A stretch of 33,458 nt of DNA from a bacterium. Its GTDB lineage: Bacteria > Zhuqueibacterota > QNDG01. Positions 1 to 33,458 of the stretch are shown here, in pieces. The stretch covers positions 1-33,458 of the forward strand of contig JAGGVB010000200.1 of the NCBI GenBank assembly GCA_021158245.1, written 5' to 3'. The first letter of the stretch is position 1, and every line of letters starts with the position of its first letter. The notes under the pieces were generated by a model that saw only the letters and a program-made list of their open reading frames with translations, had not been told where the DNA came from and did no database searches. The position numbers and the translations under genes were made by a program.

Positions 1-1
1 A

Positions 2-223
2 ACAGTTGAATCAGTGCCAAAGGAGTATCTCGGCAGAAAACAGGATGAGATTGCTGCAAGTGTGCAGAATTTTGCAGATGCCTTATCCAAAAATAAAATT
101 TCTCAGGAACAGATGAGAATGCTTGCATCAAAAGTATTCACCATTGTAGCAGATCAGAATATTTCAGACAGAGAAATGGATGATCTTTTAAGAACAGTAA
201 ACCGGCTTTCCGGAAAAAAGTAG
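2..223 (+). CDS. 3' end of an unrecognised gene (5' partial)
   Basis: The reading frame is open from the window edge to a TAG at 221-223. The first usable start, a GTG at 14, has no Shine-Dalgarno sequence before it, so this is most likely the C-terminal ~73 residues of a longer protein beginning outside the window. What is visible is hydrophilic and predicted helical, rich in Gln, Asp, Glu and Lys, without cysteine pairs or membrane segments, ending in SGKK. I do not recognise a family. It ends 13 bases before the TolC-family gene, so it is probably the upstream member of the same transcript, which hints at a link with the efflux operon but does not show one. Confidence 0.6.
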   Translation, partial: TVESVPKEYLGRKQDEIAASVQNFADALSKNKISQEQMRMLASKVFTIVADQNISDREMDDLLRTVNRLSGKK

Positions 224-236
224 TTGGGAATTTAAA

Positions 237-1541
237 ATGAAGAAATTAATACTTTTACTGATTTTTTTACAGGTTTGCTATGGCTTCGGTCAGAGTATCT
301 CTTTAAAACAGGCAGTTGAAAACGGCCTGAAAATGTCTCCTGAAATAGGTATTAATGAGTTAAATGCCAATGCAGGAGAACTTGGCCTTAAAAAGGCAAA
401 AAGGAACAGATTGTTCAAAGTTTCAGTCTCAGGTTTGTACAGATACCAGTCTCTTGTGCCGGAACTTGATATGGCAAAGATACTGGGTTCCTCTCCCTTT
501 GTTGCAGCAGGCGCTCAAAGTATGGGTGCTTACAACAATTACGATTTTTCCGTAAAAGTTATTCAGCCTGTTTATACAGGGGGATCCCTTTTATCAGCAG
601 TCAGATTTAATGAAAATGTTTATGCATCTTCCGAAAAATTAAGGGATATGGCTGTTATTTCAAAATCTGCAGATATTAAACAGACCTTTTATTCTTACAG
701 GCTTTTTCAGCAGAAAAAGACTTCTGTTAATGCACTGATAAACCAGCTTCAGCTTCACTTAAAGCAGCTGAATGAGCTTTATTCCGAAGGTATGATATCA
801 AAAGCAGACATCCTGGAAACAGAGACAAAAATTGATGAAATGCTGCTTAAGATTGATGATTTGCAAAATGAGATTTATAACAGAAAAGCGCTTTTCAAAT
901 CCCTGTGCGGTATAGAAGTATCCCGCATTGATACATCTGCTGTTGAACCTGATATTGAGTTTAAAGATGCAAAAGAGTATTTTTTAAGAAATAATCCGGT
1001 AGTAAAAAGTCTGGATTATATTGTTCTTGCAAGAGAAGCGGCAAAAAGAGCGGTGGCAGGATCGTACTACCCGAATATAGCCGGTTTTTTTGAATATCAC
1101 TATGCAAAACCAGGCATAGATTTTTTCAATGATAAATGGAACAGGTATTTTTTTGCCGGAGTGTCATTAAATATGCATATATTCCAGTGGAATAAAGCGG
1201 GACTGGATAAAAGCATAGCGGATATTCAGGTGAAAAAAGCAGAAAGAAAAAGGGATAAATTTATCAGGGATCAGGAAGTTAAAATAGAACAGTTATTCAA
1301 CCGGAAGAAATCAATTAAAGCAAAAATTAAAAGAGCTGAGAGTATTGTAAAAAAATCGGAAGAGCGTGTTAAACTTCTTTTAAAACTGTACAAGGAAGGA
1401 CAAATTGCACACATTGAATATTTAAGAGCTTTGGAGCAGCAGCAGAAGTACGAATCAATGGTTAAAGAGCTGGGTTCGGAATTAAATTTGTGCAATGTTG
1501 CAATTAATGCCTCAATCGGATTATCAGGAGAGCAACCATGA
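237..1541 (+). CDS. TolC-family outer-membrane efflux protein
   Basis: Outer-membrane channel that would carry substrates from the periplasm to the outside, docking with the HlyD-like adaptor and ABC pump encoded next to it. Residues 1-19 form a signal peptide (KK, hydrophobic core, GFGQ). The mature part has the long alternating helical segments typical of this family, with coiled-coil stretches around 165-215 and 330-405 and two strand-forming parts with aromatic residues (about 60-120 and 280-320). At 434 residues it has normal TolC-family length. The stop overlaps the next start as ATGA (1538-1541), implying translational coupling. Family assignment is secure from architecture and context; the substrate is unknown. 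Confidence 0.9.
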   Translation: MKKLILLLIFLQVCYGFGQSISLKQAVENGLKMSPEIGINELNANAGELGLKKAKRNRLFKVSVSGLYRYQSLVPELDMAKILGSSPFVAAGAQSMGAYNNYDFSVKVIQPVYTGGSLLSAVRFNENVYASSEKLRDMAVISKSADIKQTFYSYRLFQQKKTSVNALINQLQLHLKQLNELYSEGMISKADILETETKIDEMLLKIDDLQNEIYNRKALFKSLCGIEVSRIDTSAVEPDIEFKDAKEYFLRNNPVVKSLDYIVLAREAAKRAVAGSYYPNIAGFFEYHYAKPGIDFFNDKWNRYFFAGVSLNMHIFQWNKAGLDKSIADIQVKKAERKRDKFIRDQEVKIEQLFNRKKSIKAKIKRAESIVKKSEERVKLLLKLYKEGQIAHIEYLRALEQQQKYESMVKELGSELNLCNVAINASIGLSGEQP

Positions 1542-2449
1542 AAAAATTACTATTTGTCTTGAGTATAGCAGTTTTTATTGCTGCGGGCTGTTCAAACAAA
1601 AACAGCCGTAAAATTATTGCCGCAGGCGTAATTGACGGAAATATTATTCATGTCAAATCCGGTACAAGCGGAATAATTGACAGACTGAATGCAGAAGAGG
1701 GCAGAATTGTCAGTCCGGCAGACACACTGGTTTATATTGATTATAAAAAAATCGAAAACCAGATACAGGAACTCCGTATCCAGGAGAAAAGCATAATCCT
1801 GAAACGTACTGCACTGGTTGAGAAACAGAAATTTTTAAATCAAAGACTCAGCTATCTTTCGGATCAGGTAAACAAGTTAAAACGCCTTTCAAAGCACGAT
1901 GCTGTTTCAGAGGATAATCTCAAGCTTACTGACCTGAAGAAAAAGGAAGCAGAGACTTCCTTGTTTGATTTGCAAGTTCAGCTTAAAAACAGTGATCTGG
2001 AACTCGGCAGAATTCGTTTAAAAAGAGAGTATCTTTTATTGCTGAAAAGAGATCATATAATTACAGCTCCGGTAAAAGGAACTGTTCTTGAAATATTTTC
2101 CAGAAGGGGAGAACAGGTTTTTCCAAGAGATATGATTATGGATATTCTTGCCAGCACCGGTTTGTATGCAGAAGTATTTCTTGAGGAGGAAGAGGTTAAT
2201 TCTCTTGCGCTCGGTGATACTGCAAAAATATTTATTGACGGTGTAGATCAGGAAGTAAATGGTGTTGTTTCCTATTTTGGTAAAAAAGCTGAATTTTCAC
2301 CAAAGTACATTATATCGGAAAAAGAGCGGAAGAATCTTCTTTTTCAGGTTAAAGTTGCAATAAACCCGAACAGTGCAAAGAGTGTGAAAATCGGACAGCT
2401 TGTGACAGTTGTTTTTTCAGGCAGAGACAGAAAACCTGAGGATAATTAA
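1538..2449 (+). CDS. HlyD-family periplasmic adaptor, lipoprotein
   Basis: Membrane fusion protein of an ABC exporter, linking the inner-membrane permeases to the TolC-like channel. A lipoprotein signal ends in IAAGC with the acylated cysteine at residue 18, so it is probably anchored in the inner membrane as in YbhG/AcrA-type adaptors. Residues ~40-70 are the first biotinyl-lipoyl half (GIIDRLNAEEGRIV), followed by a long coiled-coil hairpin (about 72-175). The second lipoyl half follows near 180-205 (ITAPVKGTVLEIFSRRGEQV), then a beta-barrel segment. Length (303 residues) is normal. The start lies in an ATGA overlap with the TolC-family gene. Confidence 0.9.
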   Translation: MKKLLFVLSIAVFIAAGCSNKNSRKIIAAGVIDGNIIHVKSGTSGIIDRLNAEEGRIVSPADTLVYIDYKKIENQIQELRIQEKSIILKRTALVEKQKFLNQRLSYLSDQVNKLKRLSKHDAVSEDNLKLTDLKKKEAETSLFDLQVQLKNSDLELGRIRLKREYLLLLKRDHIITAPVKGTVLEIFSRRGEQVFPRDMIMDILASTGLYAEVFLEEEEVNSLALGDTAKIFIDGVDQEVNGVVSYFGKKAEFSPKYIISEKERKNLLFQVKVAINPNSAKSVKIGQLVTVVFSGRDRKPEDN

Positions 2450-2456
2450 GGGGATT

Positions 2457-3368
2457 ATGGATACTGCAATTGAAAATGAAGAATTTCTCAGAGTAGAAAA
2501 TTTAACAAAATCTTACGGAAGCATCTTAGCTGTTAATAATGTTTCTTTTTCAGTTAAAAAAGCTTCCATAACAATTCTGTCCGGCCCTGACGGATCGGGA
2601 AAATCAACGATTTTTAAAATGCTTACAGGTCTTGTTCTGCCTGATAAAGGAAGTATCTATCTTAAGGGCAGAAAAGTTGACAGGTTTTGCAGGGATATTG
2701 TCAGAATTGCAGGATACATGCCGGAAAAATTTTCTTTGTATCCTGATCTTTCGGTTGAGGAAAATTTAAATTTTTTTGCAGACATACACGGTGTGGAGCA
2801 TAAAAGAAGAGAGGAGCTGAAAAACAGGCTTCTTTCAAAAACAGGTATGGCCAGGTTTAAAAACAGAAGAGCCAGAGATCTTTCCGGAGGCATGAAGCAG
2901 AAACTTGCACTATCTTCAATTCTTCTGTCTTCTCCTGAACTTGTGATACTTGATGAACCTACAACAGGAGTGGATCCATTGTCAAGAATAGAGTTTTTCT
3001 CAATTATTAAGGATCTTAAGGAAGAGGGCAAAACCATTCTGCTTTCAACTCCCTATCTTGATGAAGCGGAAAAAGGGGATGAAATTATTTTTATCAAAGA
3101 CAGCAGAATTGTACTGCAGGATTCAATTAAAGATTTAAAAGATAATTTTCCTGCAAGAATTTTCAGAATAATGACAGATGAGGATCCTTTTGCTGCAGTT
3201 GAAAATCTCAGAGAAAGATACGGCAGTAATGTTTTTATGAAGGGAAGGTATGTTATGCTTGTACTGGAGCAGGGGGAAGAAGTACCTGCAGATATTCCGG
3301 TAAAAGATATATCTGAAGAAAAACCGGCACTGGAGGATATTTATCTGTATTATGCACAGGGGACTTGA
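2457..3368 (+). CDS. ABC transporter ATPase (first of a pair)
   Basis: Nucleotide-binding subunit of the exporter. Visible motifs: Walker A GPDGSGKS (43-50), signature LSGGMKQK (142-149), Walker B LVILDEP (162-168) and D-loop GVDP. The H-loop reads STPYLDEA, so the usual switch histidine is replaced (Pro199). The partner ATPase keeps the histidine but has a poor signature, so the two would form one canonical and one degenerate ATP site. In E. coli YbhF/RbbA-like proteins the corresponding halves are fused; here they are separate genes. I chose ATG 2457 (AAGGGG just upstream) over an upstream TTG at 2409 that would run deep into the preceding gene. The C-terminal ~85 residues are an accessory domain. 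Confidence 0.9.
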   Translation: MDTAIENEEFLRVENLTKSYGSILAVNNVSFSVKKASITILSGPDGSGKSTIFKMLTGLVLPDKGSIYLKGRKVDRFCRDIVRIAGYMPEKFSLYPDLSVEENLNFFADIHGVEHKRREELKNRLLSKTGMARFKNRRARDLSGGMKQKLALSSILLSSPELVILDEPTTGVDPLSRIEFFSIIKDLKEEGKTILLSTPYLDEAEKGDEIIFIKDSRIVLQDSIKDLKDNFPARIFRIMTDEDPFAAVENLRERYGSNVFMKGRYVMLVLEQGEEVPADIPVKDISEEKPALEDIYLYYAQGT

Positions 3369-3369
3369 T

Positions 3370-4104
3370 TTGGCAGAGAATATTGTTGAAGTCAGCAGCC
3401 TGACTAAACGTTTTGGTAATTTTACAGCTGTTGATTCCATAAATTTTAATATCAGAAGAGGTGAGGTTGTTGTTTTTCTTGGGCCAAACGGAGCAGGTAA
3501 AACAACAACAATAAAAATGATGACAGGGCTTCTTAAGATCACCGAAGGAAGCGTTAAAGTACGCGGTTTTGATGTGAAAACAGACCTTAAAAAGGTCAAA
3601 GAGATTCTGGGGTACATGTCGCAGAAATTTTCTCTGTATCCTCTTTTAACCTCTTTTGAAAATGTTGAATTTTTTGGTGGTATTTCTGATTTATCCAAAC
3701 CCATGATAGCAGGGAAAAAAGAGGAATTGTCAAAGATGATTCCTGCTGATATCCTTAATCAGAAAATTGAAGATATTCCACCGGGATACAAGCAGAAAGT
3801 AGCACTGTTTGTATGTTTACTTCCGGATCCGGAGGTTATTTTTCTTGATGAACCCACTTCAGGTGTTGATCCTGAGACTAGAAGAAGTTTCTGGCAGGAG
3901 ATATACAACCTGAAAAACAGAGGCAAGACACTTCTTGTTACAACCCATAATCTTGACGAAGCTTTTTACAGCGACAGAGTTATAGTTATTAACAGAGGAA
4001 ACATTATTCTGGAAGGTGAACCCAGGGAACTTTTGAATTCAAGAAAAGCAGATTCAATGGAAACCCTTTTTAAAGAGGCAATCAGAGAACATGAAAAGGC
4101 TTAG
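3370..4104 (+). CDS. ABC transporter ATPase (second of a pair), TTG start
   Basis: Second nucleotide-binding subunit of the same exporter. Walker A GPNGAGKT (38-45), Walker B VIFLDEP (156-162), GVDP D-loop and H-loop TTHNLDEA with His193 are intact. The signature region reads IPPGYKQK (136-143) instead of LSGGQ, so this subunit contributes a weak signature and relies on its partner's. The start is taken as TTG at 3370 because AGGGGA (3358-3363) sits six bases before it and the protein then begins MAENIVEVSSLTKRFG. An in-frame ATG at 3352 would lie inside the preceding gene without a better ribosome site. The gene overlaps the following permease by 14 bases. Confidence 0.88.
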   Translation: MAENIVEVSSLTKRFGNFTAVDSINFNIRRGEVVVFLGPNGAGKTTTIKMMTGLLKITEGSVKVRGFDVKTDLKKVKEILGYMSQKFSLYPLLTSFENVEFFGGISDLSKPMIAGKKEELSKMIPADILNQKIEDIPPGYKQKVALFVCLLPDPEVIFLDEPTSGVDPETRRSFWQEIYNLKNRGKTLLVTTHNLDEAFYSDRVIVINRGNIILEGEPRELLNSRKADSMETLFKEAIREHEKA

Positions 4105-5209
4105 AGCTGTAATAATCAAAGAATTTAACCATATTCTCAGAGATCCTACAAGCCTGACTATTGTGTTTATTCTACCTGTAGTAATGATGATAATTTACGG
4201 ATATGGTATTAATTTTGACTTGAAAAAGGTTGATGCAGGTATTATTGATTTTAATAACGGCGAGTACAGCAGAAATCTTATTAAGGCGTTCGGAAACAAT
4301 AAGTATTTTAAACTGCATGATCTGAAAGCAGGTTCTGCATTTCCCGTACAAAAGGGGGAAGAACTGCTTCGTAAAGGAGAGTTAAAAGAGGTTATAATTA
4401 TTCCAAAGGATTTTTCAAGATCTGTAGTTGACGGTACAGGTGCAAAAGTATCTATCATAATTGACGGGAGCGATTCCAATGTTGCAAACCTGATTTATCA
4501 GTATAATGAGCGCATTCTTGCTGAGTTTATGTCAGGTATAAACAGGTATGCAGGGCTGGCAAATATCAGTACAAAAATTTATTTTAACCCGCAGCTGAAA
4601 AGCTCATTCTTTTTTATTCCAGGCCTTGTTGCAGTTCTGCTTCTTATGATTTCAGCAATGCTGACTTCTATCAGCATTGCAAGAGAGCGGGAGAGCGGAT
4701 CATTGAATCTGATTTTTATTTCTCCTCTTAAATCATCGGAAATTATTATTGGTAAAACCCTTCCTTATACAGCAGTGGCATTTCTTGTGGGACTTGTTAT
4801 TTTGGTGTTTGCAAAATTCTGGTTCGGCATTCCAATAAGAGGAAGCGTCTTAACGCTGGCACTGTTTTCCGTAATTTATGTTATTACAGGGCTTTCAATG
4901 GGGGTTATGATATCAACAATTGCACCTTCTCAGAAAACAGCAATGTTTGCAACTCTGCTTATTACAATGCTTCCTTCAATTTTGCTTTCAGGATTTATTT
5001 TTCCCTTAACATCTCTCGGCCCGGTACTGAGATTTATTTCCGGGTTTATCCCTGCCACTTATTTTTTGCGGATAATAAGAGGCGTTGTGTTAAGAGGAGC
5101 AGGTATAAATGTATTTGTAACTGAAAGTGCAGTATTGTTGGGATTCAGTCTAATTCTTTTACTGTCAGCAAGCTTTTATTTTCAGAAACTACGTAAGAGG
5201 CCCAAGTGA
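4091..5209 (+). CDS. ABC-2 type permease (first), YhhJ/YbhS-like
   Basis: Inner-membrane subunit of the drug/lipid-type exporter. It shows the ABC-2 (type V) pattern: a cytoplasmic N-terminus with KEFNHILRDP, TM1 at about 21-39, a large extracytoplasmic domain (40-170), then five more membrane segments (about 175-196, 225-243, 253-275, 284-305, 345-364). RERESGSLNLIFISPL after TM2 is the coupling-helix sequence typical of this family. Its length of 372 residues is usual. It starts inside the ATPase gene and ends with GTGA overlapping the second permease, so the stoichiometry is probably a permease heterodimer. Confidence 0.9.
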   Translation: MKRLRAVIIKEFNHILRDPTSLTIVFILPVVMMIIYGYGINFDLKKVDAGIIDFNNGEYSRNLIKAFGNNKYFKLHDLKAGSAFPVQKGEELLRKGELKEVIIIPKDFSRSVVDGTGAKVSIIIDGSDSNVANLIYQYNERILAEFMSGINRYAGLANISTKIYFNPQLKSSFFFIPGLVAVLLLMISAMLTSISIARERESGSLNLIFISPLKSSEIIIGKTLPYTAVAFLVGLVILVFAKFWFGIPIRGSVLTLALFSVIYVITGLSMGVMISTIAPSQKTAMFATLLITMLPSILLSGFIFPLTSLGPVLRFISGFIPATYFLRIIRGVVLRGAGINVFVTESAVLLGFSLILLLSASFYFQKLRKRPK

Positions 5210-6306
5210 GACTTTTATATCTTGTAAAAAAAGAGTTTATAGAGATATTCAGGCAAAGAGAAATTATCCCTTTTATTTTTATATCGCCTATAATACAAAT
5301 AGTACTTTTCGGGTATGTTGTTACCACAGATATTAAAAATGTACCTGTGGAGATTGTAAATTATTCAAATAGTGCAACTGCGGAAAGAATTATCAGAAGA
5401 ATTAATTCAAGCCCTTTGTTTAATGTTAAAAAAATTTCAGCTTCCGAGGCTGATCCGAAACTCGTACTGAAAAAGGGTAAATTGTCAGCAGTAATTTTAT
5501 TCCGTGATTCTGATTCCGGTAATTTAACCTCTTCAATACCGGAAGTTCAGGTTTTGATGGATGGTGTTGATTCCAATACATCTTCCCTTGCTGCGGGATA
5601 TGTGGCGGGTATAATCAGAAGGTATTTTCTGGAAGAGTTGAAGAATATGGGGATAAAAATGCCTGTTGAAAACAGGACTTTAATCAGGTTCAATCCAGAA
5701 CTTAAAAGTATAAATTATATGGGACCTGGAATTGTTGCACTACTTCTGACAATTCTGTCCCTTTTTCTTACGTCATTGTCCATTGTCAGAGAGAAAGTCC
5801 AGCAGACAATGGATACTCTTCTGGTATCAAGGTTGTCACCTGTGGAGATTTATATTGGCAAGGCCATGCCTATGATGCTCATAGGAATTTTTAATATGAT
5901 AGTAGGTACTGCAGTTGTTGTCCTGTGGTTTGGAATTCCTGTAAGGGGGAATATGATTTACATGCTGATTACAGCAATAATATTTCTCTGCGCTCTGTTG
6001 TCGTATGCACTTTTTATTTCAACTGTTGCTTCCACAGAGCAGCAGGCGCTGTTTTTCAGCTGGTTTTCAATGGTAACTTTTATTATGCTTGCCGGACTTT
6101 TTACACCTGTTGAAAATATTCCTGCTGCAGTAAGATTTTTTTCCGATATAGATCCTGTGAGGTATCTTATAAAGATTATCAGGGAAATATTTATCAAAGG
6201 CAATGGTATAACTTATTTTTATAAGGATTTGATTATACTGGCGGGTATAGCAGCCATTGTACTTTCAGTTTCTCTGTTTAATTTCCGAAGACTTGTGAGA
6301 AAGTAG
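5206..6306 (+). CDS. ABC-2 type permease (second), YhhJ/YbhR-like, GTG start
   Basis: Paralogue of the preceding permease and presumably its heterodimer partner. It has the same architecture: N-terminal KKEFIEIFRQRE, TM1 at about 20-38, an extracytoplasmic domain, then a five-segment C-terminal membrane domain beginning after SINYMGPGIVALLLTILS. The coupling region reads REKVQQTMDTLLVSRLSPVE. Translation starts at GTG 5206 within a GTGA overlap; AAGAGG lies a few bases upstream. It is the last gene of the efflux operon. An AT-only stem (AAATAAT, 6326-6332, with ATTATTT, 6337-6343) just downstream might be a weak terminator. Confidence 0.9.
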   Translation: MRLLYLVKKEFIEIFRQREIIPFIFISPIIQIVLFGYVVTTDIKNVPVEIVNYSNSATAERIIRRINSSPLFNVKKISASEADPKLVLKKGKLSAVILFRDSDSGNLTSSIPEVQVLMDGVDSNTSSLAAGYVAGIIRRYFLEELKNMGIKMPVENRTLIRFNPELKSINYMGPGIVALLLTILSLFLTSLSIVREKVQQTMDTLLVSRLSPVEIYIGKAMPMMLIGIFNMIVGTAVVVLWFGIPVRGNMIYMLITAIIFLCALLSYALFISTVASTEQQALFFSWFSMVTFIMLAGLFTPVENIPAAVRFFSDIDPVRYLIKIIREIFIKGNGITYFYKDLIILAGIAAIVLSVSLFNFRRLVRK

Positions 6307-6611
6307 GACGGAAGCTGAAAGCTGTAAATAATAAAGATTATTTTACTCCACGTAGAGTCCTTGTGTTAAAAAGTTATTAACATATAATGTGGTACTTTTG
6401 TGAATATTGTTTAGTATAAACAAATTACATGGAAAATAAAAGTCGAACCTTGAAGGAAGATTCATACTTTGGCACTGTTCATCCCCAAACCCGGTTTATA
6501 CTGAGCATGCCAAAGGGGTTGGGGGATAAAGGATTAATGCAGAAGAAGCAGGTGTATATGGAAATATGGGAATAAAGTTAAAATCATAAATCCAAAGGAG
6601 TCTGAAAAATC
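6307..6611. other. gene-free stretch between efflux operon and alcohol dehydrogenase
   Basis: No open reading frame of note. It holds an AT-only stem at 6326-6343. It also holds a pair of interleaved inverted repeats: CTTTGGCA (6467-6474) with TGCCAAAG (6508-6515), and ATCCCCAAACCC (6481-6492) with GGGGTTGGGGGAT (6515-6527, imperfect). Their order is A-B-A'-B', so both stems cannot form as simple nested hairpins. The alcohol dehydrogenase ribosome site AAAGGAG is at the right edge. I see no convincing -35/-10 pair. Confidence 0.5.
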
Positions 6612-7637
6612 ATGAAAGCAATGGTTTTAAATGAGGTGGTTGATCTGACAAAGAACAAAGAGCCTTTAACTTTGGTTGATTTACCAGTACCTGAGCCAAA
6701 AGATTTTGAAATTCTGATAAAGGTTTCTGCGTGTGGTGTGTGCCATACGGAGCTTGACGAAATTGAGGGACGCACTCCTCCGCCGTTTTTCCCGATGGTA
6801 CTCGGACATCAGGTAGTCGGAGTTGTAGAAAGTGCGGGCAGGGGAGTTACAAAATTCAAAAAAGGCAGCAGAGTTGGTGTTGGATGGATTTTTTCCGCAT
6901 GCGGCAAATGCAAGTACTGCAGAGAAGGCAACAACAATCTGTGCCCGGATTTTAAAGCAACTGGAAGAGATGCAAACGGAGGCTATGCAGAATACATGAC
7001 AATAGGCCAGGATTTTGCATTCTCTATCCCGGAGAGTTTTACAGATACTGAAGCTGCGCCTCTTCTGTGTGCAGGCGCTATAGGTTACAGATCTTTAAAA
7101 CTTACAAATCTGCAAAACAGCATGTCTCTGGGACTTACCGGATTCGGAGCATCAGGCCATCTGGTTCTTAAAATGGTAAAGTACAAGTATCCAGATACCC
7201 GCATTTATGTTTTTGCACGCAGTCCCAAAGAGAGAGAATTTGCTCTGGAACTCGGAGCAGAGTGGGCAGGGGATACAACTGATACGTCTCCAGTAATGCT
7301 TGATGCAATAATTGATACAACTCCTGTATGGAAACCTGTTGTGGAAGCAATGCGGAATCTTGCACCGGGCGGCAGACTTGTGATTAATGCTATCAGAAAA
7401 GAGTCCATAGACAAGAATTATCTTTTAAACATTGATTATCCCCTGCATTTATGGATGGAAAAGGAGATAAAGAGCGTTGCAAATGTTGCAACATCGGATA
7501 TACAGGAGTTTCTGAATCTTGCAGCGGAAATTCCTATAAAACCGGATTTTGAGGTTTTTAATCTTGAAGATGCAAACAGGGCTTTGATTGAATTAAAAGA
7601 GGGAAAAATCAGAGGCGCAAAGGTGCTGGTTGTGTGA
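6612..7637 (+). CDS. zinc-dependent alcohol dehydrogenase (MDR family)
   Basis: NAD(P)-dependent oxidoreductase of the medium-chain dehydrogenase family, interconverting alcohols and aldehydes in the cytoplasm. The catalytic zinc ligands are recognisable as Cys44 (CGVCHTE), His66 (GHQ) and Cys153 (LLCAGAIGYR). The structural zinc cluster is Cys97, Cys100, Cys103 and Cys111 (CGKCKYCREGNNNLC). The Rossmann glycine motif GFGASG is at 177-182. Length (341 residues) is typical of AdhP/AdhA-like enzymes. AAAGGAG precedes the ATG by about 12 bases. It stands alone, so the substrate cannot be read from context; in a fermenter an ethanol or aldehyde role is plausible. Confidence 0.9.
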   Translation: MKAMVLNEVVDLTKNKEPLTLVDLPVPEPKDFEILIKVSACGVCHTELDEIEGRTPPPFFPMVLGHQVVGVVESAGRGVTKFKKGSRVGVGWIFSACGKCKYCREGNNNLCPDFKATGRDANGGYAEYMTIGQDFAFSIPESFTDTEAAPLLCAGAIGYRSLKLTNLQNSMSLGLTGFGASGHLVLKMVKYKYPDTRIYVFARSPKEREFALELGAEWAGDTTDTSPVMLDAIIDTTPVWKPVVEAMRNLAPGGRLVINAIRKESIDKNYLLNIDYPLHLWMEKEIKSVANVATSDIQEFLNLAAEIPIKPDFEVFNLEDANRALIELKEGKIRGAKVLVV

Positions 7638-7646
7638 GGGGGCACC

Positions 7647-7851
7647 GTAGGGGCAACGACGCGCCGTGTATCAAAAGATATCCGTGAAAACGTTGAATTA
7701 TCGTAATATGTGATTATGCCCAGCCATATGCAAGGGATTATTGTTCTGAATGATTTCCGTTTAGGGGCACATTGTAATGCGCCCCTAAACGGCGATGTGC
7801 CCATACTTCAATATCGGTTATGCACCAACAATACGTCCCTACGCACAAAAA
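7647..7851. repeat. intergenic palindromic repeat region (REP/MITE-like)
   Basis: The region begins with CGTAGGGGC and ends with the inverted match CGTCCCTACG (one mismatch), about 205 bases apart. Inside is a near-perfect 36-base palindrome with outer arms CCGTTTAGGGGC (7757-7768) and GCCCCTAAACGG (7781-7792). ATGTGCCC (7795-7802) can alternatively pair with GGGCACAT (7765-7772). A related GTAGGGG palindrome recurs at 10001-10028. It looks like a degenerate non-coding dispersed repeat; no transposase gene is present. Confidence 0.55.
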
Positions 7852-7871
7852 TCCTTGACAAGATGGAAAAT

Positions 7872-7908
7872 GTTACGTAACTTACGTTACGTAATAAACG
7901 TAACGTAA
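7872..7908. promoter_or_regulatory. TTACGT-rich operator-like inverted repeats before the AAA ATPase
   Basis: A perfect 10-base palindrome GTTACGTAAC (7872-7881) is followed at once by an 11-bp perfect inverted repeat: TTACGTTACGT (7882-7892) and ACGTAACGTAA (7898-7908), separated by AATAA. The last arm abuts the ribosome site AAAAGG, 12 bases before the ATG at 7920. In DNA this looks like a multi-site operator for a dimeric repressor. In RNA it would be a hairpin with a 5-base loop next to the start site. No repressor gene is adjacent, so autoregulation is possible but unproven. Confidence 0.6.
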
Positions 7909-7919
7909 AAGGTGTAAAA

Positions 7920-9038
7920 ATGAAACAGGTCAATCCGTTTATTGTATTTGGATATGAATCACCTGAATATTTTTGTGACAGACAGGTTGAAACCGACACA
8001 TTGATTTCCGCTGTTAAAAATCAACGGCACGTTACATTGATTTCTCTACGAAGAATGGGGAAAACAGGGCTGATTAAACATGTTTTTTTTCAGCTTAAAA
8101 ATGAACCGGATTTTTTACTGATTTATATAGACATTTTGCCGACAATGGATTTAAAAGATTTTATCAAAGAACTCAGCAAGGGTATTTTATCGGCAAATAG
8201 ATCGAAGACCGGAATAATAGAAAAAATGGTTAAAATTCTGTCGCATTTGCGGCCGAAAATATCATACGATCCTGCAACAGGAAAACCTGCAATTGAGTTG
8301 GATATTTCAAATTACAGCGAAGCAGAATATACATTGGACGGATTATTCACATATCTTGACAATCAGAACAAACAGGTAGTTTTGGCAATAGATGAATTTC
8401 AGCAGATTGTACACTATCCTGAAAAAAATACAGAAGCCCTGCTACGGTCAAATATGTTAAAAAGTCGTAATGTGCAGTTAATTCTTTCAGGCAGTCAGCA
8501 GAACCTTTTATTTTCCATGTTTCAGGACAGTAACAGGCCCTTTTATCAGTCCACGCAGATTATGACGCTTAATTCAATAGAAAATGAAACATACAGAACA
8601 TTTATTATAAATAAATTTAAAGAAGGGAAAAAAGAAATATCTGATGAACTTGTAGATAAGGTTTTAGAATGGACCCGCTGTCACACCTATTATGTACAGT
8701 ACTATTGTAACAGGCTGTATGAACTGTCAGATAAAAAAGTAAAAATGCAGGATGTTCAAAAAGTGGCTTCCCTGATTTTGGAAGAGAATGTTATTGTTTA
8801 TAATAATTACAGGAATATGCTTACAATCCAGCAGTTTAATCTGCTTAAGGCAATTGCCAAAGAAGGGGTGGTGAATAGACCTACAGCCAAAGATTTTATT
8901 TTTAAGTATAGATTAGGTGCTGCAAGTTCTGTAAAGACAACTTTAACAGCGTTAATTAAAAAAGAAATAGTTGTAGCGGGGAATGATGGATATTTTATTC
9001 CGGATCTGTTTTTTTCAAGGTGGCTGCAGACTATTTAG
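7920..9038 (+). CDS. AAA+ ATPase of the archaeal-type ATPase_2 family
   Basis: P-loop ATPase of unknown role. It begins NPFIVFGYESPEYFCDR, the usual lead-in of this family, then has Walker A LRRMGKTG (43-50), Walker B VVLAIDEFQ (153-161) and a sensor-like LILSGSQ (187-193). The C-terminal third (about 285-372) is helical with a winged-helix appearance (QFNLLKAIAKEG... AASSVKTTLTALIKKEI). Length (372 residues) fits. Such proteins occur sporadically across bacteria and archaea and are often lineage-expanded; functions in defence or STAND-like signalling have been suggested but none can be assigned here. The upstream TTACGT inverted repeats imply tight control. Confidence 0.85.
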   Translation: MKQVNPFIVFGYESPEYFCDRQVETDTLISAVKNQRHVTLISLRRMGKTGLIKHVFFQLKNEPDFLLIYIDILPTMDLKDFIKELSKGILSANRSKTGIIEKMVKILSHLRPKISYDPATGKPAIELDISNYSEAEYTLDGLFTYLDNQNKQVVLAIDEFQQIVHYPEKNTEALLRSNMLKSRNVQLILSGSQQNLLFSMFQDSNRPFYQSTQIMTLNSIENETYRTFIINKFKEGKKEISDELVDKVLEWTRCHTYYVQYYCNRLYELSDKKVKMQDVQKVASLILEENVIVYNNYRNMLTIQQFNLLKAIAKEGVVNRPTAKDFIFKYRLGAASSVKTTLTALIKKEIVVAGNDGYFIPDLFFSRWLQTI

Positions 9039-9104
9039 ATTATTGTATTACGGTGTTTGATCCATGAATGGAAGGTAAGATAGACATAAACAGGAGACAA
9101 AACA

Positions 9105-9998
9105 ATGCGTTCATTAAGAAAAATTATATGTGTACTGCTTCTGTTTGTAATTGCAAGAAATGGTTTTTCCCAGATCCCTCACGGATATGTACAAGAGGGA
9201 TTGATAATTAAAAGCAAGATATTAAAAAAGGAGGTCAGGTACACAGTCTATCTGCCTTTTGATTACAAAACTTCACACCGTTTTTACCCTGTTGTTTACC
9301 TGCTCCATGGTTATACAGATAATGATATGGCCTGGATTCAGTTTGGAGAAGCAGATATGTATGCTGATAAAGCAATTGACAGTCAGACAATTCCGCCGAT
9401 GATTTTAATTATGCCTGATGCAGGCCTTACCTGGTATATTAATAATTATGATAATTCAGTCAGATATGAAGATTTCTTTTTTGATGAATTTATTCCTTAT
9501 GTGGAATCCAGATACAGAATTCGCAGAGAAAAAATGTACAGAGGCATTGCAGGCCTTTCCATGGGAGGTTACGGGGCAATAGTATATGCTTTGAAACATC
9601 CGGATATGTTTGCAGCTTTTGCTGCTTTCAGCCCTGCAATTTATACAGAGAAAAAAACACAAAACATGGATGAAAAATGGTGGAACGAGGCGTTCAATAT
9701 AATATACGGCCCAAATTTAAAGGGTCAGGATAGAATCACAAAACATTTTTTGGCAAATAATCCGTTTTATATTGTCAAACACTCTGATTATAACAAGATG
9801 AAGAGTGTGCGCATGTACATAGACTGCGGGGATGATGACTTTTTATACGAAGGGAATTCAAATTTTCATATCCTTCTGCGGGATTTAGAAATTCCACACG
9901 AATACAGAGTAAGAGACGGAGGACACAGGTGGTCATACTGGCGGAATGGATTAATTAACGGTCTGAAATTTATTGGCGAGAGTTTTCATCAGAATTGA
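9105..9998 (+). CDS. secreted alpha/beta-hydrolase esterase (esterase D/feruloyl-esterase type)
   Basis: Exported hydrolase, probably acting on ester bonds in the periplasm or outside. Residues 1-23 form a signal peptide ending GFSQ. The nucleophile elbow is GLSMGG with Ser152. The oxyanion-side sequence is VVYLLHGYTDND (63-74). The likely acid is Asp243 or Asp244 (DCGDDDF) and the base His274 (DGGHRW). At 297 residues it fits PF00756-type esterases. AGGAG precedes the ATG. Substrate is unknown: carbohydrate esters, acyl-CoA-like or S-formylglutathione-type thioesters are all possible, although the signal peptide argues against the last. Confidence 0.87.
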   Translation: MRSLRKIICVLLLFVIARNGFSQIPHGYVQEGLIIKSKILKKEVRYTVYLPFDYKTSHRFYPVVYLLHGYTDNDMAWIQFGEADMYADKAIDSQTIPPMILIMPDAGLTWYINNYDNSVRYEDFFFDEFIPYVESRYRIRREKMYRGIAGLSMGGYGAIVYALKHPDMFAAFAAFSPAIYTEKKTQNMDEKWWNEAFNIIYGPNLKGQDRITKHFLANNPFYIVKHSDYNKMKSVRMYIDCGDDDFLYEGNSNFHILLRDLEIPHEYRVRDGGHRWSYWRNGLINGLKFIGESFHQN

Positions 9999-10000
9999 CA

Positions 10001-10028
10001 GTAGGGGTACGGTGCGCTGTGCCCTTAC
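10001..10028. terminator. 28-base palindrome between convergent genes
   Basis: The segment begins GTAGGGGTACGG and ends CTGTGCCCTTAC; read as RNA, all 14 positions of the two halves can pair when G-U pairs are allowed. It lies between the ends of the esterase gene (9998) and the minus-strand membrane-protein gene (10035), where a bidirectional terminator is expected. The GTAGGGG start matches the repeat at 7647, so it may also be a dispersed repeat. There is no strong T-tract. Confidence 0.45.
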
Positions 10029-10034
10029 TTAAAA

Positions 10035-10505
10035 TTATCCTATTATCATGATGTTGTATTTTTGGGCAAAGCTTTGCAGATTTTTCCGGAGATCAAGATA
10101 TTTGTCAAGAGATGCCTTAAACAAGATTGATTCTTCGTTGTTTAAATTAATTTTAAATTGCCTTGAAGAAAAGCTTATGTCCCTGATTTGACTGCCCTGT
10201 ATTAATAAAGGGTTTTTACTGTAGGAGCTTTTTATTTCAATATTTTCTTCTCCGATTTTTATATGCTTTCGTCCGTATTTATAATAAATTACTATTTTCT
10301 TGACTGTCATTCCGAACAGCACCAGGCCATAAATTGAAAACAGAACATTGGAATAATTCCTTTGAGTAAAAGTAGAATTCAAAGTAATAAAAATGTAGTT
10401 TATTATAATTATGAAAAACAGAACATATGTAACTGTTTTCACAGCTTTTGACCGTGCAGGATTGCAGAGAATATCCTCATCAAGATAAAAGGTGTCATTT
10501 TCCAT
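10035..10505 (-). CDS. small membrane protein of unknown function
   Basis: Not recognised. The protein has two membrane helices (TYVLFFIIIINYIFIT and VLFSIYGLVLFGMTVKKIVIYY) near the N-terminus. A cytoplasmic, strand-rich C-terminal half follows, like the PH-like regulatory domains of small bacterial membrane proteins. I took the ATG at 10505, preceded by GGGGGAG, giving about 156 residues; an ATG at 10517 or TTG at 10526 would add 4-7 residues. A good minus-strand promoter lies about 50 bases upstream, so it is a single-gene transcript convergent with the esterase gene. Confidence 0.7.
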   Translation of the reverse strand: MENDTFYLDEDILCNPARSKAVKTVTYVLFFIIIINYIFITLNSTFTQRNYSNVLFSIYGLVLFGMTVKKIVIYYKYGRKHIKIGEENIEIKSSYSKNPLLIQGSQIRDISFSSRQFKINLNNEESILFKASLDKYLDLRKNLQSFAQKYNIMIIG

Positions 10506-10558
10506 AAACTCCCCCATGTCTGGCAAAAAATAAGAGTATTAAGTGAATCTGTTTAAAT

Positions 10559-10587
10559 AATATAATAAATGATAATTGATTTGTCAA
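10559..10587 (-). promoter_or_regulatory. sigma-70-type promoter for the minus-strand membrane protein gene
   Basis: Reading the minus strand, TTGACA (10587-10582) is followed after exactly 17 bases by TATATT (10564-10559). Transcription would begin near 10552, leaving a leader of roughly 40-45 bases. It is the best consensus promoter I could see in the window. Confidence 0.65.
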
Positions 10588-10819
10588 TAAGAAATATTGC
10601 TGCAGGGTTAAGTTTAAAAGAAGAATACAAAAGTATAGAGAATAAACAAACAGGCCGTCTATTTATATTAATATGAGAATTTTAAAAGTATATCTTTTCT
10701 TACATTTATTTTGAAACATTTTCAGAAATGGACTGTCTGTTTAATAGAAAGGGTAATTTGAAGGTGCAGAGATTAAAGAAAGAAGAATAAATTTTTCATA
10801 AAAATAACGGAGGTAAATT
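10588..10819. other. AT-rich intergenic stretch
   Basis: Together with the promoter at 10559-10587 this makes up the 314-base gap between the divergent genes at 10505 and 10820. I see no open reading frame, strong hairpin or repeat in it. The strong ribosome site CGGAGG for the next gene ends seven bases before its ATG. Confidence 0.5.
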
Positions 10820-11149
10820 ATGACTGGATTTGACGAGAGTGTTATGGTAGTGTTAGTTGTTTTCGGATCTATCTTACTGTTTGTGAAGATTCTTGTAGAT
10901 TCCAAAATCAGGAGCAAGCTTATTGACAAAGGAATGGTGGATGAAAACATCAAGTATTTATCCGGTACAAATGTGCCTGCTTCCTTAAAATGGGGTATGG
11001 TGCTGACAAGCATGGGACTGGCATTTTTTATCGGACTTATTTTTCCTGAAGAGATAAGAGGGGAAGTAACTTTCGGCAGCATGTTTATTCTCGGCGGTAT
11101 AGCACTAATCATTTATTATTTGATGGTTCATAAAAAACAAACCGATTAA
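10820..11149 (+). CDS. small three-helix membrane protein (DUF6249-like, tentative)
   Basis: A 109-residue protein with membrane helices at about 8-25, 59-76 and 85-103, separated by a hydrophilic loop reading SKLIDKGMVDENIKYL. The 'DKGMVDENIKYL...SLKWGMVL' pattern resembles small Bacteroidota-type membrane proteins of the DUF6249 kind, sometimes found beside ECF sigma factors; I cannot confirm that without a search. The ribosome site GGAGGT is strong. A clear terminator follows at 11179-11214, so it is a one-gene unit. Confidence 0.8.
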   Translation: MTGFDESVMVVLVVFGSILLFVKILVDSKIRSKLIDKGMVDENIKYLSGTNVPASLKWGMVLTSMGLAFFIGLIFPEEIRGEVTFGSMFILGGIALIIYYLMVHKKQTD

Positions 11150-11178
11150 AAACAGAAGCCGTTATAAAATAATAATTT

Positions 11179-11214
11179 AAATGCCCCGTAAAAGTAAATA
11201 TTTCCGGGGCATTT
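11179..11214 (+). terminator. stem-loop terminator, 16-base loop
   Basis: Ten-base-pair perfect stem AAATGCCCCG (11179-11188) / CGGGGCATTT (11205-11214) with a 16-base loop, ending in T-rich sequence. It follows the small membrane protein gene and separates it from the tRNA promoter. Confidence 0.75.
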
Positions 11215-11255
11215 CTGTAATTGCTTATTATGAATTCTACTTGTAATATTTTGTC

Positions 11256-11284
11256 TTGACATTAAAGCTAAACTTTTTTAACTT
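11256..11284 (+). promoter_or_regulatory. probable tRNA-Thr promoter
   Basis: A perfect -35 TTGACA (11256-11261) lies 38 bases before the tRNA. At 17-base spacing the -10 position reads TAACTT (11279-11284), a modest match, giving a start near 11291. The location supports a tRNA promoter more than the -10 itself does. Confidence 0.45.
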
Positions 11285-11299
11285 TTTTCACCAATTTAA

Positions 11300-11372
11300 G
11301 CCACTCTAGCTCAGCTGGTAGAGCAGCTCACTCGTAATGAGCAGGTCGTCGGTTCGAATCCGATGGGTGGCT
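11300..11372 (+). tRNA. tRNA-Thr (anticodon CGT)
   Basis: A complete 73-base cloverleaf. The acceptor stem is GCCACTC with GGGTGGC (one G-T pair). The D-arm is GCTC/GAGC with AGCTGGTA as loop. The anticodon stem is GCTCA/TGAGC with loop CTCGTAA, giving anticodon CGT (reads ACG). The variable loop is AGGTC and the T-arm GTCGG/CCGAT with loop TTCGAAT. The discriminator is T and CCA is not encoded. A CTTTTTT run directly after it may terminate transcription. Confidence 0.97.
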
Positions 11373-11398
11373 CTTTTTTAATTTCAGGCAGGGAAATT

Positions 11399-12349
11399 AT
11401 GCGAAGACTATTCAATTGCGGATTAACAGTGTTGTTTTTTTCTGTTTTTCTTTTATTAGAAAATGCAGCAGGGCAAAGTACAGGCGGTTTCGATATTTTA
11501 AGGCAGGAGGCAAGCGCGCGGCAAAGCTCCATGGCTGGTACCGGAGCTGCGCTTTATGATGATATTTTTTCTGTTTTTCTGAATCCTGCAGGAATAGCGG
11601 GAAACAGGTCCGCAAGAGCAGGAATTACTTTTGTTGATCAGATACTTGACATAACATCAGGATGTGCCCTTTATTCCATGCCTATATCTGATAAATCCGT
11701 AGTTGGTGCGGCAGTACTTTTTACCAGTTATGGAAAGCTGACGCGTACTGATGAAACAGGCCAGGCAACAGGATCATTTTCTCCGGGAGATTTTGTATTC
11801 TCTGTATCCTTTGCATCGTCTCCCTTTGAAATATTTAAGTACGGTTTTTCAGCAAAAATGATATATTCCCAGATAGATAGTTATTCAGCTTCGGCTGTTG
11901 CTGCTGATGCAGGATGTATTTTGAGTATTCCTTCCCAGAAATTGAATTTAGGCTTAAGCCTTCAGAATATAGGAACTTCAATTGATGAATTTATTGACGT
12001 TAAAGAGAGCCTTCCCTCAGGTGTCCGGGCAGGTATTTCAAAAACTCTGGCACATCTTCCTCTGCTGCTGAATTTTGATATTGTGCGGCCGTTCCATCAG
12101 ACAGGTGATAAAAATTTGTACTGGGCGCTTGGCGGAGAGTTTACAGTAACAAATAATTTTTTCTTAAGGTGGGGATATTCTTCCGCTGGCAGAGAGGAGA
12201 ATTCCGATAATCAGTCTGGCAGATTGTCAGGAGTCTCTTTTGGATTCGGAGTTCTGTTTAATAAATACAGGCTTGATTACGGATGGAGATCAAAAGGCCC
12301 TGCAGGCAATCTCAATGCATTAACCCTGAACATTCCAATTACAAAATAA
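11399..12349 (+). CDS. PorV/PorQ-family outer-membrane protein
   Basis: Predicted outer-membrane beta-barrel of the PorV/PorQ (UPF0164-like) family, known in the FCB group, where relatives work with type IX secretion. A signal peptide (1-23) ends AAGQS. The mature start shows the family hallmark: FDILRQEASARQSSMAGTGA followed by FLNPAGIAG, then repeated amphipathic strands with alternating aromatics and a C-terminal strand LTLNIPITK. It has 316 residues. The start at 11399 (AGGGA upstream) is preferred because an earlier in-frame ATG at 11363 lies inside the tRNA. No type IX components are nearby, so the secretion role is unproven. Confidence 0.82.
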   Translation: MRRLFNCGLTVLFFSVFLLLENAAGQSTGGFDILRQEASARQSSMAGTGAALYDDIFSVFLNPAGIAGNRSARAGITFVDQILDITSGCALYSMPISDKSVVGAAVLFTSYGKLTRTDETGQATGSFSPGDFVFSVSFASSPFEIFKYGFSAKMIYSQIDSYSASAVAADAGCILSIPSQKLNLGLSLQNIGTSIDEFIDVKESLPSGVRAGISKTLAHLPLLLNFDIVRPFHQTGDKNLYWALGGEFTVTNNFFLRWGYSSAGREENSDNQSGRLSGVSFGFGVLFNKYRLDYGWRSKGPAGNLNALTLNIPITK

Positions 12350-12597
12350 AAATATTCTAATAATTTTTCAATCAACAGTATTTCAGCATTTTATGCCTCT
12401 TTATCCGGTGTATAGAATTTTCTTGCTAAAACTTAATTAAATAGTTACATTTCTTAGTTTAATGCAGTTGTATTAATTAGATACGATAGCACTGCAATAA
12501 GTGAGGTAACATCAATTATTATAAGATGTTATGAGTGCTGTTTTGCAGGGGGATAGATTTTAAATGAATGAGTAATTCCCCGATTCAGAGAGAAAAA
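12350..12597. other. intergenic region with a stem-loop leader candidate
   Basis: No gene seen. A two-part stem can form: AGCACT (12488-12493) with AGTGCT (12534-12539), enclosing TAACATC (12507-12513) with GATGTTA (12525-12531). GGGGG near 12548 followed by a three-codon frame (ATG at 12564) lies just before the peptidase gene. This may be an RNA leader or simply a chance hairpin. Confidence 0.3.
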
Positions 12598-13518
12598 ATG
12601 CGGAAAATTGCAGTTTTTACATTTATAATTATTTTTATTATCATTACTTTCAGCTATGGCAGTAAAGATGAAAAGTGGTATCAGTTAAAAGAGGGCGGAA
12701 TTGTTTTATTATGTCATGACAGAGATGTAAAAACAGCACGGAAATATATAAAAGTCGTTTTACGGCAATCCGATTATATTTCAAAGAATACGGGCTGCAC
12801 AATGCCTGATGAAATCAGAGTTGTTATTACAGAATCAGAAGCAGAGTTTAACAGATTCACAGGCGGAAGCATACCTGATTGGGGAATAGGTGCTGCCATA
12901 CCTGCAAATAAGCTTATAATTTTAAAATCACCCTCATTCTCGAATGGAGGGCAGAGCCTTGAAAAGGTGATTACTCATGAGCTGAGCCATATTATGATTT
13001 CTCATATTACAAATCACAAAATAATAGAGAGGTGGTTTGACGAAGGGTTAGCTCAATATCAGTCCGGAGAAGGAAGAGTCGGAGGAATTGTTAAAATTGC
13101 AAGAGCAGTGCTGACGGATAATCTCATACCTCTTGATAAAATTGATTATGTGCTTGCATTCAGAAGGGAAAAAGCTTCACTTGCATATGCAGAGTCCCGT
13201 GCAGCACTTGATTTTATTGCACAGGAGTATGGGACAGGTGCGATAAATGCGATACTTTTGCAATTATCATCAGGCAATACTCTGAATAACGCACTAATCT
13301 CTGCCTTACATAAAAATCAGATTGAGTTTCAGTATCAATTTTTCAAAGTGCTTAAAAAGAAATATCGATGGGCAATTTTGCTTGACAGCCGCCTTATTAT
13401 TAGTATGGTATTTGTTCTGTTGTTTATTTTTGCTTATGTAAACGTTTTAAGAAAAAAAAGAGAGTACAGAGATGATTATGAAATCGAAGAGAGTGATGAA
13501 AATACGCCACCGTATTGA
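12598..13518 (+). CDS. exported peptidase MA-like zinc metallopeptidase, membrane-anchored
   Basis: Probable zinc protease acting in the periplasm. N-terminal signal sequence (1-21). HELSH (127-131) supplies two zinc ligands and the catalytic Glu128. WFDEGLAQY, with Glu149, supplies the third ligand about 18 residues on, as in gluzincins of the peptidase MA family. A hydrophobic helix near 265-282 is followed by KKR, so the enzyme would be anchored at its C-terminus with a short acidic cytoplasmic tail. The ATG at 12598 gives a classic signal peptide; an ATG at 12568 would add ten residues. Its end overlaps the acyltransferase gene by 47 bases. Confidence 0.82.
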   Translation: MRKIAVFTFIIIFIIITFSYGSKDEKWYQLKEGGIVLLCHDRDVKTARKYIKVVLRQSDYISKNTGCTMPDEIRVVITESEAEFNRFTGGSIPDWGIGAAIPANKLIILKSPSFSNGGQSLEKVITHELSHIMISHITNHKIIERWFDEGLAQYQSGEGRVGGIVKIARAVLTDNLIPLDKIDYVLAFRREKASLAYAESRAALDFIAQEYGTGAINAILLQLSSGNTLNNALISALHKNQIEFQYQFFKVLKKKYRWAILLDSRLIISMVFVLLFIFAYVNVLRKKREYRDDYEIEESDENTPPY

Positions 13519-14413
13519 GTATATCGTTTTGTATGTGATTATGGTTTTACTCCAGCATACAACCCTTAAATCTGCAATACGCGCTGCGGAACGGTTGGGA
13601 GATTTTGTATTTTTTGTTTTAAAAACCAGAAGAAAGGTTGTTTATGATAATCTTACTCTGGCATTTCCTGAAAAGAGTGAAGAAGAGAAATTTAAGATTG
13701 CTCGGCGGGCTTACAGAAATTTTGCCATGATGATTTTTGAATACTGCCGTTTCCCTGTGCTGACAAGAGAAGATGTCCTGTCACTTGTTTCAATAGAGGG
13801 CGGTGAGAAGATAGAGGAGGCTCTTGAACACGGCAGAGGAGCAGTTATGGTTGCAGGGCATTTTGGCAATTGGGAGCTTATGGGTGCTGCTTTATCTTTA
13901 AAAGGATATCCAGTTTGTTTCCTTGTGGGAGAGCAGCACAACAAGCTTGTTGATAACAGAATGAATGAGTTCAGAGAGATGATGGGGATTAAAATTATAC
14001 ACAGAGGAGTAGCTGTCAGGGGAGTACTTAAGGCCTTGAGGGAGAATATGTTTGTTGCTTTGCTTTCCGATCAGGATGCAGGTAAAGATGGCGTTTTTGT
14101 CAATTTTTTTGGAAAGCTGTCTTCCACTCATCAGGGGGCTGCGGTTTTTGCTTTAAAAACAAAATCTCCGATTATAACCGGTGTACCGATAAGATATGAC
14201 GGATATAAACACCATGTAGTCTGCGGTATAATAAAAACAGACCAGTACAACGGCGTAACAGACGAAAACGTAAAGAAACTGACTCAGGCCTATACATCAT
14301 TTCTCGAGGAACAGATAAGAAAATATCCTGATCACTGGTTCTGGATGCATAAAAGATGGAAATCACATCCGGTAATGGAGAATGAGAGTATAAAAAGAGA
14401 CGGAGAGGAGTAG
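13472..14413 (+). CDS. lipid A biosynthesis acyltransferase (LpxL/HtrB family)
   Basis: Transfers a secondary acyl chain to lipid A or a related acceptor at the inner membrane. The catalytic H(X4)E motif is HFGNWE with His130 and Glu135. The family block VVYDNLTLAFPEKS and the later LLSDQDAGKDGVFVNFFGK and HWFWMHKRWKS segments are present. The N-terminal helix (about 14-30) anchors it. Length is normal (313 residues). Starts at 13472, 13478 and 13496 are all possible; all overlap the metallopeptidase gene. The neighbouring heptosyltransferase-like genes support a lipopolysaccharide role. Confidence 0.92.
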   Translation: MIMKSKRVMKIRHRIEYIVLYVIMVLLQHTTLKSAIRAAERLGDFVFFVLKTRRKVVYDNLTLAFPEKSEEEKFKIARRAYRNFAMMIFEYCRFPVLTREDVLSLVSIEGGEKIEEALEHGRGAVMVAGHFGNWELMGAALSLKGYPVCFLVGEQHNKLVDNRMNEFREMMGIKIIHRGVAVRGVLKALRENMFVALLSDQDAGKDGVFVNFFGKLSSTHQGAAVFALKTKSPIITGVPIRYDGYKHHVVCGIIKTDQYNGVTDENVKKLTQAYTSFLEEQIRKYPDHWFWMHKRWKSHPVMENESIKRDGEE

Positions 14414-14417
14414 AACC

Positions 14418-15437
14418 ATCAGAAAATTTATTGTTGTACAGACAGCTTTTGCAGGAGATGTTATTTTAAGCCTGCCTCTAGCAGATGGAATTAAAAAGCT
14501 TTTCCCTGATGCTGATATTTCTTTTCTGGTGACTCCGGAAACGTCAGTGCTTTTAAGGAACAATCCTTCTATTGACAGGATTTTTGAATTTGACAAAAGA
14601 GGCATGGAGAACGGGCCTGGCCATTTGTTTAAGTGGATTAAAAAATTGTCAGATGAAAAATTTGATTGTGCAATTATGCCTCACCGTTCAATGAGAAGTG
14701 CATTACTGATTTGGGGCGCACGGATACCTGAACGAATAGGATTTAACAAAAGCAGCGGTTTTTTTCTTTTTAACAAAGTAGCTGAATACCCCGTATCAGT
14801 TCATGAGGTTGAACGCAATTTTGTTCTCCTTGAAAAATTGGGATGGAAAGGGCGTGTTCCAGGGCCTGTCCTGTATCCCGGAGAAAAGGAGAGAAGGGAT
14901 GTTGAGATGTTTCTCGGCAGGGCCGGAGTATCTACAAGGCAGGAGCTTATAGCCATTGCACCGGGTTCCATGTGGCCTACAAAGAGGTGGCCTGTAGAAT
15001 ATTTTATTGAGACAGCAAAGGCGTTATGGAATAAACACAGGATAAGATCCATACTTATCGGCGGAAAAGAAGATAAAGGCATTGGTGATTTGATTGTTTC
15101 CGGTTCGGAAGGGAGCGCTGTTTCGGCCATGGGGAAGTTTTCTCTATTGTCTTCTGCTGAGATTATCAGAAGATGCAGAGTAACAATATCAAATGACAGT
15201 GCGCCTGAGCATCTTTCCGCAGCTGTAGGTACTCCTGTAGTTGCCATATTCGGCCCCACTGCTCCTAAGTTCGGATTCTATCCGTGGGGGAATGGCCATA
15301 CTGTTCTGTATAAAGGGATTAAATGCAGTCCGTGCGGAATTCACGGAGGCAGAAAATGCCCGAAAAAGCATTTTAACTGCATGAAATTAATAAAACCTGA
15401 AGAAGTAATTGAGGCAGTGAATAAGTATCTGAAATGA
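14418..15437 (+). CDS. family 9 glycosyltransferase (heptosyltransferase II-like), apparent ATC start
   Basis: Sugar transferase for lipopolysaccharide core assembly, WaaF/RfaF-like. Visible: N-terminal FIVVQTAFAGDVILSLPLA, IAPGSMWPTKRWP (about 180-192), TISNDSAPEHLSAAVGTP (256-273) and FGPT. A cysteine-rich tail (CSPCGIHGGRKCP) follows. The first ordinary start is GTG 14529, which would delete the first strand and glycine-rich loop. The frame is open back to a stop at 14391 with no ATG, GTG or TTG. AGGAG (14406-14410) sits seven bases before ATC AGA AAA TTT, so ATC at 14418 is the likely start, giving 339 residues. The end overlaps tsaC as ATGA. Confidence 0.85.
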   Translation: MRKFIVVQTAFAGDVILSLPLADGIKKLFPDADISFLVTPETSVLLRNNPSIDRIFEFDKRGMENGPGHLFKWIKKLSDEKFDCAIMPHRSMRSALLIWGARIPERIGFNKSSGFFLFNKVAEYPVSVHEVERNFVLLEKLGWKGRVPGPVLYPGEKERRDVEMFLGRAGVSTRQELIAIAPGSMWPTKRWPVEYFIETAKALWNKHRIRSILIGGKEDKGIGDLIVSGSEGSAVSAMGKFSLLSSAEIIRRCRVTISNDSAPEHLSAAVGTPVVAIFGPTAPKFGFYPWGNGHTVLYKGIKCSPCGIHGGRKCPKKHFNCMKLIKPEEVIEAVNKYLK

Positions 15438-16084
15438 AAACAAGATTAATAAAAGCCGGGACAAAAGGTATTTTAAAAAAAGACCTTAAAGAAGTTGCAG
15501 ATGTTTTGAGGTCAGGCGGCGTTATTGTGTATCCAACAGAGACTGTTTACGGAATCGGCTGTGATGCAGAGAACAGAGAGGCAGTACTCCGCATCCGGCA
15601 TATTAAAGGAAGAGAGGATGATAAACCTATGCTGGTTCTGATTCCTGATAAAAATTACTTGTATAAGATTTCAGGTAAATTAACAGAATCAGCAGATCTT
15701 TTAATAAATGCATTCTGGCCGGGGCCTCTGACATTGATTATAAACACCGGGCCTGTTTTCCCCCGTGAGCTTACAGGAGCCTCTTCCGGCCTTGGGATGA
15801 GAGTCTCTTCCAATAAAACTGCAATGCAGATAGTAAATGAGTTCGGCGGATATCTCGTTTCCACAAGCGCAAACAGATCCGGCCAGGCACCTGCTGTAAC
15901 CGGCAAAGATGCATACGGTATTTTCAGCGGAGAAGCTGATATCATTATTGATGCAGGAGCATGCAGGGGCAGAGTGCAGTCAACAGTTGTGGATACAAGA
16001 GTTAATCCGCCTGAAATTGTCAGAAATGGCGCTGTTTTTCATCAGGATATTGATAAAGCATTGAGAGGACAGCTTATAAAATGA
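15434..16084 (+). CDS. tsaC: L-threonylcarbamoyladenylate synthase (Sua5/YwlC/YrdC)
   Basis: Makes threonylcarbamoyl-AMP from threonine, bicarbonate and ATP, the first step of the universal t6A37 modification of ANN-decoding tRNAs. Motifs: YPTETVYGIG (33-42), KGREDDKP (58-65), WPGPLTLI (95-102) and STSANRSG (143-150). The 216-residue length fits the short TsaC/YwlC form without the extra Sua5 domain. Both ends overlap neighbours by ATGA, so it is translationally coupled within the envelope operon. Pairing with the phosphatase gene recalls the ywlC-ywlE neighbourhood of Firmicutes. Confidence 0.95.
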   Translation: MKTRLIKAGTKGILKKDLKEVADVLRSGGVIVYPTETVYGIGCDAENREAVLRIRHIKGREDDKPMLVLIPDKNYLYKISGKLTESADLLINAFWPGPLTLIINTGPVFPRELTGASSGLGMRVSSNKTAMQIVNEFGGYLVSTSANRSGQAPAVTGKDAYGIFSGEADIIIDAGACRGRVQSTVVDTRVNPPEIVRNGAVFHQDIDKALRGQLIK

Positions 16085-16530
16085 TTGTTGTTTTTGTATG
16101 TACCGGGAATTCATGCAGAAGCCCCGTTGCAGAGGGAATTCTGAAACAAAGAATTGCGGAAAAGCCGGGCCTTGATATCAAAGTTGAATCGGCCGGAGTA
16201 ATGGTGCCTCCCGGGATAAGCGTTTCGGCTAATTCAGTCAGTGTTGCCATGGAACACGGGATTGATATAAGCTTACATGAGCCGAGGCAGATTACGAGAG
16301 AGATAATTAACAAGGCGGATCTCATTCTTGTTATGGAGTTTTCCCAGAAAGCACTGCTCATAAGCGCAGTTCGTGAAGCAGAGTCAAAAATATTCCTTTT
16401 AAAGGAGTACTGCAGTTCAAATACGGGCGAAATTGATGATCCCATAGGCATGGGAAAAGAAGTATATGAGAAAATTTATTCCGAGATCGAAATTGAGATA
16501 GACAGAATATTGCAATGCATTGAAAAGTGA
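16081..16530 (+). CDS. low-molecular-weight protein phosphatase (YwlE/Wzb-like)
   Basis: Cytoplasmic phosphatase of the LMW-PTP fold. The P-loop C(X5)R is CTGNSCRS with Cys7 and Arg13, and the general acid is Asp120 in DDPIGMG. Residue 11 is serine, where arginine phosphatases such as YwlE usually have threonine and tyrosine phosphatases isoleucine. Specificity (phospho-Tyr or phospho-Arg) therefore cannot be settled by eye. Its 149-residue length is typical. It is coupled to tsaC by ATGA (16081) and lies three bases before the second glycosyltransferase. Confidence 0.9.
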   Translation: MIVVFVCTGNSCRSPVAEGILKQRIAEKPGLDIKVESAGVMVPPGISVSANSVSVAMEHGIDISLHEPRQITREIINKADLILVMEFSQKALLISAVREAESKIFLLKEYCSSNTGEIDDPIGMGKEVYEKIYSEIEIEIDRILQCIEK

Positions 16531-16533
16531 AAA

Positions 16534-17583
16534 ATGGAAAAGCCGTATAAAATATTAGTTATAAGAACAGACAAAATCGGAGATGTTGTACTCTCATTGC
16601 CGGTTATAAGTGAACTAAGGAGAGTATGTCCTGATTCTCAACTTACCATGCTTGTAAATCCTGCGGTAAGGGATATTGTTGAAAGTAGTGTTGATATTGA
16701 CAGCATTTTGTATGACACGGGTGATGAGAATTCTATCAACGGTTTTAGAAATTTTGTACACATGCTCAAAAAAGAGAGTTTTGATGCTGCAATTCTGCTT
16801 CATCCGAGCTTAATGCTGTCTGCTGCAATCTATATGGCGCACATACCGGTGCGCGCCGGAACAGGATACAGGCTTTATTCTTTTCTGTTTAACAGAGGAG
16901 TATTTGAACACAGGAAGAAGAGCGGAAGGCACGAAGCTGAACTGAATCTCTCTCTGGCGAGGGCAATTTGTCCGGCTGTTGATGTAAACAGAATCCGCTT
17001 TCTCTTGGAGGTAGATGATGATTCACTCCGCTCAGTCAGGACAAAATTAAATGCAGAAGGCGTAGACGGGAAAAAACCGTTCATTATAGTGCATCCCGGT
17101 TCAAAGGGATCGGCACTTACATGGCCGGAACATAAATTTCATGATTTTGTTGCAATATTTGCAGACAATTTTCCCATACAGATACTTGTCACAGGATTGT
17201 CAGAAGAAGAGGCTGTTGTAAAAAATGTTTCTGCCGGTTCGGATTTTGCTTTTAATCTTGCAGGTGTGTTTGATTTAAAGGAGTTGATGGGGCTTATAAA
17301 AATGTCAAAGCTGCTTATTGCAAACAGTACAGGCCCGCTTCATATTGCGGCGGCTCTCGGCACACCGGTTATCGGGCTTTATCCTCCTGTTGTTCCCATG
17401 AGTGTAAAAAGATGGGGCCCTTATACGGATGTAAAAAAGATTTTTGTACCCGATACAGGCAGAGAGTGTGAAAAATGTACCGGAGCTAAATGTGAATTCT
17501 GGAACTGTATGGAGATGATAAAAGCAGAGGATGTTGCTGACAGTGCTGCTGAATTACTTAAAAGAACAGGAGTGCATAAATGA
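16534..17583 (+). CDS. family 9 glycosyltransferase (heptosyltransferase-like)
   Basis: Second lipopolysaccharide-type sugar transferase. The N-terminal ILVIRTDKIGDVVLSLPVI (7-25) is the classic heptosyltransferase opening. IIVHPGSKGSALTWPE and ANSTGPLHIAAALGTPVIGLYPP form the nucleotide-sugar side. A CEKCTGAKCEFWNC tail resembles the cysteine cluster of the first copy, although the two proteins are clearly different overall. Length 349 is usual. The ribosome site is weak (GAAAAGTGAAAA), suggesting translational coupling to the phosphatase. The end overlaps the next gene as ATGA. Confidence 0.9.
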   Translation: MEKPYKILVIRTDKIGDVVLSLPVISELRRVCPDSQLTMLVNPAVRDIVESSVDIDSILYDTGDENSINGFRNFVHMLKKESFDAAILLHPSLMLSAAIYMAHIPVRAGTGYRLYSFLFNRGVFEHRKKSGRHEAELNLSLARAICPAVDVNRIRFLLEVDDDSLRSVRTKLNAEGVDGKKPFIIVHPGSKGSALTWPEHKFHDFVAIFADNFPIQILVTGLSEEEAVVKNVSAGSDFAFNLAGVFDLKELMGLIKMSKLLIANSTGPLHIAAALGTPVIGLYPPVVPMSVKRWGPYTDVKKIFVPDTGRECEKCTGAKCEFWNCMEMIKAEDVADSAAELLKRTGVHK

Positions 17584-18485
17584 AGCTTCTCTATATTCCT
17601 GCTTTAATTATAATGCTTTATACAAAACCATGTATTCAGGACACTACTGTCAGGGTTATAACTGACACTACTGATACTGCTGCTGTTGTCAGCCATTCAG
17701 ATTCTATAAACAGCGATATTTTATCTCTGCAGGACACACTTGCTGTTGAGGCAGATACTGCTTTTTCTGTCCCGGATTCAGTGAAAATGATAAATGAAGC
17801 ATTCGGCATTGGCGAAGATTTGGTTTTTGATATTGGATACGGCATAATAAAAGCAGGTACTGCAACTATGAGCATACCTGATACAGAGAGGGTAAAGGGA
17901 CGGCTCTGTTTTCATATTATTACAACAGCAAATTCCAATAAATTTATCTCAGCATTCTTTAAGGTAAGGGACAGCGTGGAAACTTTTATTGACACGGAAG
18001 GCCTGTTTCCCTGGAAATTTGTCAAAAAAATTCGGGAGGGCAGGTACCGCTCTGAAAAGTATGTTGAATATGATCAGGTTAATCATGTTGTAATTGAAAA
18101 TAAAAGAGATACCTTAAGAGTAGGCTCATTTATCCAGGGTGTCCTCTCATCTTTCTACTATACCCGTTTAATGGAGCTGAAACCGGGGATTTATTTTGAT
18201 ATAGATAATTACGGTGACGGAAAGCTGTATCCTTTAAGGGTATTTGTCCGGAAGAGGCAAAAAGTAAAGGTCCCTGCAGGTACATTCAAATGTATTGTTG
18301 TTGAACCGGTTATGAGAGTTGAGGGTATTTTTAAGCAAAAGGGGAAACTTACGATATGGCTTACTGATGATGAATCGAGGATGCCTGTGCTAATGAAGAG
18401 TAAGGCTCTTATCGGATCCGTAAGTGTTAAGCTGAGAAAATTTAAAAGAGGAAAAATTTTTAAAAACAGAGAAAGGGCGGAGTAA
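17580..18485 (+). CDS. DUF3108 domain protein
   Basis: Exported or periplasm-facing protein of unknown function. After a weak hydrophobic N-terminus there is a Ser/Thr/Asp-rich linker (about 20-68). The DUF3108 domain follows: GEDLVFDIGYGIIKAGTATMSI, then FFKVRDSVETFID, SSFYYTRLMEL, VPAGTFKCIVVEPV and KGKLTIWLTDDESRMPVLMKSK. The domain is mostly beta and common beside envelope biogenesis genes, which fits the lipopolysaccharide genes upstream. It starts in an ATGA overlap and ends one base into the next start (TAATG). Confidence 0.83.
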   Translation: MKLLYIPALIIMLYTKPCIQDTTVRVITDTTDTAAVVSHSDSINSDILSLQDTLAVEADTAFSVPDSVKMINEAFGIGEDLVFDIGYGIIKAGTATMSIPDTERVKGRLCFHIITTANSNKFISAFFKVRDSVETFIDTEGLFPWKFVKKIREGRYRSEKYVEYDQVNHVVIENKRDTLRVGSFIQGVLSSFYYTRLMELKPGIYFDIDNYGDGKLYPLRVFVRKRQKVKVPAGTFKCIVVEPVMRVEGIFKQKGKLTIWLTDDESRMPVLMKSKALIGSVSVKLRKFKRGKIFKNRERAE

Positions 18486-19444
18486 TGTCCCGGTATAAAG
18501 AGATTGATCTTTCAAAGATAACGCCTACGTCAATAGAAGACAGAGACAGTAAAGTGGAAACAGGCCAGATGGCAGCTGTTCCGCAGCAGGGGATGAAGAT
18601 GTCCGAATTTTTCAGCGGGCTGCCTCCTGTTCTTGCTGCGGGAGATTTTAAATTTATTGTTGAGAAAATAGCTGATGCAGTTATAAATAAAAAGCCTGTA
18701 ATTTTAATGATGGGAGCTCACGTTATTAAAGTAGGCCTTGGCCCTGTAGTTATTGATCTTATGGAGCAGGGCATTTTGAGCAGCGTGGCTTTTAACGGTG
18801 CAGGGGCAATACATGATTCTGAACTTGCATATTTCGGCAAGACTTCCGAAGATGTGGGCAGATTTCTTAAAGACGGAAAGTTCGGAATGGCAAAAGAGAC
18901 AGCGGAAATTCTGAACTCTTCTGCAGACTATGCAATGGAGAATAGCCTTGGTTTCGGAGAGGCTGTCGGGGGAAAAATTACAAATGATTCTCCCCGATAT
19001 AAGAATGTCAGTATAACAGCGGCTGGTTTCCGTCTTGGCATTCCTGTTACGGTTCATGTGGCTGTTGGAACTGATATTGTCCATCAGCATCCCGGTGCAA
19101 GAGGTATGGCCATAGGAGATGCCAGTATGCGCGATTTCAGGATTTTTGCAAATGAAGTTTCAGGATTGGGCGATGGAGGAGTAGTACTGGTTTTCGGATC
19201 TTCTGTTATCCTCCCTGAAGTTTTTCTTAAAGCACTTACAATTGCAAGAAACATCCACGGTGAAATTATCAACTTCTACACTGCAAATTTTGATATGATT
19301 CGTCATTATCGGCCCTGGATGAATGTTGTGACACGGCCGGTTCAGCAGGGAGGCAGAGGTGTTGCAATTGTCGGACATCATGAGATTATGATGCCGCTTT
19401 TATCTGCTGCTGTAAAGGAAGAGATGCATAAAAGAAAAAAATAA
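18485..19444 (+). CDS. deoxyhypusine synthase-like family protein
   Basis: Cytoplasmic protein of 319 residues that resembles the DHS-like NAD-binding fold: VILMMGAHVIKVGLGPVVIDLM (73-94), then VAFNGAGAIHDSELAY, a histidine-rich VGTDIVHQHPGARG, and a later GGVVLVFGSSVILPEVFLKAL. True deoxyhypusine synthases have a catalytic lysine in a WGK motif near the C-terminus; here the corresponding tail reads RPWMNVVTRPVQQGG and I find no such lysine. Bacteria lack eIF5A, so a hypusine role is unlikely and the substrate is unknown. GGGCGGAG precedes the ATG. Last gene of the envelope operon. Confidence 0.65.
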   Translation: MSRYKEIDLSKITPTSIEDRDSKVETGQMAAVPQQGMKMSEFFSGLPPVLAAGDFKFIVEKIADAVINKKPVILMMGAHVIKVGLGPVVIDLMEQGILSSVAFNGAGAIHDSELAYFGKTSEDVGRFLKDGKFGMAKETAEILNSSADYAMENSLGFGEAVGGKITNDSPRYKNVSITAAGFRLGIPVTVHVAVGTDIVHQHPGARGMAIGDASMRDFRIFANEVSGLGDGGVVLVFGSSVILPEVFLKALTIARNIHGEIINFYTANFDMIRHYRPWMNVVTRPVQQGGRGVAIVGHHEIMMPLLSAAVKEEMHKRKK

Positions 19445-19846
19445 TGTAAACTTTAGTAAACTCAGGGCATTCAAAAAATACTTGCTGATCTTTCATGAAG
19501 CGGCTGTGTTATAAACCTGTTCGATCTAATTGCATGGATCCCGTACAAACTGAATGTGCGGCAATCTCTAAAATTTCAGTTTTATGATACAGAGTCTCTG
19601 CAGGTACTCAGTTGTCTGCTTATAATTTTCCCTCATAGTGTAAAGAAAATCATACTGTTTGTATAATATTTCATACAATGCTGCCAGTATTTCAGCAGCT
19701 ATTGATATAATAGATAAGAATCGAACCATTTTATTGGTTTTGATAACTATCGTATTAATAGATACTTATGGTACACTTAATGATTATACGGAAATTATTT
19801 TATTTATATCGTTGTTTAGGTATAAAATTTGCTAATAAGTTAAAAT
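19445..19846. other. 402-base gene-free stretch before the regulator
   Basis: AT-rich, with no open reading frame or strong repeat. The only stem I see is GCTGC/GCAGC around 19681-19699, which is too weak to call a terminator. A TTGATA (19740-19745) with TACTTA 17 bases on is a poor promoter candidate, and TATAAA near 19821 another. No sigma-54 type GG/GC promoter is evident. The following gene lacks a good Shine-Dalgarno sequence. Confidence 0.45.
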
Positions 19847-21058
19847 ATGGGAAACTATTATGAAAACAGTATGTTGTCAACGATTGCTGAACTCGGCACA
19901 CCTGCACCGATTCTCGTTTTTGATGCGGATGATCGTTTCAGTGTGACTCTTTTGGAAATTATCAAACCGTATGGATTTTCTGTGGATGCGGTTTATAACA
20001 AGTCCAGTCTTTTGCGTGCATGTAAAAAAGGTAATTATAAAGTAGTTTTTATTGATTTGAAAACAGCCGGAACAAGAAGCCTTGACCTTGTACAAAGAAT
20101 TAAAAGGATGCTTCCGTTTATCCAGCCTGTTATTGTTTTCGGCTGGGGAAGTGAAACCGGTTTTAATTTTTCACTTAATAATAATGTTTTTGATTTTGTA
20201 AGAAAGCCTGTCGATCCGGAGCAGATCGTATTTACCATAAAGAATGCAGCAGATTTATCTGACCTGAAACGTGAAAGATGGCTTTTACTTAAAAACGCAA
20301 AAGAACAGTTTGAAATTATCGGGCAGAGCAGGCCTGTATTGGAGATAAAAAATCTCATTGAAAAGACATGGAATTCCTGCATTAATGTTTTAATTATCGG
20401 AGATCAGGGAACAGGCAAGGAGCTGATTGCCAATTCAATTCATATGAATAGTGCAAGAGCGGCAATGCCCTTTATGCATATAGATGTAAAAAACGAAAAT
20501 TTCAGGAGTCTGGAAAAAATACTTTTTGGCTCTATTGATGAAATAAATGGTTTGAATCAGGGAGTATTTTCACAAGCAGAGCACGGTACTGTATATTTGA
20601 GTAATATTGACAAAATGGATTTAAAGACTCAGGCAAAATTGCTGAGCCTTATTGAACAAGGTATTGTTGAAGTAGAGGGCGGAACTCTAAGCCTTGGCAG
20701 AGATACCAGAATTATTGCATCTTCGGAAACAGGCCTGGAAGAAGCAGTACTTAAAGGGAAGTTCAGAAGAGAACTTTTATACCGACTTAATGTTATAAAT
20801 ATAAAAATTCCGCCTCTAAGAGACAGAAAAGATGATATTCCTCTTCTTTTCGATTATTTTTCCAATAAATTTTCTAAAATGTATGATTGTTCCGGAAAAA
20901 CCATAACCCCGGGTGTGATGAAGATTATCAGAGATTACGACTGGCCTGGCAATGTGGGAGAATTGAGAAATTTTACTGCAAGGCTGTTTCTCTTTTTTAA
21001 AGAAGAAATAAGGCCGGAACATGCTGATTTGCTGCTTAAAAACTGGGAATGGCTGTAA
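19847..21058 (+). CDS. degenerate NtrC-type response regulator (no GAFTGA, no HTH)
   Basis: Built like a sigma-54 activator but lacking its working parts. The receiver-like domain (20-135) keeps acidic residues (FDADD), the phospho-acceptor position Asp70 (VVFIDLK) and Lys120 (VRKP); the switch Thr is replaced (VFGW). The AAA+ domain (about 155-390) has Walker A GDQGTGK (185-191), ELLYRLNVI and PPLRDRKDDIPLL. The loop that should read GAFTGA is NGLNQGVFSQA (234-244), and the Walker B position reads TVYLSNIDKM instead of LFLDEI. The protein stops at residue 403 with no Fis-type DNA-binding domain. It may be a non-hydrolysing partner or scaffold. Convergent with the ECF sigma operon. Confidence 0.85.
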   Translation: MGNYYENSMLSTIAELGTPAPILVFDADDRFSVTLLEIIKPYGFSVDAVYNKSSLLRACKKGNYKVVFIDLKTAGTRSLDLVQRIKRMLPFIQPVIVFGWGSETGFNFSLNNNVFDFVRKPVDPEQIVFTIKNAADLSDLKRERWLLLKNAKEQFEIIGQSRPVLEIKNLIEKTWNSCINVLIIGDQGTGKELIANSIHMNSARAAMPFMHIDVKNENFRSLEKILFGSIDEINGLNQGVFSQAEHGTVYLSNIDKMDLKTQAKLLSLIEQGIVEVEGGTLSLGRDTRIIASSETGLEEAVLKGKFRRELLYRLNVINIKIPPLRDRKDDIPLLFDYFSNKFSKMYDCSGKTITPGVMKIIRDYDWPGNVGELRNFTARLFLFFKEEIRPEHADLLLKNWEWL

Positions 21059-21139
21059 ATTCCAATCCTTTACAGTCCTTCTGCTTCCATTTGGACTCAT
21101 CTATAAGTTATCAACCTGCAATTAACAGCCTCTTTTTGC

Positions 21140-21169
21140 CAACAGTGAACTGCGAGTTGCTAACTGTTG
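21140..21169. terminator. inverted repeat between convergent genes, 16-base loop
   Basis: CAACAGT (21140-21146) and ACTGTTG (21163-21169) flank 16 bases. T-runs lie on the right (ATTTATTT) and, for the opposite strand, A-rich sequence on the left (complement of CTCTTTTTG). Position and flanks suit a bidirectional terminator for the regulator and the minus-strand operon. Confidence 0.45.
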
Positions 21170-21171
21170 AT

Positions 21172-22293
21172 TTATTTCCTGCCGAATCTTGTTGCTATTG
21201 TTGCACCGAATCCGGGAATCCAGGCAATAATATAAACTACAATAACAGTCAGGAAGAAAGTTGTCTGCAGAATCGGGCTGATAAAGGATGAAATTTTCAT
21301 GAGGATTGACGGAAGTTCTACTGCGAAAAATCCGGTTAATAAAATAATAAATGCGGATTTTGTTTTCACTCCCGCTCTTGGAAGAATATGCTTCCCTACT
21401 GAAAGGCTGCAAGCTGTTATCCCTACAAGAAAAGCGGAGAGAACAGCAATCGGGAGCAGGAAAATGGCTACGGGAATACCGATTATAGTTGTTACAAGAA
21501 TAAGGAAAACAGCAGGCAGAACAATTATTCCTATTACGCCTATTACAAGTGATTTAAGATAGTATTTTGAGAAATATGCATGCACCCTTTCTATGGATTC
21601 TTTAAAAGAGTAGAAAATTATCGTTATGACAGAAAGCGTTATAAAGAACCACATCAGCCTGATTATGAGTGCTATAAATGGAAATTTTCTGATTTTAAAA
21701 AAGGGAAGGCTTAGTACTTTGCCAAGATTAAATATGTTGGTTGAGCCCATGATGTGTGCTCCGCGATCTATATCAGTTGTACCGAACACACTTACAACAT
21801 CTTTATGAATTAAACTTGTTGATGCAAGGCGGATATGCCCTGACACAACAATTACCCCGCCTTCTACTTCACCGTAAATATCAGCATTGCCTCCGATCAC
21901 AACTATATCTCCTGTCACAAATTCATTGCGGCCTACAAGTACATCGTCACCGAATTTGACAATACCTTTACGCTGTGTCCTGTTGGGGTTGTTGAGAATG
22001 TGTGCAAAATAGAGGAGCAAGGTGTCCCTGCTGCCTTTTGTTTGTAATGCCATTTTTGAAAGTTTCGGCATGTATTTTAACATTGAGTCAATAGCATCTG
22101 CTTTGATATTTATCTGGAATACAGGGTCAGGAGATTCCGAATTGTCACTTTTATGCTGAATTAATACATCTGAATAGAGCCGCATATTTTCACGAAGCTT
22201 TTTTAACTGCCTTTTTGCAGCGGATGTGTCCTGCTGTGCATAAGCAGAAACAAAAAGAGATAGAATGATAAATAAAGACTGGATTTTTTTCAT
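21172..22293 (-). CDS. polymer-forming (bactofilin-like) beta-helix domain with C-terminal membrane domain
   Basis: Exported membrane protein of 373 residues. A signal peptide (1-19, ending SAYAQ) is followed by a charged helical region (about 24-60). Next is a short-repeat beta-helix of bactofilin type (about 110-185), with repeats such as VTGDIVVIGGNADIYGEVEG and VVSVFGTTDIDRGAHIMGS. Then come about five membrane helices (206-228, 247-268, 270-296, 313-331, 340-360). It follows the ECF sigma gene by four bases, the place where an anti-sigma factor usually sits, so it may transmit an envelope signal to that sigma. The N-terminal half would be periplasmic, which does not fit a simple cytoplasmic sigma-binding anti-sigma. 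Confidence 0.8.
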   Translation of the reverse strand: MKKIQSLFIILSLFVSAYAQQDTSAAKRQLKKLRENMRLYSDVLIQHKSDNSESPDPVFQINIKADAIDSMLKYMPKLSKMALQTKGSRDTLLLYFAHILNNPNRTQRKGIVKFGDDVLVGRNEFVTGDIVVIGGNADIYGEVEGGVIVVSGHIRLASTSLIHKDVVSVFGTTDIDRGAHIMGSTNIFNLGKVLSLPFFKIRKFPFIALIIRLMWFFITLSVITIIFYSFKESIERVHAYFSKYYLKSLVIGVIGIIVLPAVFLILVTTIIGIPVAIFLLPIAVLSAFLVGITACSLSVGKHILPRAGVKTKSAFIILLTGFFAVELPSILMKISSFISPILQTTFFLTVIVVYIIAWIPGFGATIATRFGRK

Positions 22294-22297
22294 CGGA

Positions 22298-22861
22298 TTA
22301 TTCCTGTATTTTCTTTTTTAACATTTCTCTGGCCCGAAAGATTCTGGCTTTGACAGTTCCGATAGGAATTTTGAGTATTTTGCTGATATCCTCATAAGAA
22401 TAATCTTCCTGATGCCTTAGAACAAGCGCACGTTTGTATTTTTCAGGCAGGGATTCAATCTGCTCAAGAATATTGTCAATGCTTTCTTTATACAGAAGAT
22501 TTTTATCCGGGCTGAATGATTCGTCTTTTATCTCATGAGTAATTTCACCCTTGCTGAATTTTATCGGTTTATCAATGGAAAATGTTTTCAGTTTTCTTTT
22601 TCTTATTGTGTCTATGCTGTGGTTAAAAGCAATTTTATACAGCCATGTTGAAAATGCATATTTGTTGTTGTAGCTTTCCAGGGACTTAAATGCTTTGAGA
22701 AAAGTCTCCTGAACCAGATCCTCAGTCTCTTCTCTGTTTTTAATGATTTGGTATATCATTTTAAATATTCCCGGCTGATACCTGTCCATCAGGGCTTTAA
22801 ATGCATACTGCTTGCCCTGCAGTGCATCATCAACGAATTTTTGGATATTTTTTTTAACCAC
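22298..22861 (-). CDS. ECF-type RNA polymerase sigma factor
   Basis: Alternative sigma factor directing RNA polymerase to a stress or envelope regulon. Region 2 (about 19-90) holds EETEDLVQETFLKAFKSL and FSTWLYKIAFNHSIDTIRKRK. Region 4 (about 130-183) holds LPEKYKRALVLRHQEDYSYEDIS and IPIGTVKARIFRAREMLKKK, the helix-turn-helix for the -35 element. A longer linker (about 91-128) joins them. Length 187 is typical of RpoE/SigW-like factors. Translation starts at GTG 22861 behind GGTGA. It is the first gene of a two-gene minus-strand operon with the polymer-forming membrane protein. Confidence 0.92.
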   Translation of the reverse strand: MVKKNIQKFVDDALQGKQYAFKALMDRYQPGIFKMIYQIIKNREETEDLVQETFLKAFKSLESYNNKYAFSTWLYKIAFNHSIDTIRKRKLKTFSIDKPIKFSKGEITHEIKDESFSPDKNLLYKESIDNILEQIESLPEKYKRALVLRHQEDYSYEDISKILKIPIGTVKARIFRAREMLKKKIQE

Positions 22862-22999
22862 GCTTCACCAATTTATTAATACGGAAGGATCTTTTGAAGG
22901 TTTTGAGAAAAGTACATAAAAATATTATGGGATTCAAGAAAAAAAAAGATTACATTATATAATTCGCTGTAATAAATAACTGTGTACGGAGATTAATAA

Positions 23000-23401
23000 A
23001 TGGAGAATGCATCATCTCTTTCTGCAAAAAGAAAGTTTTTGGCAGCTCATCTGCCTGCATTTTTAATGGCAGTTTTAATATTGACAGTATCGTCAATACC
23101 GAGGCTGCAAGCTCCGAGTATCGGAATAGAGCTTGAAGATAAGGCAGCACATTTTTTTGAATATTCTATTTTCTCGATTTTGGTCTACAGATCCCTTGCA
23201 GCAGGCAGAAAAAGCAGAAGAGAAGCATTTTTGTTAACAATTATGTTTATGTTTGTTTTTGGTGCAGCTGATGAACTGCACCAGAAGTTCATTCCCGGAA
23301 GATTTGCTGAAGTTCTTGATTTTATTGCTGATGTGTCAGGAGCAGTATCAGGAGTTATACTGTTTCATTTTTTGAATAAGCACTATTTAATGCGTAAATG
23401 A
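23000..23401 (+). CDS. VanZ-family membrane protein
   Basis: Small membrane protein with four hydrophobic helices (about 16-34, 50-67, 75-92, 110-127). The VanZ motifs are clear: DKAAHFFEYSIFSIL, then ADELHQKFIPGRFAEVLDFIADVSGA. VanZ relatives influence teicoplanin susceptibility in enterococci, but most homologues, including this one, have no known activity. ACGGAG precedes the ATG at 23000. It is divergent from the ECF sigma gene across 138 AT-rich bases. Confidence 0.87.
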   Translation: MENASSLSAKRKFLAAHLPAFLMAVLILTVSSIPRLQAPSIGIELEDKAAHFFEYSIFSILVYRSLAAGRKSRREAFLLTIMFMFVFGAADELHQKFIPGRFAEVLDFIADVSGAVSGVILFHFLNKHYLMRK

Positions 23402-23411
23402 AATTTTTTTA

Positions 23412-23450
23412 TTGACTTTTAATAATAATTTTGTCATTTTAGAAAGTCAA
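23412..23450. repeat. inverted repeat TTGACTTT / AAAGTCAA
   Basis: Perfect 8-base arms at 23412-23419 and 23443-23450, 23 bases apart, lie between the VanZ-like gene and the zinc-ribbon gene. The left arm contains a -35-like TTGACT. This may be an operator or weak terminator; neither is certain. Confidence 0.35.
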
Positions 23451-23498
23451 ATCCAGTTTAAAAAACAATATATTTTAAAATAAAAGGAGGTGATTGGA

Positions 23499-23648
23499 AT
23501 GGCAGAGATGGCTTATTGTGTAAAGTGCCGTGAAAAAACAGAAATGGTTGACGCAGAGAGAGTAACAATGAAAAACGGCAGACCTGCTATGAAAGGCAAG
23601 TGTGCAAAATGCGGGACAGGAATGTATAAGATTCTACCTACCAAGTAG
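23499..23648 (+). CDS. 49-residue zinc-ribbon protein (DUF5679-like)
   Basis: A very small gene behind one of the strongest ribosome sites in the window (AAGGAGGTGAT). Two CxxC pairs, Cys7/Cys10 (AYCVKC) and Cys35/Cys38 (GKCAKC), should bind one zinc. Between them is RVTMKNGRPAMKG, the pattern of DUF5679 proteins found widely in anaerobes and Chloroflexi-like lineages. The family's role is unknown; the fold resembles ribosomal or RNA-polymerase zinc ribbons. It lies 30 bases before the large membrane-protein gene and probably shares its transcript. Confidence 0.85.
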   Translation: MAEMAYCVKCREKTEMVDAERVTMKNGRPAMKGKCAKCGTGMYKILPTK

Positions 23649-23678
23649 GCAGAGGTAAATTGAGTAAAGGAGGTCTTA

Positions 23679-24839
23679 ATGACTGAAGTGCGGTTTGACT
23701 ATCGGGATATTTTCCGTTCGGCCAGACTGGCATTCAGCTTCCAGCGCTTGTGGATCCAGTTTGTCAGCTTTATTATAGGATGGGCAGGCTATGTTGTCTT
23801 TACATATCTGAGCCTGTTGGCTGGAGGAAATAATTTGGGAGTTGTCTTATCCCGATACGGGTTAGTACCCGGTGTTGTAGGATTAAATCTTCCATGGTAT
23901 AGTTGGGTTATTTTTAGCATAGGTGCAATATTTATGCTGTTTTTCTGGCTTGTAGGAGCTACAGGTGTGGCAAGAGCAACTTATATGCATCTTAAAGGGA
24001 ATACATTCTATACATGGAAAGAAGCTTTTGTTTTTGCGTTAAAAACAAAAGGCGGATCTGTAATTTCAACTCCTGTTGCAATTACCGCAATTGCATTCTT
24101 TACATGCATCGGCGGATTATTTATCGGATTGTTGGGCAGAATCCCGTATATTGGTGAACTGGGGATTTCCCTGTTTACTCTTTTATGGTTCGGAGCTGCA
24201 TGTTTTGTAGTGTTTATTGTGCTTGCTATTGTTGTTTCAATGTTTCTTACACCCTCAATTCTTGCAACAACAGACGATGATGCTTTTGAAGGAATGTTCC
24301 AGAGCTTTTCTGTGCTTTACGGACAGCCCTGGCGTTTTATTGTTTATGAGATTCTGCTCCTCGTTGTTGTTGTGCTGAGCTTTGGAGTTGTTGCCTTTTT
24401 TGTTAAAGAGACATGGCTGGTTATGAATCAAATCCTGATAATGGGAATGGGTGATAAATTTGTCAATATCTCTTATGGCGCATCATATCAGCTCCAGAGC
24501 TGGATATATCCTGTTGTAGCCTGGGTAAGAGCAGGATTGGGTGATTATTCGGGTTATTTCTTTTTCAGCCGTGAACTGATAAGCCTTCAGATGCCGATGA
24601 TTTCAGTGATCTCTTCCTGGATAATGGGTATTTTCCTTCTTTTTATAGGCGGGCTTGTTATTTCTTATCCAATGGCTGTATTTAATGCAGGGAATACCAT
24701 TATATTTCTTGCCTTAAAGAAGAAAAAGGATGGCGAGAATCTTCTTGAAAGAAAAGACCGCGAGGAGGAAGAAGAGGAGGAACTTTCCGAAGAAGAAGCG
24801 GAATCAGGCAAAGAGGATAACAACAAAGAAAAAGAATGA
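23679..24839 (+). CDS. polytopic membrane protein with acidic tail, unknown function
   Basis: A 386-residue inner-membrane protein with about six or seven helices (starting near 25-47, 75-95, 128-150, 160-195, 220-243, 305-335). Its soluble C-terminus (about 355-386) is almost all Glu, Lys and Asp, including a run of seven glutamates. The repeated pattern of short amphipathic helices and Gly-rich membrane segments resembles general 'DUF4013/YciC-like' membrane proteins, but I do not recognise the family with certainty. Excellent ribosome site AAAGGAGG. A terminator follows at 24862. Confidence 0.75.
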   Translation: MTEVRFDYRDIFRSARLAFSFQRLWIQFVSFIIGWAGYVVFTYLSLLAGGNNLGVVLSRYGLVPGVVGLNLPWYSWVIFSIGAIFMLFFWLVGATGVARATYMHLKGNTFYTWKEAFVFALKTKGGSVISTPVAITAIAFFTCIGGLFIGLLGRIPYIGELGISLFTLLWFGAACFVVFIVLAIVVSMFLTPSILATTDDDAFEGMFQSFSVLYGQPWRFIVYEILLLVVVVLSFGVVAFFVKETWLVMNQILIMGMGDKFVNISYGASYQLQSWIYPVVAWVRAGLGDYSGYFFFSRELISLQMPMISVISSWIMGIFLLFIGGLVISYPMAVFNAGNTIIFLALKKKKDGENLLERKDREEEEEEELSEEEAESGKEDNNKEKE

Positions 24840-24861
24840 GTTTTCAAATATAGTTTAATTT

Positions 24862-24895
24862 AAAGGCGCCGTTTTTTAAAAAGACAGGCGCCTTT
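24862..24895 (+). terminator. stem-loop terminator, 16-base loop
   Basis: Perfect 9-bp stem AAAGGCGCC (24862-24870) / GGCGCCTTT (24887-24895) around a 16-base loop, followed by TTCTAT. It ends the membrane-protein transcript. Confidence 0.75.
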
Positions 24896-24909
24896 TCTAT
24901 GAAGGCCTT

Positions 24910-25164
24910 ATGAAATATAATGATATGTTATCAGGACGTTTTTTAAAGAGGGAAAACAGATTTACGGTTTTTGTTGATTTGAATGGCAGAACTGTTATAG
25001 CGCATATGGCAAATTCCGGACGCTTAAGGGAGCTGCTTGTTCCTGGACGGAAAGCTATAGCCCTGAAAAATGCCGTACCATGGGCCGGAAAGAAAAGCAT
25101 AAAACATGAAAATCAAAAAGCAATAACACTCTCTGCATACATTAGTCAAACAGACATAATTTAA
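24910..25164 (+). pseudogene. sfsA: N-terminal fragment of SfsA (truncated)
   Basis: The first ~50 residues match the start of SfsA, the putative sugar-fermentation-stimulation nuclease-like protein: KYNDMLSGRFLKRENRFTVF, then VIAHMANSGRLRELLVPGRKA. Normal SfsA has about 230 residues; here the frame stops after 84, and the last ~30 residues do not look like SfsA. I could not find the missing C-terminal part in other frames before the next gene. The structured non-coding element begins about 50-70 bases after the stop, so its arrival may have removed the rest. Probably non-functional. Confidence 0.72.
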
Positions 25165-25430
25165 TGATGGGTCTTTTTTTATTTTTGAAATAAAACGGAT
25201 TGATATTATTCCTTTAATTTTTTAAAGGCTACCGATTTATTTTAAAATCCTTGCACCCCCCGAAAAAACAGTTAAAGAAAGCATCATAAAATTTTATAAT
25301 TAAAAGAGTTAGTATGCATAAATAAGTTGAAAAAGGTTCTCCGGTTTGTTTTAGTATCAAGCAGAAGGATTACCGGCATCTGCAAATCTCCGTTAAAAAA
25401 ATGAAGAAAAGCGAACGCCCGGAATCAAAT

Positions 25431-25483
25431 TCTGTCTGAGTCCCGATTTAACTATATGTATAATCAGACAGAAAAATCGGGAC
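25431..25483. repeat. interleaved stems (alternative hairpins) inside the palindromic element
   Basis: TCTGTCTGA (25431-25439) is complementary to TCAGACAGA (25464-25472). The adjacent GTCCCGATTT (25440-25449) is complementary to AAATCGGGAC (25474-25483). The order A-B-A'-B' with no spacer between A and B makes the two perfect stems compete. A third partner, CGGGATTCAGACAG (25648-25661), can pair with most of A plus B. Confidence 0.6.
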
Positions 25484-25548
25484 GAGTTTATTTGATTCAG
25501 AGAGCTTTTTTACATTTTTAGGAGATTTGCAGCAGCCGGTGTTTTTTG

Positions 25549-25573
25549 GGTACTTTTTTTTAAAAAAAGTACC
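25549..25573. repeat. perfect 25-base palindrome GGTACTTTTTTT-T-AAAAAAAGTACC
   Basis: Twelve-base arms (25549-25560, 25562-25573) around a single T. It lies just right of the large central hairpin of the element. It could act as a terminator for either strand because each side ends in an A or T tract. Confidence 0.55.
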
Positions 25574-25853
25574 GCACCGCAGGTTTAGATTAACATTATT
25601 ATAAATCATTTTTCCGATTCGGACTATTATATTTTGATAAAGAGACTCGGGATTCAGACAGCCGAACTTTCTTAACGCTGCTTCGTTCCCATTTCCGAGC
25701 CGGAGATTTTTCTAATGCCGGAGTAAAAACATGCAATACAATTTTCTTAAATTTTCGGGGGGTGCCAGATTTATTTTAAAATCGGGTTGATTCATTGGCT
25801 GTCAATTGTTATTTTAAACAAACAACTGCTCATCAGATTTGGTATGAAAAGAA

Positions 25854-26450
25854 ATGAAAAGATTCCTGTATTTAGTGACATTAATTTTTATCCTGTTTGT
25901 ATCAGCAGAGTGCGAATGGCCTTTTTCAACAAGGGATCCTGAACCCCCTGTAAATAACCAGTCAGCATGGGTGATTCCTGTAAGCCCCGAAATGGTACTT
26001 TCCAACCTACAGCGTTCTGTAAAAGAAAAGAGCGTGGAATACTATATCCGATGTCTTACGGATTCGTCTTACAGTTCCAAAAATTTTAAATTTTTACCTG
26101 ACCCTGAAATATCTGCACAGTACACAGGTATATTTATAAACTGGACAAAGCAGAAAGAAGAGAGCGTCATGAGGCAAGTGTTTTCTATTGTTCCCGATGA
26201 TTCTACATGCTCTCTTGATTTTGTGCTTTCTTCAGAAGCAGTTGCATCTGAGAGTGCAATTCTCGTTGTAGATTATACTTTAAGAATCCGGCACACGGGA
26301 ACAGTATTGAAAACAAAAATTTTTAAGGGGCGATCTGAATTCTGGCTTGCACCTGATGTGAGGGGTGAATGGTCAATCTACAACTGGATTGATCACAGAA
26401 CTTCCGACAGAGAACCGTGGTCTTTATTAAAAGCAAAGCTGGGAGGATAG
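25854..26450 (+). CDS. exported protein of unknown function
   Basis: A 198-residue protein with an N-terminal signal sequence (1-18, ending near VSAEC; the lipobox is not canonical). The mature start reads WPFSTRDPEPP, then WVIPVSPEMVLSNLQ and YYIRCLTD. A C-terminal half of strands ends SEFWLAPDVRGEWSIYNWID. This pattern resembles small NTF2-like uncharacterised exported proteins in FCB-type genomes, but I cannot name a family. It ends four bases before the probable CTG start of the polysaccharide deacetylase; the GGGAGG of its last codons is that gene's ribosome site. Confidence 0.72.
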   Translation: MKRFLYLVTLIFILFVSAECEWPFSTRDPEPPVNNQSAWVIPVSPEMVLSNLQRSVKEKSVEYYIRCLTDSSYSSKNFKFLPDPEISAQYTGIFINWTKQKEESVMRQVFSIVPDDSTCSLDFVLSSEAVASESAILVVDYTLRIRHTGTVLKTKIFKGRSEFWLAPDVRGEWSIYNWIDHRTSDREPWSLLKAKLGG

Positions 26451-26454
26451 AGGC

Positions 26455-27564
26455 CTGAAAATTATTTATAGAAACAGAATAAAGAAAATAATCAGCAATC
26501 CCTGGGTACCTGTTACCGGAATGGTTGTAATTACAATTATTATGCTTTTGGCAAGATTCCGGATTAACATGAAGGAGCCCGCAAAGATAATTCCTGTTGA
26601 TTACCCTGCAGCTGAAATTTTAAAAAGTGCTGTTGATGATGTTTGCCTGGATTTTGATATTATTCCTTCAAAATCAATAAACATAAGAAATAGAAAGGAA
26701 GAGTGGAAAATAAAGGTACCGCAGGATCTGCCGGTAGTGAATTTTCATCTTGCATTAAAAGAGAGAATAAACCGCATTCCGGCAAAAATAATAAACGCAA
26801 CAAGCGATCCTGTATCAGGCCGTGTGAGAGTGAATGTGGGGTATAAAGATTCGGCCTATTTTGATGTTCTTTTAATTCCCATGGATTCTGTAAAGAGAAA
26901 CAGAGGCAGAATAGCTTTAATAATTGATGATTTCGGCGACAGGTGGGACTCATTTACAAGATCTTTCGCCGATCTTGGAATCCATCTTACAGTCTCTGTT
27001 TTGCCGGGCAGGAAAAAAAGCTCTGATGTTGCAAGGGGAATGAACAAGCTGAACTGTGAAGTTATTCTGCATCTTCCCATGGAACCGATCAGCGAGAAAT
27101 TTCCAAAAGACGGATTAATAATTTTTGATGACATGAAAAGATTTGATATATTAAATATAATTCAGCGTTCTCTTGACGATGTTCCGAATGCAAAGGGCGT
27201 TAATAATCATATGGGTTCAAAGGTTACGCAAAACAGCAGAGTAATGGAGATTATTCTCAGAGACCTAAAAAAAAGGGGCCTCTATTTTGTTGACAGCAGA
27301 ACCACAGCAAAAACAGTTGCGTATCAAATTGCGAGAAGTATAAATATTCCTTGTACAAAAAGAGATATTTTTATTGATTATGAAAAAGACGGGGACACAA
27401 TTCGAAAACAATTATGGAATCTGGCACGCAAGTCAGAGAAGAGAGGATTTGCGATAGGTATCGGACATTCACGGCCCCTGACTCTGAAAATTCTGCAGCA
27501 GGAGGTGGGGAAGATTCAGGCAAAGGGGTATCGGTTTGTTTTTGTATCGGATGTTCTGCATTAA
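26455..27564 (+). CDS. divergent polysaccharide deacetylase, membrane-anchored, apparent CTG start
   Basis: Member of the divergent polysaccharide deacetylase family (PF04748, YibQ-like), probably a periplasmic carbohydrate-modifying enzyme. The family blocks are all present: IALIIDDFGDR, TVSVLPG, VILHLPMEP, GVNNHMGSK, LYFVDSRTT, RDIFIDYE and IGIGHSRP. The usual ATG at 26521 lacks a ribosome site and would start inside the membrane anchor. The frame is open back to a stop at 26428 with no ATG, GTG or TTG. GGGAGG (26441-26446) sits eight bases before CTG 26455, which yields a basic leader (MKIIYRNRIKKIISNPW) before the helix, a normal signal anchor, and 369 residues. Confidence 0.86.
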   Translation: MKIIYRNRIKKIISNPWVPVTGMVVITIIMLLARFRINMKEPAKIIPVDYPAAEILKSAVDDVCLDFDIIPSKSINIRNRKEEWKIKVPQDLPVVNFHLALKERINRIPAKIINATSDPVSGRVRVNVGYKDSAYFDVLLIPMDSVKRNRGRIALIIDDFGDRWDSFTRSFADLGIHLTVSVLPGRKKSSDVARGMNKLNCEVILHLPMEPISEKFPKDGLIIFDDMKRFDILNIIQRSLDDVPNAKGVNNHMGSKVTQNSRVMEIILRDLKKRGLYFVDSRTTAKTVAYQIARSINIPCTKRDIFIDYEKDGDTIRKQLWNLARKSEKRGFAIGIGHSRPLTLKILQQEVGKIQAKGYRFVFVSDVLH

Positions 27565-27588
27565 AATTTTATAAGGAGGAGATAAAAG

Positions 27589-28302
27589 ATGGCACGGCTG
27601 GGAGTGAACGTTGAAAATGCTGCTCTTTTGAGGAAAGGAGCAAAGACAGGAGAACCTGATCCTGTAAGTATTGCTGTGCTGGCTGAATTAGGCGGTGCTG
27701 ACGGTATTGTTTGCAGGCTTAGAAAAGAATCTCCCCTTATAACAGAGAGGGATATAAGATTGTTAAGGGAAGTAGTTAAAACTCATTTAAATATTCAGAT
27801 TGCTCCGGAACAGGAACTTTTGTCTACTGCTTTGAGTATCGGCCCTGATATGATAACTCTAATGCCTGAAAAGAGAGCAGGGTCAACAGAGGGAGGAGGG
27901 TTTGATATTTTAGGGCATATGTCCAGGTTTGAGAAAGTTATAAATGAAATAAGAGCTCACGGTATTGTTGTAAGCATTGTAGTTGATCCTGTGTTTCAGC
28001 AGGTAAAGGCTGCTGCCAAAGCAGGAGCGGATTATATTGAACTTCAGATGTCGAGATATGCAGAGGCAGAAGATCTGACAGAAAGGGAAGATCAGGTTGA
28101 AGCTGTGCGGTCGGTTGCAATCGGTGCGGTAAAAATAGGAATGGGTGTTTCTGCAGGGACCGGCCTGGATTATCACAATGTCAGTGAAATTACTGCTATT
28201 GAAAGTATTGAGGAAGTGAACATAGGCCATGCGGTTTTATCCCGTGCAATGTCAATCGGAATGGATTCAGCAGTAAGGGATATGGTAGCTTTGGTTCATT
28301 GA
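27589..28302 (+). CDS. PdxJ-like protein lacking the canonical catalytic residues
   Basis: Homologue of pyridoxine 5'-phosphate synthase, a TIM-barrel enzyme of vitamin B6 synthesis: LGVNVENAALLRKG, EPDPVSIAVLAELGGADGI, MPEKRAGSTEGGGFDI, GTGLDYHNV and VNIGHAVLSRAM. At the E. coli positions His45, Glu72 and His193 it has Arg43, Gln70 and Thr191, and the early Asp-His pair is Glu9-Asn10. The standard reaction on 1-deoxyxylulose 5-phosphate is therefore unlikely; the phosphate-binding part looks kept. Length (237) is normal and the ribosome site AGGAGGAG strong, so it is a maintained gene. It may share the deacetylase transcript (24-base gap). Confidence 0.85.
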   Translation: MARLGVNVENAALLRKGAKTGEPDPVSIAVLAELGGADGIVCRLRKESPLITERDIRLLREVVKTHLNIQIAPEQELLSTALSIGPDMITLMPEKRAGSTEGGGFDILGHMSRFEKVINEIRAHGIVVSIVVDPVFQQVKAAAKAGADYIELQMSRYAEAEDLTEREDQVEAVRSVAIGAVKIGMGVSAGTGLDYHNVSEITAIESIEEVNIGHAVLSRAMSIGMDSAVRDMVALVH

Positions 28303-28529
28303 TAATGATATAAAGAAATATTTGTAAAAATTTTTAGCATTATTTTTGTGAAAAGAGTTTGCTTTTTTCAATTGATATAATTATTTTCTTTTGGTTTTAT
28401 TTAGATGATGTCCGGTTCATCTGCAGGGCATAATCTTATTAACAATTCATTTTCTTCAATCCTTATGCATCTAATGCATGTGCTGAAAGAAAGTAAATTT
28501 TTATAAATTAAAGAAGGAGCATATTGCAA
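28303..28529. promoter_or_regulatory. promoter region of the pyruvate oxidoreductase gene
   Basis: The 227-base gap contains a perfect -10 TATAAT at 28376-28381, without a good -35, and AT-rich sequence otherwise. AAGAAGGAG (28511-28519) is the ribosome site. No terminator hairpin for the PdxJ-like gene is obvious. Confidence 0.35.
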
Positions 28530-31500
28530 ATGAAAAAGTTTAAAAAAGCTACAATGGACGGTAATACAGCTGCCGCTCATGTTGCCTATGCTTTTAGCGA
28601 TGTGGCTGCTATATATCCTATTACACCATCATCACCTATGGGGGAGTATGCAGATTTATGGGCAGCAACAGGCAGAACGAATATTTTTGGGCAAACAGTT
28701 GACGTAATTGAAATGCAGTCAGAAGCGGGCGCTTCAGGTGCTGTGCACGGCTCTCTGTCAGCAGGTGCACTCACTACAACATTTACAGCTTCTCAGGGGC
28801 TTATGCTTATGCTTCCCAATATGCATAAGATTGCAGGAGAGATGCTTCCAGCGGTTTTTCATGTTTCAGCGCGTTCCCTTGCATGCCAGTCGCTCTCTAT
28901 TTTTGGTGATCATTCTGATGTGATGTCTGCAAGAAATACCGGATGGGGGATGATATTTGCGGGTTCGATTCAGGAAATTATGGATCTTGCCGGAGTTGCT
29001 CATCTTTCCAGTCTTAAATCAAGAATCCCTTTTATCCACATTTTTGACGGTTTCAGAAATTCCCACGAAATACAGAAAATAGATGTTATTGATTATGAAT
29101 CATTTGCTGAAATGGTGGATATGAAATATGTTGAGGATTTCAGGAGCAGGGCACTCAATCCGGAAAATCCGAGAGTTAAAGTCGGTGCGCAGAATCCTGA
29201 TGTATATTTTCAGGGAAGAGAAACAGTAAATAAATATTATGATGCTGCACCTCAAATTGTCCAGGAGTACATGGACCTTATTGCAAAATATACAGGAAGA
29301 AGTTATCATCTTTTCGATTACATTGGTACACCTGACGCAGAGAAGGTTATTATTGCAATGGGCAGCGGATGTGAAACAATTGAAGAGACTGTAAACTATC
29401 TTGTAAAAGAACGCGGAGAAAAAGTCGGGCTTATAAAAGTCAGGCTTTACAGGCCTTTCTCAGTTGAACATTTGATAAAAGCCCTTCCTGAATCAGTCAA
29501 AAAGATTGCTGTGCTTGACAGGACAAAGGAACCCGGCTCAATAGGAGAGCCGCTCTATCTTGACGTTGTTTCTTCTCTGAAGGATAAAAAAGATATTACA
29601 ATTATTGGCGGGCGTTACGGGCTGTCTTCAAAAGAGTTCACCCCGTCAATGGTAAAAGCTGTTTACGATCATCTTGATGAAGGATGTTTCCATAATTTCA
29701 CTGTAGGTATTACGGATGATGTAACAAAACTTTCCATACCTGTTAAGGAGCACATTAACACTCTTCCAGAAGGTACAATAAGCTGTAAGTTCTGGGGCCT
29801 GGGATCAGACGGAACAGTCGGTGCAAACAAGAATTCCATAAAGATTATAGGTGATAATACTGATATGTTTGCACAGGGATATTTCCAATACGATTCAAAA
29901 AAATCAGGAGGTATCACAAGAAGCCATCTGCGTTTCGGAAAGTCTCCTATTCAGTCTGAGTATCTGGTTTTTAACGCTGATTTTGTTGCGTGCCATAATC
30001 CTGCATTTATAGGACGGTATGATATCCTTGAAGGTATTAAAGACAACGGAATCTTTTTGCTGAACTCTCATTGGTCAGGAGAAGAAGTATTTGAACATCT
30101 TACAAAAGATATGCAGCAGACAATCATTGAAAAGAAGATAAAATTCTACAACATCAATGCTCTTGATATTGCAAAGGGAGTCGGCCTCGGTGGCAGGATT
30201 AATACTGTTATGCAGGCTGCATTCTTTATTATCTCCAGTGTACTTGAAAGAGACAAGGCAATTGAGCTTATAAAAAAGGCCATAGAGAAAAGCTACATGA
30301 AGAAGGGTGAGAATGTTGTAAAGAATAACTGGGCTGCAGTTGATCGTACTGCTGAAGCTCTTCAGGAGATACCGGTTCCGGATTCATTGCCTGAGAAATT
30401 TACTGAAATGAAAAAGCTTGTACCGGACGGTTCCAACGAATTTATTCAGAATGTTATTGAACCCATTATGCGGGAAAAAGGAGATTCTGTTCCTGTTTCA
30501 CAGATGCCGTACGACGGATTTGTACAATCAGGAACAACTGCACTTGAAAAACGCGGTGTTTCACCAATGGTGCCTCACTGGATAAGCGATAAGTGTATTC
30601 AGTGCGGTCAGTGCTCAATTGTATGCCCTCATGCGGCAATCAGAGTAAAGCTTATTGACAGGGATAATCTAAACAATGCACCAGCATCTTTCAACACAAT
30701 CAAGGCATTAAGTAAAGACGGTGAAAAGCATGATTACAAAGTACAGGTATTTATTGAAGATTGTGTCGGTTGTGTAGACTGTGTGAATGAGTGTCCTACA
30801 CAGGCTCTTGAGATGAGACCTCTTGAAGGTGAACGCAAACTTGGCGAGGATGACAATGTTGTGTTTTTCCTCAACCTGCCTGAAGATGTACTCAGCACGG
30901 TTATCAAGGAGACAACTGTAAAGGGAAGCCAGTTTAAACAGCCTCTTATGGAGTTTTCAGGAGCATGTGCAGGCTGCGGCGAAACCCCTTATGTGAAATT
31001 AGCTACACAGCTTTTCGGCGACAGGATGATTGTTGCAAATGCAACCGGGTGCAGCTCTATCTGGGGCGGAACATTCCCGACAATTCCTTACACAAAAAAC
31101 AAGGACGGCCGCGGTCCTGCGTGGGCAAATTCTCTTTTTGAGGACAATGCAGAATACGGATTCGGAATGCGGCTAGCTGTTGATTCCAACAGAAAACAGC
31201 TTAATTACAATATTAAAAAGGCGCTTGAGCAGGGTGTAAGCGGAGATATCGGCGATCTTTTCAAAAAAGCATTGGATTTATGGGATAGTGTCAGTGATGA
31301 ATCAAAAACAAATGCGGATAATATCAGAAATATTTTATCCGGAGAGCTTGAAAAAGCGCATGGTGATTTAAAATCAACATTAGTGCGTATTAAAGAACTT
31401 GATAGCTACTTTGTGGATAAAAGCGTATGGTGCTTCGGCGGTGACGGATGGGCATACGACATTGGTTACGGAGGCCTGGACCATGTAATGGCTTCCGGAA

Positions 31501-32057
31501 GGAATGTGAATGTTTTAGTTCTGGATACTGAAGTGTATTCAAATACAGGCGGCCAGGCTTCAAAGGCAACACCTCTCGGTTCTGTAGCTAAATTTGCAGA
31601 AGCAGGGAAAAAGACTGTTAAGAAAGACCTCGGCCTTATGATGATGAGCTACGGCTATGTCTATGTGGCCTCAGTTGCAATGGGTGCCAATAAAAACCAG
31701 CTTATGAAAGCAATGGTAGAAGCTGAAGCATATGATGGGCCATCTATTATTATTGCTTATGCTCCATGTATCAATCACGGATTTGATATGGCCCATACTC
31801 AGGATGAAGAGAAAAAATCCGTTGATACAGGGTATTGGCTTCTGTACAGATATAATCCTCAATTAAAAAATGAGGGGAAAAATCCTCTGATACTTGATTC
31901 AAAAGAGCCGAAGCTTCCTCTTAAAGATTTTCTTGAAGGTGAAAGGCGCTATGCATCCTTAAAGCAGACATTCCCGGAGAAAGTAGACGGTTATTGGGAA
32001 GAGTTTGCAAAGTTTGCAGCTGAACGGTATCAGATGTACAAGAGGCTTTCAGAGTAA
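28530..32057 (+). CDS. nifJ: pyruvate:ferredoxin (flavodoxin) oxidoreductase, single-chain
   Basis: Converts pyruvate and CoA to acetyl-CoA and CO2, reducing ferredoxin; central to anaerobic energy metabolism. It is the 1175-residue homodimeric form. The N-terminal domain has AAIYPITPSSPMGEYAD. Two 4Fe-4S motifs follow: CIQCGQCSIVCP from Cys689 and CVGCVDCVNECP from Cys745. Ligands of the third cluster are Cys813 and Cys816 (CAGCGE), the Cys in ATGCSS and Cys1080 (APCINHG). The thiamine diphosphate site is GDGWAYDIGYGG near 970 with DTEVYSNTGGQ. ATG 28530 is chosen over TTG 28524. It is monocistronic, ended by the hairpin at 32083. Confidence 0.97.
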   Translation: MKKFKKATMDGNTAAAHVAYAFSDVAAIYPITPSSPMGEYADLWAATGRTNIFGQTVDVIEMQSEAGASGAVHGSLSAGALTTTFTASQGLMLMLPNMHKIAGEMLPAVFHVSARSLACQSLSIFGDHSDVMSARNTGWGMIFAGSIQEIMDLAGVAHLSSLKSRIPFIHIFDGFRNSHEIQKIDVIDYESFAEMVDMKYVEDFRSRALNPENPRVKVGAQNPDVYFQGRETVNKYYDAAPQIVQEYMDLIAKYTGRSYHLFDYIGTPDAEKVIIAMGSGCETIEETVNYLVKERGEKVGLIKVRLYRPFSVEHLIKALPESVKKIAVLDRTKEPGSIGEPLYLDVVSSLKDKKDITIIGGRYGLSSKEFTPSMVKAVYDHLDEGCFHNFTVGITDDVTKLSIPVKEHINTLPEGTISCKFWGLGSDGTVGANKNSIKIIGDNTDMFAQGYFQYDSKKSGGITRSHLRFGKSPIQSEYLVFNADFVACHNPAFIGRYDILEGIKDNGIFLLNSHWSGEEVFEHLTKDMQQTIIEKKIKFYNINALDIAKGVGLGGRINTVMQAAFFIISSVLERDKAIELIKKAIEKSYMKKGENVVKNNWAAVDRTAEALQEIPVPDSLPEKFTEMKKLVPDGSNEFIQNVIEPIMREKGDSVPVSQMPYDGFVQSGTTALEKRGVSPMVPHWISDKCIQCGQCSIVCPHAAIRVKLIDRDNLNNAPASFNTIKALSKDGEKHDYKVQVFIEDCVGCVDCVNECPTQALEMRPLEGERKLGEDDNVVFFLNLPEDVLSTVIKETTVKGSQFKQPLMEFSGACAGCGETPYVKLATQLFGDRMIVANATGCSSIWGGTFPTIPYTKNKDGRGPAWANSLFEDNAEYGFGMRLAVDSNRKQLNYNIKKALEQGVSGDIGDLFKKALDLWDSVSDESKTNADNIRNILSGELEKAHGDLKSTLVRIKELDSYFVDKSVWCFGGDGWAYDIGYGGLDHVMASGRNVNVLVLDTEVYSNTGGQASKATPLGSVAKFAEAGKKTVKKDLGLMMMSYGYVYVASVAMGANKNQLMKAMVEAEAYDGPSIIIAYAPCINHGFDMAHTQDEEKKSVDTGYWLLYRYNPQLKNEGKNPLILDSKEPKLPLKDFLEGERRYASLKQTFPEKVDGYWEEFAKFAAERYQMYKRLSE

Positions 32058-32080
32058 TGTCTGTAAAATAAATAAAAAGC

Positions 32081-32116
32081 AGGTCCCCCTTAAGGTGAAA
32101 AGCCAGAGGGGGACTT
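32081..32116 (+). terminator. stem-loop terminator, 16-base loop
   Basis: GTCCCCCT (32083-32090) pairs with AGGGGGAC (32107-32114) around 16 bases, extendable by two weaker pairs, then TTTTAATTTT. It follows the oxidoreductase stop by about 25 bases. Confidence 0.75.
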
Positions 32117-32160
32117 TTAATTTTGAGAAAAAAGTCCGTTTAAACGGAGAGGAGAGAGCT

Positions 32161-33069
32161 ATGAAACGTTATATTTTTATTTCTGTCCTTGTTGTCCTTT
32201 TTATTATTTCGGGATGTACTTCAAAACATTCCGTTGATGAGAGATTACCTTTTGTAATAACTGACAGCAGCGGCCAAAACAAAATTTGTTTCGATGAACT
32301 GATTAAAAGGCTGCAGTCAAGTGATATGGTTTCTGTTGGAGAGATCCATACTGACAGCCTTACACATGTGCTTGAGTATGAAATTCTAAAAGCCCTTTAT
32401 TCAAAAAACCAATCTACAGCAATTGCACTTGAGATGTTTGAAAGGGACGTACAGAATGCACTTAATGACTATCTTGCAGGGAAAATTGATGAAGATACTT
32501 TTCTCAAACATTCCAGACCCTGGGGTAATTATAAAACTGCATACAAACCGCTTATTGAGTTTGCAAAAACAAACGGCCTCCCTGTTATTGCAATGAATGT
32601 GCCGAGAAGATATGCAGCAATAGTTGCACGGAAAGGCGGAAAGGGCCTTGAGACAGTAAGTGATTCTGAAAAAGTATGGATTGCAAAAACATTAAAAGCT
32701 CTTGATGACGATTACAGGAAGAGGTTTATCTCTCTTATGACCGGAGGAGACAAACCCATGCCTATGGCTCACATGAACCCTCAAAAGATGTATGAAGCAC
32801 AGTGTATAAAAGATGACACAATGGCAGAGTCGATTGATAATTTTCTAAAAAAGAATCCGGGTATGAAAATCATTACTTACGAAGGAGATTTCCATTCGGA
32901 TTACAGACTTGGAATTGTAAAAAAAGTACTTCTTCTTCGCCCTGAATTAAAAGTATCTGTTGTTTCTGTTGTACCTGTTGAGAATCTGGATTCGATTAAT
33001 TATGATGAGAACAAGGGCAGAGGGGATTTCATTATTTTTGTTAAGAGCGGGAAAGAAAAGAGTCTATAA
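32161..33069 (+). CDS. ChaN-family lipoprotein (haem/iron-related, PF04187)
   Basis: Predicted outer- or inner-membrane lipoprotein: signal ending FIISGC with the lipidated Cys at 19. The ChaN domain shows VSVGEIHTD (57-65), IALEMFERDVQ, VIAMNVPRRYAAIVARKG, PMAHMNP and YEGDFHSDYRLG with His245. Family members bind haem in Campylobacter and belong to the EreA/ChaN fold; an iron or haem role is inference. The chosen ATG 32161 follows GGAGAGGAG. An in-frame start at 32005 lies inside the oxidoreductase gene and would bury the signal peptide. Length 302 is typical. Confidence 0.88.
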   Translation: MKRYIFISVLVVLFIISGCTSKHSVDERLPFVITDSSGQNKICFDELIKRLQSSDMVSVGEIHTDSLTHVLEYEILKALYSKNQSTAIALEMFERDVQNALNDYLAGKIDEDTFLKHSRPWGNYKTAYKPLIEFAKTNGLPVIAMNVPRRYAAIVARKGGKGLETVSDSEKVWIAKTLKALDDDYRKRFISLMTGGDKPMPMAHMNPQKMYEAQCIKDDTMAESIDNFLKKNPGMKIITYEGDFHSDYRLGIVKKVLLLRPELKVSVVSVVPVENLDSINYDENKGRGDFIIFVKSGKEKSL

Positions 33070-33100
33070 AGTTAAAAGTTATTAAGTCAGTAAAGTCGAA

Positions 33101-33130
33101 CAGGTTATTTTTAAGTTGCATATTAACCTG
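33101..33130 (+). terminator. stem-loop, possible terminator, 16-base loop
   Basis: CAGGTTA (33101-33107) with TAACCTG (33124-33130), followed by CTTTATATTAATTT. It sits 31 bases after the ChaN-like gene. Confidence 0.45.
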
Positions 33131-33245
33131 CTTTATATTAATTTAATGATAATGAATGTATTATAATTTCCGTGAGGGGAAGGCAGTTTTTTAAGTAAAT
33201 TCTGTTTTATTCAGGGTAAGAATTGTTATGCCATGAAGGAGAAAG

Positions 33246-33440
33246 ATGGTGAGAAAAAAAAAGTATGTATATTGGGAAGATGGGGAAATGTGGTTGGGAT
33301 ATTTGGAAGAATATCCGGATTATTTGACACTGGGGGAAACGCTGGAGGAGTTGAAAGAGAATCTAAAAGACATCTATTATGATCTTGAAAGTGGAAAAAT
33401 TCCTTACGTTCGACGAGTTGATGAATTGGAAGTTGCATGA
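33246..33440 (+). CDS. hicB: HicB-family antitoxin
   Basis: Antitoxin of a type II HicBA toxin-antitoxin module, which neutralises the HicA mRNA interferase and usually represses its own operon. The 64-residue sequence shows the short HicB pattern: WEDGEMWLGYLEEYPDYLTLGETLEELKENL, then DIYYDLESGKIPY and VDELEV. There is no DNA-binding extension, so repression would need the N-terminal fold or the toxin. AAGGAG precedes the ATG at 33246. It overlaps the toxin gene as ATGA. Confidence 0.88.
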   Translation: MVRKKKYVYWEDGEMWLGYLEEYPDYLTLGETLEELKENLKDIYYDLESGKIPYVRRVDELEVA

Positions 33441-33458
33441 AAAGAAAAGATCTGATCA
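33437..33458 (+). CDS. hicA: HicA toxin, first seven residues (3' partial)
   Basis: The last 22 bases open a frame reading MKRKDLI, the usual start of HicA mRNA interferases. It begins within an ATGA overlap with hicB, the normal antitoxin-first arrangement for this subfamily. The rest is outside the window, so catalytic residues cannot be checked. Confidence 0.65.

Follow-up and report, generated by a model that had tools for sequence, protein, structure and literature searches.

The window analyzed here, a 33,458-nucleotide stretch of a candidate division KSB1 genome, contains a non-autonomous element (MITE) at 25250-25768, between a truncated sfsA and a function-unassigned gene. We read this element, at a probability of roughly 85%, as a MITE of a Tn5-like insertion sequence (IS) of the IS4 kind, inserted just upstream of a promoter whose -35/-10 core is left intact. 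The features of the locus are given below; A is the MITE family, B is a separate, nested repeat family, and G001 is a congener (QNDG01000008.1, candidate division KSB1, isolate B43_G9).

24910-25164, + strand: truncated sfsA upstream of the element, SfsA_N only; a full-length orthologue of 229 aa is found in L107 (G001)
25235-25249, no strand: left copy of the target duplication, ATTTATTTTAAAATC, an exact repeat of 25769-25783; with the G included it starts at 25234 and measures 16 bp
25250-25266, + strand: left terminal inverted repeat, CTTGCACCCCCCGAAAA; 16/17 pairing with 25752-25768, and the same end on the G001 IS
25250-25356 (107 bp), + strand: left arm, derived from the parent IS leader; IS positions 1-108 match at 76% identity, E = 5e-17
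25372-25580, + strand: repeat B, a long imperfect hairpin (arms 25372-25391 and 25521-25540) with a small hairpin at 25549-25573; stand-alone copies in the same genome, arms co-vary
25614-25729, - strand: part of a second B-type repeat, reversed; matches B-type copies L008, L043, L046 and L061
25686-25768, + strand: right arm of MITE family A, common to copies L008, L017, L018, L059 and L062
25752-25768, - strand: right terminal inverted repeat, TTTTCGGGGGGTGCCAG (CTGGCACCCCCCGAAAA on the - strand), identified by pairing with the left end and by the genome scan for the end motif
25769-25783, no strand: right copy of the target duplication, being the original sequence upstream of the promoter; adjoins the promoter conserved at the G001 empty site
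25787-25792, + strand: TTGATT, the -35 box for the downstream gene, separated from the duplication by 3 bp; promoter aligned in G001
25810-25815, + strand: -10 box TATTTT, at a spacing of 17
25854-26450, + strand: function-unassigned downstream gene whose promoter is faced by the element; orthologue in L107

Element ends, target duplication and empty site

The direct repeats, described in the sequence-only reading as 16 bases at 25234-25249 and 25768-25783, are both exact (GATTTATTTTAAAATC). Because the G at 25768 is common to the repeat and to the end of the element, the duplication is best counted as 15 bp beside an element with a terminal C...G. Inverted ends had been described as well, with a length of 14 bases; they are present, but measure 17 bp, of which 16 pair. 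Within the element the 18/20 match between the 20-base arms (25372-25391 and 25521-25540) was reproduced, and further arm pairs (25440-25458 with 25465-25483, and 25549-25560 with 25562-25573) are real. They do not make up a single nested palindrome, as had been supposed; since the further pairs belong to a different, inserted repeat, the element is instead a mosaic. The region is indeed gene-free, with no annotated-type protein gene and no transposase gene in the element.

The order of genes around the element is the same in G001, which has a 386-aa gene, a full-length sfsA (229 aa), a 198-aa gene, a polysaccharide deacetylase and pdxJ. A search for an empty site had been suggested, and the orthologous G001 locus is without the element, although in this diverged species the exact empty sequence has diverged too. 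Window and G001 can be aligned over the promoter of the 198-aa gene (window 25777-25817, E = 1.7e-6), and the right copy of the direct repeat is taken as the original and the left copy as the duplicate. The distance from the element end to the -35 box is 18 bp. Other family A copies likewise lie beside shortened genes, for example a PHP-domain-like gene at C228.

Parent insertion sequence and nested repeats

G001 has an IS that shares this left end and leader; a transposase gene with one early stop comes next. The right end of this parent IS lies off the contig; the right end of the window element matches the terminal repeat of the G001 IS. A near-identical IS left end (96%) is located at the end of contig C77 in the window's own genome. 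Additionally, copy C68 is a plain internal-deletion derivative in which 110 bp of transposase gene sequence are left (82% identity). The shared leader, the shared ends and C68 together identify the window element as a MITE of the G001-type IS family. At the level of sequence, the alignments thus show 25250-25768 to be an internally deleted relative of the IS into which other palindromic repeats have been inserted. The proposal that this is a mobile element without a transposase, inserted with duplication of its target, is borne out by the multiple copies, by a parent IS with the same ends and by the empty site in the congener, while the contrary outcome named beforehand (a single copy, no co-variation and no empty site) was examined and did not occur.

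A search of the same genome returned 65 matches to parts of the stretch. With up to 3 mismatches allowed, the genome contains 11+11 instances of the 17-bp end motif, compared to 1+0 for a reversed-pattern control. At up to 2 mismatches there are ~16 occurrences in the own genome, two with zero mismatches in the congener, and a background level in other genomes. We rejected a free-standing regulatory motif as the identity of this sequence, since it is at background elsewhere and its close matches in the own genome are nearly all element ends. Family A is defined by the ends plus the arms (left arm, query 51-170; right arm, query ~487-569). For C161 and C68 both ends are present and the duplication is not readable. 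The material is metagenome-assembled, and contig ends often fall inside repeats. An origin of the palindromes from REP/RAYT (Y1 transposase) systems was also rejected, as the own genome holds one short, decayed Y1_Tnp fragment which scores below cut-off.

Repeat B is a family separate from A, with many stand-alone copies in the own genome and matches in other genomes of the order; loci with B, besides the window, are L002-L005, L007, L009-L012, L043, L046, L021 and L028. Across 14 copies, 97.2% of the cells in the arms pair, and double-sided changes are found in 74 cells, versus 25 in shuffles and 3-13 in slid controls. In these mostly Watson-Crick pairs the + strand has 24 G-T cells versus 3 A-C cells, and it folds better than the reverse. 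Given this co-variation and strand bias, B seems to be maintained in the form of a single-stranded hairpin, either as RNA or as transposon DNA. B also occurs mid-way in another dispersed repeat, with ends like GGGTAATGTCC ... ATTACCCATGCATTTCAACATA (L002, L003, L004, L007 and L011), so more than one repeat family has B nested in it. A third palindromic repeat (GTCATTCCCGCATG...GCGGGAATCCAGG ... ATGACAGG) was seen in or beside A and B copies (L050 at C161, L006 at C64, L005 and L065).

These properties of B bear on the possibility that the element is chiefly an RNA gene or a large structured RNA whose mobility is incidental, which we consider very improbable. The whole element does fold with a z-score of -8.3 (versus 100 dinucleotide shuffles), and the co-varying arms with one favored strand agree with such a role. 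However, the co-variation sits in B, which exists independently, and other A copies are without a complete B (C228 and C122) or have other palindromes at the place held by B in the window element (C161 and C181). Moreover, transposition explains the ends, the duplication and the parent IS. A search of Rfam yielded nothing convincing in the element, even at a relaxed threshold, the only gathering-score match in the window being a tRNA elsewhere; with no matching Rfam family, a known structured RNA was ruled out as the identity of the element. The folded RNA put forward in the sequence-only reading therefore survives for nested repeat B, with its co-varying arms and wobble pairs on one strand, and not for the element overall.

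Target choice at promoters

To describe the insertion sites, flanks were read outward from the terminal base of every element, with the ends set by the inverted repeats and partly by eye. An exact TTGACA is located 11-21 bp outside the ends in 15 of 53 flanks, compared to 0.1 on average in windows of equal size at greater distances and 0.21 in shuffles, where the 11-21 bp offset was set after the first cases had been seen and some copies may share ancestry. With the relaxed motif TTGA[CT][AT], the same interval gives 25 matches versus 1.9. The distance of the -35 box from the ends is 11-21 bp with a mode of 17, and between 30 and 140 bp the matches are close to background. In 18 of 25 cases the -35 box is followed by a -10 box, versus 24% of control sites. 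Counted by insertion, 31 of 38 have a -35-like TTG[AC][ACT]N at 8-23 bp from at least one available end, and the other 7 have no -35-like box at available ends. The L155 IS copy has no -35 box. The same targeting is seen in sibling MITE copies and in related ISs of several phyla, and the promoter-facing end in most of the ISs is the right one (about 13 right and 3 left, by our own count). In contrast, none of 29 flanks of repeat B displays the -35 spacing pattern.

In all cases with a readable duplication, the order is element, duplication, 3 bp and -35 box:

Window element: duplication of 15 bp, then GGG-TTGATT
L159: duplication of 18 bp, then AAC-TTGACA
L176: duplication of 11 bp, then GGG-TTGACA
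L177: duplication of 8 bp, then GTA-TTGACA
L154 and L179: duplications of 10 and 9 bp, which fit the 3-bp rule if the element begins with C

The length of the duplication ranges from 8 to 18 bp between elements, which is unusual for one transposase family. The L177 duplication is secure, because the flanks joined with one duplication copy give an open reading frame across the site. This insertion lies in a coding gene and faces a TTGACA without a -10 box. We rejected it as proof that a -35 box suffices, since its other end has a promoter-like TTGAAA-17-TATACC at 14 bp; with a -35-like box facing both ends, L177 is ambiguous.

A MITE of the IS could also come to lie at promoters through selection only, if genic insertions are lost and intergenic ones survive anywhere. 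Nearly all copies are indeed intergenic, and selection against gene disruption is general. Such selection would not fix a distance, however, and the matches are concentrated in the narrow interval described above, the edge of the duplication lies 3 bp before the -35 box in every readable case, and repeat B, which is intergenic in the same genome, is without such spacing. We therefore regard selection alone as improbable. That the promoter is part of the element, which would then spread as a mobile promoter cassette and bring the constant spacing with it, is hardly credible. Promoters do stand at a similar spacing beyond almost all right ends, but the spacer and promoter sequences differ between copies, a direct repeat separates the end from the promoter, and the window promoter is conserved at the G001 empty site.

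Transposase, proposed mechanism and known systems

Pfam assigns the transposase of the IS family to DDE_Tnp_1. The NCBIfam models for IS4 and IS701 gave matches far below cut-off (best IS4 match 53 bits, cut-off 160), and in this NCBIfam search of the transposases no curated IS-family or IS4-subgroup model reached its cut-off; the model matches included no IS256, ISLre2 or ISKra4 (p-MULT) model. Both by sequence and by predicted fold, the best solved relative is the Tn5 transposase. The predicted fold (pLDDT 86) is Tn5-like, with a Foldseek E of 1e-14 over nearly the whole chain. Additionally, D102-D188-E312 and YxxRxxxExxxxxxK are conserved (alignment A2), in agreement with the IS4 patterns D(60-110)D(100-150)E and Y(2)R(3)E(6)K. 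Homologues are scarce. Scanning 84,980 species with a pattern yielded 12 loci, distributed over KSB1, Bacteroidales, Neomarinimicrobiota, Mcinerneyibacteriota, Armatimonadota, Cloacimonadota and Zixibacteria, and homologues are present in further genomes too. Plasmid or viral spread of the IS was considered and rejected, as we found no match in plasmids or IMG/VR and one weak match in a phage collection.

Several of the ISs have other features. In L141 (1111-1180), L147, L152, L154, L155, L156 and L157 an inverted repeat joins the leader to the ribosome-binding site of the transposase (e.g. AAGGTTCTCC ... GGAGAACCTT), and the -10 box is enclosed by its arms; such an arrangement could silence transcripts that read through into the IS from outside. 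At L179 (G335:C699), two copies of the IS family apparently stand in tandem at the same promoter with one duplication copy between them. In L155 (Neomarinimicrobiota JADFPG010000162.1), a CRISPR-like array with repeat GTCTAACAGACCATTCCATTAAACCAAGGATTGAAAC lies close to the IS, from about 3430 on.

For a MITE placed upstream of an existing promoter, we propose that the IS transposase would recognize the C-tract ends and move the element in trans, probably by cut-and-paste, as its predicted fold suggests. It would join the element just upstream of the promoter, the first joint lying 3 bp ahead of the -35 box and the second another 8-18 bp upstream of the first. Such joining would duplicate the stretch above the promoter and spare the -35/-10 core, in keeping with the positions observed. 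Since one joint is fixed relative to the -35 box and the other varies, we infer that the transposase reads either the -35 element or bound sigma/RNA polymerase. The targeting signal would accordingly be the -35 sequence itself or the bound RNA polymerase/sigma, and a position just above the -35 box fits direct reading and capture through the polymerase alike. An insertion that preserves the core promoter and duplicates the sequence above it should have mild effects on the host, and the likely benefit would be a safe site where the neighboring promoter is left intact. Overall, we think it fairly likely that the family is an undescribed Tn5-fold (IS4-type) clade of several mostly uncultivated phyla, in which -35-anchored insertion, by either form of reading, evolved independently.

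The closest precedent for this habit is of the Mutator type. The TnGBS ICEs with ISLre2 (p-MULT 3), and ISKra4 (p-MULT 4), belong to the Mutator superfamily, make duplications of 8-9 bp and insert upstream of sigma-A promoters, at 15-17 bp from the -35 box (13-17 bp in a wider survey); the TnGBS authors proposed target capture through bound sigma/RNA polymerase (PMC3942029). Like these elements, the present family keeps a near-fixed distance upstream of the -35 box, often has its right end facing the promoter and has inverted ends with a terminal C; it differs in its IS4/Tn5-like transposase, its 8-18 bp duplications and its hosts. Given the different transposase superfamily and the longer, variable duplications, the present family works like p-MULT 3 and 4 and is not a member of either.

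The IS4 family is described in the text of its review as having a D-D-E triad, Y(2)R(3)E(6)K and duplications of 7-13 bp (PMC2266710). The present ISs resemble that family, including Tn5 and Tn10, in their D-D-E spacings, YREK, single-ORF transposase of ~400 aa and Tn5-like predicted fold. In contrast, their C-tract ends differ from the tabulated subgroup ends, and while some relatives have duplications of 8, 9, 10 or 11 bp, others reach 15 and 18 bp, beyond the 7-13 bp range that the review text gives. The review text reports strong target-arm specificity in some IS4-subgroup elements (PMC2266710), and an earlier hint of the same targeting habit may exist among IS4-subgroup elements; the running text of the review describes no -35-anchored targets. 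Long direct repeats of variable length are also reported for the IS4-related IS1634 and IS1549 (cited in PMC2266710), a likeness to the present family; in those elements, however, the repeats range from 8 to 514 bp and YREK is absent, and their models gave weak matches for 4 of 8 present transposases. The yeast retrotransposons Ty1 and Ty3 likewise integrate close upstream of transcribed genes, which serves them as a safe site; the likeness is an analogy only, since these are eukaryotic LTR retroelements guided by the RNA polymerase III machinery (PMC5911963).

Our literature searches turned up no -35-targeting IS4-type element. What appears to be new is promoter-upstream insertion in an IS4/Tn5-type lineage with longer, variable duplications, the habit itself being known from the Mutator superfamily. 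If true, a safe-site strategy would have evolved convergently in another transposase lineage, one that follows a sharper rule with respect to the -35 box, and there would be a second, Tn5-like system for asking whether promoters are read directly or via RNA polymerase. Promoter-upstream targeting helps explain the pile-up of such repeats just upstream of genes in these genomes, where a near-fixed distance before promoters appears to allow the elements to spread without breaking them.
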